A DNA stretch of 64,000 nucleotides from contig JAISTX010000003.1 in assembly GCA_031272365.1 (NCBI GenBank), positions 1 through 64,000 of the forward strand, in the 5' to 3' direction. The notes under the pieces were generated by a model. That model had not been told where the DNA came from, did no database searches, and saw only the letters and a program-made list of their open reading frames with translations. This document shows positions 1 through 64,000 of this stretch, in pieces. Made by a program: the position numbers and the translations under genes. Position 1 is the stretch's first letter. Every line of letters starts with the position of its first letter. The stretch comes from Eubacteriales Family XIII. Incertae Sedis bacterium (GTDB lineage Bacteria; Bacillota; Clostridia; Peptostreptococcales; Anaerovoracaceae).

Positions 1-1
1 A

Positions 2-181
2 ATGGCAACAGAGAGCATTGGCAAGACGGTCATCATGGACAACGACTTTGCGGATCGGTTCATCAAGATGCAGGAGGAAGTGGATAGCAAACCGCCGACT
101 CCCAGGACGCGCGAAATCAAATGGGGCGACTCGAAAAAAATAGCGGCAGCGATTCGGCGGAAGTACGGTTATGCGGAGTAG
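2..181 (+). CDS. Small antitoxin-like protein (59 aa), partner of the GNAT gene
   Basis: An open frame starts with ATG at base 2 and runs to TAG at 179-181. Only one base lies upstream, so the true start could be outside the window. The product is small and charged, begins MATESIGKTV, and ends in a basic Arg/Lys-rich tail (AAIRRKYGYAE). Short proteins beginning MATES/MATQS and placed just before a toxin-like gene are common as antitoxins in Bacillota; that is recalled family knowledge, not a search result. Its stop codon lies inside the next gene, which starts at 171 in another frame, giving an 11-base overlap typical of co-translated toxin-antitoxin pairs. I infer an antitoxin role; no DNA-binding motif can be proved by eye. 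Confidence 0.55.
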   Translation: MATESIGKTVIMDNDFADRFIKMQEEVDSKPPTPRTREIKWGDSKKIAAAIRRKYGYAE

Positions 182-740
182 CTTTTCGCTCACCCCGCTA
201 CAAGAGCGCCTCAAGGATGATGTGCCAGAACTCCTTGATCGAATGATTGAGGAGTTTTCATGTGCGAAGGATACGGATGTCGAGACGTTTCTGAAGGAGC
301 AAGCCATCCGCTACGAACGAGACGGATTGAGCCGCACATATCTCTATATAACAAGTGAAAACGATGATCCTGCAATTGCCGCGTTCTTTTCCGTTGCGAT
401 CACGTCGACGGAATTTCCGGGCGTCACCAAGAGCCGCAAGGCGAAGATACTCGGCGGCAAGCCCGGCCGCGATACGAAAGACCATTTCGGCGGCATCCTC
501 GTCGCGCAGCTTGGCCGGAGCGACGCCTTCGCGCAAGGCGACATCAACGGCCACGAAATGATCGAGGACGCGGAGTATGTCATCGAACGCGGGTGCTACT
601 ATCTCGGCGGCAAAGTGGTCTACCTCGATTGCCGCGAGCCGCTCATAGGGTTCTACGAGCAGAACGGCTATGCGCTTGTGAAGCCCGAGCTGTATCCGAG
701 CGGATACTTCAAGATGTTCAAGTCGCTGCACAAACTGTAG
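171..740 (+). CDS. GNAT-family N-acetyltransferase, possible toxin (189 aa)
   Basis: The 189-residue protein has the layout of a single-domain GNAT acetyltransferase. A central strand pair is followed by GGILVAQLGR, the region where GNAT enzymes bind acetyl-CoA, and a C-terminal segment VVYLDCREPLIGFYEQNGYALV matches the conserved end of the fold, where a tyrosine often acts as general acid. It would transfer an acetyl group from acetyl-CoA to an unknown acceptor in the cytoplasm. It overlaps the upstream small gene by 11 bases, so the two are probably translated together. GNAT toxins of the TacT/AtaT type acetylate aminoacyl-tRNA and are encoded after a small antitoxin, and this pair fits that plan. 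A stand-alone resistance or modification enzyme is the alternative. Confidence 0.7.
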   Translation: MRSSFSLTPLQERLKDDVPELLDRMIEEFSCAKDTDVETFLKEQAIRYERDGLSRTYLYITSENDDPAIAAFFSVAITSTEFPGVTKSRKAKILGGKPGRDTKDHFGGILVAQLGRSDAFAQGDINGHEMIEDAEYVIERGCYYLGGKVVYLDCREPLIGFYEQNGYALVKPELYPSGYFKMFKSLHKL

Positions 741-830
741 ACTCTCTCATCGCTCCCACTCGCGTTCCCTTGTTTTTTCTGCGGCTGCGCCTCGCGCCTT
801 TGGATTGGAGCATGGATTCCGGGTCAAGCC

Positions 831-952
831 CGGAATGACATCAGTAGTGGGCAAAGCCCGGAATGACAGCGGTGGTGGGCAAACACCGGAATGACATCAG
901 TAGTGAATCAACACCGGAATGACACCAGTAGTGGATCAACACCGGAATGACA
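831..952 (+). repeat. 28-bp tandem repeat, four copies plus a partial fifth
   Basis: A 28-base unit beginning CGGAATGACA repeats at 831, 859, 887 and 915, with a partial copy at 943. Copies differ at a few positions (for example TCAGTAGTGG against GCGGTGGTGG), so they are diverged rather than freshly slipped. There are no unique spacers, so this is not CRISPR. The block lies between the convergent ends of the GNAT gene and the radical SAM gene. I see no gene in the rest of 741-977. Confidence 0.85.
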
Positions 953-977
953 AGGAAGCCGCGCCGTCAGCCGCCGC

Positions 978-2369
978 TCACGCCGAGCGCCGGCTTGGCT
1001 CCGGCAGCGCGCTGCTGCCCCTGTCCGGCAGAGCCTTGTACGACAGGCGCGCCGCCCATCTGCCGATCATCTGCATGGGGATGAGGTGCGCCAAGGCTGC
1101 GGTCGCCCGCCCGAATTTGCGGTACAGCAGGTTGAAGAGCAGATAGGATCTGCGCTGGGCCTTTTCCGCCGGGTAGCGCCGGAGGATGTTGCGCAGCGAG
1201 TAAAACTGCCTGTACATCCAGATGTAGCCGGCGTAGAGCTCGGCCGCCGTCATGTTCTTCGGCTGGAACACGACGTGCGCCGTGTTGTAGTGCGCGAGGT
1301 CGCGGTCGGTGATGCGCCCCGCCGCCTCCATGCGGCGGTAGAGCTCCGTGCCGGGGTACGGCGTCAGGATGTGCGAGGTCAGGGTCTCCACGCGCATGGC
1401 GACGAGCCAGTCGAGCGTGCGCCGGAAGGTGCCGGCGTCGTCGCCGTCCAGGCCGAAGACCATGCTGGCGTTGACCATGATGCCTCGGCTGTGTATGGCG
1501 TCCACGAGCTGCTCGTAGCGTTCGACGCGGTTCGCCTTGTTCACGCCGGCCAGCGACGCGGCGTTGATGGATTCGAAGCCGATGAACAGGGTTTGGCAGC
1601 CTGTTGCCGCCATCAGGTCAAGCAGCTCCGGGTCGTCCAGGATGTCGGTCGTCACGGCGGCGCCCCACACGAGGTTCATGCCGGACAGCGCGCGCAGCAG
1701 CTTGCGGGTGTAAGCCGGGCTGCCGATGAAATTGTCGTCTATGAACAGGATATGGCGCGTCCCAAGCGCGCGGATGTCCCGGAGCACGTCGGTGACGGGC
1801 CGCACGGCGTAGCATCGGCGGGCGGCGCTGTTGTAGCAGAACGCGCAGCGGTTCGGGCAGCCCCGGCTTGTCGTGACGACGTTGGTGTACAGGTACCGCC
1901 CCTGCGCGATCCTGCCATAGGCTGGGGAGGCGACCTCCTCGCCCCGAAAGCCGTCCGTGTCGCAATACTCCCGCAAGAGGCTGCCGGCCTCGGCGTCCCG
2001 GAGGATGCGCCGCCAGACGCGCTCGGCCGGCCCGGCGCAAACGGCGTCGAAATGGGCCTGGCAGGATTCCGGGCAGCAAGTGGCGTGGATCCCGCCCGCC
2101 ACCACAGGGACGCCCTGCCTGCGGAAGGCATCGGCGATGGCGACGGCGCGCGGCAGCACGTCCAACGTCATCGTTATTCCAACCAGATCGGGCCCGGCGG
2201 CGAAATCCACCGCTTCGATGTTTTCGTTGACCAATACCACCTCGTGCCCCGGCGGCGTCAGGCTCACCAGCGTCAGCAGGCCCAGCGACGGGGCCATCCG
2301 CGTCTTCAGGTCGGTGTCCATCGGCCTCTTGTTCATCTTCGGTTGGATGAGGAGGATCTTCATGGTCAT
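978..2369 (-). CDS. B12-binding radical SAM protein (463 aa)
   Basis: The N-terminal 130 residues form a cobalamin-binding-like Rossmann domain (MKILLIQPK, DLVGITM, VVAGGIHAT). A radical SAM core follows with the iron-sulfur motif CPNRCAFC, cysteines at about residues 171, 175 and 178. The segment LFIDDNFIGSPAYTRKLL and the later GLDGDD and TPYPGTELY motifs are typical of the large B12-radical SAM group that includes BchE/HpnJ-like enzymes and P-methylases. The chemistry is probably a methylation or rearrangement of an unknown substrate. I chose the ATG at 2369 because its ATGA overlaps the stop of the upstream membrane-protein gene; the same frame stays open further upstream but only as a shadow of the two preceding genes. 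The frame after residue 400 is rich in Arg and Tyr and has no known signature. Confidence 0.85.
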   Translation of the reverse strand: MTMKILLIQPKMNKRPMDTDLKTRMAPSLGLLTLVSLTPPGHEVVLVNENIEAVDFAAGPDLVGITMTLDVLPRAVAIADAFRRQGVPVVAGGIHATCCPESCQAHFDAVCAGPAERVWRRILRDAEAGSLLREYCDTDGFRGEEVASPAYGRIAQGRYLYTNVVTTSRGCPNRCAFCYNSAARRCYAVRPVTDVLRDIRALGTRHILFIDDNFIGSPAYTRKLLRALSGMNLVWGAAVTTDILDDPELLDLMAATGCQTLFIGFESINAASLAGVNKANRVERYEQLVDAIHSRGIMVNASMVFGLDGDDAGTFRRTLDWLVAMRVETLTSHILTPYPGTELYRRMEAAGRITDRDLAHYNTAHVVFQPKNMTAAELYAGYIWMYRQFYSLRNILRRYPAEKAQRRSYLLFNLLYRKFGRATAALAHLIPMQMIGRWAARLSYKALPDRGSSALPEPSRRSA

Positions 2370-2755
2370 TTCCACCGGCATTTCAGCACGAAGACGTAGT
2401 CGGCGCAGACGACCGTCACCCAGTGGATCACGATGAACAGCGTGAACTTCTCCACGATGCCGGCCGGGTCGCGCAGCACCATCAGGAAGAACGCGGCGAT
2501 CGCCACGCACGTCAGGATCAGGGAGACGACCAGGCAGTCGACCAGGATGGCGGTGTGGTACTCGTCGAACGGCCTTTTGCGCCTCACGAGCAGGACCGCG
2601 AGCACCGCCGTGGCCGCCAGGAGCGCGGCCGCGAGCCAGCCCTGCCAGCCGCGCTCCAGGCGCACGGCCGCCGCGATGAAAACGATCCCGTAGAAAGCCG
2701 AGTACACGCTGATGCAGACGGCGTTGAACGCCGGGTTTCTGAGCAGACCTCTCAT
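2366..2755 (-). CDS. Small four-helix membrane protein (129 aa)
   Basis: The protein begins MRGLLRNPAFNAVCISVY and carries four hydrophobic stretches: about residues 8-30, 37-57, 70-95 and 105-125. A basic loop RRKRPFDEY sits between the second and third. There is no signal for secretion or a catalytic motif, so I call it an integral membrane protein of unknown function. Its ATG overlaps the stop of the XRE regulator gene (ATGA at 2752-2755) and its own stop overlaps the start of the radical SAM gene (2366-2369), so the three are one translationally coupled operon. Small XRE regulators followed by a membrane protein of this size are a common Bacillota pair, often autoregulated. Confidence 0.75.
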   Translation of the reverse strand: MRGLLRNPAFNAVCISVYSAFYGIVFIAAAVRLERGWQGWLAAALLAATAVLAVLLVRRKRPFDEYHTAILVDCLVVSLILTCVAIAAFFLMVLRDPAGIVEKFTLFIVIHWVTVVCADYVFVLKCRWK

Positions 2756-2958
2756 TTCCTGTCCTCCTCCGCGAACACGAACAGCTCCTCGATGGGCAGC
2801 CCGAACAGCCTCCCAAGGTCGTAGGCGAGCCAAATGGACGGGTCAAACTTCCCCGTCTCGATGGCGTTGATGGCCTGCCGGGAAACGCCCACCATCTCGC
2901 CGAGCTCCTTCTGGGTGAGGCCGCGGGCCTCCCGCAATTCACGAACCAGGTTCCGCAT
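2752..2958 (-). CDS. Small XRE-family HTH regulator (68 aa)
   Basis: This is a minimal Cro/C1-type helix-turn-helix protein that is almost all DNA-binding domain. The HTH is LTQKELGEMVGVSRQAINAIETGKFDPS, at about residues 14-41, and a short C-terminal segment LFGLPIEELFVF completes the five-helix fold. It closely resembles the YozG/YgzD type of short regulator that accompanies membrane proteins. It is the first gene of a three-gene minus-strand operon. Two 17-base direct repeats overlap its promoter (2981-2997 and 3023-3039), which makes autorepression likely. The start ATG at 2958 is preceded by the sequence GGAGAAGCG on the coding strand. Confidence 0.88.
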   Translation of the reverse strand: MRNLVRELREARGLTQKELGEMVGVSRQAINAIETGKFDPSIWLAYDLGRLFGLPIEELFVFAEEDRK

Positions 2959-2980
2959 CGCTTCTCCATCATTCTTTGTG

Positions 2981-3039
2981 TGTCAGGTTTACCTTACATA
3001 CAATAACATACGCTGCCGGCCGTGTCAAGTAAACCTTAC
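2981..3039 (-). promoter_or_regulatory. Promoter and paired operators of the XRE operon
   Basis: Read on the minus strand, a -35 box TTGACA (3028-3023) and a -10 box TATTGT (3005-3000) are separated by exactly 17 bases. Two 17-base direct repeats, GTAAGGTTTACTTGACA (3039-3023) and GTAAGGTAAACCTGACA (2997-2981), agree at 14 positions and start 42 bases apart. One covers the -35 box and the other the expected transcription start. This arrangement suits binding of the small XRE protein as an autorepressor. The binding itself is inferred. Confidence 0.72.
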
Positions 3040-3075
3040 TCGCCCTGATGCTTTCGCCTGCCCGGAGACGCCCGC

Positions 3076-3218
3076 GTGGGCAAATTTCTCTTAAATGAGT
3101 GATTGCCGGCCGCGCACGGGTTTGAATTTGTCAATTTTTCCACACTTCATATAATGAACAAGACGATTTCAGAGGGATTCAAGGAGGGCGTCCACTCATT
3201 TAAGAGAAATTTGCCCAC
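3076..3218. repeat. Foldback element with perfect 26-bp inverted ends
   Basis: GTGGGCAAATTTCTCTTAAA... at 3076-3101 recurs as its exact reverse complement at 3193-3218, enclosing 91 bases without a gene. The 143-bp size, perfect terminal inverted repeats and lack of coding capacity are those of a MITE-like element. No obvious target-site duplication is visible beside it. I did not see a second copy in the window. It contains a sigma-A-type promoter pointing at the downstream lipoprotein gene. Confidence 0.75.
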
Positions 3219-3236
3219 CGCGAATCATGGTACAAT
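3128..3236 (+). promoter_or_regulatory. Two candidate promoters for the SH3 lipoprotein
   Basis: Inside the foldback element a -35 TTGTCA (3128-3133) and a perfect -10 TATAAT (3150-3155) are 16 bases apart. Just past the right inverted repeat lies an extended -10, TGGTACAAT (3228-3236), whose upstream half is the element's own end. Both point at the lipoprotein gene starting at 3266. Transcription from the first would pass through the right arm of the element. Confidence 0.6.
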
Positions 3237-3265
3237 CATAGGGCGAGACGAAAGGAGAACCTGTG

Positions 3266-4183
3266 ATGAAAAAATGGGGTTTTTGGCGAGTTGCATCTAT
3301 CGGCCTCGGGGCGGTGTGCAGCATCATGCTGGCGCTCGGCCTTGCGGGCTGCGGCGGCGGGGCGGGCCCGGACGACGGCGGCAGCGCGTCGGCTGCGCCT
3401 GTCGAAGTGGAAGCGCCCGAAGAGGCCCCCGCCGAAATGCCCGTGCCGGAGGCCATCCCGGCAGAGGCGCTGGCGGGCGATTGGGTCGGCATTATTGGCG
3501 AAACCGGCATAGAACCGACCGTCCTCATTTCGCGGTACGACCTCTCGTTTGCGGAGGACGGCAGCTGCGTTTTCGGCTATTTTTACCAAATTCCGGCGAT
3601 TGACTATCTGACGTTCCCGCATTTTTTCGGCACCTACGCCTGGAGCCCGGACGCGGAAAGCACGCTGGTGCTGGACGTGCACCTCGGCGATTTCAACTTC
3701 ATCGAGGATCCGTCCGATGAGCTGAACGGGGGCTACGCCGAATGGTACGACCCCGGCGCGGACGCGCCAGAGGAAACGCTCAGCCTGACGTTTTCGGTGT
3801 TCCTCGACGACATCGGCGCACTGCACATCGAGTTCCCGGAGGATGTGCAGACCTCGGCCGGGGAAACCGTAGCGCACGCCGACATGCAAGCGATGCTGTT
3901 TCAGCAGGCCGGGGATGGCGCCGGTGATTTGATCGCCGGGCAGGAATGGAAGGGGACCGCCCCGGACGTACCGGTGTACCCGGCAGCCGCCTACACCACG
4001 ACCGACGTGCTCAACCTGCGGGAGCACCCCTACTCCACCTCGGACTACGGGATCATCAAGGAGCTCCCGGAGGGGACGGCGGTGCAAGAATACGGCGCGT
4101 ACGCGAACAACCCCGACTGGGCTTTCGTCCTCGTCGAGGACGGCTCCATCGGCTGGGTGAGCAAGGATTTTCTGGCGTCTTAG
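3266..4183 (+). CDS. Lipoprotein with C-terminal SH3b domain (305 aa)
   Basis: The N-terminus is a lipoprotein signal: MKKWGFWR, a hydrophobic stretch, then the lipobox LAGC, so the protein is anchored on the outer face of the membrane by a lipidated cysteine. A low-complexity Gly/Ala/Glu/Pro linker follows, then a central domain of about 150 residues with no recognised family (ALAGDWVGIIGETG...). The C-terminal 65 residues (TTDVLNLREHPYSTSDYGIIKELPEGTAV ... GSIGWVSKDFL) are a bacterial SH3 domain, a module that usually binds peptidoglycan. I chose ATG at 3266 rather than GTG at 3263 because AAAGGAG is then eight bases upstream. It stands alone, just ahead of a separately translated OYE gene, behind a promoter carried by the foldback element. 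Confidence 0.82.
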   Translation: MKKWGFWRVASIGLGAVCSIMLALGLAGCGGGAGPDDGGSASAAPVEVEAPEEAPAEMPVPEAIPAEALAGDWVGIIGETGIEPTVLISRYDLSFAEDGSCVFGYFYQIPAIDYLTFPHFFGTYAWSPDAESTLVLDVHLGDFNFIEDPSDELNGGYAEWYDPGADAPEETLSLTFSVFLDDIGALHIEFPEDVQTSAGETVAHADMQAMLFQQAGDGAGDLIAGQEWKGTAPDVPVYPAAAYTTTDVLNLREHPYSTSDYGIIKELPEGTAVQEYGAYANNPDWAFVLVEDGSIGWVSKDFLAS

Positions 4184-4217
4184 ATACGTCTGCAACAAGA
4201 AAGGAAGGAGAGCAGCA

Positions 4218-5240
4218 ATGTTATTCGAAAAATTCTCACTGCGCGGGGTGGAGTTCAAGAACCGGATTTTCATGGCGCCGATGTGCATGTATATGGCCGG
4301 CGAGGACGCGGCTGCCACCGACTGGCACTACATCCACTACGCGACGCGGGCGCAGGGCGGCGCGGCGCTCGTCATGCTCGAGGCGATCGCCGTCTCGCCG
4401 GAGGGGCGCATCACCTCGCAGGACCTGGGGCTCTACGACGAGGCGCACCTGCCGGGGCTGGCGCGGATCGTGGACGAGATCCACCGGATGGGCGCGAAGG
4501 CGGGCGTCCAGCTCGCGCATGCCGGGCGGAAGGGGCTGTCGAACGTCCCGGCCATCTACGCGCCGAGCGCGATCGCCTACGACGACGAGTCGCCCACGCC
4601 GGTAGCGGCGGACGAGGCGTACATCGAAAAGACGGTGGGGGACTTCCGCGCAGCGGCGGAGCGGGCCGCGCGGGTCGGCTTCGACCTCGCGCAGCTGCAT
4701 GGGGCGCACGGTTATTTCCAGGGCGAGTGGCTTTCGCCCCTGACGAACAAGCGCAGCGACGCCTACGGCGGCCCGGCGGAGAACCGCGTCCGCGTGCTGG
4801 GCGCGACCCTCGAGGCCATCCGGTCCGTGTGGCCGGACGAAAAGCCGCTCGGCGTGCGCGTCTCGGCGGAGGAGTACGAGGAGGGCGGCCTGCACCCCGA
4901 GGACGTCGCCGCGCTCCTGAACCTCGTGAAGGGGAAGGGGCTCGACTACGTCGACGTGAGCTCGGGCGGCGTCACGCCGTTCGTCCCGAAGGCGTCCCCC
5001 GGCTACCAGATCCCGTACGCGAAGACGGTCAAGGATCTGACGGACCTGCCCGTCGCGGGCGGCGGCCTCATCACGACACCGCAGGCAGCGGAGGACGTCG
5101 TCGCGTCCGGCAGCGCGGACTGCGTCTACCTCGGCCGGGAGCTGCTGCGCAACCCCTACTTCCCGCTCTGCGCGTCCGTCGCGCTCGGCGTCGACGTGCC
5201 TTGGCCCACGGCCTACGAGCGGGCCAAGCCGCGGCGGTGA
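4218..5240 (+). CDS. namA: NADPH dehydrogenase, Old Yellow Enzyme family (340 aa)
   Basis: A full-length FMN-dependent ene-reductase of the YqjM/NamA class. The N-terminal KNRIFMAPMCMY carries the cysteine (residue 23) and tyrosine (25) characteristic of the thermophilic-like OYE subgroup. The active-site pair lies in LHGAHGYFQGEWLSPLTNKRSDAYGG, and VAGGGLITTPQAAEDVV plus CVYLGRELLRNPYF form the FMN phosphate-binding end of the TIM barrel. Such enzymes reduce the C=C bond of alpha,beta-unsaturated carbonyls with NADPH in the cytoplasm. The start is supported by GGAAGGAGAG ten bases upstream. The gene lies 34 bases after the SH3 lipoprotein and may be co-transcribed; no functional link is evident. 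Confidence 0.9.
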   Translation: MLFEKFSLRGVEFKNRIFMAPMCMYMAGEDAAATDWHYIHYATRAQGGAALVMLEAIAVSPEGRITSQDLGLYDEAHLPGLARIVDEIHRMGAKAGVQLAHAGRKGLSNVPAIYAPSAIAYDDESPTPVAADEAYIEKTVGDFRAAAERAARVGFDLAQLHGAHGYFQGEWLSPLTNKRSDAYGGPAENRVRVLGATLEAIRSVWPDEKPLGVRVSAEEYEEGGLHPEDVAALLNLVKGKGLDYVDVSSGGVTPFVPKASPGYQIPYAKTVKDLTDLPVAGGGLITTPQAAEDVVASGSADCVYLGRELLRNPYFPLCASVALGVDVPWPTAYERAKPRR

Positions 5241-5290
5241 TTTGCAATTTGGGCCCCGGGGCCGGGCCGGCAGCAGCGTAGGTCGGCAGG

Positions 5291-5315
5291 AAAACGAGTT
5301 GGTACAGCGTTTGTA
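5291..5315 (+). repeat. Dispersed repeat, left copy (AAAACGAGTT.GTACAGCGTTT)
   Basis: AAAACGAGTTGGTACAGCGT at 5291, continuing TTGTA, matches AAAACGAGTTCGTACAGCGT at 7867, continuing TTATA. The two copies are in the same orientation about 2.58 kb apart and bracket the permease pseudogene, the Rpn gene and the duplicated permease tail. The rest of 5241-5355 holds only a TAGGAGGAG ribosome binding site for the pseudogene. Confidence 0.65.
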
Positions 5316-5355
5316 CTCTGCGTATCAGGGACGCTCTTGGGTGCTGTAGGAGGAG

Positions 5356-6701
5356 TTGGAGATAGATAACGGATTTTCGCAGCCTGTGTACGGGGCGCCG
5401 CCTGCGGCGCCGAGGGAAAGCAAGTGGTGGCACATCGCCGTGCTGATTGCGCTCGGGGCGGTCTTCCTGGTCGGCGCCCTGACGAGCATCTATTTCTTGA
5501 CGCCGAACAGCCTCGGGGCTATCTTTTTCAATACTGCTATTGTCGGCATCCTTGCCATCGGGCAGATGCTCGTGATGGTGCAGGGGGGGGTTTGACCTTT
5601 CGATCTTCGGCATTCTGGCGTTCTCGGCTGTTTTCTGCGCGCACCTGACGGCGAACCTCGGATTCCCGCCTGTGATTGCGGTGCAGCTGACCCTCGCCAT
5701 CGCGGCAGGGAGCGGCATAGCCAACGGCGCGCTCATCGCGCACGCCAAACTGCCGCCGCTGCTCTCTTCACTGATATTCTATACCGGCTGGACGGTGGCG
5801 GCATGGCTGCTGTCAGGCGGCGAGATGATTCAAGGGCTTCCGGAAAGCTTCACGCGCTTCTACGAGCCTATTCCCTTCATCGTTTTCACCGCCGTGCTCA
5901 TCTGCGCCGTGCTCATGCTCCATGTACCCAAGGCCGGCCGCGCGCTTTTCCCAGAAGGATACAGGGCGGCGGCTGAAGGTTCACACATTTTTGGCAAACT
6001 CCAAATGGGTCTAGTATCTCTTTTCTGCAGTTTGCGCTGCTACGGTGGGATTGCTGATGATGAACCGCCTGGGTACCGCCTTCGCATGGTTAGGAGATGG
6101 TTATAGGTTAGATGTGCTGCTGGCCGTCGTGCTCGGCGGCGTCAGCCTGCGCGGCGGAAGGGGGAAGGTATGGGGTGTCATCATCGGCGCTTTCCTTGTG
6201 GCGTCCTCATTCAACATGATTGACCTGCTCGGTATCTATTCCGATTTCCCAGAGTCCGTCTTCTGGGGCATACTGATCGGCTTGCTGATTGCCGCGCATT
6301 TCCGCTTCGGCCATCCGGGCGAAAAGCAGGATACCCCTGTCGATGAACTCTCCTCTGCGGCGCGGATGACGCGGGTCGCGCTCTTCGCGCTCGCCGGGCT
6401 CGGCATCTGGCTTTTTATTCGGCAAACACTGCTGTACCCCGAAGCTTTGTTCGCTTACCTCCCCGAAGGCATCCTGATTCCGGCCTTCTTCATCGTGCTG
6501 GCCGCGATGAACCAGCAACGGGCCTTCGCCCCGGAGCTGACGACACTTGCGGCGATCACTTATGGCGGTTTTCTGCCGTCTCGCGTGTACGGATTCACCC
6601 CGCAATCTTTCATCTCGCCCTCCCTCTGGATCTACGTCGCCCTCGTCTTCCTGCTCATCTTCGCGGAGAAGCGGGCGACGGCTGCACCGCCGCGCAGATA
6701 G
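5356..6701 (+). pseudogene. Broken sugar ABC transporter permease
   Basis: Three consecutive frames together give a ribose-type (RbsC/BPD_transp_2) permease. Frame one (TTG at 5356) holds a cytoplasmic N-terminus and the first helices up to GQMLVMVQGG. A run of eight G (5583-5590) then shifts the frame: with six G it would read on into FDLSIFGILAFSAVF, the match to the usual GGIDLSVG motif. That second frame runs through helices to about 5970, after which sequence is lost and the frame changes again near 6045, where MNRLGTAFAWLGDGYRLDVLLAVVLGGVSLRGGRG resumes the family's C-terminal half. An extra hydrophobic C-terminus ends at 6701. There is no ATPase or binding-protein gene beside it, which fits decay. 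A sequencing error in the G run cannot explain the second break. Confidence 0.82.
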
Positions 6702-6760
6702 AATAGAGCAGAAACGCGTGAGGACCGGGCGTGGCGACATGAACCGCTCGCGAAATACCG

Positions 6761-7567
6761 CTACTGCAACGCTTCGATGTCTTCGCGAGGCAAGCCTGTC
6801 AATCTAGCTATCATGTCGACGGGCAGATTCTCTTGAAGTGCCTTCTTCGCTATAGCAATCGAGTTCTGCCGCCTCGCATTTGTCAACGCTTGCGCTTCGT
6901 CATGCCGCGCTTTCGAACGCGCCTGCTCGAGCTGCTGAAACCTCGACATCCTCGTGATTTTCTTGTAAGCCGCCACCGCCTGTGCCATTTCCGCCACCTC
7001 CAGTTTCTCGATTTCCGCGAGATCTTCTTCAGTCTTCGCGCTGAATAGTTTCATCCAAACCTGCATCATGTCCTTGGTATTAATGCTCTCGGGCAGTTTC
7101 CTCAATTCGTAGAAATGCAGTCCGAGCCGATCCGTGAGCAGCTCGTGCCGCGTCGTTTCGAGAAAGGCGAACTCGGAGTGCATATCCACGCAGTCAAACA
7201 AATCAAAATCAATGATGCTTACAAGCATCGTGTGGGGCATATTGACATAATCCTCGCCTTCGCCGACAGAGGCCGCGAATATTCTGGACAGATAGTAGAC
7301 GGCTCGCTCCCTGAAGTTGCCCTCGTCCGCGACCTGTATCTCAAGATCGACAAGGTCGTCGTTCACGACCATGTTCAGATCGAGGCGGCAGAACTTCCCG
7401 CTTACTTCTTCTGGCAGGATTTCGGGGTTCGTGATCCTGAGCGTCTTGATGTCGTCTTTTGCCACGCCGAGCGCCGCCGCCACAAGGCTGCGCAGAAGCG
7501 CCTCGTTCTCCGTGAACAGGATTTTGAACAGGATGTCCGATGTAAATTTGTATTCCAATGCCGCCAT
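6761..7567 (-). CDS. Rpn-family nuclease / PD-(D/E)XK putative transposase (268 aa)
   Basis: The protein begins MAALEYKFTSDILFKILFTENE, the standard opening of the PDDEXK_2 (Rpn, 'putative transposase') family. The catalytic signature is visible as D63 in RLDLNMVV and E76-x-Q78 in LVDLEIQV. The tail contains a helical Gln/Ala/Arg-rich stretch and ends IARLTGLPREDIEAL, a motif common to these proteins. Family members are DNA endonucleases that promote RecA-independent recombination or act in defence; they are not full transposons. It sits in minus orientation between the permease pseudogene and a duplicated copy of that gene's tail, so it may be linked with the rearrangement. AAGGAGCG lies upstream of the ATG at 7567, and TATAAT is present at about 7600 on the minus strand. 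Confidence 0.9.
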   Translation of the reverse strand: MAALEYKFTSDILFKILFTENEALLRSLVAAALGVAKDDIKTLRITNPEILPEEVSGKFCRLDLNMVVNDDLVDLEIQVADEGNFRERAVYYLSRIFAASVGEGEDYVNMPHTMLVSIIDFDLFDCVDMHSEFAFLETTRHELLTDRLGLHFYELRKLPESINTKDMMQVWMKLFSAKTEEDLAEIEKLEVAEMAQAVAAYKKITRMSRFQQLEQARSKARHDEAQALTNARRQNSIAIAKKALQENLPVDMIARLTGLPREDIEALQ

Positions 7568-7789
7568 TAATCGCTCCTTCGTTTCTGCCCTTATTATATC
7601 ACGAGCATGAACCGATGAAGAACAATCAGAGAAAGAAAAGACCCCACAAAGAACACCTATGGCTCATTCGCTCATATATCATTTCGGAAAAAGGTCAAAC
7701 CCTATGATAAACAGTTTGTATTTCGCATACAGCGCAAGGTCAACAGCACCGCGCTTTGTGTTTGTAACCGCAATCGCTAAACCGACTGG

Positions 7790-7865
7790 CGCTTTGCCCT
7801 CCCCTTGGATCTGCGTCGCCCTCGTCTGCCTGCTCATCTTCGCGGAGAAGCGGGCATCGACTTAA
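7790..7865 (+). pseudogene. Duplicated 3' tail of the permease
   Basis: About 65 bases here (LPSPWICVALVCLLIFAEKRAST) repeat the end of the permease pseudogene at 6605-6671 (SPSLWIYVALVFLLIFAEKRAT), with a few substitutions. The bases in front (7659-7789) are open but have no recognisable counterpart. The fragment has no ribosome binding site or domain of its own, so I treat it as a remnant left by a rearrangement around the Rpn gene. Confidence 0.65.
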
Positions 7866-7866
7866 A

Positions 7867-7936
7867 AAACGAGTTCGTACAGCGTTTATAGCGATTTTAG
7901 TGGGATTTCGCGCGAAAATCGCTATAAACGCTGTAC
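7867..7936 (+). repeat. Dispersed repeat, right copy, with a perfect 22-bp inverted repeat
   Basis: GTACAGCGTTTATAGCGATT... (7877-7898) and its exact reverse complement (7915-7936) enclose a 16-base loop. The left arm with its flank (7867-7891) repeats the sequence at 5291. There is no T tract after the stem, so it is not a typical intrinsic terminator; a mobile palindromic element is more likely. The remaining bases to 8012 show nothing else. Confidence 0.7.
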
Positions 7937-8012
7937 TATCTCGCTCTGCGACGCCTTCTCCCTTGAGGAGCTTCCTTTGGAAATTTACTTGCGACAAAAA
8001 CCCATTTTCCGG

Positions 8013-8068
8013 TTGACAAGCGAAAAACCGAAATGTTAGAGTATGGCATCAGAAACGGAAACGTTTCC
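8013..8068 (+). promoter_or_regulatory. Promoter and LacI-type operator of the sugar operon
   Basis: A consensus -35 TTGACA lies at 8013-8018, with a weaker -10 TAGAGT at 8037-8042. A perfect 12-base palindrome GGAAACGTTTCC with a central CG (8057-8068) follows just past the expected transcription start. LacI/GalR regulators bind palindromes with exactly this central CG, and the operon ends with a LacI gene at 14253. CcpA-type control is an alternative, because cre sites have a similar core. A 128-base leader separates the operator from the first gene. Confidence 0.68.
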
Positions 8069-8196
8069 AGTAGTGGTAATGGGTTGTTGCAACTAAATTC
8101 TCAGCAGTGAAAATTTCATACTTCATATGGCATTATGGCTTTGAGAGAAGCGTAAGGCAGTTCGTTTGAATCAGACAATCGAAAAGGAGGATGGTT

Positions 8197-9420
8197 ATGA
8201 AGAAACGGTATTGTGGAGTGATCATAGCGATGCTGGTTGTACTCAGCGTGCTCACCCTGTCGGCGTGTGGCGGCGGCGGCTCGTCGTCAAGCGGCGGCGG
8301 AAGCGCGCCGGCGGACACGGGGAGCGCGGACGGTAGCGCGGAAACCACGGACGCTGCCGGGAAGGCGGGCATCCATATCGAGCCATTGACGGACGACGGG
8401 AGCGGCGCGATCCTCAACCTCGCGGACGCAAAGGGGCCGAACGGCGAAGAGCCGGCCGGCGTGGAGGATATCCTCAACCTGATCTCGGACGAGAAGGCGG
8501 AGGAGATCCGCAGCGCGGGCTACACCGCGGCGATCTCGCTCCATACCGTGGGTACGGACTGGTCCGTGCTCCAGCTGGAGGGGATGCATGACGTCTTGGA
8601 CGAGTTCAACATCAAGGTCATCGCGGAGACGGACGCGGAGATGGAAGTGGAGAAGCAGGTCTCTGACCTAGAGAGCATCATCGGCATGAAGCCGGATCTG
8701 CTGATCAGCTTCGTCCTGGACGGCGATGCCGTCGGGCCAGTCCTCAAGGAGGCCCGCGCCCAGGGGATCCAGGTCTCGCTGATCGACTCCGTCCCCGCCG
8801 GGTTCACGCCGGGCACCGACTACGCCGGGATGGGGACGGCGGACAACTACGCGAACGGCGCCGCCAGCGCGCAGAAGCTGGCGGACTACCTCGGCGGCGA
8901 GGGCGAGATCGCGATGCTCAACTACGTGTCGAGCCTCTTCCATACGGACGCCCGGACGCAGGGGGCGCGCGACGTGTTCGCTCAGTACCCGGACATCACG
9001 ATCGTAGCGGAGGACAAGGTGAACAGCGCCGAGACGGCCGCAACCGCCACGGAGGCCATGTTGACGGCGCATCCGGACATCGCGGGAATCTGGACGTTTT
9101 GGGACGTCCCCGGCATGGGCGCGGTCGGTGTTATTGAAAGCATGGGCAAAGACACCAAGGTCGTGTCGGTCGACCTGTCCGAAGACACCGCGTATTCGAT
9201 CGCCAGCGGGGGCGCGATGCTCGCGTCCGGCGCGCAGCACCCCTACGACCAGGGCGTGGCGGAGGCCATGATCGGCGTCGCGGCACTTGCGGAGATCGAG
9301 CCCCCCTCGTACGTCCTTGTCCCCGGCGAGATCGTGACGAAGGAGTCGATGAGCAAGAGCTGGGAGCGCGTGTTCCGTTCGCCGCTGCCGGACGACATGA
9401 AGGCGATACTTGAGGAATAA
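8197..9420 (+). CDS. Sugar ABC transporter substrate-binding lipoprotein (407 aa)
   Basis: The protein starts MKKRYCGVIIAML with a hydrophobic segment and lipobox LSAC, followed by a Gly/Ser spacer, so it is a lipoprotein outside the membrane. The mature part is a periplasmic-binding-protein type I (RbsB-like) fold: TAAISLHTVGTDWS, a DLESIIGMKPDLLISF strand-helix, TDYAGMGTADNYANG in the ligand cleft, and HPDIAGIWTFWDVPGMGAVGVIE near the second lobe. I chose ATG at 8197 over 8191 because AGGAGG touches the first ATG but is correctly spaced for the second. It leads an operon with its own ATPase and permease. The substrate is probably a pentose, hexose or polyol, but specificity cannot be read from sequence. 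Confidence 0.9.
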   Translation: MKKRYCGVIIAMLVVLSVLTLSACGGGGSSSSGGGSAPADTGSADGSAETTDAAGKAGIHIEPLTDDGSGAILNLADAKGPNGEEPAGVEDILNLISDEKAEEIRSAGYTAAISLHTVGTDWSVLQLEGMHDVLDEFNIKVIAETDAEMEVEKQVSDLESIIGMKPDLLISFVLDGDAVGPVLKEARAQGIQVSLIDSVPAGFTPGTDYAGMGTADNYANGAASAQKLADYLGGEGEIAMLNYVSSLFHTDARTQGARDVFAQYPDITIVAEDKVNSAETAATATEAMLTAHPDIAGIWTFWDVPGMGAVGVIESMGKDTKVVSVDLSEDTAYSIASGGAMLASGAQHPYDQGVAEAMIGVAALAEIEPPSYVLVPGEIVTKESMSKSWERVFRSPLPDDMKAILEE

Positions 9421-9438
9421 TTGAACGGATAGGGGACA

Positions 9439-10983
9439 ATGGAGATGATGAGTGAGCGACAGACGCTGCTGACGGTGGAGCATCTGACGAAGCGCTATCC
9501 CGGCGTGGTGGCGCTGGACGATGTGCATTTTGAACTGCGCGCGGGGGAGGTGCATGCGCTGATTGGAGAAAACGGCGCAGGCAAGTCGACCTTGATCAAG
9601 GCGCTCATGGGTATCATACCTGTGGATGGAGGCGCGTTTTTCCTGAACGGGGAACCTGCCTCCATCCGTTCTCCGCAGGAGGCGATGGGCTACGGGATCA
9701 CGGCGGTTTTTCAGGAGCTCAGCCAGATACTGGACCTGACCGTCGCCGAAAACGTATTCTTGAGTAAGGAAGGCAAGAAGGCGGCGTATTGGCTGGACCG
9801 GCACGTTCTGAACAGCCGGACGCAGGAAATCCTGGACAGGTACAATATCTCCGAGCTCAGGCCCATGGACATGCTGCGCAGCATGTCCGCGGCGAAGCGG
9901 CAGCTGGCCGAGATCGTGAAAGCGGTCGCCATCGAGCCGAAGATACTGATCCTGGACGAGCCGACATCCTCTTTGACGGACACGGAGGCGGAGAAGCTGT
10001 TTGATATCATCCGCGTCCTGAAAGCGGACGGGGTCGGGATCATCTACATCTCCCATCGCATGATGGAGCTGGAGCAAATCGCCGACCGCGTCACGGTGCT
10101 CCGGGACGGGGTCTATGTCGGGACGCGGGAGATGGCGGAAACCACGATGGACGAGATCGTGGAAATGATGGTCGGGCGTTCCCTGGAACTCTATCAATCG
10201 CGGCAGAAACGCCCCATCGACAGATCCGAGGGCTGCAAGCTCCTGGAGGTGTCCGGCCTGAGGCGCAAGGGGACGTTTGACGGGATTTCCTTTGACGTTT
10301 ACAAGGGGGAGATCCTCGGCATCGCCGGCCTGGTCGGGAGCGGGCGGAGCGAGCTCGCCAATATGATCTTCGGGATCGACCCGGCGGACGGCGGCGAAAT
10401 ACGGATGGAAGGCAAGCCTGTGCGCATCAGGAGCGTCCAGGACGCGCTCGACCACGGGATCGCCATGATCCCCGAGTCGCGGCATCAGCAGGGGCTCGTG
10501 CTGATCCACAGCATCGCAGACAACATCACGCTGCCGATCTTGAAGCGGTTCCAGCACAACCTGCTGCTGAGCCACCGCAAGAAGTCGGAGTTTGCCGGCG
10601 GCATGATCGAAAAATACGCCGTGAAGACGGAGTCCCCGGCGAAGATCGTCAACCAGCTCTCCGGCGGGAACCAGCAAAAGGTCGTCGTGGCCAAATGGCT
10701 CGCGACAGCGCCGAAGCTCCTGATCATCGACGAGCCGACCGCCGGCATCGACGTCAACGCGAAGGTGGAGATTCACAAGATGATCCTCCAGCTGACGGAG
10801 CTCGGGCTCGGGGTGATCATGATCTCCTCGGAGATGACCGAGCTGCTCAACCACAGCGACCGGGTGATGATCATGAACCGCTTCCGGAACCTCGGGATCT
10901 ACGAGGATGTCGACCAGGAGACCATCATGTCCGAGATCATGCAAGACGAAAACGCAGCGGCCGAAAACGGCCTGACAGCTTGA
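9439..10983 (+). CDS. Sugar ABC transporter ATPase, two-domain RbsA type (514 aa)
   Basis: Two ABC ATPase domains are fused in one chain, as in RbsA/MglA. The first has Walker A GENGAGKST (about residue 41) and Walker B ILILDEPTS. Its signature is degenerate (MSAAKRQLAEI), as is usual for this subfamily. The second half has a variant P-loop (GLVGSGRSEL), intact signature LSGGNQQKVVVAKWL and Walker B LLIIDEPTAGID. The protein energises import through the adjacent permease on the cytoplasmic face of the membrane. Three in-frame ATGs at 9439, 9445 and 9448 compete as starts; a GGGGAC upstream favours the first only weakly. Spacing to the neighbours (18 and 28 bases) indicates one operon. Confidence 0.93.
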   Translation: MEMMSERQTLLTVEHLTKRYPGVVALDDVHFELRAGEVHALIGENGAGKSTLIKALMGIIPVDGGAFFLNGEPASIRSPQEAMGYGITAVFQELSQILDLTVAENVFLSKEGKKAAYWLDRHVLNSRTQEILDRYNISELRPMDMLRSMSAAKRQLAEIVKAVAIEPKILILDEPTSSLTDTEAEKLFDIIRVLKADGVGIIYISHRMMELEQIADRVTVLRDGVYVGTREMAETTMDEIVEMMVGRSLELYQSRQKRPIDRSEGCKLLEVSGLRRKGTFDGISFDVYKGEILGIAGLVGSGRSELANMIFGIDPADGGEIRMEGKPVRIRSVQDALDHGIAMIPESRHQQGLVLIHSIADNITLPILKRFQHNLLLSHRKKSEFAGGMIEKYAVKTESPAKIVNQLSGGNQQKVVVAKWLATAPKLLIIDEPTAGIDVNAKVEIHKMILQLTELGLGVIMISSEMTELLNHSDRVMIMNRFRNLGIYEDVDQETIMSEIMQDENAAAENGLTA

Positions 10984-11011
10984 CGGCCTGAAAAAGGAGG
11001 AGCAAGGAATC

Positions 11012-11956
11012 ATGGGGAATGTGACTTTATCGTCCAAGCGCATCGACTGGCGGGAATGGTTTGTCTACATCGTCTTGGTCGCGCTGATCATCGGGTTTTC
11101 CTTGATGAGCAAGGCGTTCCTGACAACGCAGAACTTTGAGGGGATCGGCCGGCAAATCGCCATGGTGACCATCGTCGCGCTCGGGGCGACATTTGTGATC
11201 ACGGCCGGGCATATCGACCTGTCCGTCGGCTCGCTCGTCGGCCTGGTGGGGCTTGTCGCCGCCATCTGCATGCGGTCGGGGCTCGGGATATTCCTGTCTT
11301 CGCTGGTCGGCCTCGCCATCGGCGCGGGGTTCGGCGTCGCGCACGGGCTGCTCGTGACGAAGGCGAAGATCCCCGCGTTCCTCGTCACGCTCGGGACGAT
11401 GGGGATAGCGCGCGGCTTGGCGCTGACGATCACCAACACCAAAGCCGTGATCATCCTCAACGACAAATTCACTACCGTCTGGGGGGCGGGCGCCCTCGGA
11501 CGGATCCCGGTCTCGGTCGTTTGGATGGCGGCGCTGTTCGCCGTCGCGATCTGGCTGTACCACTTCACGACATTCGGCAATTATGTGAAAGCCATCGGCG
11601 GGAATCCGACGGCGGCGCGTTATTCGGGCATCAAAGTGGACAAGAACACGATGATGGTGTTCATCTACGCCGGGCTGATGGCGGCGGTCGCGGGCCTCAT
11701 CATGGCGGCGCGGCTGAAGAGCGGCCGGCCCGAGGTCGGCAGCGGCATGGAGATGGACGCCATCGCGGCGGTCATCCTTGGCGGCGCGTCGCTCTTCGGC
11801 GGCAGCGGCAAGATGGTCAACACGTTCATCGGCGCGCTGATCATGGGCATCATCGTCAACGGCCTGATCTTGATGGGCGTCCAATCCAACATCCAGGAAA
11901 TCGTCAAGGGCGCGATCATCATCGCCGCCGTTTCCCTGGGCAAGCGGAATCAGTGA
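11012..11956 (+). CDS. Sugar ABC transporter permease, RbsC type (314 aa)
   Basis: A hydrophobic protein with about nine membrane segments and the family hallmark VITAGHIDLSVGSLVGLVG early, AIGGNPTAARYSGIKVDK in the cytoplasmic loop that contacts the ATPase, and MEMDAIAAVILGGASLFGGSGK near the end. It belongs to BPD_transp_2 and forms the membrane channel for the binding protein and ATPase encoded just upstream. The start is preceded by AAAAAGGAGG. Unlike the related gene at 5356 it is intact. Confidence 0.93.
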   Translation: MGNVTLSSKRIDWREWFVYIVLVALIIGFSLMSKAFLTTQNFEGIGRQIAMVTIVALGATFVITAGHIDLSVGSLVGLVGLVAAICMRSGLGIFLSSLVGLAIGAGFGVAHGLLVTKAKIPAFLVTLGTMGIARGLALTITNTKAVIILNDKFTTVWGAGALGRIPVSVVWMAALFAVAIWLYHFTTFGNYVKAIGGNPTAARYSGIKVDKNTMMVFIYAGLMAAVAGLIMAARLKSGRPEVGSGMEMDAIAAVILGGASLFGGSGKMVNTFIGALIMGIIVNGLILMGVQSNIQEIVKGAIIIAAVSLGKRNQ

Positions 11957-11979
11957 GGGGGAGATGAGGAGGGAATAAT

Positions 11980-13119
11980 ATGGAACAGTTCCGGCCGTTG
12001 TTTGAAACGCCATCCCCTGACATCCAAAATTTCGTCCGCGGCATCAAGGGCGAGATCACGCCGAAGCAGCCTTTGATGTGCGAGTACCTTGTGGACGACT
12101 GCCTGATGAAGCCGATCCTCGAGGGCTTCCTCGGCAGGGAATGGGTCGAGAAGTCCGACAAGACGGAATACATGGGCGGGCAGATGTCTTTTTCGAAGGA
12201 GGACATCGACGTGATGAACCGGTGGCTGGACAACCAGATCGCGTTCTGGCACGGCATGGGGTACGATTTCGTGCGCGTCGAGGTCAGCACGCCCCTCCCC
12301 GCCGTCTCCCTGGTGACGCGGGACACGGCGGCCGGCAACACGGACCACAACCGGGCCTGGCAGGGCTTAGACGAGGGCCCGATCGGATCGTGGGAGGATT
12401 TCGAGCGATACCCCTGGCCGGAGGTGTCAGACGAATCGTTTTACATCCACGAATACATCTGCTCCCATCTGCCCGAGGGGATGGGGTTCACGAGCTGCCA
12501 CGCGGGCGGTGTCTACGAACACGTCTCGCGGCTGATGGGCTACACCGGCCTGTGCATGGCGCTCTACGACGCGCCGGACCTCGTGAAGGCCGTGGCGGAC
12601 CGCGTCGGCGGCATTATTCAGAAATACAATGAAGGCCTGCTGGGCTTCGGCCCGCTGTTTGCGATTTTCCAGGGCGACGATTTTGGGTACAACACGCAGA
12701 CCCTGATCGCGCCCGACCACATCCGCGAATACTTCCTGCCTTGGCACAAGGTCTTCGCGAAGCAGGCGCATGACGCCGGGAAGCTGTATTTCCTGCACAG
12801 CTGCGGCAAGTTGGATGATATTATTGAAGAATTGATCGACGACGTGGGCATCGACGGCAAGCACAGCTTCCAGGACAACGTGCTCCCGGTGGGGGCGTAC
12901 AAGGAGCGGTGGGGCGGCCGCATCGCGCTGCTGGGCGGCATCGACGTGCACAAACTGGCGACCTTCGCGCCGGCGGATCTGCGGCGCTACGTGCGCGACA
13001 CCATCGACGAGTGCGCGGCGGGCGGGCGGTTCGCCGTCGGCGCGGGGAATTCCGTCCCCAGCTATATCCCACTCGAAAACTACCTGACGCTGATCGATGA
13101 GGCGCGCCGGCCGGTGTAG
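11980..13119 (+). CDS. Uroporphyrinogen decarboxylase (URO-D) family protein (379 aa)
   Basis: The chain fits the URO-D superfamily TIM barrel, which includes HemE and the methyltransferases MtaA and CmuA. Visible landmarks are a cleft segment FTSCHAGGVYEHVSRLMGY, then YFLHSCGKLDDIIEELID, whose HSCG resembles the His-x-Cys zinc site of MtaA, and near the end AGNSVPSYIPLENYL, the place where MtaA-type enzymes carry a further ligand. It lacks the Arg-rich N-terminal motif of true HemE, and no heme genes are nearby. It lies 24 bases after the permease within a sugar operon, so a role on a sugar-derived or methylated substrate is more likely than heme synthesis. The exact reaction is unknown. A second family member occurs at 52969. 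Confidence 0.82.
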   Translation: MEQFRPLFETPSPDIQNFVRGIKGEITPKQPLMCEYLVDDCLMKPILEGFLGREWVEKSDKTEYMGGQMSFSKEDIDVMNRWLDNQIAFWHGMGYDFVRVEVSTPLPAVSLVTRDTAAGNTDHNRAWQGLDEGPIGSWEDFERYPWPEVSDESFYIHEYICSHLPEGMGFTSCHAGGVYEHVSRLMGYTGLCMALYDAPDLVKAVADRVGGIIQKYNEGLLGFGPLFAIFQGDDFGYNTQTLIAPDHIREYFLPWHKVFAKQAHDAGKLYFLHSCGKLDDIIEELIDDVGIDGKHSFQDNVLPVGAYKERWGGRIALLGGIDVHKLATFAPADLRRYVRDTIDECAAGGRFAVGAGNSVPSYIPLENYLTLIDEARRPV

Positions 13120-13141
13120 GCCAGCGCAAAGGAGGCACGCG

Positions 13142-14224
13142 ATGGATTTTGAAAAACTGCATGAGCGGCTCGCGAATATAGAGCAGGTTGCCCGGATCAC
13201 GCCCTACGAGGTCACGGGCGGGCGCGGCGCGGGCATGCGCGCGTGCGACGTGGTGAACGGCGGCGGCCTGACGTTCACGGTCCGGGAGGATATGTGCCTG
13301 GACATCGCGCGCCTGTCCTACAAGGGCGTCAACCTGAGCTACCTTACGGGGGCCGGGCTGCTTGCGCCGCAATTCCTGAACGTGCCGGACAGCGACGAGG
13401 TCAACCTGTTCAAGACCTGGCCCGGCGGGATGGTCTACACGCTCGGGCTGCAAAACGTCGGCGTCCCCTGCGAAGACGAGGGCATCCGGCATCCTTTCCA
13501 CGGGAATATCGCGCATACGGCGGCGGAGTCGCTGTGCCGATCCTTCGAACGCGCAGGGCCGGCGGCGGCCGCGGGTGGCGCGGGTCAGCCCTGCCTGCGC
13601 GTGGCCGGGGAAATGCACGAGACGTACCTGTACGCGGAAAGCCTGACGCTCCGGCGGGAGATCACGACCCCGGTCGGGGGGAAGTCCGTTTCGATCCGGG
13701 ACGAAGTGCGCAACGAGGGGTTCGGCAGCGCCGGCATCATGTTCGGCTACCACATCAATTTCGGCTACCCGCTGCTGGACGCAGGCACGGCGTTCGTCAT
13801 CCCGTCCACCGGCGCGACGCCCCGCGACGCCTATTCCGAATCCAGGCTCTCGGACTGGCCGGCGATGGGCGCGCCGGACGCGGCGGCGCAGGTGCAGTCG
13901 ATGTACCATAACGCCCGCAGCGCCGAGGACGGTCGGACGGCTTTCGCGGTGGTCAACGACGCGCTGGGGCTGGGGCTCGCGGTGCGCTACAACAAGCGCC
14001 GCCTGTGCAACCTGCTACAGCTCAAGCTCGAGGCGCCGGGCAACTACCTCGCGTTCATCGAGCCATTGAACTGCCTCGTGGAGGGGCGGGCGGACGAGCG
14101 GCGTCGGGGCACGCTGCAAACGCTGGAGCCCGGCGCACGGATGGAGTTTGGCATCACCCTGGAAGTGCTTGAAGGAGCGGAGGAGATCGAGGCATTCCGC
14201 GCCGAGGCCTGCGCGCTCGGATGA
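13142..14224 (+). CDS. DUF4432 family, aldose-epimerase-like protein (360 aa)
   Basis: The sequence has the beta-sandwich pattern of the galactose mutarotase-like superfamily: GGLTFTVREDMCLDIARLSYKGVNLSYL near the start, HPFHGNIAHTAAE with a conserved histidine, and a later FGYHINFGYPLLDAG that matches the DUF4432 (aldose 1-epimerase-like) group. Such proteins bind or epimerise sugars in the cytoplasm. The start ATG at 13142 follows AAAGGAGG; an upstream in-frame ATG overlaps the previous gene and has no such site. Being fifth in the importer operon, it probably handles the imported sugar or an oxidised form of it. I cannot assign a catalytic residue with certainty. Confidence 0.8.
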   Translation: MDFEKLHERLANIEQVARITPYEVTGGRGAGMRACDVVNGGGLTFTVREDMCLDIARLSYKGVNLSYLTGAGLLAPQFLNVPDSDEVNLFKTWPGGMVYTLGLQNVGVPCEDEGIRHPFHGNIAHTAAESLCRSFERAGPAAAAGGAGQPCLRVAGEMHETYLYAESLTLRREITTPVGGKSVSIRDEVRNEGFGSAGIMFGYHINFGYPLLDAGTAFVIPSTGATPRDAYSESRLSDWPAMGAPDAAAQVQSMYHNARSAEDGRTAFAVVNDALGLGLAVRYNKRRLCNLLQLKLEAPGNYLAFIEPLNCLVEGRADERRRGTLQTLEPGARMEFGITLEVLEGAEEIEAFRAEACALG

Positions 14225-14252
14225 TGAGCCGGCAGGGAACAGGACGCGCCCC

Positions 14253-15269
14253 ATGGCGGTGACGATCAAGGACATCGCAAAGCGGACGGGGCTTGGGCTC
14301 GCGACGATTTCCAGATACCTGAACGGCGGCAATGTACGGCCGCAAAACCTGGCCGCCATCGAAGAGGCGATTCAAGAACTCAATTATTCCCGCAACAATT
14401 TCGCGCACGGGCTGAAGACCAGGCGATCCAGCGTCATCGGCGTGGTGCTCCCGGAAATACGCAACGCCCTTTTCATGGAGGTCATCACGGAGATGGAGTA
14501 CGTCTTGAAAAAGCAGGGCTACGCCATCCTCATCAGCGACTGCCACAACAACAAGCAGAAGGAGATGGAGTCCGTCGACTTCCTCCTGAGCAAAAGCGTC
14601 GACGGGATTGTCAGCTTCCCGCTTTCGCGCAGCGGCCGGCACCTCGCCGCGGCGCTCGAGCGGAACGTGCCGGTGCTGCTCGTCGACCGGGCGATCAAGC
14701 AGCTGTCCGGGAAGGTCGACGCCGTCGTCATCGACAACCGGCGGATCGCCTGCGAAGCCGTGCGACACCTGATCGGCAGGGGCCACCGGCGGATCGGGAT
14801 CATCACCAGCTCGAGGGGGGAATACACGGCGGACGAGCGCGTGCGGGGGTATCTCGACGCGCTGGACGAGGCCGGCATCGAGCCCGACCCGGGGCTGATT
14901 ATCCGAAAATCCTTTGACCTCGAAAGCGGGCTGGAGGGGTATAGGAAGCTTCTAGGGAAGAGCGGGGGCGTCACGGCCATTTTTGCGACAAGCCACAACA
15001 TCACGATGGGGGTCCTCATGGCGGCCGGCGCGGACGGCAAGCGGGTCCCGAGGGACATCTCCATCGTGGGGTTCGACGCGATGGACTGGCTCCGGATCGT
15101 CAACCCGCCGCTCACAATCGTCGAGCAGCCCATGGCGCAGATCGGCCGCCTAGCCGCGGAGATCCTGCTCCGGCGGCTGGTCGGCGGGGGCGGGGAAGAC
15201 GCCAGGCAGACGGTCATCCTGCCTGCCAAGCTAAACTTCGGCGCCTCGGTGCGCCGCCTCCGCCCCTGA
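14253..15269 (+). CDS. LacI-family transcriptional regulator (338 aa)
   Basis: The N-terminus MAVTIKDIAKRTGLGLATISRYLNGG is a LacI-type helix-turn-helix, followed by the hinge region NYSRNNFAHGLKTRRSSVIGVVLPEI. The rest is a type I periplasmic-binding-like sensor domain (YAILISDCHNNKQKE, AVVIDNRRIACEAVRHLIGRGHRRIGII, VTAIFATSHNITMGV, DISIVGFDAMDW). It should repress or activate the operon that it ends, responding to the transported sugar or a metabolite. The palindrome GGAAACGTTTCC at 8057-8068 is its likely operator. It starts 28 bases after the DUF4432 gene, with no strong ribosome binding site, which would keep its level low. Confidence 0.93.
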   Translation: MAVTIKDIAKRTGLGLATISRYLNGGNVRPQNLAAIEEAIQELNYSRNNFAHGLKTRRSSVIGVVLPEIRNALFMEVITEMEYVLKKQGYAILISDCHNNKQKEMESVDFLLSKSVDGIVSFPLSRSGRHLAAALERNVPVLLVDRAIKQLSGKVDAVVIDNRRIACEAVRHLIGRGHRRIGIITSSRGEYTADERVRGYLDALDEAGIEPDPGLIIRKSFDLESGLEGYRKLLGKSGGVTAIFATSHNITMGVLMAAGADGKRVPRDISIVGFDAMDWLRIVNPPLTIVEQPMAQIGRLAAEILLRRLVGGGGEDARQTVILPAKLNFGASVRRLRP

Positions 15270-15314
15270 GCAGTCGTCTGCATGGAATAACATTTCTGAA
15301 AGCGCCGCAAAAAT

Positions 15315-15344
15315 TTGACAAACCCTGCACGACTCCTGTAAAAT
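15315..15344 (+). promoter_or_regulatory. Promoter of the leu operon
   Basis: Consensus -35 TTGACA (15315-15320) and -10 TAAAAT (15339-15344) are 18 bases apart, with TG directly before the -10. Transcription would start about 15351 and run into the T-box leader. Confidence 0.8.
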
Positions 15345-15369
15345 GCGTTTAATTGAATAATGGTAAATG

Positions 15370-15634
15370 CGGTGATGGAGAGCGTCTTTTCGAGAAAGCC
15401 TTGCAGAGAGCCGGTGGTTGGTGCAAGCCGGCAGGCATGGAAAAAGGACTACTCACTCCGGAGCAGGTGGTTTGAAACGCGAGGAGTAGGATCACACGGC
15501 AGGGTCCGTGACCAAGCCCGGAAGCTTGATGGAGCTTCACAGAGTGGCCGGCGCGAAAGCCGGCAAGCGGGGTGGTACCGCGGAAGGCGAATGCCGAATT
15601 CCGTCCCCGAAGCAACGGAGCTTCGGGGGCGTTT
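15370..15634 (+). promoter_or_regulatory. T-box riboswitch leader, probably leucine-specific
   Basis: The leader has the parts of a T-box in order. Stem I opens with GGTGATGGAGAGCG near 15370. Its distal loop region is GAGAGCCGGTGGTTGGTGCA (about 15407). The returning strand holds a candidate specifier CTC (15452-15454) in ACTACTCACTCC. The antiterminator T-box GGGGTGGTACCGCGG lies at 15569-15583. The TGGT in it would pair with the ACCA end of an uncharged tRNA with A as discriminator, as in leucine tRNA. A terminator hairpin follows at 15605. Uncharged tRNA-Leu would stabilise the antiterminator and let transcription reach leuA. The specifier is assigned by position and by the downstream genes. 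Confidence 0.9.
15605..15634 (+). terminator. T-box-controlled intrinsic terminator
   Basis: CCCCGAAGC (15605-15613) pairs perfectly with GCTTCGGGG (15620-15628) around a six-base loop, and GCGTTTT follows. It competes with the antiterminator just upstream. Confidence 0.88.
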
Positions 15635-15676
15635 TACTGTCAGCCCCCGGACGGACAAGGAAAAGGAGGTATGGAA

Positions 15677-17212
15677 ATGGCAGTCAAAAACAAGGTAATC
15701 ATCTTCGATACGACGCTGCGCGACGGCGAGCAGTCGCCGGGGATGAGCATGAACCTCAAGGAGAAGATCGAGATGGCGAAGCAGCTCGAGCGGCTCGGCG
15801 TCGACGTGCTCGAGGCGGGCTTCGCGATCTCCTCGCCCGGGGATTTCCAGTCTGTGAAGACGGTGGCGGGGACGGTGAAGGACTGCACGGTCGCGAGCCT
15901 CGCGCGCGCGGACAAGAAGGACATCGACGCGGCGTGGGAGGCCGTGAAGGGCGCGGCCGACCCGCGCATCCACCTCTTCATCGCGACGAGCAGCCTGCAC
16001 ATGCAGTACAAGCTGAAGATGAAGCCGGACGAGGTGCTGGAGCAGGCGGCGGCGATGACGAAGTACGCGAAGAAGTACACGCCGAACGTGCAGTTTTCGG
16101 CGGAGGACTCGACGCGCTCCGACATGGACTTCCTCGCGAAGGTCGTGGCGGCCGTGATCGAGGCGGGGGCGACGACGGTCAACCTGCCGGACACGGTGGG
16201 GTACACGACGCCCGACGAGCACTACCAGTTTTTCCGGGAGATCCACAAACGCGTGCCCGCGCTGAAAACCGTCGTCGCGTCGGCGCACTGCCACAACGAC
16301 CTCGGGCTGGCGGTCGCCAACTCGCTCGCGGCGGTCCGGGGCGGCGCGCGGCAGGCCGAGTGCACCGTGAACGGGATCGGCGAAAGGGCCGGCAACGCGG
16401 CGCTCGAGGAGATCGCCATGAGCCTGCATGTGCGCAAAAATTATTATTCGGTGGAATGCGGCGTGCGTACGACCGAGATCGTGCGGTCGAGCAATCTGCT
16501 TTCGCGCATCACGGGCGTGAAGGTGCAGCCGAACAAGGCCATCGTCGGCGAGAACGCGTTCGCGCACGAGGCGGGCATCCACCAGCACGGCATGATGGAG
16601 AACGCGGAGACGTACGAGATCATGACGCCGGCGTCGGTCGGGCTGAAGGAGAGCAACCTCGTGCTCGGCAAGCACTCGGGCAAGCACGCGTTCGGCGAGC
16701 GGGTGCGGCTGCTCGGGTACACGCTGACGGAGCAGGAGATGTCGGAGGCGTTCAAGCGGTTCAAGGAGGTTGCCGACCGCAAGAAACAGGTCTATGATAA
16801 GGACATCGAGGCCATCGTGGCGAAGGAGCAGGTGCAGGTGCCCAGGACGTACGCGCTGGACAGCTTCGTGATCAACAGCGGCAACGCGATCACGGCAACG
16901 GGCGTCGTGAAGCTCGTGCGCGACGGGCGGCTGATCGAGAAGGTGGCGCGCGGCGACGGGCCGATCGACGCGGCGTTCAAGGCGATCGGCAAGATCATCG
17001 GCCGGCCGCTGGTGCTCGACGACTACCAGCTCGACTCGCTGTCGGAGGGCAAGGACGCCCTCGGGGACGCGCGCGTCGTGATCAAGAACGAGGCCGGGCG
17101 GCTCTACTCGGGCCGCGGCCTGTCGACGGACGTGATCGAGGCGAGCATCAAGGCCTATATCAACGCGGTGAACAAGATGTATTATGAAGAGAAGGATGGA
17201 GGGGAGAGATGA
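15677..17212 (+). CDS. leuA: 2-isopropylmalate synthase (511 aa)
   Basis: Catalyses the first committed step of leucine synthesis, condensing 2-oxoisovalerate with acetyl-CoA. The catalytic TIM barrel opens with [15 protein letters not shown] and carries the metal-binding HCHNDLGLA and the [15 protein letters not shown] motif. [16 protein letters not shown] marks the middle, and the C-terminal 130 residues form the LeuA regulatory domain ([51 protein letters not shown]) that mediates leucine feedback. Length is normal for the bacterial long form. I chose ATG at 15677: AAGGAGG is too close to the ATG at 15671, and frames further upstream lie within the T-box. First gene of leuA-C-D-B. Confidence 0.96.
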
Positions 17213-18516
17213 GCAGCAATAACAATAACAGCCACGCGATGACGATGACGCAGAAGATTCTCGCGGCGCATGCCGGCGAGGACTGCGTGCACCCCGGGCA
17301 GTTTGTCGAGGCCGATCTGGACGTGGTGCTCGCGAACGACATCACGGGGCCGATCGCGGTGCGCGAGTTTGCCCGCATGGGCGGGGGGGCGGTGTACGAC
17401 AAGACGAAGGTCGTGCTCACGCCGGACCATTTCACGCCGAACAAGGACATCAAGGCGGCGGAGCAGTGCAAGGAGCTGCGGGAGTTCGCGAGGGAGCAGG
17501 GGATCGTCAACTATTACGAGGTCGGCCAGGTGGGCATCGAGCATGCCTTCCTCCCGGAGCAGGGGCTCGTGACCGCGGGCGACGTGGTCATCGGCGCGGA
17601 CTCGCACACCTGCACGTACGGGGCGCTCGGCGCGTTCTCGACGGGCGTCGGCTCAACGGACATGGCGGCCGGCATGGCGACCGGCAAGGCGTGGTTTCGC
17701 GTGCCGACGGCTTTGAAGTTTGTGCTGAAGGGCGCGCCCGGGCCGTGGGTCTCGGGCAAGGACCTGATCCTGCACATCATCGGGCGCATCGGCGTCGACG
17801 GGGCGCTGTACGCCTCGATGGAGTTTTGCGGCGACGGCGTCGCGTCGCTGACGATGGACTCCAGGCTCGCGGTGTCGAACATGGCGATCGAGGCGGGCGC
17901 GAAGAACGGGATCTTCCCGGTGGACGCGGCGGCGCTCGAGTATATCGCGGCGCACCCATGCACGGCGCCCGGGATGAAGAAGGAGCCGCGCGTCTTCGAG
18001 GCGGACCCGGACGCGGCGTACGAGGCCGAGTATGAGATCGACCTTTCCGCGCTCCGCCCGACGGTGTCGCTGCCGTCGCTGCCGGACAACACGAAGACGA
18101 TCGACGAGGTGGCGAAGATGGGCGTGCGCATCGACCAGTCGGTCATCGGCTCGTGCACGAACGGGCGCATGGAGGACATGGAGGTCGCGGCTTCTATTAT
18201 AAAAGGAAGGAAGATCGCGGACGGCGTGCGCTGCATCGTGATCCCGGGGACGCAGCAGATCTGGCTCGACTGCGTGAAGCGCGGCCTGGCGGAGGCGTTC
18301 GTCGAGGCCGGCTGCGTGTTCTCGACGCCGACGTGCGGGCCCTGCCTCGGCGGGTACATGGGCGTGCTGGCCGAGGGCGAGCGCGCGGTGTCGACGACGA
18401 ACCGCAATTTCGTCGGGCGCATGGGACATGTACGCTCGGAAGTGTACCTTGCGTCGCCGGCGGTGGCGGCGGCGAGCGCGGTGGCCGGGGTGCTGACGGA
18501 CCCCGCGACACTGTGA
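17209..18516 (+). CDS. leuC: 3-isopropylmalate dehydratase large subunit (435 aa)
   Basis: Large subunit of the aconitase-like enzyme that isomerises 2- to 3-isopropylmalate. The [4Fe-4S] ligands are in GSCTNGR and [10 protein letters not shown], and substrate-binding motifs [25 protein letters not shown] and [16 protein letters not shown] are intact. At 435 residues it is of the shorter archaeal/clostridial type that works with a separate small subunit, here leuD. The ATG at 17209 overlaps the leuA stop by four bases with GGAGGGGAG upstream, so translation is coupled. The N-terminal NNNNSH stretch before MTMTQKI is unusual; a start at the later ATG (17239) would remove it. Confidence 0.96.
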
Positions 18517-18536
18517 GGCTGAAAGGAGGAGGAAAC

Positions 18537-19019
18537 ATGGGCAAAGCATACAAATACGGCGACAACGTCGACACGGACGTCATCATCCCGGCGCGCTTCC
18601 TGAACACGAGCGACCCCGCCGAGCTCGCGAAGCACGCGATGGAGGACATCGACGCGGCGTTCGCGTCCTCGGTGCAGCCCGGCGACGTCATCGTGGCCGG
18701 CAGCAATTTCGGGTCGGGGAGTTCGCGCGAGCACGCGCCCCTCGCACTCAAGGCGGCAGGGCTGGCGGCTGTTATTGCGCCATCCTTTGCGCGCATCTTC
18801 TACCGCAACGCGTTCAACATCGGCTTCCCGATCCTGGAGTCGCGCGAGGCGGCGGCGGCGATCGAGGCGGGCGACGAGGTGCGCATCGACTTCAAGACGG
18901 GCGAGATCACGGACGTGACGAAGGGCGTGACCTACCACGCGGAGCCGCTGCCGGCCTTCATGCAGGGGCTCATCGAGACGGGCGGCCTCGTGGAATATGT
19001 GAAAGCGAAACGGAGGTAA
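18537..19019 (+). CDS. leuD: 3-isopropylmalate dehydratase small subunit (160 aa)
   Basis: The swivel-domain subunit of isopropylmalate isomerase. It begins MGKAYKYGDNVDTDVIIPARFL and holds the substrate-binding loop GSNFGSGSSREHAPLALK, followed by IAPSFARIFYRNAFNIGFPIL, all diagnostic of the family. Length matches the short form that pairs with the 435-residue LeuC. The ATG at 18537 follows AAAGGAGGAGG and lies 20 bases after the leuC stop. Confidence 0.96.
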   Translation: MGKAYKYGDNVDTDVIIPARFLNTSDPAELAKHAMEDIDAAFASSVQPGDVIVAGSNFGSGSSREHAPLALKAAGLAAVIAPSFARIFYRNAFNIGFPILESREAAAAIEAGDEVRIDFKTGEITDVTKGVTYHAEPLPAFMQGLIETGGLVEYVKAKRR

Positions 19020-19021
19020 CC

Positions 19022-20155
19022 ATGGACTATCGCATTGCAGTCATCAAGGGGGACGGCATCGGGCCGGAAATCGTCGACGCGACGATCCCCGTTTTGAACA
19101 AGGTCGGGCTCGAGTACGGGCACCGGTTCAAATACGAATACCTGCTCGCGGGCGGCGCGGCGCTGGACGCGCTCGGCGAGCCGCTCCCGAAGAAGACGGT
19201 CAAGAAATGCAAGGAGGCGGACGCGGTGCTGCTCGGCGCGGTCGGCGACCCGAAATGGGACAACGAGCCGGGGAACAACCGCCCCGAGATCGCGATCCTG
19301 CGGCTGCGCGAGGCGCTCGGCCTGTTCGCGAACCTGAGGCCGGCGATGGTGTACGAGGAGCTGGCGTTCGCCTGCCCGCTCAAGCCGGAGATCATCGAGG
19401 GCGGCCTCAACATCCTCATCGTGCGCGAGCTCACGGGCGGCATCTACTTCGGGTCGCGCGGCACCGAGGTCATCGGCGAGGCGTCGGCGCTCAGCAAGCT
19501 CATCGACCACCTGAAGCACGAGAAGACGCTGCCGCCGGGACGGTTCGCCTACGACGTCGAGCAGTATTCCGAGGTGGAGATCCGGCGCATCGGGGAGCTC
19601 GCCTTCCAGATGGCGATGAAGCGGGGCAAGCACGTCACGAGCGTGGACAAGGCGAACGTGCTCGACAGCTCGCGCCTGTGGCGCGCCGTCATGGAAGAGG
19701 TGCACGTGAAGTACCCGGAGGTCAAGCTCGACCACTACTACGTCGACAACACGGCGCAGCAGCTCATCAAGAACCCGAAGCAGTTCGACGTCATCGTGAC
19801 GAGCAATATGTTCGGCGACATCCTCTCCGACGAGGCGAGCCAGATCACGGGCTCGATCGGGATGCTGCCGTCCGCGAGCCTCGGGGAGGGCAGCTTCGGC
19901 CTGTACGAGCCGATCCACGGGTCCGCGCCGAAGTACACGGGGCAGGACCGCGCCAACCCGGTCGCGACGATCCTGTCGGCGGCCATGATGCTCCGCTACT
20001 CCCTGGATTTGCCGGCCGAGGCCGACGCGGTCGAGAAGGCCGTCGAGAACTTCCTGCTCGCGGGCTACCGCACGCCGGACATCATGACGGAGGGGAAGGT
20101 GCCCGTCGGGACGAAGAAATGCGGGGAGCTGATCGCGGACTACGTGGGACGATAG
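19022..20155 (+). CDS. leuB: 3-isopropylmalate dehydrogenase (377 aa)
   Basis: NAD-dependent oxidative decarboxylation of 3-isopropylmalate to the keto precursor of leucine. Visible motifs are IKGDGIGPEIVDATIPVL at the N-terminus, the substrate-binding arginines in LRLREALGLFANLRPA and IVRELTGGIYFG, and the dimer/metal site NMFGDILSDEASQITGSIGMLPSASLG, followed by EPIHGSAPKYTGQDRANPVA for NAD binding. It is last in the T-box-controlled operon, two bases after leuD, with GGAGGT upstream of its ATG. The insertion DHLKHEKTLPPGRFAYDVEQYSE is slightly longer than in Bacillus enzymes. Confidence 0.96.
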   Translation: MDYRIAVIKGDGIGPEIVDATIPVLNKVGLEYGHRFKYEYLLAGGAALDALGEPLPKKTVKKCKEADAVLLGAVGDPKWDNEPGNNRPEIAILRLREALGLFANLRPAMVYEELAFACPLKPEIIEGGLNILIVRELTGGIYFGSRGTEVIGEASALSKLIDHLKHEKTLPPGRFAYDVEQYSEVEIRRIGELAFQMAMKRGKHVTSVDKANVLDSSRLWRAVMEEVHVKYPEVKLDHYYVDNTAQQLIKNPKQFDVIVTSNMFGDILSDEASQITGSIGMLPSASLGEGSFGLYEPIHGSAPKYTGQDRANPVATILSAAMMLRYSLDLPAEADAVEKAVENFLLAGYRTPDIMTEGKVPVGTKKCGELIADYVGR

Positions 20156-20216
20156 CAAATTGAGAATTTTGATGGATGCCTTTTTTCGGTTGGGAAGATG
20201 AGGCTTGCTTGGTGAA

Positions 20217-21737
20217 ATGGGATTGCCGCTGACATTTCAGAGTATTTGCCCGGTTTGCGGGGTGCCTGTGGAGGCTTCGTATGTGCGGGACGGCGGGGCG
20301 GTGTTCGTTGAAAAGGCCTGCGCTGCGCATGGCTGCTTCCGCGCGCTGGCTTCCGAGGACGCGGACGCGTTTTTCCGGTGGATGGAACATGACTCCGTGA
20401 ACGTGCCGCCGCGCGTCTTCGTGACGGAGGGGGCTTGCGGGGCGTTTGCTTCCGGCACTGCCAACACCGAATGCCCCTGGCATTGCGGGGTCTGCAACAA
20501 CCATTTGATGACGGCGTGCTGCGTGCTGCTGAATGTGACGGGCCGGTGCAACCAGCGCTGCCCGTATTGTTTTGCGAACGCGGGCGCTGGCGGGGGCGCT
20601 TCCGGGGGCGCGGCGGGGGCGGACTCCGCGGGCGACCCGCCTCTGCAGGACATCGAACGCTGGCTCGACCGGCTCATCGAACTGGGGGAGGAGCGCAAGT
20701 TCAACATCCAGCTGAACGGCGGCGAGCCGACGGTGCGGGACGACCTGCCGGAGATCGTGCGGCTGTGCAAGGCCAAAGGCTTCGAGTACGTGCAGCTCAA
20801 CACGAACGGCCGCCGGCTGGCAGGGGAAAGTAGGGGCGAACTGCGTTCGCCCGGAAGAAGTAGGGGCGAACTGCGTTCGCCCGCCTCAGCAGGCCTGGCC
20901 TACGCAAAAGAGCTGAAGGCGGCGGGGCTGTCGACGGTCTTCCTGCAGTTCGACGGCGTCAGCGACGGCGTCTACGAGGCGCTCCGCGGGGAAAAATTGT
21001 TCGAGCTCAAGCGGCGAGCCATCGAGAGCTGCGGCGCGGCGGGGCTGCCGGTCACGCTTGTGCCGACGGTGACGAAGCACGTCAATTTGGCGGAGGTCGG
21101 GCAGATCATCGGGTTCATGCTCGAGCACGTGCGCACGGTCAAGGGCGTGCATTTCCAGCCGGCGAGCTTTTTCGGGCGGCAGCCGTCGGAGCCGGGCGTG
21201 GGCGGCGACTTCCCGGAGCGCGTGACGATGTTTGCGCTGATGGAGGAGATCGAGCGGCAGACGGGCGGGCGGATCCCCGCGCGGGCGCTCGCGCCGATCA
21301 GCACGGGGCACCCGCTGTGCTGCTTCTGCGCGACGTTCTTGAAGGAGCCGGGCGGCGGCGTGACGCCTTTGGCGAAGCCGGAGGGGCCGGAAGGGCGGAG
21401 CTGCTGCTGCGGGCCGGAGGACCCGCTCGAGATCGTGCGGCGCGACCGGGATTTCGTGCTGAACAAATGGGACAGCGGGGGCGGCGCGGACGGCGAGCTG
21501 CCCGGCGCGGACGGGGCGCAGGGCGCGGACATATCGGAGCCCATGTCGTTTGACGACGCCCTCGTGTACATCCGGAGCAACCTGTTCACCATCTCGGGCA
21601 TGTCCTTCATGGACGCAACGAACCTCGACGCCGAGCGGCTGCGGCGCTGCCGCGTGCAGGTCTTCACGGGGGATGGGCGGCTGGTGCCGTTCTGCGGGTA
21701 TTATACGTTGGAAGGGAGCGGGTTTCCATGTCCATGA
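20217..21737 (+). CDS. trsS: Radical SAM protein resembling TrsS (506 aa)
   Basis: The N-terminus has a CPVCG-type zinc/redox motif, then a cysteine cluster TECPWHCGVCNNH, and the radical SAM signature CNQRCPYCF that holds the [4Fe-4S] cluster. NGGEPTVRDDLPEIVRLCKAKGF is the usual SAM-binding strand. Further cysteines (CCFCATF, SCCCGPED, and a terminal VPFCGYYTLEGSGFPCP) suggest extra metal or sulfur chemistry. From memory this matches the radical SAM (seleno)protein TrsS family seen in Desulfovibrio and Clostridia next to a methyltransferase, a C-GCAxxG-C-C protein and a CoA-ligase-like protein, as here. The reaction is unknown. ATG at 20217 is preferred over TTG at 20205. An in-frame palindromic repeat (20829-20883) interrupts the chain after NTNGRRLAG. 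Confidence 0.8.
   Translation: MGLPLTFQSICPVCGVPVEASYVRDGGAVFVEKACAAHGCFRALASEDADAFFRWMEHDSVNVPPRVFVTEGACGAFASGTANTECPWHCGVCNNHLMTACCVLLNVTGRCNQRCPYCFANAGAGGGASGGAAGADSAGDPPLQDIERWLDRLIELGEERKFNIQLNGGEPTVRDDLPEIVRLCKAKGFEYVQLNTNGRRLAGESRGELRSPGRSRGELRSPASAGLAYAKELKAAGLSTVFLQFDGVSDGVYEALRGEKLFELKRRAIESCGAAGLPVTLVPTVTKHVNLAEVGQIIGFMLEHVRTVKGVHFQPASFFGRQPSEPGVGGDFPERVTMFALMEEIERQTGGRIPARALAPISTGHPLCCFCATFLKEPGGGVTPLAKPEGPEGRSCCCGPEDPLEIVRRDRDFVLNKWDSGGGADGELPGADGAQGADISEPMSFDDALVYIRSNLFTISGMSFMDATNLDAERLRRCRVQVFTGDGRLVPFCGYYTLEGSGFPCP
20829..20883 (+). repeat. In-frame tandem palindromic repeat inside the radical SAM gene
   Basis: A 30-base unit starting AGTAGGGGCGAACTGCGTTC occurs twice in a row (20829 and 20859, the second lacking its last five bases). 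Each unit contains the hairpin GGGCGAAC-TGC-GTTCGCCC. It is read in frame as SRGELRSPG twice and adds about 18 residues without breaking the protein. Very similar GTAGGGGCGA... palindromes are dispersed intergenic repeats in many genomes, so this looks like a repeat that landed in a coding region. Confidence 0.82.
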
Positions 21738-22495
21738 TCAGGCCGGGCGGCGAGAAGCTGACGGAAAAAGCGGTGCGCATCGCGGATTTGCCGCCGGGGG
21801 CGGCCGTGCTGGACGTCGGCTGCGGCGAGGGCGACACGGCGGCGTTCCTTGCGGAGGAATACGGGTACAAGACGACCGGCGTCGATCTGTCAGTCAAATT
21901 GATTGACAAGGGGAAGGCGCGGCACCCCGGGCTCGACCTGCGGCAGATGGAAGCGGAATTCCTTTCGTTCGAATCGTTCGCCTTCGACGCGGTGCTCATG
22001 GAGTGCAGCCTTTCGGTGCTGCGCCTCCAGGCCGACGCGCTGTTCGAAGCGTACTGCGTGCTGAAGCCTGGTGGGGCGCTCCTCATCACGGATCTGTACA
22101 TCAAGGACCCCGACCCGGCGCGGGTCGCTGAAGTGTTTGCGGCGGCGCGCGAGAAGGCGCAGCAGCCAGTGGTGGAGGGCGCCTGCGGGGAAAACGCAGC
22201 CCTGTCAACCATCATGCTTGACGGAGCGATCCTCGTGGACGAGCTCGCGGCGTCGCTGGAGGAGCTCGGGTTTGAAATCGTCCATTTTTCGGATGAGTCG
22301 GACGTGCTCCCCGGGTTCGCCGCGCAGGCGATCCTCGGCCACGGCTCGCTCGAAGCCTATTTCCGCGCGGTCGTCCCGGAGGGCGAGGACCCCGCGCGCT
22401 ACTGCGCGTGCGGCGCGTTTTGCGGCGGCGGCACGGGCGGCTGCCCGAAAAATCTCGGTTATTTCCTCATGATTGCGAAGAAGCGGGAGGCGTAG
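21728..22495 (+). CDS. trsM: SAM-dependent methyltransferase resembling TrsM (255 aa)
   Basis: A class I methyltransferase. Motif I is GAAVLDVGCGEGDTAAFLAEEYG, motif II/III around TGVDLSVKLIDKGKAR, and motif IV FDAVLMECSLSVLRLQADALFEAYCVLKPGGALLITDLYIKDPD. An unusual C-terminus holds four cysteines in RYCACGAFCGGGTGGCPKNLGYFLMIAKK, which could bind metal; ordinary methyltransferases lack this. The gene overlaps the end of the radical SAM gene by ten bases, so the two are coupled. It would methylate a product or partner of the radical SAM enzyme; this is inferred from neighbourhood. The trsM name is recalled for the family beside TrsS and not verified. Confidence 0.8.
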   Translation: MSMIRPGGEKLTEKAVRIADLPPGAAVLDVGCGEGDTAAFLAEEYGYKTTGVDLSVKLIDKGKARHPGLDLRQMEAEFLSFESFAFDAVLMECSLSVLRLQADALFEAYCVLKPGGALLITDLYIKDPDPARVAEVFAAAREKAQQPVVEGACGENAALSTIMLDGAILVDELAASLEELGFEIVHFSDESDVLPGFAAQAILGHGSLEAYFRAVVPEGEDPARYCACGAFCGGGTGGCPKNLGYFLMIAKKREA

Positions 22496-22498
22496 ATC

Positions 22499-22900
22499 AT
22501 GGACGTACAGGAGAGGATTTTTGCACAGAAGGTCAAGGGGCAGTGCTGCAGCGAGATCATCGCGGCGATGTGCCTGGCCGACCTCGGGCGCGAGGGCGCG
22601 GACGAATGCGACCTCGTGAAAGCGATGGCCGCGTTTTGCGAGGGGATGGGCGAGGGGCAGCTCTGCGGGACGCTCGCCGCCGCTACCGCCATGCTCTTCG
22701 TGGGCGCCGAGGACAAGGCGCAGGCCGCGCGGGAGCTGCTGCCGGAGATGATGAACTGGTTCTACGACCGCTTCGGCGCCTACACGTGCGCGGATCTGAT
22801 CGCGGGCGAGGAGATGCGCAAGCTCTCCCTGTGCCCGGGCATGATCGAGGAGACCTACCTGAAGCTGCGCGAGATGCTCGAGGACGCAGGCGCCCTGTGA
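22499..22900 (+). CDS. C-GCAxxG-C-C family redox-type protein (133 aa)
   Basis: A small all-helical protein with the family's cysteine pattern: GQCCSEIIAAMCL near the start, then FCEGMGEGQLCGTLAAATAML, and single cysteines at AYTCADL and LSLCPGM. Members of this family carry conserved cysteines that probably bind an iron-sulfur cluster or take part in redox chemistry. It begins three bases after the methyltransferase stop with GGGAGG upstream. From memory a homologue (DVU_1555 type) is a constant companion of the TrsS/TrsM pair, which supports one functional unit. I cannot say whether it is an electron carrier or the substrate. Confidence 0.78.
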   Translation: MDVQERIFAQKVKGQCCSEIIAAMCLADLGREGADECDLVKAMAAFCEGMGEGQLCGTLAAATAMLFVGAEDKAQAARELLPEMMNWFYDRFGAYTCADLIAGEEMRKLSLCPGMIEETYLKLREMLEDAGAL

Positions 22901-22959
22901 CTGCGTCCACCAAACAGCCTGTGACGCCGCCTATGGCGCAGCCCGAAGGATGACTGCCC

Positions 22960-23973
22960 ATGATGGTCGACGACTGGATTGCGAAGAAGATCGGCCTGCC
23001 AGACGGGGCGCCCCTGACGAGGGAGGCGCTCGAGGCCTGGCAGGCGGCGAAGCTGCGCGAGACGCTCGCATACGCCCGCGCGAACAGCAATTATTATCGG
23101 GAAAAATTTGAGGCCTCCTTGGATTTCTCCGGCTTGTCGCAGCTCCCGTTCACGACGCCCAGCGAGCTTGCGCGGCACGGCTCCGGCATGGTCTGCGTGC
23201 CGGCCTCGCGCGTGGGCCGGATCGTGACGTTGCAGCCGACCTCGGGCACGACGGGCGAGCCGAAGCGCGTCTACTTCACGGAGGAGGACCAGGAGCTCAT
23301 GGTCGACTACATCCACCACGGGCTGCCCGTGATGACGGGGCCGGGCGACGTGTTCCTCGTGCTCATGCCCTGCGAGCGGCCGGGGTCCGTCGGCGACCTC
23401 GTGGCCACCGGCGTCGAGCGCATCGGCTCGCGGGCGGTGCGCGTCGGGGCGATCCCGCCCGACGGCAGCCGCGACGAGGAAGTGCTCGGGATCATGCGGG
23501 CGGAGGGCGTGACGACGGGGCTGGCGACGGCGCCGACGGCGGCGCGGCTCGCGCGGAAGAGCGCGGGCGACGGCGCCATCCGCCGGAACATGCGGACGAT
23601 CCTGCTCTCCGCGCAGTTCATCTCCGACGAGGACAAGGAGGCGATCGAGACGTCGTGGGGCTGCGAGGCCTACGAGCACTACGGCATGACGGAGATGGGG
23701 CTCGGCGGCGCGATGGCCTGCGCGGCGCGCGCCGGCTACCACCCGCGCGAAGCCGACCTGCTCTTCGAGATCATCGACCCCGCGTCGGGGGAGCCGGTGC
23801 CGGACGGGGCGTACGGCGAGATCGTCTTCACGACGCTGACGCGCGAGGCCATGCCCCTCATCCGCTACCGCACCGGCGACCGCAGCCGCTTCCTGCAGGA
23901 GCCCTGCCCCTGCGGCAGCATCCTGAAACGCCTGGACAAAGTAGGCGACCGCCTCGAGCGAAAGGCGTACTGA
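22960..23973 (+). CDS. AMP-dependent CoA-ligase-like protein, short form (337 aa)
   Basis: The protein resembles phenylacetate-CoA ligase (PaaK) and the DVU_1553-type ligase. Visible are ANSNYYREKFEA near the start, the ATP-binding P-loop LQPTSGTTGEPKRVYFT, the adenine-binding YEHYGMTEMGLGGAMAC, and IRYRTGDRSRFLQEPCPCGSILKRL with the conserved aspartate of the A8 region. The chain stops shortly after this hinge at KVGDRLERKAY, so the mobile C-terminal domain with the usual catalytic lysine appears to be missing compared with the roughly 430 residues of PaaK. It might adenylate without thioesterification, or use a partner. It starts 59 bases after the C-GCAxxG-C-C gene, with GAAGGA at a suitable distance. 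Confidence 0.78.
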   Translation: MMVDDWIAKKIGLPDGAPLTREALEAWQAAKLRETLAYARANSNYYREKFEASLDFSGLSQLPFTTPSELARHGSGMVCVPASRVGRIVTLQPTSGTTGEPKRVYFTEEDQELMVDYIHHGLPVMTGPGDVFLVLMPCERPGSVGDLVATGVERIGSRAVRVGAIPPDGSRDEEVLGIMRAEGVTTGLATAPTAARLARKSAGDGAIRRNMRTILLSAQFISDEDKEAIETSWGCEAYEHYGMTEMGLGGAMACAARAGYHPREADLLFEIIDPASGEPVPDGAYGEIVFTTLTREAMPLIRYRTGDRSRFLQEPCPCGSILKRLDKVGDRLERKAY

Positions 23974-24008
23974 CCCCCCCGCGCGCCTCGTGCGCCCCCG
24001 CCGCGGCA

Positions 24009-24017
24009 TGGTATACT
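24009..24017 (+). promoter_or_regulatory. Extended -10 promoter before hypB
   Basis: TGGTATACT is an extended -10 element with no clear -35. Transcription would start near 24024, 24 bases ahead of hypB, leaving room for the AGGAGG site at 24037-24042. The same nine bases precede genes at 54449 and 57099. Confidence 0.5.
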
Positions 24018-24047
24018 CTTGGGAGCAATGATTTTCAGGAGGGCAGC

Positions 24048-24758
24048 ATGCACGACACACGCACGATTGCCGTGATGGAGGACATCCACGGCGAAAACGA
24101 CCGGCTCGCGGAGCAGGTCAACCACACGCTCACGCACAAACGCGTCTTCGTCGTCAACGAGATGGGCGCGCCCGGCATCGGCAAGACGACGGCGCTCATC
24201 CATCTTATTGACCGAATAACAAGATTCTCGCCCTGCGTCATCGAGGGAGACATCGAGAGCGACCTTGACACGCAGACGCTGACGGGGCTCGGCGTCCCGG
24301 CGCGGCAGGTCAACACCTTCGGCGCCTGCCACCTCGACGCGCCGCTCGTGGCGGACGCGGTGCTGGGGTTCGACTTCGGCGCGGTGCGCGGCGGGCGGGA
24401 CGGCGTCATCCTCTTCATCGAAAACGTCGGCAACCTCGTCTGCCCCGCGGAGTTCTCGATCGGCGAGCACATCAAGATGCTCGTCTGCTCGGTCACGGAG
24501 GGCAGCGACAAGCCGTACAAATACCCGCTCGCCTTCGAGAAGGCGGATCTGGTGCTTTTGAACAAGGTCGACCTTGCGCCATACCTCGACTTCGACGAGG
24601 CGTTTTTCATGAAGGGGCTGCGGGCGCTCAACCCGGGCGCGCCGGTCATCCGCTGCTCGTCGAAAACCGGCGAGGGCTTCGGCGAGGCCGCCAGCGTGCT
24701 TGAGTCTATGGCGGCCACCGCATTTTTGGACGGGGGCCTGGCGGGCGATCCCGCATGA
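24048..24758 (+). CDS. hypB: Hydrogenase nickel-incorporation GTPase HypB (236 aa)
   Basis: A SIMIBI-class GTPase that helps insert nickel into [NiFe]-hydrogenase (or deliver it to other nickel enzymes). The P-loop is NEMGAPGIGKTTALIH, the switch region has IEGDIESDLDTQTL, the metal-site motif is NTFGACHLDAPLV with the conserved Cys-His pair, and NKVDLAPYLDFD is the guanine-specificity NKxD. It lacks the N-terminal CxxC and His-rich nickel-storage stretches of some HypB proteins. AGGAGG precedes the ATG at 24048. It opens a hyp operon and overlaps hypF by four bases. No hydrogenase structural gene is in the window. Confidence 0.94.
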   Translation: MHDTRTIAVMEDIHGENDRLAEQVNHTLTHKRVFVVNEMGAPGIGKTTALIHLIDRITRFSPCVIEGDIESDLDTQTLTGLGVPARQVNTFGACHLDAPLVADAVLGFDFGAVRGGRDGVILFIENVGNLVCPAEFSIGEHIKMLVCSVTEGSDKPYKYPLAFEKADLVLLNKVDLAPYLDFDEAFFMKGLRALNPGAPVIRCSSKTGEGFGEAASVLESMAATAFLDGGLAGDPA

Positions 24759-27064
24759 CCCCTATGACCCCTGACCGCACCGAGGTCATCACCATCCGCG
24801 GCATCGTGCAGGGCGTCGGCTTCCGGCCGACGGTCTGGCGCATCGCCTCGCGCCTCGGGATGCGCGGGCGCGTGCGCAATATGGGCGGCTTTGTGCAGAT
24901 CGTCGTGACGGACACGCCCGCGCGCATCGACGCGTTTGTGGCGGAGATCCGCGCCGGGCGGCCGCGCATGGCGCGCATCGACCGAGTCGACCGCGAGGCC
25001 ATCGAGACGGCGCTCTTTTCCGATTTCCGCATCGCGGAGAGCACGCGCGTCGAGGACGAGATCGCGGTGATCCCCGCCGACATCGCCGTGTGCGACGACT
25101 GCCTGCGCGAGTATTTCTCCGCGGGCGACGCGCGGCACGGCTACGGCTATATCTCCTGCACAAACTGCGGGCCCCGGTACACGATCATGGAGCGCCTGCC
25201 CTATGACCGGGACACGACGACGATGGGCGATTTTCCGATGTGCACCCTGTGCGCCTCGGAGTACGGGGACCCTGCGACGCGGCGCTACCATGCGCAGACC
25301 GTGTCCTGCCACGACTGCGGGCCGCAGCCGCTGTGGAAGGCGAACCCGCATTTTTCCGGCCCGGGCTCAGCCGCAGCCGCTGCCGCCGCCGGGAAAGGCG
25401 GGGTGTTCGGGCTGAAGGGTGTCGGGGGGTATTACCTCGTCTGCGACGCTACGGACGAGGGGGCGGTTTCGCTGCTGCGCGAGATCAAGCGGCGCGAGCA
25501 GAAGCCGTTCGCAGTGATGTTTGAGTCGGTGGAAGACGTGCGGCGCTACTGCCGCGTGGGCGCGGCCGAGGAGGCGGAGCTGCTCTCCCCGCGCCGGCCC
25601 ATCGTGCTGCTGGAGCAGCGGCCGGTTTTGGACGAAGGCATCCCCGCGCTCGCGGCGGGCGTCTGCCGCCACAGCCGCTTCATCGGCGCCTTCCTGCCGT
25701 CGTTTGCTTTGCAGATCGAGCTGCTGCGCCGGTGCGGCGCGCCGCTCGTCATGACGAGCGCCAACCTCTCGGAGCTGCCGATCCTCACGGAGGACGCGGG
25801 GATGTTTGCGCTCATGGAGGAGCGCGACGGCATCGCGGGCGTGCTCTACCACGAGCGGCGCATCGCGGCGGGGCTCGACGATTCCGTGGTGCGCGTCATC
25901 GACGGCACGGCGCAGATCCTGCGGCGCGCGAAGGGCTACGTGCCCGCGCCCGTCTACCTGCAGGGCGTGGCGGACGCGGTGTCCAAACACGACATGGTGT
26001 TTGCGTCGGGCGGGCATCTCAAGGCGGCGTTCGCGCTTTCCAAGGGGGCCTTCGCGTACCTCAGCCGCCATCTCGGCGACATGGACACGCTCGCGTCGGA
26101 ATCGTTATTCGAAGAGACGTTTGCACGCATGAAGGCGTTTTTTGCGATCAAGCCGGGGCGCGTCGCCTGCGACCTGCACCCCCGGTATTTCCCGACGCAG
26201 TTTGCGGAGCGCTACGCGGCCGCGCACGGGCTGCCGGTGCTGCATGTGCAGCACCACCACGCGCACATCGCGTCGGTCATGGCGGAGCACGGGCTCACGG
26301 GGCCTGTGATCGGCGTCGCGTTCGACGGGACGGGGTACGGCACGGACGGCACGGTCTGGGGCGGCGAGGTGCTCGTCTGCGAGGGGGGCGGCTTTGAGCG
26401 GTTTTCGCACCTCGCCTGCGCAGCGATGCTCGGCGGCGACGAGTCGATGCGCGACGCGTGGAAGGCGGCGGTGGCGTACCGGGGCGGGGGGGCGCCTGGC
26501 GCTTCGGCGCCTTCGGGGCCTTCGGACACTTCGCGTGCACCGGCGGCAGAGTTCCACATCAACCTTGAGGAGATCCTCGCTTTCTGCGAACGGAACGCCG
26601 TCGCCGAGCGGCAATGGGGCGCGGCGGAAACCGACGCCGTCTTTAGGGCCATCGCGGCCGGCGTGAACACGGTGCGCAGCTCGAGCATGGGCCGGCTCTT
26701 CGACGCGGCGGCGGCGATGCTCGGCATCTGCCCCGTGAACGCTTACGAAGGGCAGTGCGCCTCGATGCTCGAAAACGCGGCGGAACGCGCCCTGCACGGC
26801 AGCGCGGAGGAGCCGGACCGGCTCGCGCTCCTGTTCCATGAGCGCGTGGCGGCTGCCATCCTTTCGCAGTGCCGCCTGGCGCGGGGCGCGCACGGCATCG
26901 GCCAGGTCTGCCTGTCCGGCGGCGTGTTCCAAAACAAGATCCTCATGGAGGAGGCGCTCCGCCTGCTGCGCGGCGACGCCTTCGAGGTTTTCTACAACGT
27001 GCACGTGCCGCCGAACGACGGCGGGATCGCGGTCGGGCAATGCTATCTCGCGCTGATGCGATAG
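24755..27064 (+). CDS. hypF: Carbamoyltransferase HypF (769 aa)
   Basis: HypF makes the cyanide ligand precursor of the [NiFe] centre by carbamoylating HypE with carbamoyl phosphate. Domains in order are: acylphosphatase-like (GIVQGVGFRPTVWRIA, residues 10-95); two zinc fingers (CDDCLREYF...CTNCGPRYT and CTLCASEYGD...CHDCG, about 110-190); a YrdC-like domain (GGVFGLKGVGGYYLVCDA...KRREQKPFAVMF); and a Kae1-like carbamoyltransferase (CDLHPRYFPTQ, VQHHHAHIASVMAEHGL, GVAFDGTGYGTDGTVWGGE, CLSGGVFQNKILME). A low-complexity insertion of Gly/Ala/Pro/Ser residues near residue 580 (GGGAPGASAPSGPSD) seems peculiar to this genome. The ATG overlaps the hypB stop (ATGA), so translation is coupled. Confidence 0.95.
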   Translation: MTPMTPDRTEVITIRGIVQGVGFRPTVWRIASRLGMRGRVRNMGGFVQIVVTDTPARIDAFVAEIRAGRPRMARIDRVDREAIETALFSDFRIAESTRVEDEIAVIPADIAVCDDCLREYFSAGDARHGYGYISCTNCGPRYTIMERLPYDRDTTTMGDFPMCTLCASEYGDPATRRYHAQTVSCHDCGPQPLWKANPHFSGPGSAAAAAAAGKGGVFGLKGVGGYYLVCDATDEGAVSLLREIKRREQKPFAVMFESVEDVRRYCRVGAAEEAELLSPRRPIVLLEQRPVLDEGIPALAAGVCRHSRFIGAFLPSFALQIELLRRCGAPLVMTSANLSELPILTEDAGMFALMEERDGIAGVLYHERRIAAGLDDSVVRVIDGTAQILRRAKGYVPAPVYLQGVADAVSKHDMVFASGGHLKAAFALSKGAFAYLSRHLGDMDTLASESLFEETFARMKAFFAIKPGRVACDLHPRYFPTQFAERYAAAHGLPVLHVQHHHAHIASVMAEHGLTGPVIGVAFDGTGYGTDGTVWGGEVLVCEGGGFERFSHLACAAMLGGDESMRDAWKAAVAYRGGGAPGASAPSGPSDTSRAPAAEFHINLEEILAFCERNAVAERQWGAAETDAVFRAIAAGVNTVRSSSMGRLFDAAAAMLGICPVNAYEGQCASMLENAAERALHGSAEEPDRLALLFHERVAAAILSQCRLARGAHGIGQVCLSGGVFQNKILMEEALRLLRGDAFEVFYNVHVPPNDGGIAVGQCYLALMR

Positions 27065-28119
27065 CGCTCTGCGCGTGGTTCCGGGAAAACGCGCGGCCGC
27101 TCCCGTGGCGGCGCGACGCGGATCCCTACCATGTCTGGCTTTCGGAGATCATGCTGCAGCAGACGCGCATCGAGGCCGTCATCCCCTACTACGAGCGGTT
27201 CCTGTCGGAGCTGCCCACGATCCGGGATCTGGCGGCGGTGGATGAGGAGCGGCTCCTCAAGCTGTGGGAGGGGCTCGGGTATTACAGCCGTGCGCGCAAC
27301 CTGCACCGCGCGGCGAAGGTGGTTTGCGGGGAACACGGCGGCGTCTTTCCGGATGACGTGGCGGGTATCCGCGCGCTGCCGGGCATCGGGGACTATACGG
27401 CGGGTGCCATCGCCTCGATCTGCTTCGGCCGGAAGGCCCCGGCCGTCGACGGCAATGTGCTGCGGGTGTGCGCGCGGTACGCGGAGCGCTTCGAGCCCGT
27501 GACGGAGCCCTCTGTGAAGCGCCGCGTGACGGAGGCGCTGGAGGCCGTGTACGGCTACCGGGGCGTCAAACCGTCCGACTTGACACAGGGGCTCATGGAG
27601 CTCGGCGAGGTGGTCTGCCTGCCGAGCGGCGCCCTGCGCTGCAGCGTCTGCCCGCTGGCCGGGGGCTGCCGGGCGTATGCGCACGGCACGGCGGCGGATC
27701 TGCCCGTCCGCGCACCGAAGAAGGAGAAGCGCGAGGTGGACGTCACGGTGCTGATCCTCCGCACGGGCGACGGCGATGTCGCCATCCGCAAGCGGCCGGA
27801 CACGGGGCTGCTCGCGGGGCTCTGGGAGTTTCCGAACGTGGAGCAGAGGCTGTCGCAGGCGGAGGCGCTGGCTTTCGCCGAGGGGCTCGGCGTGAAACCG
27901 TTATGCGCAAAAAAGGGGTTGTCCCACACGCATGTCTTCACGCATATCCGGTGGCGGATGCGGAGCTATGTGGTGGATGTGGAGGAGGCCGGCGGGGCGG
28001 GCACGACGGCGACGGCGAAGCAGGGCGGCCTGCGCTTCGTCAGCCCGGAGGAGTTGACAGAAACCCACGCCCTCCCGACCGCGTTCCGGAAATTCATCGA
28101 CTGTATCGCGTCCGTATAA
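27040..28119 (+). CDS. mutY: A/G-specific adenine glycosylase (359 aa)
   Basis: MutY removes adenine mispaired with 8-oxoguanine. The HhH-GPD core starts RPLPWRRDADPYHVWLSEIMLQQTRIE, which includes the catalytic-pocket glutamate. The helix-hairpin-helix is IRALPGIGDYTAGAIASI, and the catalytic aspartate lies in PAVDGNVLRV. The [4Fe-4S] cysteines follow as C-x7-C-x2-C-x5-C in VCLPSGALRCSVCPLAGGC. The C-terminal 110 residues are a NUDIX-like recognition domain (GLLAGLWEFPNVE, LSHTHVFTHIRWRM). The ATG at 27040 lies 25 bases inside the end of hypF in another frame. Its place inside a hyp operon has no obvious functional reason and is probably a case of transcriptional hitchhiking. Confidence 0.94.
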   Translation: MLSRADAIALCAWFRENARPLPWRRDADPYHVWLSEIMLQQTRIEAVIPYYERFLSELPTIRDLAAVDEERLLKLWEGLGYYSRARNLHRAAKVVCGEHGGVFPDDVAGIRALPGIGDYTAGAIASICFGRKAPAVDGNVLRVCARYAERFEPVTEPSVKRRVTEALEAVYGYRGVKPSDLTQGLMELGEVVCLPSGALRCSVCPLAGGCRAYAHGTAADLPVRAPKKEKREVDVTVLILRTGDGDVAIRKRPDTGLLAGLWEFPNVEQRLSQAEALAFAEGLGVKPLCAKKGLSHTHVFTHIRWRMRSYVVDVEEAGGAGTTATAKQGGLRFVSPEELTETHALPTAFRKFIDCIASV

Positions 28120-28148
28120 TTGGAGTTTGAGCTGACCGGAAATCTTGA

Positions 28149-28385
28149 CTTACACATCACCAAAATCTCAAGCAGACGCTCTCGGCGCTTGAAGACTATG
28201 CGGTCGAAACCAAAGACTATGAGCTCGCAGCCGAATACTTCAACACGTGCAGGAAAAGAGGCATCCAGGGTTCGCATACGGATTTTCTCCTTTGCGCCGT
28301 CGCCGCAAGAAACGAGCTTCTCATCTTCACCCTGGACAAAGATTTCAAGAATTACGCGAAATATATTCCCGTCAAACTGTATTAG
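28149..28385 (+). pseudogene. C-terminal remnant of a VapC-like PIN toxin
   Basis: A frame with no start codon or ribosome binding site encodes the last 70 or so residues of a PIN-domain ribonuclease. It includes LAAEYFNTCRKRGIQGSHTD and then FLLCAVAARNELLIFTLDKDFKNYAKYIPVKLY up to TAG at 28383. The aspartates of SHTD and LDKDF are the third and fourth acidic positions of the PIN active site. The N-terminal half with the first two acidic residues is absent, so it cannot be active. No VapB-like antitoxin gene is nearby. The stretch 28386-28468 holds only the hypC ribosome binding site. Confidence 0.78.
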
Positions 28386-28468
28386 AATACCGCGGCATCG
28401 CGTCGGCAACAAAGTAGTGACCTGATATGATAAACTGATGGGGACCGCTATCGTGTTTGGAGTTTGGT

Positions 28469-28675
28469 ATGTGTGTAGCTTATCCCGGCAGGGTGGAACA
28501 GATTGACGGGCGGACGGCCCGGGTGGATTTCAGAGGGAATGTGGTGAACGTCAACATCGGCGTCGTGGACGTGGAGGTCGGCGACTATGTGCTTGTGCAC
28601 GCGGGCATGGCCATCGAGGCGATGGACGAAGAGAAGGCCCGCGGCATCCTGGAGGTTTTCGAGGACATCCTTTGA
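28469..28675 (+). CDS. hypC: Hydrogenase maturation chaperone HypC (68 aa)
   Basis: HypC chaperones the iron centre during [NiFe]-hydrogenase assembly together with HypD. The sequence begins MCVAYPGRVEQIDG; the cysteine directly after the initiator methionine is the essential iron ligand, which fixes the start at ATG 28469 rather than the in-frame TTG at 28457. The rest forms the small beta barrel (ARVDFRGNVVNVNIGVV, VGDYVLVHAGMAIEAMDEEKA). GGAG lies six bases upstream. Its stop overlaps the hypD start by two bases. Confidence 0.95.
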   Translation: MCVAYPGRVEQIDGRTARVDFRGNVVNVNIGVVDVEVGDYVLVHAGMAIEAMDEEKARGILEVFEDIL

Positions 28676-29796
28676 ACGAGAAAATCGCGTTTTTGCGGGG
28701 CTACGACGGGCCGCCGCTGAAGATCATGGAAGTGTGCGGCACGCATACGGCCGCGATCATGAAGAGTGGCATCCGCTCTTTTCTGCCCCCGGGCATCCGG
28801 CTCGTGTCCGGGCCGGGCTGCCCGGTCTGCGTGACGCCGACATCGTATATCGACGCGTGCCTCCGCGTCGCGGGGACGCCAGGCGGCGGCGCCCAGGCCT
28901 GCCTCGCGAGCTTCGGCGACATGCTGAAAGTGCCCGGGAGCGCGGGCACGACGCTGTCGGACGCGCTCGGCGCGGGGGCGAACGTCCGCATGGTGTACGC
29001 GCCCTTCGACGTCCTGCCGCTCGCGGAGGAAAACCCGGGCACGGAATACGTCGTCGCCGCCGTCGGCTTCGAGACGACGGCCCCGGCCTACGCGCTGCTC
29101 ATGGAGGAAGCGGACGAGCGGGGGCTCTCCAACATCCGCCTCCTGCCGGCGCTGAAATCCGCGCTCAGCGCGATCGACTACATCTGCGCCATCGGGGAGG
29201 ACGTCGACGCCTTCCTCTGCCCCGGCCATGTCAGCGTGATCACGGGCAGCCGCGCCTACGAGCCGCTCGCGGAAAAATACGGCAAGCCGTTCGTCGTCGC
29301 GGGGTTCGAAGCGCGGCATATCCTCGAGGCGGTGCACCGGTGCGCCATAGACGCCCTCGCCATCCGAAACGAAGGCCGCCCCGGCGCGGTCACGAACCTC
29401 TACCCGGAGGCGGTTTCCGAGGAGGGCAACCCGAAAGCCCTCGCCCTCATCGAGCAATGGTTTGAAAAAGAGGATACGCCGTGGCGCGGCCTCGGGACGA
29501 TCCCCGCGTCCGGCTACGCCCTGAAACAGGAAAGAAGGCGGTTCTCCTTTGGCGCTGTGGGGAACGCGTCCGGGGAACCACCTTCGGGTTCGCATGATCC
29601 TCAAGATCTAACGGATTTGCAGGCTTCGCAGGATTCCCTGCCACCGGGCTGCCGCTGCGGGGAGGTCATCCTCGGCCGTATCGACCCGGACGCCTGCCCG
29701 CTCTTCGGCGCATCCTGCACGCCCGCTCACGCCGTCGGCCCCTGCATGGTTTCCTCAGAGGGCGCCTGCGGCATCTGGTTCAAACATAGTCGATGA
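28672..29796 (+). CDS. hypD: Hydrogenase maturation protein HypD (374 aa)
   Basis: HypD holds a [4Fe-4S] cluster and assembles the Fe(CN)2CO unit with HypC. The conserved cysteine motifs are present: MEVCGTHTAAIMKSGI, GPGCPVCVTPTSYID, and the C-terminal cluster CRCGEVILGRIDPDACPLFG...GPCMVSSEGACGIWF. VVAAVGFETTAPAYALL and CPGHVSVITGS are also typical. The start is TTG at 28672, overlapping the hypC stop (TTGA); no ATG is available nearby. About 25 extra residues (SGSHDPQDLTDLQASQDS) sit before the C-terminal cysteines, in DNA of different composition, and look like a repeat-derived insertion. hypA and hypE are not found here. The gene's end overlaps the convergent giant gene by 17 bases. Confidence 0.93.
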   Translation: MNEKIAFLRGYDGPPLKIMEVCGTHTAAIMKSGIRSFLPPGIRLVSGPGCPVCVTPTSYIDACLRVAGTPGGGAQACLASFGDMLKVPGSAGTTLSDALGAGANVRMVYAPFDVLPLAEENPGTEYVVAAVGFETTAPAYALLMEEADERGLSNIRLLPALKSALSAIDYICAIGEDVDAFLCPGHVSVITGSRAYEPLAEKYGKPFVVAGFEARHILEAVHRCAIDALAIRNEGRPGAVTNLYPEAVSEEGNPKALALIEQWFEKEDTPWRGLGTIPASGYALKQERRRFSFGAVGNASGEPPSGSHDPQDLTDLQASQDSLPPGCRCGEVILGRIDPDACPLFGASCTPAHAVGPCMVSSEGACGIWFKHSR

Positions 29797-32700
29797 GCGC
29801 TTTCATCTCTTCGTTTTCCGGCGCTTCTTCTTCCGCTTTTTCCGTCGCGTACTTCGCCGTCAGCATCGTCAGCGCCACGGTCGCCGCGAGGATCACGAAG
29901 CTCCAGACCGTGTAGCGGTCCCCGACCACGACCGGGTTGGTCAGCATCGGCTCCGTCGCCGCGAAGAAGATGATGTTTGCCGCCGCCGCGAGGAACACGC
30001 CGATCGCAAAGCGCTTCGCCTTCTTCCGCTGCTTCTCTTCCACCTTCTCGATCATCTGCTTCCTGCGGAAGACGAGGAAGAGGAAGGCCAGGCCGAACAG
30101 GGACGCGATCAGGTTGAGCAGCGCCCAGGACGGGTCGGGCTCCACCGGCATCGCCTGCGGCGTCTCATCCGGCGCGATCACTTCGGGCTGCGGCAGGAGC
30201 TCCTTGATCGGCTCCGGCGCGACCTCGCGGATCGTCTCGATGATGCGCTCCGTCACTTCCCTCAGGATGGTCTCCGAGTGCGAATGGTGCACTGCGGCGA
30301 CCGGCTCCTCTTTCTTCTCGACCTTCACATCGCACACCGCCGTCACTTCGTTGTAGTCGCTGTCGACGACCGTGTAGGTCACGCGGTACGTGCCTCCGTT
30401 GCTGGTGTCCACGAACCCGGTGAACGTCACGCGGCTTGTGAGGTTGCCGTCCTCGACGTCCGTCGCCGTCACGCCGTCCATGGCGTTGAACGAGTCGTCC
30501 GCTTGCAGCGTGCGCGTCGCCGGCACGTTCAGCTTCGGCGGGTTGCCGGCTTCGACCTTCACCCGGACGGTCGTCCGGACCGTCTGCTTCGCTTTGACCG
30601 CGAACACGACGCTGTGCGTGCCTGCCTTCTTTGCAAGGTGGTCCGCGATATAGCCGTCGTCGTCCTTCACGAGCACCGGCACGGCCTTGCCGAAGTCCTG
30701 GCTGTCCTGGGTCACGCAGACCGCCTGCGCCTTCGCCGTGCTGATCAGCTCTTCCGCAGTGCCGAGCACCTGGCCGACACGCTTCGAGAAGCCATAGGCG
30801 CGGATCGCGTAGCCGTCCGCCACGACCCATTCGTCGCCGACGAGCACGATGCAGGATTTCTTCACCGTGTTGAAGTCGCTGTCGGTGACTTCATAGTTTA
30901 CCTTGTAGTACCCGGCTTTGTCCGGGTTGACCGGCGCGTCGAACTTCACCGCCGCCGTCAGGTCGCCGTCCTCATGGTCATCGGCCGTCACGCCATCCCG
31001 GTACTCCGCTTCGCCGAACGTTTCGCCGACGGCGATCTGCTTCACCGCGGGCACCGTCAGGATCGGCTCCTCGCCGGTGCAGACCATCGCTTTGATTTGC
31101 GTCGTCACGCTGTCACGATCCGAGACCGCGAAGGTGATGTTGTAGGTGCCCACGGTCGAGCAATACCCGCCGTTGTCTTTCACCTTTGCCTCGACGGCTT
31201 TCCCGAAGTCCTCCATCGAGGGATCCGTGCAGACCGCCCACACTTCCGCAGACGTGAGCATTTCCTCGTCCGTGCCGCTCACCTGGCCGCGCGTCTTCGT
31301 GAAGTCGACCGCGCGGATCGCATAGCCGTCGCCCAGTACCCATTCGTCGCCGACGAGCACCACGCTGGACGCCGCCACCGCATTGTGGTCGGAATCCGTC
31401 ACCGTGTAGGGCACGACATAGAAGCCTTCCGCCCCCGGCACGACCGTTTCGCCGTACGCCACCTGCGCGGTCAGGTCGCCGTCCTCTTCATCCGAGGCCG
31501 ACACGTCGGCTCTGTATTCCGCGTCGCCGAACACCGCGCCCTTGGCAATCTGCCGGACCGGCGGCACGACGAGCGTCGGGAACGAGCCCGGGATGACCGT
31601 GGCCTTCACCGGTATCGTCACCGTCTCTTTGTCCGTGACCGCCAGTACGATGTCGAACATGCCGTGCACGCAATCATCGTACCCGCCAAAGTCGGCGACC
31701 GACACCGGCACCGCCGCGCCGAAGCCCGGGTTGTCCTCGCCGCCGGCCAGCGTCTGCCGCAAGTCGATCGCGACCGCCCCTGCATACCGCACGGCTTCCT
31801 CCTCGGAGCCTGTCACCTGGCCGAGCCGCTTTGTGAAGCTGCTCGCGTTGATGGCATATTCCCCGTCGGGGTCGATCACCCAGGAGTCGCCGACGAGCAC
31901 CATGCCGCTCTTCGCGACCGTGTTGTCGTCGCTGTCCGTCACGGTGTACGTCACCTTGTAGAAGCCTTCTTTTTCCGCGTCGACCGTGCCCGTGAAGGAG
32001 ATGCCGGCGGACAGGGCCGCGTTGTCGTCCTCTTCGTCCGTCGCGAACACGCCCTGCATGTAGGACGGCTCCGTGTCCGCCTGCGCCCCCACCGGGAACG
32101 CGCCGCCGACCGGGATCTGCTTGACCGCCGGCACATGCAGCACCGGTTTGTTCGCGTTGGAGACGAGCATCGCCACGGAGATCTGCGTCTCCGGCTCCTC
32201 CGCCACGCGGAAGGTCAGCGTGAACGTCTGCTCATAGCCGTCCACAAGCGATGCCGCGCCCACCTCTGAGAAGCCGCCGTCGCTTTCAAGCGCGATGGTC
32301 CCCGCCTCCGTGAGGCCGTTCGTCCGCTGGTAGCTCTTCACATTGGCGTTCTTCGCCTCCTTCAGCGCCGCGAGGTAGCCCTCTGCGTCGCTCGAGAGCG
32401 CCAGCATCGCCTTCGCCTCGCGGATGTTGAGGCGGAAGCCCTTCGCCGTCATCGCGTATTTGTCGCCGTTCGTGCCGTTGCCGCCCTGGCTGTCGTCATA
32501 GACGAGCGCCTTCACGGTCTTCGTCATCGTCGGGTATTCGCTGATCGTCAGCACCGGGGTGTAGGTCCCCGCCGCCGCCGTGTATCCGCCGCCGGTCTGC
32601 ACCGCCGCCGTCTTCGCCGCGCCCTTCGTGTCCCAAGCCGCCGCGCCGGACTCCGCGAGGATCTGGCTCTCCTTGTCGGAGGTGGCCACATCGCCCTTCG

Positions 32701-35700
32701 CGATGACGAAGCTCTTGCCGCTCAGGATGTAATGTGCATCCCAGTCGAAGCTGCCGTCGTCCACGATGATGGCGCGCGTGTCGCTCTTCTTGCCGCCCAC
32801 GCTATCCGTCGCCGTGTACTTGACCTGCGTCACGCCGGCCACGTCCGCCGGGATCGCGATCTCGCTGCCGTCCGTCGCCGTGTAGGCCACGCCATCCGTG
32901 ATGTCGCGCCCGAGGCTATCCCGCGCGCTGACGCCCGCCAGGATCTGCTCGTCCGTCAGGTTGCCTTTCGCAGTGGCCTTCTGGTAGACCTGCGGCTTGT
33001 TCATCGTCAGCGTCGGCGCGGGCGTGTCGCCCACCGTCGCCGTGACCGCCACGGTCACCTTGTAGGTGCCCCCGGCCAGCGTCTCGTAGACGCCGAAGAC
33101 GATATCGTATTCGCCGTTCTCCGCTTTCAAACCGCCGAGGTCGGCCACATCCACCGTCGCGCCCGTGATGGCCCCGCTCGCGAGGATGTGCCTCGCGTCG
33201 GCGCCCGCCGCGCCGATGATCGCATCGTCGCCGTCTGCAAGCAGTTTCTGTGCCTCCGCCGTCGTCAGCGTCAGGTGGTTCGCCCAGATCGCGTAGCTGT
33301 CGCCCTTCGCCGGGTCGACCGGGCCCGTCACGAGCTCTTCCGCGTCGATGACCTCCGCCGCGATGCCCTTGTGGAGCAGCGCCCCCGGGCTGTTCGTATC
33401 GATGCCTTCTATCTCGATGCCGTCATACAGGCCGACTTCCTTCTTGTAGCCGCCGTCCCGGGACACGCTCACCACGTCGATCGTCGCGCCCGTCGTCCCG
33501 TCGTAGACCTTCGCCCCCGACTTCGCCAGAATGTCCGCATCGATGTCCGCCTGCGAGGCGCCGTCCGTCACGTCGTCGAGCTTCGTCACGAAGCCTTTCG
33601 CATACAGGACGCGCTCCGCGCCCACGACATAACGCCCGTCGTTCACGACCACCACGCGCTGCGCCGTCGCCGTGCTGCCGCCCGCGTCCGTCACGCTGTA
33701 GGACAGGTTGTAGAGCCCCGCCTTCGCCGTGTTGACCGTGCCGGTCACGACCAGCGCGTCCGCGATCGCCGCGCCGTCCTCTTTGTCGAAGACCACGACG
33801 CCCGTCGACTGCGCGTTGAAAACAATATCCGTCGCTACGCCGTCCTTGACGACGCGGCCTGTGCCGACTTCCAGCTCAACCGGCGTCGTCGCCGTGAGCA
33901 CCGGCGGCGTGTCCGCCGTCACGAAGGCCTTGATCAAGACCCCGCGCGTGCTGTCCTTGTCCACGCCGTAGACGACCGGGTAGCCCGCCGTGTTCACCAC
34001 AGCTTCAAAGCCGCCCTGGCTCTTGACCGTCACCTTCGCCGCCGGGTCCGCATCCGGCGTCAGCAGGATGACCCCCGCCTTCGCCTCGTCGATGAACCGC
34101 TGCTGCGTCGTGTCGGCGAGGATGTCCGCCGCCTCCGTCGTCGTGACGGAGAAGTCGCTCGCGTACACCGCGTATTTGCTGTCCTTGACGCCCGGGTCCA
34201 CGTGGCCGCTCTTGATCGTGCCCGTGATGTCCTTGCTCGCTGACTGGCCGCCCACCCCGGAGACCGTCAGCGTGAAGTCATAGGCGCCGGGCGCCGGCTT
34301 CGCGCCATAGCCCTGCGGCATCGAGACCACGACGGACGCCGTGATATCCGCGCCGTCGAAGTCGTACGCCTCCGCGTAGGACCACGACCGCACCTGCGTC
34401 GCGCTGCCGTCCACGACCTCCCGCTCCGCCGCGAAGTTGCGCGCCCCGAGGATCACTTCGGCGTTTTCATCAATAATATACCTGCCGTCCGTGACCACGA
34501 TCGCCCGCGTCGCCGGCACGGCGTCGTTGCCGTGGCTGTCCTTCACGGTATAGGTCGCGCTGTACACGCCCACGTGTTTCGTGTCGATCGCCGACACGCC
34601 GTTCGCCAGCGTGTACTTGACCGAAGTGGGCAGGATCACCCCGTCCTCCGCGTCGCTGACCGAGAGCGCGGCCTTGATCTCCGCCGCCGTCATCTCGTGC
34701 GACACCGGCGTCTGCTCCACGACGAGCGGGCGCTCTGAGAACGCGATCACCGGGATCTCCCCGTTGTCCACGTCCGCCGTGACCCGCGCCTTCGTGGCCG
34801 TTTCCGCCTTGACTTCAAAGACGACAGTGTACCTCCCGGCGTGTACCGTTTCATAGCCGCCCAGCTCCGCCACGTCCACATCCGCAGGCTTTCCGAAGTC
34901 CCCGTGCATCACATCGATGCAGACGGCCTTCGCCTCCGCGGCCTGCTTGGCCTCTTCCGGCGTGCCGGTGACCTGGCTGATGGTTTTTTCAAAATCGTGC
35001 GCGTAGATCGCGTACCGGTCGCCCAGCGTCCAGCCGCTCCCGAGCACGAGCGCCGTGATCTGCTTGCTCAGATCCCTGTGCGCCGCCACGGCGAGGGTCG
35101 GCGTATACGCGCCCTCTGCGGCCGCATAGCCGCCGTTGTCCGTCACGTCGACGTCTACGCTTTCGCCCTTCGTGTTCCAGGCCTTCGCGTCGGATTCGGC
35201 CTTGATCTGCGCCGCCCCCGCCACGACGTCCTTCGCCTCGATCACGAAGTTTTTCGCCTGCAAAATATACTCCTCGTCCCAGACAAAGCTGCCGTCGTCG
35301 ATGATGATCGCGCGCGTGTCCGTCCGCGAGCCGCCCACGGCGTCCGTGACGGTGTACCTCACCTGCGTCACGCCCGCCACGTTCGCCGGGATCTCGATGG
35401 CCCCGCCGTTCACGGCCGTGTACTCCACGTCCCCCGTGAGGTCGTGCCCGAGGCTGTCCTCCGCGCTGACGCCCGCAAGGATCTGCGCATCCGTCAACTT
35501 GCCCGCCTCGCTGCTGATCGGGTAGACCTGCGGCTTGTTCATGGTAAGCGTCGGGAGCTCGCTTTCGCCGACCGTGACGAGGATCGGCAGTTTCACGGAA
35601 TAATCATTCCCCGCCCGCGTCTCCTGCACGGCAAACGTCACCGTGTACTGGCCCGCCTTCGCTTCAAAGCCGCCCCGGTCGGCGACGGTGGCCGTTGCGT

Positions 35701-38700
35701 CCGCCAGCGTGCCGTCCGCGAGGATGTGCACCGCTTCCGCTTTCGCCAGCGCGATGATCTGCGCGTCCGCGCCGGCCATCGCGAGGAGCGCGTGCGCCTC
35801 CGCCGTCGTAAAGGTCAAATTGTTTGCCCAGAGGCTGTAGTTGTCGCCCGTCTCGGCGTCCCCGGGCCCCGTCGTGATCTCTTCCGCGTCCACGACCTTG
35901 GCCGTGACGCCCTTCTTCAGCGCCGTCGGCGGGTTGACCGTGTTCACGCCCTCAATCTCGATGCCCGCGTACTCGCCGGCTTCCTTCTTGTAGCCGCCGT
36001 CCTTCGCGACGGAAACCGCCTGCACCTCCGCGCCGGTCTTTCCGTCGTAGAGCTTCGCGCCGGACTTGCTCAAGATCTCCGCCTTGATCCCCGCCGGGTC
36101 GTCCGTCACATCGGACAGCTTCGTCACGAAGCCGTGCGCCGTGAGCACCCGGTCCGTGCCGACCACATAGCGCCCGTCGTTCACCACGACGATCCTTGGC
36201 GCCGTCACCGTGTTGTCGCCTTCGTCCGTCACGCTGTAGGTCAGCGCGTAGATGCCGACCGCGTCCGTGTCGATGGGATGCTGCGCATAGTCCCCGCCGT
36301 CACGGGACACCGTGACCGAGGAAGTGAGGACCCCGTCCTCCGGGTCGACGGCGCTCACGCCCGCCATGGGGTCGAAGGCCGCGCCTTTCGCCACCTCCAC
36401 CGGCGTCGTCACCGAGAGCACCGGCGGCTGGTCCGCCGTCACGGCCCCGTCGGCCTCCACGCCGCGCGCGCTGTCCTTGTCCACGCCGTAGACGACCAGG
36501 TAGCCCGGGTTCGCCTTCGCCGTCGCCGCGAAACCGCCGCGGTCTTTGACCGTCGCCTTCGCGTCCGGGTTTGCGTCCGGCGTCAGCAGCACGATGCCCG
36601 CGCGGGCCTGTTCGATCAGCTGCTTGTCCGTATCCTTCGCGAGGATCTTCGCCGCGACCGTGTTCGTCACGGAGAAATCGTAGGCGTAGACCGCGTATTT
36701 GCTGTCCTTCACGCCCGTGTCCACATGGCCGTCGATGACCGTGCCCGTGATCTCCTTGCGCGCTTCCTTGCCTTCCGCGCCCGTCGCCGCCAGCGTAAAC
36801 GCGTACGCCTTCGGCTGGGGGTTCGCCGTGTAGTCCTGCGGCTTCGCAACCGTGATGGCCTCGATGGCCGCGCCGTCGAAATCGAACGCTTCCGCGAAGG
36901 ACCACAGCAGCACCTGCGCGTCGGAGCCGTCCACGGCGTTCTTCTCCGCAGCGAAATTCCGCGCGCCGATGACGACGCCCGCGTTTTCATCAATAACATA
37001 CCTGCCGTCCGTGACGACGATGGCCCGCGTCTTCGGCTCGGCCTCGTTGCCCTGGCTGTCGCTCACCGTGTAGGTCGCGCTGTAGACGCCGACATACCGC
37101 GTGTCGATCGACGTGACGCCGCCCGCCAGCGTGTAGCTGACATCATCCGCCGTCAGATCGTCATAGTCGTCTTCCACCTTGAGCTTCGCCTTGATTTCCG
37201 CGTCCGTCATCTCGTGCGGCGCGGCCGTCTGCCGGATCACGAGCGGGCGCTCCGTCAGCGTGATCTCCGGCGGCATGCCCGCGACGGGCAGCTCCAGGCC
37301 CTTCTCCCCGTCCGGCGTCATGCCGTTCACGATGAGGTAGCCCTTGTTGGTGGCCTCGGTCGGGTAGTTGCCCTCCCCGTCCTGCGCAAGCGACGCACGG
37401 ACGATCATATACACTTCCGTCGCGTTGCCGCCCGGCTTCTTCTCGTGGCCGGAGAGGTATTTTCCGATCAGCTCGGGGTCGAACGTAAACGAGACTTCGC
37501 TGCCGCTCTGGACCCTCGTGCATTCCGTCACCTCGGTATTGCCGACCATCAGCTTCACATTCCATGCGTCTGCGGAATCCATCCCGCTCACGTCCGCGAG
37601 CCGCAGCCCGTCGCTCATGACGTCCTTGATCTTGATGTTCGCAAAGCCCGCGAGGCTCTCCGGGACCTCGAAGCGGATCTTGTACTGGAGCATTTCGTTG
37701 AAATCGGTCACCGTGTAGTTTGAGCCGTACACGGCGCCGCCCTCGATGTCGCTCGTCTTGACGAGCTTCTCAAAGCTCTTGCGCAGATCCAGCGCGATGT
37801 CGTCCTTCGGCGTCCCGTAGCCGACGTCGACGCGCTTCGTCTGCACGGCGGCTTCGCCCAGCTCGATGGATATCCCCTCGACGAGCCCGTTCACGCCCGC
37901 GTTCGGCGCGGCCGTCGTGATGCCGCGATCGCCCTGCGGCGTCACGAAGCGCAGCTGATAGAGGCCTTCGCCGACCTCATAGCGGTACGTGCCGTCCGGC
38001 TTCGTCGTCTGGACGCCGCCTTCGGCCGCCGTGTATTTCTGCCCGTTCCATTTGTAGAGCACAACGCCGACGCCGCCCAGCGCCGTGTCGCCGTCCGCCG
38101 TGTTGTACAGCCCGTCGCAGTTTGCGTCCACGAACGCGATACCGAAGATCCGGCCGGTGTTGTCGATGGCCGGGCCCGTCTGCCAGACGTCCTCCGGCGC
38201 CTCGCCGCCTTCCTCGCCCTCGTCGAGCTCGCTTTCGTCCCCTTCATAGTCCGGGTTCAGGATGAGCTGCCCGCGGTTCGTCACCGCCGTCGGCCATTCA
38301 TCGCCCAGCTTCACGAGCCGCGCCTTCAGGATGAACTCCACCGTCGCGCCCTCGAGCCCCTCGAAATCCGTGATGCCGTAGGTGACGGTCTGCAGCAGCG
38401 TCCCGTTGTCATTGAACACGCCCGTCTGCACGTCGCCGTTCTTGAGCGTGACCTTCTGCCCGTTGATCTTCACGACGGCCGCGTCCTTGACGTCCTGCGC
38501 ATAGTCGAGGTTCACGTCCATGATGTCGCGGATCTTCAGCTCGCCGTAGCCGGACAGGTCCTCCGGCAGCGTGAAGGACAGGCGGTACTCCAGCACCTCC
38601 GTGCTGTCGGTCACCGTCCGCCCGGTGTCATAGCCCGCGCCGCCTTCCTTTTCCGGGTTCCAGACCTCTTTTGCGAAATTGCTCCCGAAGCCATCCGTGT

Positions 38701-41700
38701 CCGGCCAGGCATAGCCGCCGTTGCGCGTGATGACATACGAGCCGGACTGGTCGTAGTCGACCACCAGCGCCTCGCTCATGCGGGTCGCCGTGTCTGTGTT
38801 CGTCAGGGCGTAGGGCGAGAGATTTGCAAACTGCACCACGTATTTGCCGTCGCAGACCGCGAACGAGAACGAGCCGTCGCTCTCCGTGAACGTCGTCTGC
38901 ACCGGGTGCACGAGGTCGCTTTCCTTGAACAGTTTCACCGTCTTGCCGGCGAACCGCTTGTTTTCGTCGCCGCCGACCACGCCGTCCGCGTTCAGGTCCT
39001 CCCACAGCACGCCTTCAATAATGCCGCCGACGATGTGCGCCTGCACGGGCATGCTCAGCTGGTCGTCGCCCTCGCAGCCCAGCACGACCTCTTCGGTCTT
39101 TTCCGCCTGATTTTTCGCCAGCTTCGTGTATTTCTTTTTGTCCGCCACCTTCACGACGCCGTTCGCCGGCTGGTGGTCGGAGATGTTCCAGGCCTGCGCC
39201 CCGGATAGCGACTTGATCTGCGCGTCCTTCGCGGCGTCGTCCGCCGGGATGTCGCCCGAGGACACCGAGAAGTCCTCCGCGTCGAGGATGTATTTGCTGC
39301 CGACGGCATAGCCGACCGCCACCGTGCGCTCCACGACCGTCTCATGGTCGTCGCTGTCCGTCACGCGGTACGTGACCCAGTAGAGCCCCTTCGAGGACGT
39401 ATCGATCGCGTTCGCGCCGCCATAGGCCGCGCTGCTGTTCCGGTCGCCGAGGAAGATCTGGATCCCGGATGTCACGTCACCGTCGAAGTCGTCGCTCGCC
39501 GACACGCCCGCGGCCGGGTCAAACGACCCACCCAGCGGAACGCTCACGGGATCCGCCCCGCTGATCACGGGCGCCTTCCCGTCATAGACATACCACGGCA
39601 CCTGCGCCTTCGTAGCAGGTTCCTGCTGTACATGCACGATGAACACATCGTCATAATCCGCCGTATTCGCGTGGAAGTCCTTGCTGTCAAACACCGTCGT
39701 CGCATTCGATGTCTGGAGTTTGCCGCCGTCCCAGCTTTCGATCTTGAACGAAGCCACCTGCGCGTCCGCTATGAGCGTCGCACCGTCCACGGCACCCGCC
39801 GCCGCCAGGTTGTGGCGCGTCGTCACCGGCGTGTATTCGATGAAGTAGTTTTGTCCCTGTTCGACGTACGGCGCCGACGTCACATGCACCGTGAATTCCT
39901 CCACGAACACCGGCTTCTCCGTGATGCAGAGGCGCACCGTATAGTCGCCCGGTTGCGCTTTGTCCCCGTATAAATAATTTGTCTTGTCGGCGACCACTTC
40001 GATGGCCGTCGATTTGTCGCTTCCGGGTTTCGTGTAGTCAACGCCCTTCGCTTTCAAAACCGCGATCAGGTCGGCCGCGGTCTTCACCTGTTTTGCCTGC
40101 TCGAGGCCAAGCACGGCGTTTGTCCCCGTGATGTCGTACCGTGCCGCCTCCACGATCACCTTCGCGCCGCCGGGGAGCGTGTCGTCATGATAGACAGTGT
40201 CCGCAAGCGGGTTTTGGTTGCCGTGCGTATCCGTCAGCAGCAGCCGGATCTCGTCGTTTGCCGCAAGCTGGATATTGGACGGGATGTCGTAGCGCCATGT
40301 CCCGTCCGGATTCAGCATGCCCTCGACGACCGCGCCGCCCGCGTTCTTGATGATCTCGCCGTTCTTCGCGGCGATGAGCTTCACGGGCGCGAGTGAGCCC
40401 GCAAGCTCCCGGTCACCGTTGTTGTTTGCGTAAACGCTCCACGTACCCTCGAGCAGGGAGCGGTTTGCGTACAGCGGATCCGTCTCGACTGTCAGAGGTT
40501 TCGGAGCCACTGAGTCCGTGACCGTGACCGAGCCGCCGAGCGAGTCCGGACGCCGCGCCAGATCCGCGTGAATCGCATAGGCATGATTTTGCTCCGGGCG
40601 TCCGCGCCACACATCGGAGACGCGATAGGAATACCCCTCTTTTGCAAAATCACCGAGGTCGACGATGGCGATGCCTTCGTAGGTCGTCCCGTACAGATCC
40701 GCCGACGCCTGCGTCGAGGCGGAGAATGTGCGGCCCGTCGGATTGCCGTTGCGGTCGTATTCGGCGACGATGACCGTCGAGTCGCCCGTATCCGCCGGCT
40801 TGCCGACGTCGTCAAGCCCCTCCGGCACGTAGACGATGACGCCGAGCTTTTTGTCCGTATTTTCGATCGGCACGATGTCCTTGATATACGGCGGCGCGTT
40901 GTTGGCGGAGATACGCGCCAAACCGCCGATATGGAAGCGCGAGGAAAATCCGGGCACCGTCAAGGCGGAATCGACCGTGCGCCAATCCGCCACCTGTGTC
41001 AAATTGGCGCCGTAAGCCGGGACATCAAAATAGTAATCGCCAACATAGTAGGCATGATCCGCCGTGGTTTCGAACGCGCGGCCTTTTTCGTAGCCGTCCA
41101 CGTTTGGGTTTGGGCTTTTCGGAGTCCAAGAGTTGACAGGGGTGGCACCCTGCTGAATATCCCAGACGCGAAACGCCGTTTGTTTCATGTTGATGTAGTT
41201 GTTACCTCCAAGGTATTTCCACATGGAAAGCGCCGGCGGCCCCATGTCCCCGGACTCCGTTGTGCCGAGCCATCCCAGATTTTTGGACGTGGACGCGATG
41301 TCAAAATACCTGGGCTGGTCCATCGTAAAGGCATAGTTGTAACCATCAATGACGCCGTCGTCCGCTTCGCGGAGCTGCGGCGCGCCGTGGGCGACGAAGA
41401 TGGACTCGGGTCCGAGGTTTAGTTTGAAGTTGTAACCGTTGTTGTTGAAAATCGCGGGACCGTTATCCGCGTAAATCTCCATCGCTGATTTGTAGCCGGA
41501 AACCGTCACCGCATTGTCGTTGCTCAAATCAAAGAGGATGCCGCAACTGTCCGCACGGTTGAGATGAGTGGCGTTTTCCTCTTGGTCTCCTGCGTTGTGA
41601 ATATAGCAAACCGCCCCTTCTGTAAAGGCAAAAGTGTTTTTGTTACTGCTGAAATAGATGCCCGCCATATGCCGACTGCCGTCGCCGCAGTTGTTCCAGT

Positions 41701-43270
41701 CATATTTCCACATGCGGTCGACATCATCCGGCGCTTTACGCTCAATCTGGAAGCTGGCGCCTTGATAGCCTTGAATATTGGAAGTTTGTAGCACGTTTAC
41801 AACAGCACCGACAGCATTATAGCCGGATCCGTAGCTGCGCCGCGCTTCAAAATACACTTCCGTGCCCGGCGAATAGAAGGCGTAGGTCGCGTTCGGGATG
41901 TTGAGGTTGACCGCGCTACCGCGCCCGCCCGTCACGATGACCGAGAACTTGGCAGGGCCATCCGTGCCGACCTGCATCCAACCGGTCTTGCCGTTGACGC
42001 TGAACGCTGCGTCGTACCACCGGCTGTCGCCCGTCTTGCCGTCCGCGTAGCCGTTGGAGCGGATCTGCACGTCCGCGCCGGAAAGGATGGCCACCGTGGC
42101 GCTACCGCCATGCGTGGTGGTCGAACCCGGATGCCCAAGCGTGACGGCCGCGTGCGCGCCGCCATGGCTGTTGGCATCGTCCGGATTGGTCTTGTTGATG
42201 ACCACCTTGGCGTTCTGATGCGCGGCAAACTGCCGGGAGATGTCGAGCGTCGGAGCGCTACCCTGCAGGTTGATGCCGACGGCCTGCCCGATAAGGTTGA
42301 GCGTCGTATCGGAGTTTTCCAAAAAGTGCACTGCGGCCACGTTGATATGGCCTTTGTCTTCGCCCTGATTGGTGCTGTAGCCGCCGTTCGACGTCCAAAC
42401 GTTCGTGCCTTTGAAATTGAGCAGGGAGTTTGGCACGTTGACGAGCGGTGCCGTGGCGCCCGCTGCGCTTGATACGTTTTCGAGCGTGATGTTCCAGCCG
42501 TAGGTGTTTGCCTCGTCCGAAGCATTGATCCCCGTGCTCCGCTTGACGTTGCGGTGGATGATGAAGTGCGACGCCTTGTTGTAGTCGTCGGTACCATTGC
42601 TCTTGAAGCTGTTTTTCTTCACGACGAGGTTTTTGACGATGAACTGCCTGGGCGGATTGATGTTGCCCACGTCGCCGAGGATGAGGCCCTTGTCAACTTG
42701 TTTGCCGAAGTCGAGCGTATGGCCGCGGCCGTCGATCACCAGATCCGCCGTGCGCGCCGTGAACAGCCCCGCATCGGAAGTAGTGCTGCTGCCGGTATAG
42801 GAAATGTCATTCTTGAGGTAGATGGCCGTGGTGGCCGCGTTGTCGTACGCCGCCTTGAACTGGTCCCACGTGGAGACTTCCACGTCGCCGTCGCCGAGCG
42901 GCTCGATGAGGTCGTCCAGCGCCTCGATGTCGCCGAAGGCCTGCACCCCCTGCGCATCGGCGCCCGCGCCGCTCTCCGGCAGCACGGCGCCGGGCTCGTC
43001 CGGCTCCGCGTCCACCTGCACGTCCCCCGGCTCGTCCGTCATGTCCACGGGAGCCGTGCCGCCGTCAGGCGCATCCTCGCCCGCAGGCGTGTCCGCCGGC
43101 GCGTCCGCCCCGGCTTCCCCCGTCGCCCCGTCCGTCATTTCCGCCTGCGTTTCCGCAGGCGCGGCCGGCTGCTCGCCGCTCGCCCGTACGCCGACAGGCA
43201 CAACCGCCTGGGCGACGAGGATCGCTGCAATCGCGATGACCGTGAATTTTTCCTTCAAATTTCTCATCAT
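29780..43270 (-). CDS. Giant repeat-built surface protein (4,496 aa)
   Basis: An uninterrupted frame encodes a secreted protein. It starts with a signal peptide (MRNLKEKFTVIAIAAILVAQAVVPVGVRA) and an Ala/Pro/Asp/Glu-rich linker to about residue 120. A region to about 800 resembles a right-handed beta-helix (AIYLKNDISYTGS, LVIDGRGHTLDFG). Two SdrD B-like domains follow near residues 1430 and 1710 (GVLWEDLNADGVVGG, GIAFVDANCDGLYNT). The rest is a long array alternating 'YAIxAxxF'-type modules with DUF5011-like Ig domains (GVSAxDxEDGxLT...VTYTVTDSDGN). Near the C-terminus come a charged helix, HSHSETILREVTERIIETIR, and three membrane segments with a cytoplasmic tail. There is no LPXTG signal or SLH domain. 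Adhesion, cell-wall or S-layer-like roles are all possible. No further gene is needed to explain these 13.5 kb. Confidence 0.9.
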   Translation of the reverse strand: MMRNLKEKFTVIAIAAILVAQAVVPVGVRASGEQPAAPAETQAEMTDGATGEAGADAPADTPAGEDAPDGGTAPVDMTDEPGDVQVDAEPDEPGAVLPESGAGADAQGVQAFGDIEALDDLIEPLGDGDVEVSTWDQFKAAYDNAATTAIYLKNDISYTGSSTTSDAGLFTARTADLVIDGRGHTLDFGKQVDKGLILGDVGNINPPRQFIVKNLVVKKNSFKSNGTDDYNKASHFIIHRNVKRSTGINASDEANTYGWNITLENVSSAAGATAPLVNVPNSLLNFKGTNVWTSNGGYSTNQGEDKGHINVAAVHFLENSDTTLNLIGQAVGINLQGSAPTLDISRQFAAHQNAKVVINKTNPDDANSHGGAHAAVTLGHPGSTTTHGGSATVAILSGADVQIRSNGYADGKTGDSRWYDAAFSVNGKTGWMQVGTDGPAKFSVIVTGGRGSAVNLNIPNATYAFYSPGTEVYFEARRSYGSGYNAVGAVVNVLQTSNIQGYQGASFQIERKAPDDVDRMWKYDWNNCGDGSRHMAGIYFSSNKNTFAFTEGAVCYIHNAGDQEENATHLNRADSCGILFDLSNDNAVTVSGYKSAMEIYADNGPAIFNNNGYNFKLNLGPESIFVAHGAPQLREADDGVIDGYNYAFTMDQPRYFDIASTSKNLGWLGTTESGDMGPPALSMWKYLGGNNYINMKQTAFRVWDIQQGATPVNSWTPKSPNPNVDGYEKGRAFETTADHAYYVGDYYFDVPAYGANLTQVADWRTVDSALTVPGFSSRFHIGGLARISANNAPPYIKDIVPIENTDKKLGVIVYVPEGLDDVGKPADTGDSTVIVAEYDRNGNPTGRTFSASTQASADLYGTTYEGIAIVDLGDFAKEGYSYRVSDVWRGRPEQNHAYAIHADLARRPDSLGGSVTVTDSVAPKPLTVETDPLYANRSLLEGTWSVYANNNGDRELAGSLAPVKLIAAKNGEIIKNAGGAVVEGMLNPDGTWRYDIPSNIQLAANDEIRLLLTDTHGNQNPLADTVYHDDTLPGGAKVIVEAARYDITGTNAVLGLEQAKQVKTAADLIAVLKAKGVDYTKPGSDKSTAIEVVADKTNYLYGDKAQPGDYTVRLCITEKPVFVEEFTVHVTSAPYVEQGQNYFIEYTPVTTRHNLAAAGAVDGATLIADAQVASFKIESWDGGKLQTSNATTVFDSKDFHANTADYDDVFIVHVQQEPATKAQVPWYVYDGKAPVISGADPVSVPLGGSFDPAAGVSASDDFDGDVTSGIQIFLGDRNSSAAYGGANAIDTSSKGLYWVTYRVTDSDDHETVVERTVAVGYAVGSKYILDAEDFSVSSGDIPADDAAKDAQIKSLSGAQAWNISDHQPANGVVKVADKKKYTKLAKNQAEKTEEVVLGCEGDDQLSMPVQAHIVGGIIEGVLWEDLNADGVVGGDENKRFAGKTVKLFKESDLVHPVQTTFTESDGSFSFAVCDGKYVVQFANLSPYALTNTDTATRMSEALVVDYDQSGSYVITRNGGYAWPDTDGFGSNFAKEVWNPEKEGGAGYDTGRTVTDSTEVLEYRLSFTLPEDLSGYGELKIRDIMDVNLDYAQDVKDAAVVKINGQKVTLKNGDVQTGVFNDNGTLLQTVTYGITDFEGLEGATVEFILKARLVKLGDEWPTAVTNRGQLILNPDYEGDESELDEGEEGGEAPEDVWQTGPAIDNTGRIFGIAFVDANCDGLYNTADGDTALGGVGVVLYKWNGQKYTAAEGGVQTTKPDGTYRYEVGEGLYQLRFVTPQGDRGITTAAPNAGVNGLVEGISIELGEAAVQTKRVDVGYGTPKDDIALDLRKSFEKLVKTSDIEGGAVYGSNYTVTDFNEMLQYKIRFEVPESLAGFANIKIKDVMSDGLRLADVSGMDSADAWNVKLMVGNTEVTECTRVQSGSEVSFTFDPELIGKYLSGHEKKPGGNATEVYMIVRASLAQDGEGNYPTEATNKGYLIVNGMTPDGEKGLELPVAGMPPEITLTERPLVIRQTAAPHEMTDAEIKAKLKVEDDYDDLTADDVSYTLAGGVTSIDTRYVGVYSATYTVSDSQGNEAEPKTRAIVVTDGRYVIDENAGVVIGARNFAAEKNAVDGSDAQVLLWSFAEAFDFDGAAIEAITVAKPQDYTANPQPKAYAFTLAATGAEGKEARKEITGTVIDGHVDTGVKDSKYAVYAYDFSVTNTVAAKILAKDTDKQLIEQARAGIVLLTPDANPDAKATVKDRGGFAATAKANPGYLVVYGVDKDSARGVEADGAVTADQPPVLSVTTPVEVAKGAAFDPMAGVSAVDPEDGVLTSSVTVSRDGGDYAQHPIDTDAVGIYALTYSVTDEGDNTVTAPRIVVVNDGRYVVGTDRVLTAHGFVTKLSDVTDDPAGIKAEILSKSGAKLYDGKTGAEVQAVSVAKDGGYKKEAGEYAGIEIEGVNTVNPPTALKKGVTAKVVDAEEITTGPGDAETGDNYSLWANNLTFTTAEAHALLAMAGADAQIIALAKAEAVHILADGTLADATATVADRGGFEAKAGQYTVTFAVQETRAGNDYSVKLPILVTVGESELPTLTMNKPQVYPISSEAGKLTDAQILAGVSAEDSLGHDLTGDVEYTAVNGGAIEIPANVAGVTQVRYTVTDAVGGSRTDTRAIIIDDGSFVWDEEYILQAKNFVIEAKDVVAGAAQIKAESDAKAWNTKGESVDVDVTDNGGYAAAEGAYTPTLAVAAHRDLSKQITALVLGSGWTLGDRYAIYAHDFEKTISQVTGTPEEAKQAAEAKAVCIDVMHGDFGKPADVDVAELGGYETVHAGRYTVVFEVKAETATKARVTADVDNGEIPVIAFSERPLVVEQTPVSHEMTAAEIKAALSVSDAEDGVILPTSVKYTLANGVSAIDTKHVGVYSATYTVKDSHGNDAVPATRAIVVTDGRYIIDENAEVILGARNFAAEREVVDGSATQVRSWSYAEAYDFDGADITASVVVSMPQGYGAKPAPGAYDFTLTVSGVGGQSASKDITGTIKSGHVDPGVKDSKYAVYASDFSVTTTEAADILADTTQQRFIDEAKAGVILLTPDADPAAKVTVKSQGGFEAVVNTAGYPVVYGVDKDSTRGVLIKAFVTADTPPVLTATTPVELEVGTGRVVKDGVATDIVFNAQSTGVVVFDKEDGAAIADALVVTGTVNTAKAGLYNLSYSVTDAGGSTATAQRVVVVNDGRYVVGAERVLYAKGFVTKLDDVTDGASQADIDADILAKSGAKVYDGTTGATIDVVSVSRDGGYKKEVGLYDGIEIEGIDTNSPGALLHKGIAAEVIDAEELVTGPVDPAKGDSYAIWANHLTLTTAEAQKLLADGDDAIIGAAGADARHILASGAITGATVDVADLGGLKAENGEYDIVFGVYETLAGGTYKVTVAVTATVGDTPAPTLTMNKPQVYQKATAKGNLTDEQILAGVSARDSLGRDITDGVAYTATDGSEIAIPADVAGVTQVKYTATDSVGGKKSDTRAIIVDDGSFDWDAHYILSGKSFVIAKGDVATSDKESQILAESGAAAWDTKGAAKTAAVQTGGGYTAAAGTYTPVLTISEYPTMTKTVKALVYDDSQGGNGTNGDKYAMTAKGFRLNIREAKAMLALSSDAEGYLAALKEAKNANVKSYQRTNGLTEAGTIALESDGGFSEVGAASLVDGYEQTFTLTFRVAEEPETQISVAMLVSNANKPVLHVPAVKQIPVGGAFPVGAQADTEPSYMQGVFATDEEDDNAALSAGISFTGTVDAEKEGFYKVTYTVTDSDDNTVAKSGMVLVGDSWVIDPDGEYAINASSFTKRLGQVTGSEEEAVRYAGAVAIDLRQTLAGGEDNPGFGAAVPVSVADFGGYDDCVHGMFDIVLAVTDKETVTIPVKATVIPGSFPTLVVPPVRQIAKGAVFGDAEYRADVSASDEEDGDLTAQVAYGETVVPGAEGFYVVPYTVTDSDHNAVAASSVVLVGDEWVLGDGYAIRAVDFTKTRGQVSGTDEEMLTSAEVWAVCTDPSMEDFGKAVEAKVKDNGGYCSTVGTYNITFAVSDRDSVTTQIKAMVCTGEEPILTVPAVKQIAVGETFGEAEYRDGVTADDHEDGDLTAAVKFDAPVNPDKAGYYKVNYEVTDSDFNTVKKSCIVLVGDEWVVADGYAIRAYGFSKRVGQVLGTAEELISTAKAQAVCVTQDSQDFGKAVPVLVKDDDGYIADHLAKKAGTHSVVFAVKAKQTVRTTVRVKVEAGNPPKLNVPATRTLQADDSFNAMDGVTATDVEDGNLTSRVTFTGFVDTSNGGTYRVTYTVVDSDYNEVTAVCDVKVEKKEEPVAAVHHSHSETILREVTERIIETIREVAPEPIKELLPQPEVIAPDETPQAMPVEPDPSWALLNLIASLFGLAFLFLVFRRKQMIEKVEEKQRKKAKRFAIGVFLAAAANIIFFAATEPMLTNPVVVGDRYTVWSFVILAATVALTMLTAKYATEKAEEEAPENEEMKALIDYV
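32160..34735 (-). repeat. Large tandem duplication in the giant gene, copy B
   Basis: The second copy carries the same landmarks 2.5 kb further on: TRAIVVTDGRYIIDENAEVI, SKYAVYASDFSVTT, GVILLTPDADPAAKVTV, VVVNDGRYVVGAERV, TMNKPQVYQKATAK and DDGSFDWDAHYIL. The end near 32160 is approximate because the last module has drifted most. Confidence 0.75.
34736..37252 (-). repeat. Large tandem duplication in the giant gene, copy A
   Basis: Reading on the minus strand from ERPLVIRQTAAPHEMTDAEI at 37252, about 839 codons follow before the same motif (ERPLVVEQTPVSHEMTAAEI) recurs at 34735. The order of modules inside is the same in both copies: VGVYSATYTV, TRAIVVTDGRY, GARNFAAE, SKYAVYA, ILLTPDA, VVYGVDKDS, VVVNDGRYVVG, TMNKPQVY, GVTQVRYTVTDAVGG and DDGSFVWD. 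Copies have diverged at many residues, so the duplication is old. Confidence 0.8.
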
Positions 43271-43420
43271 GTTTCCATCCCACTCTGCTTACTACAACTT
43301 TTCCCCAATGAAAACTAGCCGTATATAAAAACGGATACAACTCGATATCATTGCAACAACTCGCTCTTTTGAGTTCCCCTAATAACATGCCACAAATCAG
43401 AACGTGGCGGTAGTATTGTT

Positions 43421-43450
43421 ATTATAATACCATTATATTCGAATTGTAAA
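43421..43450 (-). promoter_or_regulatory. Promoter of the giant surface-protein gene
   Basis: On the minus strand TTTACA (43450-43445) and a perfect TATAAT (43426-43421) are 18 bases apart in strongly AT-rich DNA, unlike the GC-rich surroundings. This predicts a leader of about 145 bases before the ATG at 43270. Alternative TATAAT-like boxes lie nearby. Confidence 0.6.
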
Positions 43451-43512
43451 CAGAAATTATAATATTTTTTCTAATAAATTTTCGAAGGATTTATCATTTT
43501 GCTCCCAGCGTA

Positions 43513-43541
43513 TTCCCGGATGGGTGATGTTGTTATATAAT
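43513..43541 (+). promoter_or_regulatory. Promoter of ahcY
   Basis: A perfect -10 TATAAT at 43536-43541 is preceded 17 bases upstream by a weak -35, TTCCCG (43513-43518). Transcription would begin about 20 bases before the ahcY start. The intergenic stretch 43271-43568 holds only this and the divergent promoter. Confidence 0.55.
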
Positions 43542-43568
43542 AGGAAGGAAAGTGAAAGGAAGTGAACG

Positions 43569-44876
43569 ATGAACTACGATATCAAGGACATCTCGCTCGC
43601 GCCCTCCGGGGAGCGGAAGATCGCGTGGGTGCGCGACCACATGCCGCTGCTGCGCGCGATGGAGAAGAAGTACGCGGGGCTGCCCGCGAAGGAGAAGCCG
43701 CTCGCCGGCGTGAAGATCAGCCTGTCGGTGCACATGGAGGCGAAGACGGCCTACCTCGTGCGCGTGCTGACGTGGGCGGGGGCGCAGATGCAGGCGATGG
43801 GCTGCAACGTGCTGTCCACGCAGGACGACGTGGCCGCGGCGCTCGCGAAGGGGCGCACGAAGGGGCAGGACGCGAAGGACCACGGCGGGCCGGCCGTAGG
43901 CGGCGTGCCCGTCTTCGCCATCCACGGCGAGAGCGAGAAGAGTTATTTCAAGCATGCGGCGGACTGCCTCTCGCACCGCCCGAACATCATCGTCGACGAC
44001 GGCGGCGACCTGACGCACATGCTGCACGCGGTCAAGCCCGGCCTCGCGAAGGAGATGTGGGGCGGCTGCGAGGAGACGACGACGGGCGTCATCCGGCTGA
44101 AGGCGCTCGAGGCCGAGGGGCTGCTCAAGTTCCCGATGGTCGCGGTGAACGACGCGCGGTGCAAGCACCTGTTCGACAACCGCTACGGCACGGGGCAGAG
44201 CGTGTGGGACAGCATCCTGCGCAACACCAACCTCATCGTCGCGTCGAAGACGGTCGTGGTCGCGGGCTACGGCTGGTGTGGGCGCGGCATCGCGATGCGC
44301 GCGGCGGCGCTCGGGGCAGCCGTCATCGTGACGGAGATCGACGCGGTCAAGGCGATGGAGGCGCGCATGGACGGCTACCAGGTGATGCCGATGGAGCAGG
44401 CCGCGCCGCTCGGGGACATCTTCCTCACGGCGACGGGCTGCAAGGACGTCATCACGCTCGCGCACATGGCGAAGATGAAGGACGGCGCGATCCTCGGCAA
44501 CGCCGGGCATTTCAACGTCGAGATCGACATGGAAGGACTGTCAAAGAAATGCGTTGACAGATATCCGGCCCGCGCGGCGATCGAGACATTCGTGCTGAAA
44601 AACGGCAAGCGCGTGCACGTGGTCGCGGAGGGGCGGCTGCTCAACATCGCGGGCGCGGACGGGCACCCGGCAGAGATCATGGACCTGTCGTTTGCGGTGC
44701 AGTTCCACTCGGTGATGTACGTGATGAAAAACCACGCGAAACTCGAAAACAAGGTCTACGACGTGTCAAACGAAATAGATGACATCGTTTCGCGCACCCG
44801 GCTCGCGGCCTGGGGCGTCAAGATCGACAGGTTGACAAAGGAGCAGGAGAAGTACCTGAGCTCGTGGTCGGTATAG
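43569..44876 (+). CDS. ahcY: Adenosylhomocysteinase (435 aa)
   Basis: Hydrolyses S-adenosylhomocysteine to adenosine and homocysteine in the cytoplasm, using bound NAD, and so relieves product inhibition of methyltransferases. Visible motifs are SVHMEAKTAYLVRVLTWAGAQ (substrate pocket), DDGGDLTHMLH, GGCEETTTGVIRLKALEAEGLLKFPMVAVNDA (catalytic Glu and Asn), the Rossmann motif VVVAGYGWCGRGIAMRAAALGA, and GNAGHFNVEIDM. Length and spacing match the shorter archaeal/Thermotoga-type enzyme, without the 40-residue insertion of the eukaryotic form. AAAGGAAG precedes ATG 43569. It is a single-gene unit, divergent from the giant gene and convergent with the tetritol operon. The window encodes several SAM-dependent enzymes that would use it. 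Confidence 0.95.
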   Translation: MNYDIKDISLAPSGERKIAWVRDHMPLLRAMEKKYAGLPAKEKPLAGVKISLSVHMEAKTAYLVRVLTWAGAQMQAMGCNVLSTQDDVAAALAKGRTKGQDAKDHGGPAVGGVPVFAIHGESEKSYFKHAADCLSHRPNIIVDDGGDLTHMLHAVKPGLAKEMWGGCEETTTGVIRLKALEAEGLLKFPMVAVNDARCKHLFDNRYGTGQSVWDSILRNTNLIVASKTVVVAGYGWCGRGIAMRAAALGAAVIVTEIDAVKAMEARMDGYQVMPMEQAAPLGDIFLTATGCKDVITLAHMAKMKDGAILGNAGHFNVEIDMEGLSKKCVDRYPARAAIETFVLKNGKRVHVVAEGRLLNIAGADGHPAEIMDLSFAVQFHSVMYVMKNHAKLENKVYDVSNEIDDIVSRTRLAAWGVKIDRLTKEQEKYLSSWSV

Positions 44877-44895
44877 AAAGGCGCGCCGCGGCGGG

Positions 44896-45336
44896 TCACC
44901 CGCGCGCGGCGTCGTACTCCTTGTAGCGCGCCACCTTGGGCGCAGAGGGCGAGGCCTCGTCGAAGGAGAGCCCCAGCCAGGTTTTCAATAGCTCCACGGC
45001 GAGCTTCTCGCCGAGCGTGAACGCGCCGAAGCACGCGATGTTGGCGTTGTTGCTGAGCTGCGCGCGCTGCGCGGAGTACACGTCCGCGAGCAGGGCGGCG
45101 TACGCGCCCTTGACCTTGTTGGCCGCGATGCTGACGCCGATGCCGGTGCCGCACACCAGCACGCCGCGGTCGCAGCGCCCGGCGGCGACGTCCTCCGCCA
45201 CGCGGATGGCCGTGTTCGCGTAGATGTCGTCGCTGTGCCCGAAGTCCACGACCTCGTGGCCGAGCTTCCCGCATTCCGCCATCAAAACGGTTTTCAGCGC
45301 GGAGGCGTTCGGGTCCCCGCCAATCGCAATTTTCAT
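44896..45336 (-). CDS. rpiB: RpiB/LacAB-family sugar-phosphate isomerase (146 aa)
   Basis: The chain follows the RpiB fold: MKIAIGGDPNASALK at the start, VVDFGH, GVLVCGTGIGVSIAANKVKG with the active-site cysteine and the phosphate loop, and AQLSNNANIACFGAFTLG with the asparagines that stabilise the open sugar. Classical RpiB interconverts ribose 5-phosphate and ribulose 5-phosphate. In tetritol pathways a close relative isomerises D-erythrulose 4-phosphate to erythrose 4-phosphate, and the neighbours here (erythritol/threitol dehydrogenase and DhaK/DhaL) favour that substrate. It is the last gene of the minus-strand operon. The second residue of the usual HxD loop reads GDPNA rather than SDHAG, a small departure from RpiB. 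Confidence 0.85.
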   Translation of the reverse strand: MKIAIGGDPNASALKTVLMAECGKLGHEVVDFGHSDDIYANTAIRVAEDVAAGRCDRGVLVCGTGIGVSIAANKVKGAYAALLADVYSAQRAQLSNNANIACFGAFTLGEKLAVELLKTWLGLSFDEASPSAPKVARYKEYDAARG

Positions 45337-45354
45337 ATTATATTATTCCTCCTC

Positions 45355-46482
45355 CTATATCGCTTTGATGAATTCGTCTATGTAGCGGATCGCGGCGCCG
45401 GCCGCGATGGCGTCGCTCTTCCATTTGCAGACCTGGACGTAGTCCGCGTTGTCCTCGAACGGGGTCAGGTTCGCGAGCAGCCCCTTGAGCTTGGCCAGGT
45501 GCGCGTCCATGTAGGCGCCGACGTAGCCGCCGAGGATGATGTTGCAGTCGAAGAGCATCCGGGTGTTGTTGACGGCGAGGGCGAGGTGGTACAGGTAGGT
45601 GGTGAAGGTCTTCTCGCACTCGGGGTCCTTCTGCTCGAGCTTCTTGAAGAAGATGTCGAGGTCCTCGTCCTTGCCGAGGCCCTCGGTCAGGCGCAGCGCG
45701 CTGCAGTACGGGTCGACGCAGCCCTTCTGGCCGCAGTAGCATTTCCGGCCGTTCGGGATGATGCGGATGTGGCCGACCTCGCCGCTCCGGGGGCCGTCGC
45801 CGCCGTAGGGCTCGCCGTACAGCCGCACGGAGCCGCCGACGTAGTTGCTCAGGGAGATGTAGAACGCGTCGTCCATCTCCGGGTTGAGCCACGTCTCCGC
45901 GAGGCAGGCCGCGTTCGCGTCCTTGATGAAGGCGCACGTGTAGGGGATGAACCGCTCGAAGTTTTCCACCTTGAGGCCGCAGAAGTTCATCATCGTCATG
46001 CCGTAGAAGATCTCGCGGCCCTGCGTCGTCGTCAGGCCCGGGATGCCGATCCCCACGCCGAGGATCTGGTCGTCCGTGAAGCCGTTCTCCTCGACCTGCG
46101 CCCTCAGCAGCTCGCCGACGTAGCGGTGGTACGACTCCTTCAGCGAGAACAGCCGGTAGACGCGGTTGCGCGAGAGCGTCTCCCCGGCGAGGTTGACGGA
46201 GAGGACGGTGATGTGGTGCTTGGTGATGTCGATGCCGAAGGCGACCTTGGCCGTCTTGTTGATCGAATAACGTATGGCCTTGCGGCCAACCGCGTTGCCG
46301 GACGACCCGCTCTCGATGATGAGGTTCTCGGCCAGCAATTCGTTGATGTTCATCGTGACCGTCGGTAGGCTGAGCCGCAGCCTGTTGACAATCTCCTGCT
46401 TTGACAGGTTCCCTTCTTTGTGGAGGATCGAGTAGATATCGTTCCTGTTTTGTTTTTTTATCTCGACTACGGTGACGGACAT
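45355..46482 (-). CDS. ROK-family transcriptional regulator (375 aa)
   Basis: The N-terminus is a winged helix-turn-helix (IYSILHKEGNLSKQEIVNRLRLSLPTVTMNINELLAENLI), followed by an ROK sugar-kinase-like domain (VAFGIDITKHHITVLSVNLAG, GVGIGIPGLTTTQG). The zinc-binding signature GEVGHIRIIPNGRKCYCGQKGCVDPYC is complete. Such proteins (NagC, Mlc and XylR types) repress sugar operons until an inducer binds. The gene is the eighth of the tetritol operon, eight bases after dhaL, so it probably controls this operon. I chose ATG 46482; an in-frame ATG at 46542 would lie within dhaL. Confidence 0.92.
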   Translation of the reverse strand: MSVTVVEIKKQNRNDIYSILHKEGNLSKQEIVNRLRLSLPTVTMNINELLAENLIIESGSSGNAVGRKAIRYSINKTAKVAFGIDITKHHITVLSVNLAGETLSRNRVYRLFSLKESYHRYVGELLRAQVEENGFTDDQILGVGIGIPGLTTTQGREIFYGMTMMNFCGLKVENFERFIPYTCAFIKDANAACLAETWLNPEMDDAFYISLSNYVGGSVRLYGEPYGGDGPRSGEVGHIRIIPNGRKCYCGQKGCVDPYCSALRLTEGLGKDEDLDIFFKKLEQKDPECEKTFTTYLYHLALAVNNTRMLFDCNIILGGYVGAYMDAHLAKLKGLLANLTPFEDNADYVQVCKWKSDAIAAGAAIRYIDEFIKAI

Positions 46483-46490
46483 GCTCTTTT

Positions 46491-47129
46491 TCAGATCTGT
46501 TTCGCGATCCCTTCCATCATGGACTTCAGCAATAGGTAGCACGAGGTCGCGCCCGCGTCTATGACGCCCCGGGAACGCTCGCCGAGCCGGCTGGAGCGGC
46601 CGAATTTCGCCACGAGGTCCTTCGTGGACTCCTGGCCCTCCTTCGCCGCGAACGTCGCCGCCAGCAGCGCTTCGGCGAAGCCCTTGCCTTCCGCCTCCGC
46701 CTCGGTCAGCGCGTCCACGGCCGGGGCGAGCGTGTCGACCAGCGTCTTGTCGCCGACCTTCGCGTCGACGATCGCCTCCAGGCCCTCCAGCCCCGCGCGC
46801 ATCATCTGCGCGAAAAGCGCGAGGTCTATGGTGTCGTTCCCGTCGCCCGCGTCTGCCATTTCCATGAAGATTGTACCATAAATCGGCCCCATCGAGCCGC
46901 CGATTTCCTCGAGCAGCACCGCGCCCAGCTCGGAGAGCCCGTCCGTGAAGGCGATGTCGCCCGACAGATGCCGCTCGCCGAACAGGCTGAAGCCCTTGTT
47001 CATGTTCATCCCGTGGTCGCCGTCCCCGATCAGCCCGTCGATCTCCCCGAGGTAGTCCTTGTTCTCCTGGATGGTCTCCACCATGCCGCGCAAAATCGGC
47101 GCGCCGTTCTTGTTTTCAAATGCTTGCAT
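46491..47129 (-). CDS. dhaL: Dihydroxyacetone-kinase-type subunit L (212 aa)
   Basis: The nucleotide-binding subunit of a DhaK/DhaL kinase. The metal and ADP site is in IDGLIGDGDHGMNMNKGF, whose three aspartates bind magnesium. GGSMGPIYGTIFMEMA and the late SSRLGERSRGVIDAGATSCYLLLKSM are standard DhaL signatures. With DhaK it forms an enzyme that phosphorylates a short ketose. No DhaM phosphotransferase subunit is encoded nearby, so the energy source might be ATP directly, as in tetrulose kinases, rather than phosphoenolpyruvate. AGGAGG precedes ATG 47129, and the gene lies 17 bases after dhaK. Confidence 0.92.
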   Translation of the reverse strand: MQAFENKNGAPILRGMVETIQENKDYLGEIDGLIGDGDHGMNMNKGFSLFGERHLSGDIAFTDGLSELGAVLLEEIGGSMGPIYGTIFMEMADAGDGNDTIDLALFAQMMRAGLEGLEAIVDAKVGDKTLVDTLAPAVDALTEAEAEGKGFAEALLAATFAAKEGQESTKDLVAKFGRSSRLGERSRGVIDAGATSCYLLLKSMMEGIAKQI

Positions 47130-47146
47130 TTCGGCCTCCTATTGTA

Positions 47147-48142
47147 TTATTTCTGCTTGAAGCCCATGCTGTACGCGGGCATGTCCACGAGCTGCTTCAG
47201 CTCGTCGTCCAATTTCATGATGGTCACGGAGGCCCCCATCATCTCCAGCGACGTGAAGTAGTCGCCTGTGTACGCCTTGTAGACGCGGATCCCTTCCTTC
47301 TCGAGCAGCTTGTAGACCTCGTCGTAGAGCACGTAGAGCTCCATCAGCGGCGTCGCGCCGAGGCCCGACGTGAGCACGACGACCTCGTCGCCGCTCTGGA
47401 AGGGGTAGTCGGGCAGGATGATGTCCAGCATGCGCTTCGCGATCCGGTCCGCCGTCTCGAGCTCGACGACCTCGATGCCCGGCTCGCCGTGGTGGCCGAT
47501 GCCCAGCTCCATGGTGCCGTCCTTGATCTCGAAGTTGGGGTGGCCGACCGCGGGGAGCGTGCAGGGCGACAGCCCGATGCCCACGCTGCGCGTCTGGTCG
47601 ATCGCCTTCTGCGCGGCCGCGACCACTTCGTCCAGCGACGCGCCGAGCGCCGCCTTCGCGCCGCCGACCTTCCACATCAGCACCTCGCCCGCGACGCCGC
47701 GGCGCTTCTCGCGCTCGTCCTTCGGGGCGGAGGCGACGTCGTCGTTCGCCACGACCGTCTTCACCTCGATGCCGTTCTTCGCGGCCTGTCGCACGGCCAT
47801 CTTGACGTTCATGTTGTCGCCGGAGTAGTTGCCGTACAGGCACGCGACGCCCTTGCCCTGGTCCGCCGCCTCGAACGCCTTCTGGAACGCGACGGCCGTC
47901 GGGGACGTGCAGATCTCGCCGACCGCGACCGCGTCGCACAGGTTCTCGCCGATGTAGCCGACGAAGGCCGGCTTGTGGCCAGACCCGCCGCCCGTCACGA
48001 CGCCGACCTTCCCGGGCGGGATGGTCTTCGCCTTGATGACACGCGGGTGGTCCGTGGCCTCCACGATGTCGCCGTGCGTCCGCACGAAGCCCGACAGCAT
48101 CTCCTCAACGATATTGTCCGGATTATTCAATATTCTTTGCAT
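47147..48142 (-). CDS. dhaK: Dihydroxyacetone-kinase-type subunit K, probable tetrulose kinase (331 aa)
   Basis: The ketose-binding subunit. VGVVTGGGSGHKPAFVGYIG and NYSGDNMNVKMA shape the pocket, and GIGHHGEPG contains the histidine that forms a covalent hemiaminal with the substrate carbonyl. Length matches DhaK. In bacteria these proteins phosphorylate dihydroxyacetone or, in polyol operons, D- or L-erythrulose. The adjacent dehydrogenase resembles erythritol/L-threitol dehydrogenase and the operon ends with an RpiB-type isomerase, which together point to erythrulose. The ATG at 48142 has GAGGTGG upstream. Confidence 0.9.
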   Translation of the reverse strand: MQRILNNPDNIVEEMLSGFVRTHGDIVEATDHPRVIKAKTIPPGKVGVVTGGGSGHKPAFVGYIGENLCDAVAVGEICTSPTAVAFQKAFEAADQGKGVACLYGNYSGDNMNVKMAVRQAAKNGIEVKTVVANDDVASAPKDEREKRRGVAGEVLMWKVGGAKAALGASLDEVVAAAQKAIDQTRSVGIGLSPCTLPAVGHPNFEIKDGTMELGIGHHGEPGIEVVELETADRIAKRMLDIILPDYPFQSGDEVVVLTSGLGATPLMELYVLYDEVYKLLEKEGIRVYKAYTGDYFTSLEMMGASVTIMKLDDELKQLVDMPAYSMGFKQK

Positions 48143-48158
48143 CTTCCCACCTCGATTT

Positions 48159-49244
48159 TCACATACCAGGCATCAATACGACTTTGAGCGCGCCGTCCTC
48201 TCCGGTCTTCGCCAAATGGAACGCCTCCAGAAACCCTTCCAGCGGAACCTTATGCGACACGACACCCTCAGTAGGCATTTTACCATTTCCTATCCACTCT
48301 ATGACAGTATCATAGCAAAAAGGGCTGAGGTGCGAGCCAAAAAGATTTAGCTCCTTCCGGTCGCTGATGATGCTCCAGTCGACGCTCGTCAGGTCGCCGA
48401 AGACGCTGAACTCCACGAAGGTCCCCATCTTCCGTATGGCCTCCAGCCCCTGCTGGACGCTCGACGGGTGGCCCGTCGCCTCGATGTACACGTCGCAGCC
48501 GTAGCCGCCCGTCATGTCCTTGATCGCCTTCACGACGTCCGCCTTCCCGGGGTTCATGACCACGTCCGCGCCGAACGCCTTCGCCTTCTCCAGCCGCGCG
48601 TCCACCATGTCCAGCACGACGAAGTTTTTCGGGTTCTTCTGGCGGATGGCGCCGACCATGCCGAGCCCGAGCGTGCCCGCGCCGGACAGCACCACGGTGT
48701 CGACGTTCTGGATGTTCGCGCGGTCCACGCAGTGCCACGAGCACCCGTACGGCTCGATCAGCACCGCCTGCTCGACCGGCATGCCCGGCGGCACTAGGTA
48801 GTTGATCGACTCCCTCGTCAGCTTCACGTACTCGGCCATGCCGCCGTTCACATTATTCTGAAACCCGTACAGGTCGTGCTTCTCGCACATCCAGTGCCGG
48901 CCCGTCCTGCAAAACATGCACTCCCCGCATGGCACGATCTGCTCCGGGCAGATGCGGTCGCCCGGCTTCCAGCCCCCCTTCACCTTCTCGCCGACCTCGA
49001 CCACGGTCCCCACGAACTCGTGCCCCGGGATCATCGGCGCCTTGATGTACGGCGGGCTCCCGTCGCCGCCCCAGAAGCTCGGCGCGCCGGCGAAGGCCTT
49101 CGTGTCGCCCGCGCAGACGCCGCACGCCTCGACCTTCAATATGATCTCGCCCTCCCCGGCGCGGGGCACGGGCACCTCCTCCAGCCGGTAGTCCCCGGGG
49201 GCATAAGCAACCACTGCCTTCATCATTTCCGGTAACTGGCTCAT
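48159..49244 (-). CDS. Zinc-dependent polyol dehydrogenase, erythritol/L-threitol type (361 aa)
   Basis: A medium-chain dehydrogenase. The catalytic zinc ligands are in VEACGVCAGDTKAF and MIPGHEFVGTV. The structural zinc has four cysteines in PCGECMFCRTGRHWMC, and the NAD site is VVLSGAGTLGLGMVGAIRQ. Long stretches (APSFWGGDGSPPYIKAPMIPG, EATGHPSSVQQGLEAIRKMG, SVFGDLTSVDWSIISDRKELN) agree, from memory, with the erythritol/L-threitol dehydrogenase family. It would oxidise a C4 sugar alcohol to erythrulose in the cytoplasm. It lies between the importer genes and the kinase, the expected order for import-then-oxidation. AAGGAGG precedes ATG 49244. Confidence 0.88.
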   Translation of the reverse strand: MSQLPEMMKAVVAYAPGDYRLEEVPVPRAGEGEIILKVEACGVCAGDTKAFAGAPSFWGGDGSPPYIKAPMIPGHEFVGTVVEVGEKVKGGWKPGDRICPEQIVPCGECMFCRTGRHWMCEKHDLYGFQNNVNGGMAEYVKLTRESINYLVPPGMPVEQAVLIEPYGCSWHCVDRANIQNVDTVVLSGAGTLGLGMVGAIRQKNPKNFVVLDMVDARLEKAKAFGADVVMNPGKADVVKAIKDMTGGYGCDVYIEATGHPSSVQQGLEAIRKMGTFVEFSVFGDLTSVDWSIISDRKELNLFGSHLSPFCYDTVIEWIGNGKMPTEGVVSHKVPLEGFLEAFHLAKTGEDGALKVVLMPGM

Positions 49245-49288
49245 ATTTGCCTCCTTGTTTTCTTCAATAACAAACCCACATCTTTCGT

Positions 49289-50245
49289 TTACGCCGCCAA
49301 CCTGCCCTTGTTGTTCGTGATTGCCTGCGAATAGATGGCCGCGAGGATGATCACGCCTTTGATGACCTGCTGCAGGTAGGGCGACACGTTCATCAGGTTC
49401 ATGATGTTGGAGATCATGCCGATGGTGAAGATGCCGACAATCGTCTTGACGGCGTCGCCCTTGCCCCCCGAGAGGCTCGCGCCGCCGATGACAACCATGG
49501 CGATGGCGTCCAGCTCATACCCCTCGCCGAAGACGGGGGAGCCGACGCCCGTGCGCACCGTGCCGAGGATGCCGCCGAGCGAGCACAGGAACCCGGTGAT
49601 GATGTACACGCTGAAGCGGTAGAGGTTGACGCGCAGGCCCGCGAGGCGCACCGCCTCCGCGTTGGACCCGATCGCCTTGATGATGCGGCCGTACGACGTG
49701 AACCGCAAAAGGATCAGCATGATGATGAAGACGAGGATCAGGAACGTCGCCAGCTGCGGGATCCGCGCAACCAGGGTGTTGTTGATCTTGACGAGCTCCG
49801 GCGCGACCACATTGATGGGCCTCCCCCCCGACCATATGTAGGCGAGGCCGCGCGCGATCGTCATCATCGCCAGCGTCACGATGAACGGCGGGAGCGCGCG
49901 GAAGACGATGAAGAACCCGTTCGCCGCGCCCATGCCGATGCCCAGGAGCAGGGCGATCATCAGCGTCGCCGGCAGGCTCATCTCGCCCCGGAGCAACACG
50001 GAGACCGCCACATTCGCCGCCCCGCAGATGGAGCCCACCGAAAGGTCGATATCGCCGGTGAGGATGATCAGAAGCTGGCCGAACGCCAGGATGCCGATGA
50101 TCGTGTTTTGCTTCATCAGGTTCGTGATGTTCTGATAGGTGTAGAAGTTCGAAGTGAGGATGCTGCAAATCACGATCATGATGATGATGACAATATAAAT
50201 GTTGTTTTCTAAAAAGAAATTTGCGATTCTCTTTGCGTTTGTCAC
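49289..50245 (-). CDS. Polyol/sugar ABC transporter permease (318 aa)
   Basis: An RbsC-type permease with about nine membrane helices. The hallmark LTGDIDLSVGSICGAANVA comes early, SNAEAVRLAGLRVNLYRF lies in the coupling loop, and YELDAIAMVVIGGASLSGGKGD is near the end. I chose a GTG start at 50245 because GGATTGGAGACA sits directly upstream and the upstream in-frame sequence overlaps the ATPase gene. It works with the ATPase and binding protein encoded upstream, 20 bases away. Confidence 0.92.
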   Translation of the reverse strand: MTNAKRIANFFLENNIYIVIIIMIVICSILTSNFYTYQNITNLMKQNTIIGILAFGQLLIILTGDIDLSVGSICGAANVAVSVLLRGEMSLPATLMIALLLGIGMGAANGFFIVFRALPPFIVTLAMMTIARGLAYIWSGGRPINVVAPELVKINNTLVARIPQLATFLILVFIIMLILLRFTSYGRIIKAIGSNAEAVRLAGLRVNLYRFSVYIITGFLCSLGGILGTVRTGVGSPVFGEGYELDAIAMVVIGGASLSGGKGDAVKTIVGIFTIGMISNIMNLMNVSPYLQQVIKGVIILAAIYSQAITNNKGRLAA

Positions 50246-50265
50246 TGTCTCCAATCCTCCCTTGC

Positions 50266-51768
50266 CTATGATTTGATACCGGAGGACAACGCCACGATGT
50301 TCTCCTGGTCCACTTCGCCCTTCATGAGCGTCCCTACGACCTGCCCCTTCCCGATCACGAGCACGCGGTCGCACATGCCGATGATCTCCTCGATCTCGGA
50401 GGAGACCATGATGACGGACAGGCCTTCCGAGACCAGCTGGTTGATGATGTTGTATATCTCGACTTTCGCGCCCACGTCCACGCCGCGCGTCGGCTCGTCG
50501 AGGATGGCGATATCCGTGTTTACGAATAATGATTTTGCGATGCTCACCTTCTGCTGGTTGCCGCCGGAGAGCGAGGCGACGAGGCTATGGATGCCGTCGC
50601 ATTTGACCTGAAAGCTCTCCACGCTGTTTTCGACGGAGTCCGACTCCTTTTTCTTGTCGAGGAAAATCGCGTTCTTGCATATGGCGCGCATATCTGACAA
50701 AGTAACGTTTTCCTGAATCGGCATCTGGAGGATGACCCCTTCCTCCTTCCTGTTTTCGGAAAGATAATTGATGCCCTTTTTCATGGCGTCATACGGGCTT
50801 GTTATTTTCGTCTTTTCGCCATGGAGGTATATATCCCCGCTGTCCGGCTTGTCGGCCCCGAAAATCAGGCGCACCGTTTCCGTCTTGCCGCTGCCGAGCA
50901 GGCCCGCGATGCCGAGCACCTCCCCCTTGAAGACCTGGAACGACACGTCGCGGACGACATTGCCGCGGTTCAGGTGCTCCACGCGGAGGACCTCCTCGCC
51001 GATCTCGGTTTTTGCCCGTTGCGGATAGTACGTGTCCACATTGCGGCCGATCATTTCGGAGACCAGCCCGTCGCCGTCCGCCTCGCCGCGGGCGAACGTC
51101 CGCCGGACCTCCCCGTCGCGCAGCACGGTGATCTCGTCCGACAGGCGCAGCACGTCTTCGAGGCGGTGGGAGATGTAGATGATCGTCACGCCCTTCTCCT
51201 TCAGCCGGTCGAGGATCGAGAAAAGCTTCTCCGTCTCCAGCGGGGAAAGCACCGCCGTCGGCTCGTCGAGGATCAGGATGTCGATGTCCTCGCTGAGCGC
51301 CTTCGTGATTTCTATGATCTGCTGGAAGGCGACGCCGAGGTTCCCCGCGATTTCCGTCGGGTTGATCTCAAAGCCGAGGTCGCGGGTCAGCTCCGCCGCC
51401 TTTTGGTTGAGCTTTTTCCAGTTGATCAGCCCGTGTTTTTTCTCGGACAGCTTGGAGATGAAGATGTTCTCGGCCACCGTGCAGTCCAGCGCCAGCGAGA
51501 ACTCCTGGTAGATGACCCCGATGCCCATGCGCTTCATGTCATAGGTGTTCCGGGGCATGACCGGCTTCCCGTGGATGAGGATCTCCCCGCTGTCGCGCAT
51601 GTAAGCGCCGGACAGGATCTTGATCAACGTGGACTTGCCCGCGCCGTTCTCCCCGACGATCGAATGGATCTCCCCCGGCCGGAACCGGATCGATACGTCC
51701 TTCAGGGCGTGCACGCCGCCGAAGCTTTTGTAGATGTTGGTCATTTCGACACTGTAGTTTGTGCCCAT
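50266..51768 (-). CDS. Polyol/sugar ABC transporter ATPase, two-domain (500 aa)
   Basis: An RbsA/MglA-type fused double ATPase. The first domain has GENGAGKSTLIK and ILILDEPTAVLS with a degenerate signature (NLGVAFQQIIEI). The second has GLLGSGKTETV, LSGGNQQKVSIAKSL and IAILDEPTRGVD. Between them lies the usual linker EEVLRVEHLNRGNVVRDVSF. The ATG at 51768 (MGTNYSVEM) follows AAGGGA; upstream in-frame codons are a GC-rich leader without a binding site. It powers the permease gene that follows. Confidence 0.93.
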   Translation of the reverse strand: MGTNYSVEMTNIYKSFGGVHALKDVSIRFRPGEIHSIVGENGAGKSTLIKILSGAYMRDSGEILIHGKPVMPRNTYDMKRMGIGVIYQEFSLALDCTVAENIFISKLSEKKHGLINWKKLNQKAAELTRDLGFEINPTEIAGNLGVAFQQIIEITKALSEDIDILILDEPTAVLSPLETEKLFSILDRLKEKGVTIIYISHRLEDVLRLSDEITVLRDGEVRRTFARGEADGDGLVSEMIGRNVDTYYPQRAKTEIGEEVLRVEHLNRGNVVRDVSFQVFKGEVLGIAGLLGSGKTETVRLIFGADKPDSGDIYLHGEKTKITSPYDAMKKGINYLSENRKEEGVILQMPIQENVTLSDMRAICKNAIFLDKKKESDSVENSVESFQVKCDGIHSLVASLSGGNQQKVSIAKSLFVNTDIAILDEPTRGVDVGAKVEIYNIINQLVSEGLSVIMVSSEIEEIIGMCDRVLVIGKGQVVGTLMKGEVDQENIVALSSGIKS

Positions 51769-51849
51769 GAAATCCCTTCTTTCATCCAGCCCTGCGGCAC
51801 GGCCCCCAGCAAGGGGGCCATGCCGCCGCGGGCTGCGCATTTGCTTTCT

Positions 51850-52908
51850 TTAGAATGTCGCGTTCGGGTCGTAGTAGTTCGCCACGTTGTCCGTCGTGAT
51901 GCAAGCGCTTTCCGTGTAGGTGATATCCGGGAATTCCGTCTCGCCGGCGAAATAGGCCTTCGCCGTATCCCGCGCGAGCTCCGCCTGCTGGATGAAGCTG
52001 TTCAGGCCGGTCGCATACGTCTCGCAGGTCTGGATGAGCTCCAGCGCTTCTTTCTGGGCGTCAGCCGTCGAAGCGATGATGACGTCGTTCTCCATCCCCC
52101 TCTGCTTCAGGAGGTCATAGATCGGCAGCGCCATGACGTCCGCCTCCGAGATGACCAGGTTGAATTCCACGTTCCTCGCGAGGATGTCCTCCATCTGCGA
52201 GATCGACTGGTCCGCAAACCAATCCGTGTACATCTGCGCGACGATTTCGATGTTCACATTGCCATCCGTCTGGAGGCGGCGCTCCGTGATGCCCTCGAGG
52301 CAGCCCTCGCGGCGCAGGACGCAGATGTTGCTCGCCTTTTCGCCCGACACGATGACGGCCTTGATGTCGCCCTTCACCTTGTCCGCCGCCCAGTTGCCGA
52401 CGAGGATGCCGTTCTGGCGGTTGTTCGCCGTGATGGTCGTCAGGAGCTTCGCCTCGTCGCTCAGGACATTGTCAAGGGAGACGACCGGCGTGCCGCTGTC
52501 GACGATTTTGTTGATCGTCGGCGTCATCATCTCCGGATCCGTCGTATTGATGAAAATCAGATCGCACGACTGCGCGTTCAGATCCTCGAGGTCGGCGATC
52601 TGCTTGTTCGGGTCGCCGTTTGCGTCGGTCTTGATGTATTCCCACCCTTCATCCGCGCACAGCTGCGACAGCGTCGCCTCCAGCGTGATCCAGGAATTGT
52701 AGACCAGCACTTCATTGGAATAGCCGATTTTGAACGTGTCCCCATTCTTGGGCGCGACCGGCCCGCCCGCCGATGCCGTAGCAGCCGTCGCCGCCGATGT
52801 GCCCGAGCCGCCGGCCGGCGCCGTCGGTTGCTCCTCGGTGCATGCCGCCATCGTGAACAGAAACAGCGCGGCCAAAACGATACACAACACCTTCTTCATC
52901 TTCTTCAT
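51850..52908 (-). CDS. Polyol/sugar ABC substrate-binding lipoprotein (352 aa)
   Basis: A lipoprotein signal (MKKMKKVLCIVLAALFLFTMAAC) with a lipobox cysteine is followed by a Thr/Pro/Gly/Ala spacer, then an RbsB-type binding fold: FKIGYSNEVLVYNSWITLEATLSQL, DANGDPNKQIADLEDLNAQSCDLIFIN, VSLDNVLSDEAKLLTTITANNRQNGILVGNWAADK and VISEADVMALPIYDLLK. The likely ligand, from the operon, is erythritol, threitol or a related tetritol. AGGAGG is well placed for the ATG at 52908. It shares only the fold, not close sequence, with the binding protein at 8197. Confidence 0.9.
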   Translation of the reverse strand: MKKMKKVLCIVLAALFLFTMAACTEEQPTAPAGGSGTSAATAATASAGGPVAPKNGDTFKIGYSNEVLVYNSWITLEATLSQLCADEGWEYIKTDANGDPNKQIADLEDLNAQSCDLIFINTTDPEMMTPTINKIVDSGTPVVSLDNVLSDEAKLLTTITANNRQNGILVGNWAADKVKGDIKAVIVSGEKASNICVLRREGCLEGITERRLQTDGNVNIEIVAQMYTDWFADQSISQMEDILARNVEFNLVISEADVMALPIYDLLKQRGMENDVIIASTADAQKEALELIQTCETYATGLNSFIQQAELARDTAKAYFAGETEFPDITYTESACITTDNVANYYDPNATF

Positions 52909-52968
52909 TCGCTTCTCCTCCTTTTTCTCTACAACTTACTTTTTCCCTAAATCGCAATAACGATCCGT

Positions 52969-54054
52969 TCAGCCGATGACCCGGTATTTGTTTACCGACT
53001 CGACCAAAGCGTCGAAATTTTCAAGCGGGACGTCGCGCATGATGTTGATCGGCGCAAGGACCATGTTCCCGTAACGGCCGAGATTCTCCACCACGTATTT
53101 CACGTTCTCCCGCACATCGTCCGGCGTGCCCCTCGAAAGCGTCTGCTGGCAATCGATCCCCCCGTAGAACACGAGGTTGTTCCCGTAGCGCTTGCCCAGC
53201 GCCTCGATGTCCATCGCCGCCGACTGCACCGGGTGGATTGCGTCCAGCCCGATCTCCAGCATGTCGTCGAGGAAGATGGAGCAGTCCCCGCAGGAGTGGT
53301 GCACGATCCCCAGCCCGTGCTTTTTGTAGACCTCCCAGATTTTCGCGAGGCGCGGCTTGTAGAACTTCCGCCACAGCTCCAAGGACATGACCGGGCCGCG
53401 CTGCGTGCCGTAGTCGTCGCCGCTGTGCCCGAAGGCGATGTCGTACTGCACCAGCATTTCGGCGATCCCGATCCTGTACTCCATGATTTTGTCCAGCAGG
53501 GCTTCCAGCTCGTCCGGATAGTCGTAGTGGTCGAGCAGGCAGGTCTCGTACCCCAGAAGGAGATAGGATTTTTCAAAGAGGCCATAGTACTGCCCGACCG
53601 CCACGGCCATCCCCTTTGCGTTGTATTTGTCGACGATTTCGATGAGCTCGTTGAGCTGGCCGGGGACGTCCGGCTCGGGCGCCGTGAAGTCCGCCACCTT
53701 CCTGATGTCCGGGATGACCACGTTCTCCACGGGACGCTCGCCGTCATGGTCTGTGCGCCAGCCAAGCCCCCAGCGGTCGTATACGACATGCGGATCCTTT
53801 TCGTCCCTCCGGGCAAACCCGTTCTTCAATACGAAGTCCATGAGCTTCGGGTCGTATACGAACTTCTGTATCTCGTCCATGACGTTGCAGTAGACGATGT
53901 CGCAGCCGAGGTAATCCAGCATATCCTCGTAAGGCATGCCCAGGTGCGCCGCAAGCCGTTCCATCGTCCGGTAGTCCTCAAACATATAGTCCACCGGCAT
54001 CCGGTCGGCCTTCTGGTGTTTCAGGGTGGTTTGCACGCGTTCCTTGCTGTTCAT
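52969..54054 (-). CDS. URO-D family protein, first gene of the tetritol operon (361 aa)
   Basis: A second URO-D-superfamily barrel. It begins MNSKERVQTTLKHQKADRMPVDYMFEDY, the usual opening of MtaA/CmuA-like members, and contains GLGIVHHSCGDCSIFLDDMLEIGLDAIHP with a His-x-Cys pair, and LVFYGGIDCQQTLSRGTPDDVRENVKYV, where another cysteine follows GGID. The Arg-rich HemE N-terminus is missing. It differs clearly from the family member at 11980, so the two are paralogues rather than recent copies. Its position at the head of an importer operon suggests a role with the imported substrate. The ATG at 54054 has AAAGGAG upstream. Function unknown. Confidence 0.82.
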   Translation of the reverse strand: MNSKERVQTTLKHQKADRMPVDYMFEDYRTMERLAAHLGMPYEDMLDYLGCDIVYCNVMDEIQKFVYDPKLMDFVLKNGFARRDEKDPHVVYDRWGLGWRTDHDGERPVENVVIPDIRKVADFTAPEPDVPGQLNELIEIVDKYNAKGMAVAVGQYYGLFEKSYLLLGYETCLLDHYDYPDELEALLDKIMEYRIGIAEMLVQYDIAFGHSGDDYGTQRGPVMSLELWRKFYKPRLAKIWEVYKKHGLGIVHHSCGDCSIFLDDMLEIGLDAIHPVQSAAMDIEALGKRYGNNLVFYGGIDCQQTLSRGTPDDVRENVKYVVENLGRYGNMVLAPINIMRDVPLENFDALVESVNKYRVIG

Positions 54055-54152
54055 CTTGTTCTCCTTTCGCTCGGGCATTATGTTGCAAATAGTTTTTAAT
54101 AATTTATTTTCGTAATTGTTTTTTAAATGTGTTTTAAAAATTAGTTATTATA

Positions 54153-54181
54153 AAACTATTCTATTAATCCACGCTTGTCAA
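54153..54181 (-). promoter_or_regulatory. Promoter of the tetritol operon
   Basis: On the minus strand TTGACA (54181-54176) is followed after 17 bases by TAGTTT (54158-54153), with a perfect TATAAT directly beyond (54152-54147). The long AT-rich leader (54055-54150) is a good place for ROK operators, though I cannot define one. Confidence 0.55.
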
Positions 54182-54211
54182 GAAACAGTTTCTGGAATTT
54201 CCTTTGGGGGG

Positions 54212-54400
54212 CGGGCGGGCCCTGTGCAAAATTTGCGGTTGGGTAGTGCCCGACCGCCCGGTGATGCGGCCGTTTTGACATCATTCGCATTTCCATGGCG
54301 TTTTTGCCGGCAAGTATGTATGTTATTGGAAGTTTTGCCGTGTTCGGGCACTACCAAACTGGATTTTCTGCACACAGGGTGCGCCGGTGCCCGCCCGCCG
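54212..54400. repeat. Imperfect foldback element between the tetritol operon and the M20 gene
   Basis: GCGGGCGGGCCCTGTG with TAGTGCCCGA (54212-54254) reappears, reversed and complemented, at 54343-54400 (TCGGGCACTA, CACAGGG and GCCCGCCCGCC). Mismatches and small gaps lie between these blocks. About 88 bases separate the arms. It looks like a decayed palindromic or MITE-like element. No gene is visible in it. Confidence 0.6.
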
Positions 54401-54433
54401 GCGCCTGCGGATTCCTCCGAGGATCGCAAGCTG

Positions 54434-54442
54434 TGGTATACT
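54434..54442 (+). promoter_or_regulatory. Extended -10 promoter, probably giving a leaderless mRNA
   Basis: TGGTATACT ends six bases before the ATG at 54449. A start site at the normal distance falls on or next to the A of the ATG, and no ribosome binding site exists in the gap. Confidence 0.5.
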
Positions 54443-54448
54443 CAACCC

Positions 54449-55609
54449 ATGGACGACAAAGATCTTGAGCGGCTGATCATCTCGCACCGGCGGGCTTTGC
54501 ACCGCGTCCCGGAGCTCGACGTGGACCTGCCGGAGACGCGCGCCTACCTGCTGGAGGCGCTCGCCCCGCTGGGGTGCGAAATACGGGACCTCGGGGAGGC
54601 CGGGTTCACGGCGTTTTTCGACTGCGGGGGCGGCGCGGGGGCGGGCGCCACGGCCTTCCGCACGGACATGGACGCGCTCCCGATACTGGAGTCGGGGCTG
54701 ACGGACGAGGGCACGCCTTCGCTGGCGGCGCGCGAGGGGTTTCTGAGCGGGCACGAGGGAATGATGCACGCCTGCGGGCACGACGGGCACATGGCGATCC
54801 TGCTCGGGCTCGCGCAGTGGGTCTCAGAAAACAGGGCGGCGCTTCCCAAAGGCGTCCTGCTCATCTTCCAGGCGGCCGAGGAGACGACGGGCGGCGCGAA
54901 GCAGATCTGCGCGTCGGGCGTCTTCGAGGACTACGGGGTGGGGCGCGTCTTCGGGCTGCACCTCTGGCCGGACCACCCGGCGGGCGCGGTCGTCTGCCGC
55001 GAGAAGGAATTCATGGCGGGCGTCCACGTCGCGGAGGCGGAGATCACCGGGCGCGCCGCGCATATCGCGGAGTACTGGATGGGCGCGGACGCGCTCGCGG
55101 CCGCGTGCCAGTTTGTGAAGGAGGCCTACCGCCTCGAGGCGTCGCTGCCCGAGGGCGACAGCCGCATCCTCCGCTACGGCGCGCTGGAGGCGGGCACGGC
55201 GAGCAACGTCGTCGCGGACAAGGCCGTCCTCTACGGCACGATGCGCGCGTTCTCGGACGCGGTGTTCGAGCGGCTGTTCGAGGGGCTGGACGGGATCGCC
55301 GAGGGCATCGGCAACGACTTCGGCGTGGACGTGAAGCTGCGCTACTCGGAGGGCTACCCGCCCGTCATCAACCCGCCGGGGCTCTACCAAGAAGCGAAGG
55401 CGCGGCTGACGCAAGCCGGGTTCGCGTGGGTGGAACTCGCCGAGCCCTTGATGGTCGCCGAGGATTTTAGCTATTATCAAAAAGAGGCGCCCGGGCTCTT
55501 CCTGCACCTGGGCACGGGGCTGGACTGCAAGATGCACACACCGGCCTATGAGATCGACGAGAGCGTCCTCATGGCCGGCGTGCGCTTGTTCCGAAACTTG
55601 CTCGGATAG
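54449..55609 (+). CDS. M20 family amidohydrolase (386 aa)
   Basis: A zinc-dependent peptidase/amidohydrolase of the M20D type (IAA-amino-acid hydrolase / N-acyl-amino-acid amidohydrolase). Metal-site motifs are FRTDMDALPI, HACGHDGHMAILLGLA, and FQAAEETTGGAKQI with the catalytic glutamate. GLHLWPDHPAG follows, and MVAEDFSYYQKEAPGLFLHLGTG lies near the end. The dimerisation domain lies between (EITGRAAHIAEYWMGADALAAAC). Length is normal. It would cleave an N-acyl or peptide bond in the cytoplasm. ATG 54449 is the first codon downstream of an extended -10, which suggests leaderless translation; the same frame is open further upstream but lies in the foldback element. Confidence 0.88.
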   Translation: MDDKDLERLIISHRRALHRVPELDVDLPETRAYLLEALAPLGCEIRDLGEAGFTAFFDCGGGAGAGATAFRTDMDALPILESGLTDEGTPSLAAREGFLSGHEGMMHACGHDGHMAILLGLAQWVSENRAALPKGVLLIFQAAEETTGGAKQICASGVFEDYGVGRVFGLHLWPDHPAGAVVCREKEFMAGVHVAEAEITGRAAHIAEYWMGADALAAACQFVKEAYRLEASLPEGDSRILRYGALEAGTASNVVADKAVLYGTMRAFSDAVFERLFEGLDGIAEGIGNDFGVDVKLRYSEGYPPVINPPGLYQEAKARLTQAGFAWVELAEPLMVAEDFSYYQKEAPGLFLHLGTGLDCKMHTPAYEIDESVLMAGVRLFRNLLG

Positions 55610-55648
55610 AAGGCTTGGGGTAGCCTGGGAGATGCGTCCTTCGCCGCC

Positions 55649-56785
55649 TTACGGCTGCTGGGGCGCCGGGGCCTGCGGCTGCACCGGCGGCATCGGCGGC
55701 CTTGGCGGCATCGGCGGCACCGGGCCTTGCGGGCCGTTCATGCGCCACGGGCCCGGCTTTTCCTTCTTCGGGTGCTTTTCCCGGTACTTCGCCAGCAGGC
55801 GCTTCACGAGCTTGCGGATGAACCAGGCGCAGATGGCGATCACCGCGATCAGCCCGATCACCGGGGCCGCGCCCGCGAAGAACACCGCCGCGTTCTCGAG
55901 GAACTCCTTCACGCCCGTCGCGGAGAGCGACATCGCCTGCGACGCGCGGTCCCCCAGCGGCTCGCCGTCGGGGCCGATGGTCTCCGGCGTGATCAGCTCG
56001 TAGAGGCTCAGGTCCACCGTCGCGTAGTCCACGAGGTTGTCCATCTTGCGCAGGCTGCCCTGGTACTGGTCGAGCTCGTAGAGCACCTGCGAGAGCTCCT
56101 GCTCGAACACGATGATGTCCTCGGCCACCGTCGCCGTCTCAAGGTAGCCGACCAGCCGGTCCCGGCGCATCTCCAGCATCTGGATGCGCGCCTCGGTGTC
56201 GAAGTACGAGTCCGTCAGGTCCTCGGAAGACTTCTGCTTGTTCACGAGCTCGCCGACGCCCTCCAGCCCGCTGACGAGCCCGTCGTACTTCGCGACCGGC
56301 ACGCGCAGGGACATCGTCGTGGTGCGCCCGTAGCTCTGATTATAACTATTCACGCCCCCGTCGCTGTTCTCGCTTGCGATGTAGCCGCCCGCGTCGCCGA
56401 CGAGCTTGTTGATCTTCTGGTAGTCCTCGTCGAAGTTCTTCGTATTGAGCGTGAAGGACGCCGAGAAGGTGATCTTGTGCGCCGCGCTGCCGGCGGACTC
56501 CTGGATCTGGGCGGCGCTTGCGGCCGTGCCCGTGCCCCCGCCCGCAAACGAATCCGCCTCAACGGACGCCACGGACGGGGACTCCGCCACACTCTCTCCT
56601 ATCGCCGAGGGGTCCATGTCCTCCATGTCGTAGTAGCCATCCCCCGCCCCCGCGGCGGCGTCCGTGGCGGCTTCCGCCGCAGAGCCTTCGCCGCCGCTCG
56701 CGGAGCAGGACGCAAACGACAGCGCCAGCACGAGGACGGCCGGGATGGCGATCAGTTTTTTCAAATTCAACGCATTGCCTTTCAT
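55649..56785 (-). CDS. DUF4349 lipoprotein (378 aa)
   Basis: The N-terminal signal LKKLIAIPAVLVLALSFASC has a lipobox cysteine, and a long Ala/Gly/Ser/Glu linker follows. The central domain (KITFSASFTLNTKNFDEDYQKINKLVGDAGGYIASEN ... LSLRVPVAKYDGLVSGLEGVGELVNKQKSSEDLTDSYFDTEARIQMLEMRRDRLVGYLETA) is typical of DUF4349, including the coiled-coil-like hairpin after it. A single membrane helix (FFAGAAPVIGLIAVIAICAWFIRKLV) is followed by a basic, Pro-rich cytoplasmic tail of about 50 residues (PPMPPRPPMPPVQPQ). AGGAGG is well placed for the ATG at 56785. The function of the family is unknown, though a membrane or envelope role is likely. Confidence 0.88.
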   Translation of the reverse strand: MKGNALNLKKLIAIPAVLVLALSFASCSASGGEGSAAEAATDAAAGAGDGYYDMEDMDPSAIGESVAESPSVASVEADSFAGGGTGTAASAAQIQESAGSAAHKITFSASFTLNTKNFDEDYQKINKLVGDAGGYIASENSDGGVNSYNQSYGRTTTMSLRVPVAKYDGLVSGLEGVGELVNKQKSSEDLTDSYFDTEARIQMLEMRRDRLVGYLETATVAEDIIVFEQELSQVLYELDQYQGSLRKMDNLVDYATVDLSLYELITPETIGPDGEPLGDRASQAMSLSATGVKEFLENAAVFFAGAAPVIGLIAVIAICAWFIRKLVKRLLAKYREKHPKKEKPGPWRMNGPQGPVPPMPPRPPMPPVQPQAPAPQQP

Positions 56786-56910
56786 TTTATTTTCCTCCTA
56801 TCGCAAGTTTTAGTTTGCAGATACCCACAAAACCCGGCGCGCGCGGGAAACATTACACGGCGGCGGAGATTTTTTTTCGGGGAATATCCGGGCCGGCCAG
56901 CCATTCAAAA

Positions 56911-56990
56911 TGCGTCGAAATGCAAGGTTTATTGCACAATCAACGATTGTCGGCTTTGTTATTGCAATAATATTTACATTTCGACGCAAA
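56911..56990. repeat. Nested foldback upstream of gltX
   Basis: TGCGTCGAAATG (56911-56922) pairs with CATTTCGACGCA (56977-56988), and the match continues imperfectly inward to TTATTGCA/TGCAATAA (56929 and 56962). In the loop sits a smaller palindrome ACAATC-AAC-GATTGT (56936-56950). Nothing else but the gltX promoter is visible in 56786-57098. Confidence 0.62.
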
Positions 56991-57082
56991 TTCGGGCTTG
57001 TGGAGTCCGAAATCCGGGCCGCCGCGCCATGCCGCGTGGATGCCAAATCCTTTGCCCAGGCCAACGAGCCCGGGGCGCATTA

Positions 57083-57091
57083 TGGTATACT
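57083..57091 (+). promoter_or_regulatory. Extended -10 promoter of gltX, probably leaderless
   Basis: TGGTATACT ends seven bases before the ATG at 57099. No ribosome binding site fits in the gap, and the expected start site coincides with the start codon, as at 54449. Confidence 0.5.
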
Positions 57092-57098
57092 GGTAGCC

Positions 57099-58838
57099 AT
57101 GGATGGAGACAACAAAATTTGCAATAACGATCATGAACGGCTTGCCGCTCTGCTCTTCCCGGACGGCGAAGACGGGCGGGATGCCGGCGATTTCGAGGCG
57201 CTCTACCCGCACAGGGGACTGCCCGAGGGGGCGGCCGTGACGCGGCTCGGGCCAAGCCCCACGGGCTTCGTCCACCTCGGCAACCTCTTCATGGCGACCG
57301 TCAACACCCGGCTCGCGCAGCAGTCCGGCGGCGTGTGCTACCTGCGCGTCGAGGACACCGACCGCAAGCGCGAGGTAGCGGGCGCGGTGGAGATGCTCCT
57401 CCGGTCGCTCGCGTACTTCGGCATCTCCTTCGGCGAGGGCGTCACCCTCCCGGGCGGGGGCGAAGGCGAAGGCGGCGAAGCCGGCGGCCAGGCGGTGGAG
57501 AAGGGCGCGTACGGCCCCTACTACCAGTCGCGGCGCCGGGAGGTCTACCACGCCTTCGCGAAGAAGCTCGTGCTCGCGGGCAAGGCCTACCCCTGCTTCC
57601 TGACGGAAGCGGAGATCGAGGAAATCCGCGCGGAGCAGGAGGCGGGGAAGGAGCTGCCCGGCATCTACGGCCCCTACGCCCGCTGGCGCGGCGCCGCCTA
57701 CGAGGAAGTGGAGGGGCGCATCCGCGCGGGCGAGCCCTGGGTGCTGCGCATCAACGCGGACCTCTGCGAAACAGAGGAAAGCGTCACGGACGGCATCAGA
57801 GGCCCGCTCACGCTCCCGCGCAACGTGCTTGACACTGTTATTCTCAAAACGGACGGGCTGCCGACCTACCATTTCGCGCACGTCGTAGACGACCACCTCA
57901 TGCGGACGACGCACGTCATCCGCGGCGAGGAGTGGCTGCCGTCGCTGCCCATCCACCTCATGCTCACGGCCGCGCTCGGCTTCGCCGCGCCCGTCTACTG
58001 CCACACCGCGCTGCTCATGAAGATCGACGGGCAGACCGGCACGAAGCGCAAGCTGTCCAAGCGCAAGGACCCCGAGCTCGCGCTCTCCTGGTACATGGCC
58101 GAGGGCTACCACCCGGCGGCGCTCACCGAGTACCTCCTGACCGTCATCAACTCCGACTACGAGGAGTGGCGGCTCGCGAACCCGCAGGCGGACAGCGGCC
58201 AGTTCACCGTCACGACAGGGAAGATGGGCGCCAGCGGCATCCTCTTCGACCTCAAGAAGCTCGAGGACGTCAGCAAGGACACGCTGCTGCGCATCCCGGC
58301 GGGCGCGCTCGCGGACTTCCTTTTGGACTGGGCCCAACGCGAGAACCCGGACGCCCACCGCGTGCTGTCCGAGAACAAGATCACGCTCGTCCACGCGCTC
58401 GACGTGGGCCGGACGGGCGCCAAGCCGCGCAAGGACCTCGCGTACGCGAAGCAGATTTTCGAGTTCATCGGCTATTTCTTCGATGAATTTTTTGCAATAA
58501 CAGAGCCGCTGCCGGACAACGTCACGCACGAAGACGCGGCCCTGATTTGGGGGGACTACCTGAAATCGTACGACCACGGCGACGACCGTGACGTTTGGTT
58601 TTCGAAGATCCGCGGCATCGCGGAGGCGCGCGGCTACGCGCCCCGGCCGAAGGACTTCAAGCAGGACCCCGATGCGTGGAAAGGCCATGTCGGCGACGTC
58701 AGCTGCGTCATCCGGCTCGCGCTCGTCGGGCGGAAGGATTCGCCGGATCTGTGGGAAATCCAGCAGATCCTCGGAGAGGCCCGCGTGCGGGCGCGCGTCG
58801 CCGGGGCGGCGGGAAAATTAGGGCAGGGGAGCAGATGA
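57099..58838 (+). CDS. gltX: Glutamyl-tRNA synthetase with N-terminal extension (579 aa)
   Basis: Charges tRNA-Glu. Class I signatures are present: the HIGH-type motif PSPTGFVHLGNLF and the KMSKS-type KRKLSKRKD. YLRVEDTDRKREV and YHFAHVVDDHLMRTTHVIRGEEWLPSLPIH complete the catalytic core. About 45 residues precede the core (ERLAALLFPDGEDGRD ... HRGLPEGAAVTR); such an extension is known in clostridial GltX and makes the protein longer than the usual 480. A Gly/Glu-rich insertion (GGGEGEGGEAGG) lies near residue 120. It directly precedes, and overlaps by four bases, the hybrid histidine kinase gene. It has no T-box, unlike many clostridial synthetase genes. Confidence 0.93.
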   Translation: MDGDNKICNNDHERLAALLFPDGEDGRDAGDFEALYPHRGLPEGAAVTRLGPSPTGFVHLGNLFMATVNTRLAQQSGGVCYLRVEDTDRKREVAGAVEMLLRSLAYFGISFGEGVTLPGGGEGEGGEAGGQAVEKGAYGPYYQSRRREVYHAFAKKLVLAGKAYPCFLTEAEIEEIRAEQEAGKELPGIYGPYARWRGAAYEEVEGRIRAGEPWVLRINADLCETEESVTDGIRGPLTLPRNVLDTVILKTDGLPTYHFAHVVDDHLMRTTHVIRGEEWLPSLPIHLMLTAALGFAAPVYCHTALLMKIDGQTGTKRKLSKRKDPELALSWYMAEGYHPAALTEYLLTVINSDYEEWRLANPQADSGQFTVTTGKMGASGILFDLKKLEDVSKDTLLRIPAGALADFLLDWAQRENPDAHRVLSENKITLVHALDVGRTGAKPRKDLAYAKQIFEFIGYFFDEFFAITEPLPDNVTHEDAALIWGDYLKSYDHGDDRDVWFSKIRGIAEARGYAPRPKDFKQDPDAWKGHVGDVSCVIRLALVGRKDSPDLWEIQQILGEARVRARVAGAAGKLGQGSR

Positions 58839-61807
58839 ACAAGAAATACAAGAGCTTCATTGACCGTTATGTCTACAACGACGAGCTGAGCTTCGACGCG
58901 CGGGTGTTCAACCTGATCTGCCTCGTCGGCATCGCGTCTTTGCTCGTGTCCGTCGTCGGCCATGTGATTGAACGGTCCAACACCGAGCTCATGGTGCTCA
59001 AGGTCGTCATGGTGGGATCCAACGTCCTGCTGTTCTTCCTCGGCAACAGCTTCAAGCTCTACCGGGCCGGGCGCGTCATCGCGATCGTCGGGTTCTCCTA
59101 CGTCATGATCCCGCTGCTCTTCTTCATGAACGGCGGGGCGGAGGGCGGCATCGCGGCCTATTTCGTGCTGGCCCTCATCCTCATCGCGCTGCTCGCGCAC
59201 GGGCGCGCGTTCTGGGCCTTCCTCTGCGGGAACATCGCGGTCATCGTCTTCTGCTACGTCGTCGACATGAAATACCCGCGGTGGATCGTGCCGCTGAACG
59301 CGTTCCAGCACTACGCGGACAACATCCTCTCCATCCTCGTGACCGTCATGTTCATCGGGCTGATCATCCGCGGGCTGTCCGAGCTGTTCCGGCGCGAGCA
59401 GGCGAAGGCGGAGGCCGCGAGCCGCGCGAAGAGCGATTTCCTCGCGCAGATGAGCCACGAGATGCGGACGCCGATGAACGTGATCATCGGGATTTCGAAG
59501 ATCCTGTCCACCGAGCACCGCATCGAGAAGCACCAGGACGGCATGAAGAAAATCGAAACGGCGTCCTCGCACCTGCTCGGCGTCATCAACGACATCCTCG
59601 ACATGAGCAAGATCGAGGCGAACAAGCTGGAGCTCTTCCAGGAGCCGTTCTCCTGGCAGGAGATGCTGGGCAGCGCGGCGGCCATCCTGCAGTACACGGC
59701 GGAGGAGAAAAACCTGGAATTCGTGGCGGAGAGCGACCCGTCCATCCCGGACAGCCTCGTCGGCGACCGGCAGCGCATCGCGCAGGTCGTCACGAACCTC
59801 CTCTCCAACGCGGTCAAATTCACGCCGGCGGGCGGCAGCGTCTATATGTCCGCGACGCACGAAGGCGTCGAGGAAGGGCGCCACCGCATCCGCGTCGCCG
59901 TGGCGGACACGGGCATCGGCATCTCGGAAGAGCAGATGCCCAGGCTGTTCCACTCCTTCGAGCAGGCGGACAACAGCACGACGCGCCGGTACGGCGGCAC
60001 GGGGCTCGGCCTGGCGATCTCCAAAAACATCGTGGAGATGATGGACGGGTGGATCGGCGTCTCGTCGGAGCCCGGGGAAGGGTCCACGTTCACGTTTGAG
60101 ATCTTGCTGCCGGAGGAGGGAGCCGCAGCCGCCGAGGCGGTGGCGGCCGTGGCCCCGGTAAGGACGAAAAAAAAGGCGGCGCCCGCAACAGCGGCAGCGG
60201 CGGCGGCGGCCGTGGCCCCGGCAATGACGCGAAAAGAGGCCGCAGCCGCGAGGAAGCAAGCGGCGGCCGCGAAGAAAAAGGCTGCGGCGGAAGCGAAGAA
60301 AGAAGCCGCGGCGGCAAAGAAGGCGGCAGCGGAAGCAAAGCGGGAGGAGGCTGCGGCGGCGAAGCGGGAAGCCGCAGCCGCAGCGGAAGCGCAAAAGAAA
60401 GCGGAGGCGGAAGCGAAGCGGGAAGCCGCAGCAGCGGCGGAAGCGCAGAAGAAAGCGGAGGCGGAAGCAAAGCGGGAAGCCGCAGCGGCGGCGGAAGCGC
60501 AGAAGAAAGCGGAGGCGGAAGCGAAGCGGGAAGCCGCAGCAGCGGCGGAAGCGCAAAAGAAAGCAGAGGCGGAAGCGAAGCGGGAAGCCGCAGCCGCAGC
60601 GGAAGCGCAGAAAAAAGCGGAGGCGGAAGCGAAGCGGAAGGCTGCGGCAGATGCGGCGGAGGCCCCCATAGCGGAGGCCCCGGCGGCAGCAAAGGCGGCG
60701 TCAAAAACAACGACCATGCTCGAAGATCTGGCAGCGGCGGCGGCGGCAGAAGCGGCCGCGGGCGCCCCGGAGGCCACGGCCCCGGCGGTGGGCGCTCCGC
60801 AAGAGGCGGCAGAAGCCCCGGCGGCGGCACCAGACATTCCGCAAGAAGCCCGGGCGGGCGCCCCCGTGGACGCAGCGACGGAAACTGCGGCGGCGGGCAC
60901 CCCCCCGCAAGAAGCGGCGGCGGAGCCCCTCCAGCCCGCGCCGATGCCGAAGAAAAAGCCCCCCGCGAAGTCCGCGAGCAAGACCCTGCGGAACACGACG
61001 GGCAAGTCGGGCGCCGGCGCCGCGCGGGGAAGGACCCAGGGCAAGGCGCAAGGAAGGCCCCCGGCGCAGGGGACGGCCCAGGCGCGTCCGCGAGGGAAGG
61101 GCCAGGGGAAGCCCGCCGGAACCCCGGCGGTGAGGCCCACGACAAGACCCGCGACGAGGCCTGCCGTGCGGCCGACGGGGAAACCCGCGCCGAAAGATGC
61201 GGGGAGGGCCAGGCGGAGGCCCGCCGGCGCCGCGCCGGCGCCGCCCGTGACGGCACCCGTGGCGCCTGTGACGCCCGTGGCAGCCACACCGCCCGTAGCA
61301 CCCGCACCGCCCGTAGCACCGGCACCACCCACACCGCCCGTGGCGACACCCATGACGCCTGTGGCAATGCCCACGACGACCCGCCCGGCGGCCGCGGCAG
61401 GCGGCCTGCCCGATTTCACGGGCTGCACGGTGCTCATCGCCGAAGACGTGGACATCAACCGCGAGATCATCACGACGTTGCTCGAGCCGACCGGCGCCGC
61501 CATGGACACCGCCGTCAACGGCAGGGAGGCCGTCGAGAAATTTTTCGAGAAATGCGTCGCCGGGAACGGCTACGACATGATCCTCATGGACATCCAGATG
61601 CCCGAGATGGACGGCTACGAGGCGACGAAGCGCATCCGCGAGCTCGGCACGTCCTGCTCCGGCACCGTGCCCATCGTCGCGATGACCGCCAACGTCTTCA
61701 AGGAGGACATCGACAAAGCGCTCGAATCCGGCATGAACGACCACCTCGGCAAGCCCATCGTCTTCGAGGACGTCCTCGCCAAGATGAAAAAACACATGCG
61801 GCGGTGA
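58835..61807 (+). CDS. Hybrid histidine kinase with repeat-built linker (990 aa)
   Basis: A membrane sensor with about six transmembrane segments between residues 24 and 182, no extracellular domain of size, and then a kinase: HisKA with the phospho-acceptor His208 in MSHEMRTPMN, and HATPase with NLLSNAVKF, VADTGIGIS and RYGGTGLGLAISKNIV, ending about residue 425. A linker of some 430 residues follows. Its first half is Ala/Lys/Glu-rich, with five 18-residue repeats (REAAAAAEAQKKAEAEAK) at about 509-599. Its second half is Ala/Pro/Arg-rich. A C-terminal receiver domain (VLIAEDVDINREI ... MDIQMPEMDG, probable Asp919, and AMTANVFKED) closes the protein. It would autophosphorylate and pass phosphate to its receiver. 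The ATG overlaps the gltX stop (ATGA). The signal and any further partner are unknown. Confidence 0.9.
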   Translation: MNKKYKSFIDRYVYNDELSFDARVFNLICLVGIASLLVSVVGHVIERSNTELMVLKVVMVGSNVLLFFLGNSFKLYRAGRVIAIVGFSYVMIPLLFFMNGGAEGGIAAYFVLALILIALLAHGRAFWAFLCGNIAVIVFCYVVDMKYPRWIVPLNAFQHYADNILSILVTVMFIGLIIRGLSELFRREQAKAEAASRAKSDFLAQMSHEMRTPMNVIIGISKILSTEHRIEKHQDGMKKIETASSHLLGVINDILDMSKIEANKLELFQEPFSWQEMLGSAAAILQYTAEEKNLEFVAESDPSIPDSLVGDRQRIAQVVTNLLSNAVKFTPAGGSVYMSATHEGVEEGRHRIRVAVADTGIGISEEQMPRLFHSFEQADNSTTRRYGGTGLGLAISKNIVEMMDGWIGVSSEPGEGSTFTFEILLPEEGAAAAEAVAAVAPVRTKKKAAPATAAAAAAAVAPAMTRKEAAAARKQAAAAKKKAAAEAKKEAAAAKKAAAEAKREEAAAAKREAAAAAEAQKKAEAEAKREAAAAAEAQKKAEAEAKREAAAAAEAQKKAEAEAKREAAAAAEAQKKAEAEAKREAAAAAEAQKKAEAEAKRKAAADAAEAPIAEAPAAAKAASKTTTMLEDLAAAAAAEAAAGAPEATAPAVGAPQEAAEAPAAAPDIPQEARAGAPVDAATETAAAGTPPQEAAAEPLQPAPMPKKKPPAKSASKTLRNTTGKSGAGAARGRTQGKAQGRPPAQGTAQARPRGKGQGKPAGTPAVRPTTRPATRPAVRPTGKPAPKDAGRARRRPAGAAPAPPVTAPVAPVTPVAATPPVAPAPPVAPAPPTPPVATPMTPVAMPTTTRPAAAAGGLPDFTGCTVLIAEDVDINREIITTLLEPTGAAMDTAVNGREAVEKFFEKCVAGNGYDMILMDIQMPEMDGYEATKRIRELGTSCSGTVPIVAMTANVFKEDIDKALESGMNDHLGKPIVFEDVLAKMKKHMRR
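60362..60631 (+). repeat. 54-bp tandem repeat (five copies) within the kinase gene
   Basis: Units begin AAGCGGGAAGCCGCAGC at 60362, 60416, 60470, 60524 and 60578, and differ only at a few third positions (GCAGCC against GCGGCG). The frame is kept throughout. Each encodes 18 residues of a probably helical Ala/Lys/Glu stretch. The near identity suggests recent expansion by slippage or unequal exchange. Confidence 0.9.
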
Positions 61808-61850
61808 CGCGATTCCGCGGATCAGCCGCTGTCGGGCGGCTCCCCGCAGG

Positions 61851-62300
61851 TCACCCGTACATGAAGGTCAGCTCGCAAGAGGCCACGGGCTTGGCGCCCT
61901 CCGGCAGGCTGCCATCCTCGGCAGCCTTGTAGGCACGGGCGACGCCCTTGCCGCCGCGGCTCTTCAGGCCGACGATCTCGACCTCGAGGCGCAGCGTGTC
62001 GCCGGGCTTCACCATATCGCGGAACTTGCACTGGTCGAGGCCGCCGAAGAACGCGTTGCGGCCCTTGTTTTCCGGCACCGAGAGCACGCAGAGCGCGCCC
62101 GCCTGGGCCATCGCCTCGATGAGCAGCACGCCCGGCATGACCGGGTTCCCCGGGAAATGGCCGACCGTCCAAAACTCGTCCGCGCGGACGCGCTTCAGGC
62201 AGACCGCGCGCGCGCCGGGCGAGAGCTCCAGCGCCTCGTCGATCATCAGGAAGGGCTCCCGTTGCGGGATGTACTCTTTGATCTGTACAGTTGTCAGCAT
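61851..62300 (-). CDS. fabZ: 3-hydroxyacyl-ACP dehydratase FabZ (149 aa)
   Basis: Removes water from 3-hydroxyacyl-ACP in type II fatty acid synthesis. It begins MLTTVQIKEYIPQREPFLMID, and the active site is GHFPGNPVMPGVLLIEAMAQ with the catalytic histidine and the nearby glutamate. FFGGLDQCKFRDMVKPGDTLRLEVE continues the hot-dog fold. It lies four bases after fabF with GGAGGAG upstream, so it is the third gene of fabG-fabF-fabZ. The C-terminus SCELTFMYG is the normal end. Confidence 0.95.
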   Translation of the reverse strand: MLTTVQIKEYIPQREPFLMIDEALELSPGARAVCLKRVRADEFWTVGHFPGNPVMPGVLLIEAMAQAGALCVLSVPENKGRNAFFGGLDQCKFRDMVKPGDTLRLEVEIVGLKSRGGKGVARAYKAAEDGSLPEGAKPVASCELTFMYG

Positions 62301-62304
62301 CGCC

Positions 62305-63540
62305 TCACTCCTCCGCCCGCTTGAAGACCACGACGCCGTTGTGGCCGCCGAAGCCGAAATTGTTGCTCATCGCGTAGCGGATGTCCGCCTTCCTGGCGCC
62401 CTCCGTCACGTAGTCGAGGTCGAGGTCCGGGTCGGGGACGTCGCGGCCGATCGTCGGCGGCAGGACGCCCTCCGCGAGCGCGTGGACGCAGGCGACCGCC
62501 TCGATCGCGCCGGCCGCGCCGAGCAGGTGCGCCGTCATGGACTTCGTCGAGCTGATCGGCACCTTGTAGGCCGCCGCGCCGAACACGTCCTTGATCGCCT
62601 TCGTCTCCATCGCGTCGTTGAGCGGCGTGCTCGTGCCGTGCGCGTTGATGTAGCCGATATCCTCCGGCTTGATGCCCGCCGACTCGATCGCCATCGCCAC
62701 CGCGCCGGCCGCGTAGACGCCCGACTCCAGCGGCGCCGTGATGTGGTGCGCGTCGCACGTCGTGCCGTAGCCGGCGACCTCGCCGAGGATCACAGCCCCG
62801 CGCGCCTTCGCGTGCTCGTATTCCTCGAGCACGAGCACGCCCGCGCCCTCGCCCATGACGAAGCCCGCGCGCTCCTTGTCAAAGGGGATGGAGGCGCGCC
62901 GGGGGTCCTGCGACGTGCTCATCGCCTTCATGTTTGCGAAACTCGAGAAGCTGATCGCCGCGAACGGCGCCTCCGCCGCGCCGCAAACGACCGCGTCCGC
63001 GTAGCCGTCCCGGACCGCGCGCCACGCCTCGCCGATGCAATTGGTCCCGCTCGCGCAGGCCGTCACGATGTCCATCGCCGTGCCGTGCAGCCCGTGCTTG
63101 ATCGCGATGCTGCCGGAGACCATGTTGCCGATGATCATCGGGACGAAGAGCGCCGACGTGAAGCGCACGCCCTTCTCGTGGATCTTCGTGATCTCGCCCT
63201 CGATCGTCATGATGCCGCCGATGCCGCTGCCGACGTACGTGCTCACGCGCGCCGCGTCGATGTTCTCCCCCGGCACGAGGCCGCTCATCGCGATCGCCTC
63301 GTCCGCCGCGACGACGCCGTACTGCGCGAACAGGTCCATGCGCTTCGCCTCGCGCGGGTCGGGGTACTCGAAGCCCTTGACCTCCGCGCCCATCGTGACC
63401 TTCTGGTCGGACGTGTCAAACCGCGTGATGGGCGCGATGCCGCAAACGCCGTCCTTCATCGCCTGCCACATCGCCGCCTCCGTGTTGCCGATGGGGGTGA
63501 CCGCGCCGATGCCCGTGATCGCTACTCTCTTCCTGTCCAT
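62305..63540 (-). CDS. fabF: Beta-ketoacyl-ACP synthase II FabF (411 aa)
   Basis: Condenses malonyl-ACP with growing acyl-ACP chains. RKRVAITGIGAVTPIG opens the thiolase fold. The active cysteine lies in DIVTACASGTNCIGEAWRAV, and the two catalytic histidines are in NAHGTSTPLNDAMET and SSTKSMTAHLLGAAGAIEAV. NNFGFGGHNGVVVFKR is the usual C-terminus. Starts at 63546 and 63540 are both possible; AAAGG is too close to the first ATG and eight bases from the second, which I prefer. The gene follows fabG by about 15 bases. Confidence 0.95.
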   Translation of the reverse strand: MDRKRVAITGIGAVTPIGNTEAAMWQAMKDGVCGIAPITRFDTSDQKVTMGAEVKGFEYPDPREAKRMDLFAQYGVVAADEAIAMSGLVPGENIDAARVSTYVGSGIGGIMTIEGEITKIHEKGVRFTSALFVPMIIGNMVSGSIAIKHGLHGTAMDIVTACASGTNCIGEAWRAVRDGYADAVVCGAAEAPFAAISFSSFANMKAMSTSQDPRRASIPFDKERAGFVMGEGAGVLVLEEYEHAKARGAVILGEVAGYGTTCDAHHITAPLESGVYAAGAVAMAIESAGIKPEDIGYINAHGTSTPLNDAMETKAIKDVFGAAAYKVPISSTKSMTAHLLGAAGAIEAVACVHALAEGVLPPTIGRDVPDPDLDLDYVTEGARKADIRYAMSNNFGFGGHNGVVVFKRAEE

Positions 63541-63555
63541 GTCCATGTCCTTTCT

Positions 63556-64000
63556 CTAAAGAACCAGGCCGCCGTCGACGGCGATGACCTGGCCGGTGAT
63601 GTAAGATGCCTTGTCCGAGGCCAGGAAGAGCGCGAGCTCCGCGATGTCCTCCGGCTCGCCCGCGCGGCCCAGCGTGATCGCCGAGACGCTCCTCGCCATC
63701 TGCTCCTCCGTCAAGAGGGCCGTCATGCTCGTATTGATGAAGCCCGGCGCGATCGCGTTGACCGTGATGCCGCGCGAGCCGAGCTCTTTCGCCGCCGACT
63801 TCGTGAGGCCGATGAGGCCCGCTTTGGAAGCCGAATAATTGGCCTGGCCCGCATTGCCCTTGACGCCGGAGACCGAACTCATATTGATGATGCGGCCGCT
63901 GCGCTGCTTGACCATGAGCGCGGACAGCTCCTTCGTCATGTAGAAGGCGCCGTTCAGGTTGATCGCCACGACGCGGTCGAAACTCTCCGGCTTCATGCGC
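63556..64000 (-). CDS. fabG: 3-oxoacyl-ACP reductase FabG, partial
   Basis: This is the C-terminal part of an NADPH-dependent short-chain reductase that reduces 3-oxoacyl-ACP. The catalytic serine-tyrosine-lysine triad is seen in GRIINMSSVSGVKGNAGQANYSASKAGLIGLTKSAAKEL. NAIAPGFINTSMT and YITGQVIAVDGGLVL close the fold. The frame stays open past the right edge of the window; about 100 N-terminal residues with the cofactor-binding glycine motif are missing. The ATG at 63996 is internal, not the start. Confidence 0.93.
   Translation of the reverse strand, partial: RMKPESFDRVVAINLNGAFYMTKELSALMVKQRSGRIINMSSVSGVKGNAGQANYSASKAGLIGLTKSAAKELGSRGITVNAIAPGFINTSMTALLTEEQMARSVSAITLGRAGEPEDIAELALFLASDKASYITGQVIAVDGGLVL

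Follow-up and report, generated by a model that had tools for sequence, protein, structure and literature searches.

In invertons, a promoter lies between inverted repeats. The Correia elements (NEMIS) of Neisseria, as described in two papers (PMC2649163, PMC10969869), carry a 26-bp repeat, come in discrete size types (the shortest 69-73 bp, the longest 153-157 bp), and are restricted to their genus; many copies lie 5' of genes, single repeats occur too, and the elements can create sigma-70 promoters and are reported to invert. The excerpted part of the latter source also describes promoter-like sequences in several bacterial MITEs, and target duplications that fade in older MITE copies (PMC10969869).

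Here, we consider a short inverted-repeat element upstream of a lipoprotein gene in the window, by which we mean the whole analyzed stretch of 64 kb from a Family XIII bacterium (the host). We conclude that this element, C10, is likely a non-autonomous MITE-like mobile repeat, to date encountered in just two genomes of one genus, and that it probably placed an extra promoter before the lipoprotein gene. Its foldback with perfect 26-bp ends, as originally predicted, was borne out in full: the arms agree at 26/26 positions and enclose 143 bp, and the predicted folding energy is -67.1 kcal/mol, against a mean of -37.5 for shuffled sequences (z -8.3; equaled by 0/200 shuffles). Like bacterial MITEs, the copy is an A+T-rich, stable foldback, and the size and ends of the family (120-143 bp, 26-bp ends) lie within the MITE range (<500 bp, inverted ends of about 4 to 30 bp). 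With up to three mismatches allowed, the two C10 arms are the sole matches to the end repeat in the window (0.00 expected from 100 shuffles), and Rfam gave no match at the gathering threshold over positions 2700-3700. A resemblance of TTGTCCACA to what we take to be a DnaA box was dropped as a reading. Elsewhere in the window (60260-60663), repeated stretches overlap and are ~83% alike, suggesting a tandem repeat.

Features at the window site, in window positions
Feature	Position	Strand	Remarks
MITE-like element	3076..3218	+	143 bp; 43% G+C vs 64% G+C in the window
Left 26-bp terminal inverted repeat	3076..3101	+	
Right 26-bp terminal inverted repeat	3193..3218	-	
Possible decayed internal end-repeat copy	3127..3153	+	51 bp from left end; low score
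Promoter-like site inside element	3128..3155	+	TTGTCA (3128-3133), 16 bp, TATAAT (3150-3155); 11/12
Extended -10 TGGTACAAT	3228..3236	+	Outside element, read from sequence; probably native promoter
Candidate target duplication CCGCG	3072..3076, partner 3218-3222	+	By eye; weak; not 5/5 in other copies inspected
Lipoprotein gene	3263..4183	+	Lipobox LAGC read from sequence; SH3-like C terminus; ATG at 3266
Divergent small HTH_3 regulator	2755..2958	-	E 1.3e-15
Promoter-like site of divergent regulator	3000..3028	-	TTGACA, 17 bp, TATTGT

The lipoprotein gene has a likely ribosome site at 3251-3257, and the C terminus of its product matches SH3_3 with an E value of 1e-5 and 26 bits, just under the cut-off of 27. 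Relatives of the lipoprotein occur in 6/61 genomes, the host included, and even the best of them are distant, at 31% in the sister genome G001, 33% in G016, and 30% for a paralogue within the host.

The element belongs to a dispersed multicopy family with conserved ends, as is typical of bacterial MITEs, and the end repeats of its members measure 26-27 bp. With the C10 element as query, 22 matches were obtained in the host genome, an assembly of 2.92 Mb in 88 contigs that is 89% complete. We also searched for the end repeat with a 27-position sequence model, at an E-value limit of 1, in three genomes: the host; G001, a member of the same genus labeled Clostridiales Family XIII bacterium (84% complete); and G002, the remaining member of the genus. 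In each genome, the model scored 150 first-look candidates (out of 498, 267, and 527, respectively), so weak matches may be missing from the counts of at least 32 in the host and at least 15 in G001; among the 150 of 527 candidates scored in G002, there were 0 matches. The host matches comprise 27 in 12 complete elements, four single ends (C10:87552, C18:20308, C28:2570, and C7:16583), and one weak partial match (C62). Eight of the complete host elements are 142-143 bp long (C10, C13, C52, C39, C72a, C72b, C2, and C78) and four are 120-121 bp long (C9, C4, C18, and C55). G001 has seven complete elements of 121, 131, or 132 bp, plus one truncated by a contig end; its contigs C44 and C191 share 119 identical overlapping bases and were counted once, on the presumption that they represent the same copy. 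Gene contexts differ among copies, some of which overlap gene ends, and the ends are far better conserved than the interiors.

The family appears to be limited to the genus. A looser end-repeat pattern matched 2/296 family genomes, the host and G001, and found nothing in the third genome of the genus or in the 293 other family genomes; its reversed control gave 0 matches in the host and G001 and 1 in G008. A stricter pattern matched the host alone among 61 genomes. In a public genome collection whose answer may exclude the host, four stretches matched, all from the isolate Md513_bin127 (Clostridiales Family XIII bacterium), and an exact 22-base pattern had no match in the collection, which may leave the host out. 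One match in a viral contig of 38% G+C, lone and partnerless, was taken as chance. The original prediction had reserved the reading of a regulatory hairpin for a repeat that is unique and conserved in all relatives; this one is multicopy and varies between genomes of the genus.

Several side observations concern the surroundings of individual copies. At C13 and C52, the end repeat gives the neighboring predicted gene its stop codon and last residues (L019 3213-3231 and L020 3315-3337, respectively). On contig C10 of G001 (L073, contig positions 9943-10414), a 157-bp stretch that includes the left part of an element recurs 315 bp further on, 92% alike. Another interspersed repeat, at window positions 784-876, is 84-90% alike at C10:88177, C72:28775, and C78:3046, and these three copies are located close to end-repeat elements or a single end.

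The clearest sign of mobility is one two-sided empty site, which provides the presence/absence difference at orthologous sites expected of a MITE. On G001 contig C230, a DUF559-like gene (4587-5564) and a 2'-5' RNA ligase gene (5567-6148) lie 2 bp apart, whereas their host counterparts are separated by a 173-bp gap that contains the 120-bp C18 element. The ligase is recognized by Pfam in both genomes and DUF559 in the G001 protein only, the host counterpart of the latter being assigned through DNA similarity to the G001 gene. Three further candidates were not counted, namely C39 and C52, where gene order is broken or only one side is preserved, and C28 against G001 C191, which is one-sided. 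A search of G001 and G002 for the locus orthologous to the window site gave no match, an empty answer that by itself shows nothing. Flanking duplications, which had been proposed as a check, proved inconsistent among copies, the sole candidate being the CCGCG at C10, and no TA duplication is evident at the ends of the copies inspected.

The flanks also hold evidence against the MITE reading. C2 and C78 have 15/16 bases in common on one side and 13/16 on the other, with the same orientation relative to the shared flanks; C72a and C72b (94% alike) have 13/16 bases of the left flank in common and interiors of opposite orientation; and G001 C156e and C191 have 13/16 in common beside the element, in a 93% alignment that runs 25 bp into the flank. 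In these three closely related copy pairs, 12-25 bp of flank are shared, an outcome not expected of movement with precise cuts at the element ends. The flank sequences of C2 and C72 without an element were found at no exact place, and at eight places with one mismatch, in 191 kb of host sequence.

Movement of the family would rely on an unseen enzyme acting in trans. No autonomous element with the same ends occurs among the at least 32 repeat matches in the host (89% complete, 88 contigs), and no pair of these matches faces each other 0.8-5 kb apart. The outer ends of C230a and C230b in G001 do face each other, but they enclose the DUF559 and RNA ligase genes. An IstA/IstB element at C39 lacks these ends, and IS21 was rejected as a parent.

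The alternatives that follow overlap in part with the MITE reading. The first, which we consider unlikely, is that the feature is a regulatory hairpin fixed in place or an array of protein-binding sites, in which 27-bp repeats bind a host protein with whole-helical-turn spacing and the copies form a regulon. Consistent with such an array, all 19 complete elements fall into only three length classes (120/121, 131/132, and 142/143 bp) in ~11-bp steps, 11/19 of them have a clear third, internal repeat with a start-to-start distance of 41-42 or 51-53 bp between neighboring repeats, and single repeats occur; the eight 142/143-bp copies have no third repeat at the same threshold. However, each length class may represent a lineage of its own, in which case the 11-bp steps amount to few independent observations. 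The arms of an element also change together in part of the family. Among the 12 host copies, arms differ on average by 2.33 within and 4.55 between elements (permutation p 1e-4; 2.6 versus 4.6, p 3e-4, without C72b and C78), and the pooled 19 elements give 3.89 versus 5.96 (p 1.5e-4). In the eight 142/143-bp copies, changes affect both partners in 6/26 arm pairs (reached by 41/500 shuffles) and 93.8% of arm cells are paired (0/500 shuffles as high), counts that relatedness can inflate, although slid controls are much lower. The seven G001 copies show the reverse, with arms less alike inside one element than across elements (6.57 within versus 4.93 between, p 0.996). This, together with the empty site at C18, the differing gene contexts with some copies over gene ends, and the homologous interiors at unrelated loci, argues against a fixed array.

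A second possibility, to which we give a small chance, is a small mobile element of a new kind, with three copies of one 27-bp site on one helix face, whose enzyme would recognize the three-site array in place of two ends. A copying step through the hairpin would keep the arms complementary, some moves would take 12-25 bp of flank with them and turn the interior around, and the third site would become a promoter as it decays. The shared flanks and the three-repeat layout in any case raise a question about the moving enzyme.

Quite improbable, and compatible with the MITE reading, is an inverton, in which a recombinase would flip the segment bounded by the 26-bp repeats and so toggle the lipoprotein gene. 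The promoter does sit between identical inverted repeats, C72a and C72b have opposite interiors beside a left flank with 13/16 bases in common, and Correia elements are reported to invert in the excerpted account (PMC10969869). However, the 11/12 promoter is present in just 2/12 host copies, orientation is unchanged in C2 and C78 relative to their shared flanks, and the C72 match is confined to a single short stretch. The least likely reading of all is a REPIN-like element mobilized by a RAYT (REP-associated tyrosine transposase): the repeat starts with GTGG, is weakly palindromic (68.2% of cells paired in 22 repeats versus 63.8% when shuffled, 2/500 as high) with one pair changed on both sides, and occurs as inverted pairs and single repeats with no clear target duplication, but the sole Y1_Tnp match in the host (C12:31110) has no end repeat within the 3.2 kb examined and a different REP-like palindrome in its own reading frame, so that no cognate RAYT was found, and G001 (84% complete) has the elements and no Y1_Tnp match. 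This RAYT-like gene (L127 1306-1806, on host contig C12 from 30915) encodes 166 amino acids, has REP-like palindromes inside its reading frame at L127 1444 and 1591, and lies between genes that we take to be fmt-like and rsmB-like. A GTAG-tagged REP-like palindrome, GTAGGGGCGAACTGCGTTCGCCC, occurs as two close copies in the window (20830-20852 and 20860-20882) and also beside the C4 element.

Under the preferred reading of C10 as a mobile repeat, its arrival in front of the lipoprotein gene probably set an extra sigma-70 promoter ~110 bp before the start codon. The predicted TTGTCA-16-TATAAT aimed at the lipoprotein gene is present and matches 11/12 consensus positions, being one of two promoter-like sites in 2900-3400, where shuffles average 0.1; mononucleotide shuffles of the element reach at least 11/12 in 0.43% of 20000 cases (spacer 15-18, both strands counted). 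The right edge of the element was thought to abut an extended -10; this motif exists but the edge does not quite reach it, because 9 bp lie between. The idea that the element delivers a promoter holds as a matter of sequence for C10 and C13 only, and the second -10, just outside C10, is probably the native lipoprotein promoter, which would stay in place beside that of the element. We rate the chances that the C10-internal promoter is active as roughly even.

When all 19 elements were scanned together with as much as 40 bp of flank, ten sites reached at least 9/12; those of C10 and C13 match at 11/12 and each of the remaining eight at 9/12. The 11/12 promoter is absent from 10/12 host copies. 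Both 11/12 promoters point at a lipobox-bearing gene, that of C13 (lipobox read from sequence; no Pfam match) lying 143 bp past the element. The eight 142/143-bp copies align with a single indel: C10 has one base more than the others in the stretch separating the -35 from the -10, so its spacer measures 16 bp and not 15 bp. In C10 and C13, the sequence at the position of the third repeat can be read as a -35, followed after 15-16 bp by TATAAT, and it is plausible, though not proven, that this -35 is a decayed third repeat. By full-length score, offset 51 is the best interior position in C10 (-3.7 bits) and C13 (2.3 bits), and it falls to places 6 to 14 in the remaining six of the 142-bp class; the derivation is accordingly suggested for these two copies alone. 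Judged by the first 16 bases and averaged over the eight 142/143-bp copies, offset 51 comes first among 144 interior positions, whereas offset 82 beats it in the full-length average of the 142-bp class.

With its restriction to one genus, an empty site in a sister genome, and a plausible route from structural repeat to promoter, the family offers a natural test case for how mobile repeats rewire genes beyond the few pathogens studied. It shares with Correia elements a 26-bp repeat, length classes, genus restriction, and single repeats, a likeness in general description. It differs in insertion sites (TA or CA in Correia, none evident here), in the place of the promoter (at element ends in two described Correia promoters, internal in C10), and in the third repeat of 11/19 elements, a trait of the new family. 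QMITE1 and QMITE2 of Coxiella and other bacterial MITEs, in the excerpted account, are likewise short and multicopy with conserved inverted ends and variable interiors (PMC10969869), although a parent insertion sequence was not found for the new family. REPINs, and BIMEs as described in one source (PMC3733652), are similar in their inverted pairs of a ~25-bp repeat and lack of a clear target duplication, but the one RAYT-like host gene pairs with another palindrome. The C10 promoter lies between inverted repeats as in invertons, whereas the new family is dispersed and mostly without a strong promoter. No title about this repeat family appeared among those listed in our literature search, which is not proof of absence. 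Overall, we would class the repeats as a new family of MITEs whose mode of action resembles that of Correia elements.

Follow-up and report, generated by a model that had tools for sequence, protein, structure and literature searches.

The window analysed here, a stretch of 64,000 nucleotides from a draft assembly (88 contigs, 89% complete), carries on its minus strand a single open reading frame of 4,496 codons (29780-43270) that begins with ATG and contains 0 internal stops. Its codon-position GC of 0.62/0.44/0.87 follows a pattern like that of the adjoining genes, which argues that this giant frame is coding. The gene is flanked by sahH on one side and by the hydrogenase maturation genes hypF and hypD on the other. 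In a MAG of the same genus (Md513_bin127, "Clostridiales Family XIII bacterium"; locus L033), the C-terminal 766 residues of a homologue are 54% identical to the giant protein, and the gene adjoins hypD end-on as it does in the window (hypD identity 65%), so that we regard it as the ortholog at the same locus. Going by the isolate names of two named MAGs, which we take to be of termite-gut origin, the host is presumably a gut bacterium with close kin among termite-gut Clostridia; a literature search for surface giants of termite Family XIII bacteria returned no relevant paper.

Domain anatomy of the giant protein

From the N- to the C-terminus the protein comprises a signal peptide, a PF20585 head, two degenerate M-like modules, an Ig-like domain with the first clear M module (M1), SdrD_B and K2N domains in the order SdrD_B/K2N/SdrD_B/K2N, a long array, a linker and membrane helices (Table 1). 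The initial annotation had described a beta-helix-like head, two SdrD_B-like domains and a long array of alternating modules. The head is borne out by a PF20585 match (E 9e-15), and the array by 11 I domains and 16 M modules, plus 2 degenerate copies, arranged mostly as I-M-M; after the second K2N domain come six I-M-M triplets, then three I-M pairs and one last I. The SdrD_B domains also stand, with PF17210 matching in two stretches (E 3.5e-13), but that description had omitted two K2N isopeptide-type domains of the RrgB type (TIGR04226). Because the lysine and asparagine positions are kept in both K2N domains, isopeptide bonds are plausible in each. The degenerate M-like pair sits where homologous arrays begin M-M-I.

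A search of the PDB by sequence with the head gave no match. Within the head, aa 401-800 (window positions 40870-42070) have a GC content of 56% and a GC3 of 0.70; the corresponding values in the array are 66-67% and about 0.91. This lower-GC region is perhaps of separate origin.

Table 1. Features of the giant gene and its product (positions in the window)
Feature	Positions	Strand	Evidence
Whole gene, giant surface protein of 4,496 aa	29780..43270	-	ORF and codon-position GC
Signal peptide, aa 1-32 (hydrophobic stretch aa 10-28)	43175..43270	-	hydropathy
Distal head, about aa 120-870	40661..42913	-	PF20585 match and GC
PF20585 pectate-lyase-like adhesive domain, aa 130-269	42464-42883	-	profile match, E 9e-15
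Two degenerate M-like modules, about aa 1043-1230	39581..40147	-	weak, 3.5 and 4.4 bits
First clear Ig-like domain (aa 1233-1323) and M1 (aa 1324-1416)	39023..39574	-	profile matches
SdrD_B domain 1 (PF17210)	38783..39010	-	profile match
K2N isopeptide-type domain 1 (TIGR04226), aa 1541-1670	38261..38650	-	profile match; K and N positions kept
SdrD_B domain 2, about aa 1702-1824	37799..38167	-	second PF17210 stretch; boundaries by eye
K2N isopeptide-type domain 2, about aa 1825-1995	37286..37798	-	second TIGR04226 stretch; K and N positions kept
Higher-order repeat copy 1, aa 1997-2836	34763..37282	-	self-comparison, triplet matches, tree
Triplets of copy 1 (each I-M-M)	a1 36434-37282, b1 35564-36424, c1 34763-35557	-	self-comparison, triplet matches, tree
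Higher-order repeat copy 2, aa 2837-3706	32153..34762	-	self-comparison, triplet matches, tree
Triplets of copy 2	a2 33911-34762, b2 33026-33904, c2 32153-33022	-	self-comparison, triplet matches, tree
C-terminal part of array, aa 3708-4320: three I-M pairs (first = class d) and last I	30311..32149	-	171-residue period
Linker, charged and proline-rich, aa 4321-4380	30131..30310	-	sequence
FILTED anchor domain (NF052597), three membrane helices, aa 4382-4478	29837..30127	-	profile match and hydropathy

Modules I and M and their occurrence in other genomes

Module I is the PF16403 Ig-like domain, above the gathering cut-off in 10 stretches and scoring 218.5 bits over the whole protein. Module M, of about 88 residues, follows the pattern YxIxAxxF...AxA...V.D.GGY...GxYxVxFxV...V.A.V. 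Leave-one-out profiles, built with both the tested copy and its twin excluded, recovered the M copies at 9 to 63 bits, three of them weakly (near 9-12 bits), compared with 7 bits for the best shuffled domain. When 16 members were scanned against Pfam and NCBIfam none rose above cut-off, the best E was 0.007 and no family was common to two members; M profiles searched by sequence against the PDB gave chance matches only (best E 0.13). Confident AlphaFold2 models were obtained for the I-M pair (mean pLDDT 97.2) and for M alone (97.1), both modules having Ig-like neighbours. The M model aligned with the INT domain of ZmpB (7jrl; Z 8.3, 1.9 A over 70 residues) and with Internalin K (InlK, 4l3a; Z 8.1, 2.3 A over 72 residues), the matches to these two proteins spanning Z 8.0-8.3, 1.9-2.3 A and 68-72 residues overall, and Foldseek returned a best E of only 0.025 with a probability of 1.00. 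The I and M models match successive domains of InlK, residues 361-437 and 437-513 respectively, and in the M model a short helix follows the third strand. Together, the lack of a library match and the modelled sandwich point to M as a diverged Ig-like domain. The module had been put forward as one that could not be named; this holds for its sequence, which is new as a family in the libraries searched (Pfam and NCBIfam), but the fold predicted for it is not new, being the Ig-like sandwich common in bacteria. The separate leave-one-out profiles and the separate model rule out that M only reflects the Ig profile.

In its own genome M is found in two proteins, the giant of the window and a 5,667-residue giant on contig C49. 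At the level of the order, 19 of 394 genomes match M, mostly from the same family, although several weaker matches fit the C-terminal half only and may be ordinary Ig domains. A wider M profile, which included the G464 row itself, matched four of 398 genomes at the level of the phylum (the window's own, G464, G649 and G729), with G464, whose match is an LPKTG protein, also found independently by an I-M profile. A scan of the genome collection with four close M modules hit three loci, which lie in two MAGs of Family XIII. G333, G386 and G022 hold homologous giants that share the M-M-I pattern and have a PF20585 head, and PF20585 lies at the distal end in four genomes.

The matches in G649 (G649:C23:160177-160383, L074) and G729 (G729:C21:32697-32900, L075) are of another kind: here a PotA-type ABC ATPase carries two M-like modules after its TOBE region. 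These ATPases are cytoplasmic proteins of 525-529 residues in which the modules score 29.5 and 18.4 bits and the insert is unnamed in Pfam; it is present, at 81-100% identity, in nine of the 13 genomes of G729's family. The occurrence of an adhesin-type module within a transporter ATPase is odd.

A cyclic higher-order repeat in the stalk

The initial annotation had also proposed that the protein grew by layered duplication, with an 839-codon block copied in tandem on top of smaller repeats. Self-comparison gave a top offset of 846 with a score of 636, as against at most 54 in five shuffled copies, and the offset drifts between 839 and 848 through small indels. The best BLASTP self-match pairs aa 1998-2766 with aa 2837-3618 at 55.4% identity over 792 columns. 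It follows that the ninth domains of the two copies (aa 2750-2836 and 3601-3706; about 25-38% identity) are not a good pair. Set in the phase of the triplets, the copies run from 37282 to 34763 and from 34762 to 32153, about 10 codons off the phase first described. The layering itself is confirmed at the levels of I and M modules, I-M-M triplets and block copies by reciprocal best matches among the triplets (T1-T4, T2-T5 and T3-T6) and by the tree described below. The twin blocks are 66.9% identical in DNA, so the duplication is old; a recent block duplication is ruled out by this figure, and an assembly artefact is unlikely with copies no more alike than this.

The tandem copy is real and is not a one-off event. 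The array contains three distinct triplet classes, a, b and c, followed by a fourth, d, and the C49 paralogue holds triplets closest to each of a, b and c as well as to the first C-terminal I-M pair of the window protein. A maximum-likelihood tree built on 42 I-M units set each class apart from the others as one group, with bootstrap support of 95-100 (support values 100/100, 98/94 and 95/88 for a, b and c and 99/98 for d). The groups mix units of the window protein, the paralogue and, in b, c and d, the relative L034, and group d also encloses the other C-terminal units, left unlabelled. With labels assigned by sequence similarity, independent of order, the classes run a b c a b c d in the window protein, b c d a b c d a b a b c in the paralogue and b c d in L034. 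In the paralogue, 10 of 11 steps obey the cycle, a value equalled by 43 of 1,000,000 shuffles, and class spacing is about 1,225-1,258 or 817-838 residues. Since the same classes recur in the same cyclic order in paralogue and relative, the sequences identify the 839-residue block as a single turn of a higher-order repeat, a-b-c or a-b-c-d, that predates the divergence of the two giants. Triplet copies are more alike within one chain than between chains, which points to later re-duplication or homogenisation. The G333 triplets do not group into a-d in the tree, so the cycle is not family-wide.

Other arrangements were seen in giants of other genomes. In G333 (G333:C33, L046), triplets at aa 3061 and 3367 are 92% identical over 167 residues, a recent duplication. 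A giant of G714 (G714:C1:257000-268000, L071; 3,342 residues read) lacks M but has about 30 PF16403-like domains; its Ig domains also follow a constant five-member series, which repeats about every 413 residues.

Anchor, probable function and known systems

The initial annotation placed the anchor in three C-terminal membrane helices, with neither LPXTG nor SLH. Hydrophobic helices were found at aa 4383-4401, 4421-4439 and 4454-4472, and there is neither SLH nor LPXTG; a sortase-anchored protein would have that last motif, one helix and a basic tail. The anchor nevertheless has a name already, as the tail scores 51.1 bits with the three-helix NCBIfam family FILTED (NF052597), whose cut-off is 40; a literature search for FILTED gave no paper. 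The genome has nine FILTED matches and three sortases. Contig C49 (119 kb) carries three more giant surface frames (L043-L045) of at least 4,019, 5,667 and 1,709 residues, two of which end in FILTED. The homologues in G333 and L034 have a FILTED C-terminus. That in G386 (L047, G386:C270), although built on a head and array of the same type, has LPQTG, a single helix and a terminal RRRR as its tail. The same body carried on either tail suggests that both serve the same place and supports an anchoring role for FILTED, so that FILTED and LPXTG-type anchors look interchangeable. Such an exchange on one protein body matters as evidence for FILTED as an anchor, and in a 2021 survey nearly half of the detected fibrillar adhesins lacked a recognised anchor (PMC8286594).

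We consider it probable that the giant is a fibrillar-adhesin-like surface protein. Its signal (aa 10-28) and FILTED tail point to an extracellular location, a PF20585 adhesive region, whose label is itself "putative", lies at the terminus away from the anchor, and the stalk consists of repeated domains (11 I, 16 M; two-domain model). An adhesive N-terminus, a stalk and a C-terminal anchor are the rule for fibrillar adhesins (PMC8286594, PMC9210967). Judged from sequence, the protein would be exported by Sec and held in the cell membrane at its C-terminus by the three FILTED helices, with about 29 Ig-like domains (I and M) and four SdrD_B or isopeptide-type domains forming a long rod. An Ig-like domain is about 4 nm long, which would give the rod a reach of roughly 100 nm and hold the beta-helix head off the cell, where it probably binds a gut surface or polysaccharide. 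The sequences show that the stalk was built in layers, by joining I and M modules as I-M-M triplets, by divergence of the triplets into classes a, b, c and d, and by copying of the ordered class set as a unit before the paralogue split and again later in each giant. The heads of the paralogues differ, PF20585 in the window protein and DUF6273 with InlB-type repeats in that of C49; taken with the lower GC of the head, this suggests that heads have been swapped on a common stalk.

An S-layer or matrix protein, with the repeats as coat or spacer and the head as another structural unit, would have identical anatomy, and the fold neighbours of M and I do include the S-layer proteins SlpA, SlpX and SbsC, while several giants are present in one genome. 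We nonetheless find this unlikely, as those neighbours score Z about 5-6 against 7.5-8.3 for the INT, InlK and chitinase Ig domains, the anchor lies in the membrane with no SLH, and differing heads are what different ligands would lead one to expect. Less likely still are repeats that mainly permit rapid length change by recombination, as in periscope proteins: long tandem repeats are present in a surface protein and their number varies among homologues, but the 67% DNA identity of the twin blocks is too low for frequent recombination, and near-identical copies occur only in G333, whereas adjacent SHIRT domains of periscope proteins are 82-100% identical (PMC8201768). The TIGR04226 and PF17210 domains and the three sortases of the genome might recall the backbone of a sortase-assembled pilus, a reading we hold to be very improbable, since the protein has no sorting signal and ends in FILTED, those domains make up four of about 35, and a scan of adjacent genes showed no sortase.

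The conserved cyclic order of the stalk classes is the most unusual part of this fibrillar-adhesin-like protein, and a literature search on higher-order repeats in adhesins gave nothing relevant. The classes may have been kept distinct and in this order, in paralogues and related genomes alike, because each has its own job, with the cycle rather than the single domain as the functional unit and M a new Ig-like family also recruited into PotA; we offer this position-coded stalk as a speculation that is rather improbable. If true, the classes might, for instance, bind different ligands or make lateral contacts, each in its own register, between giants lying in parallel. The protein illustrates a route to very large bacterial surface proteins, from domain to triplet to multi-class cycle to giant, and M adds an Ig-like module that neither of the two libraries searched contains, its copies being numerous enough for a family to be defined.

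Several known systems come close to the giant. The fibrillar adhesins of Monzon et al. (PMC8286594, PMC9210967) are likewise single long chains with an adhesive-type head at the distal end, a stalk of repeated Ig-like domains and a C-terminal anchor; unlike them, the giant has the library-absent M, an ordered four-class higher-order repeat and a three-helix anchor that is neither LPXTG nor SLH. It resembles the FILTED surface proteins (NF052597) in a C-terminal domain above cut-off, although FILTED spans only its last 100 residues. Module I is PF16403 (Bact_surface_Ig-like), and the M model shares the Ig-like sandwich of Big_3 (2kpn), ZmpB INT (7jrl) and Internalin K (4l3a), from all of which M differs in its short helix and in having no significant sequence match. 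With periscope proteins (PMC8201768) the giant shares long domain repeats in tandem as a stalk, but its repeats are old and diverged where theirs are near identical.
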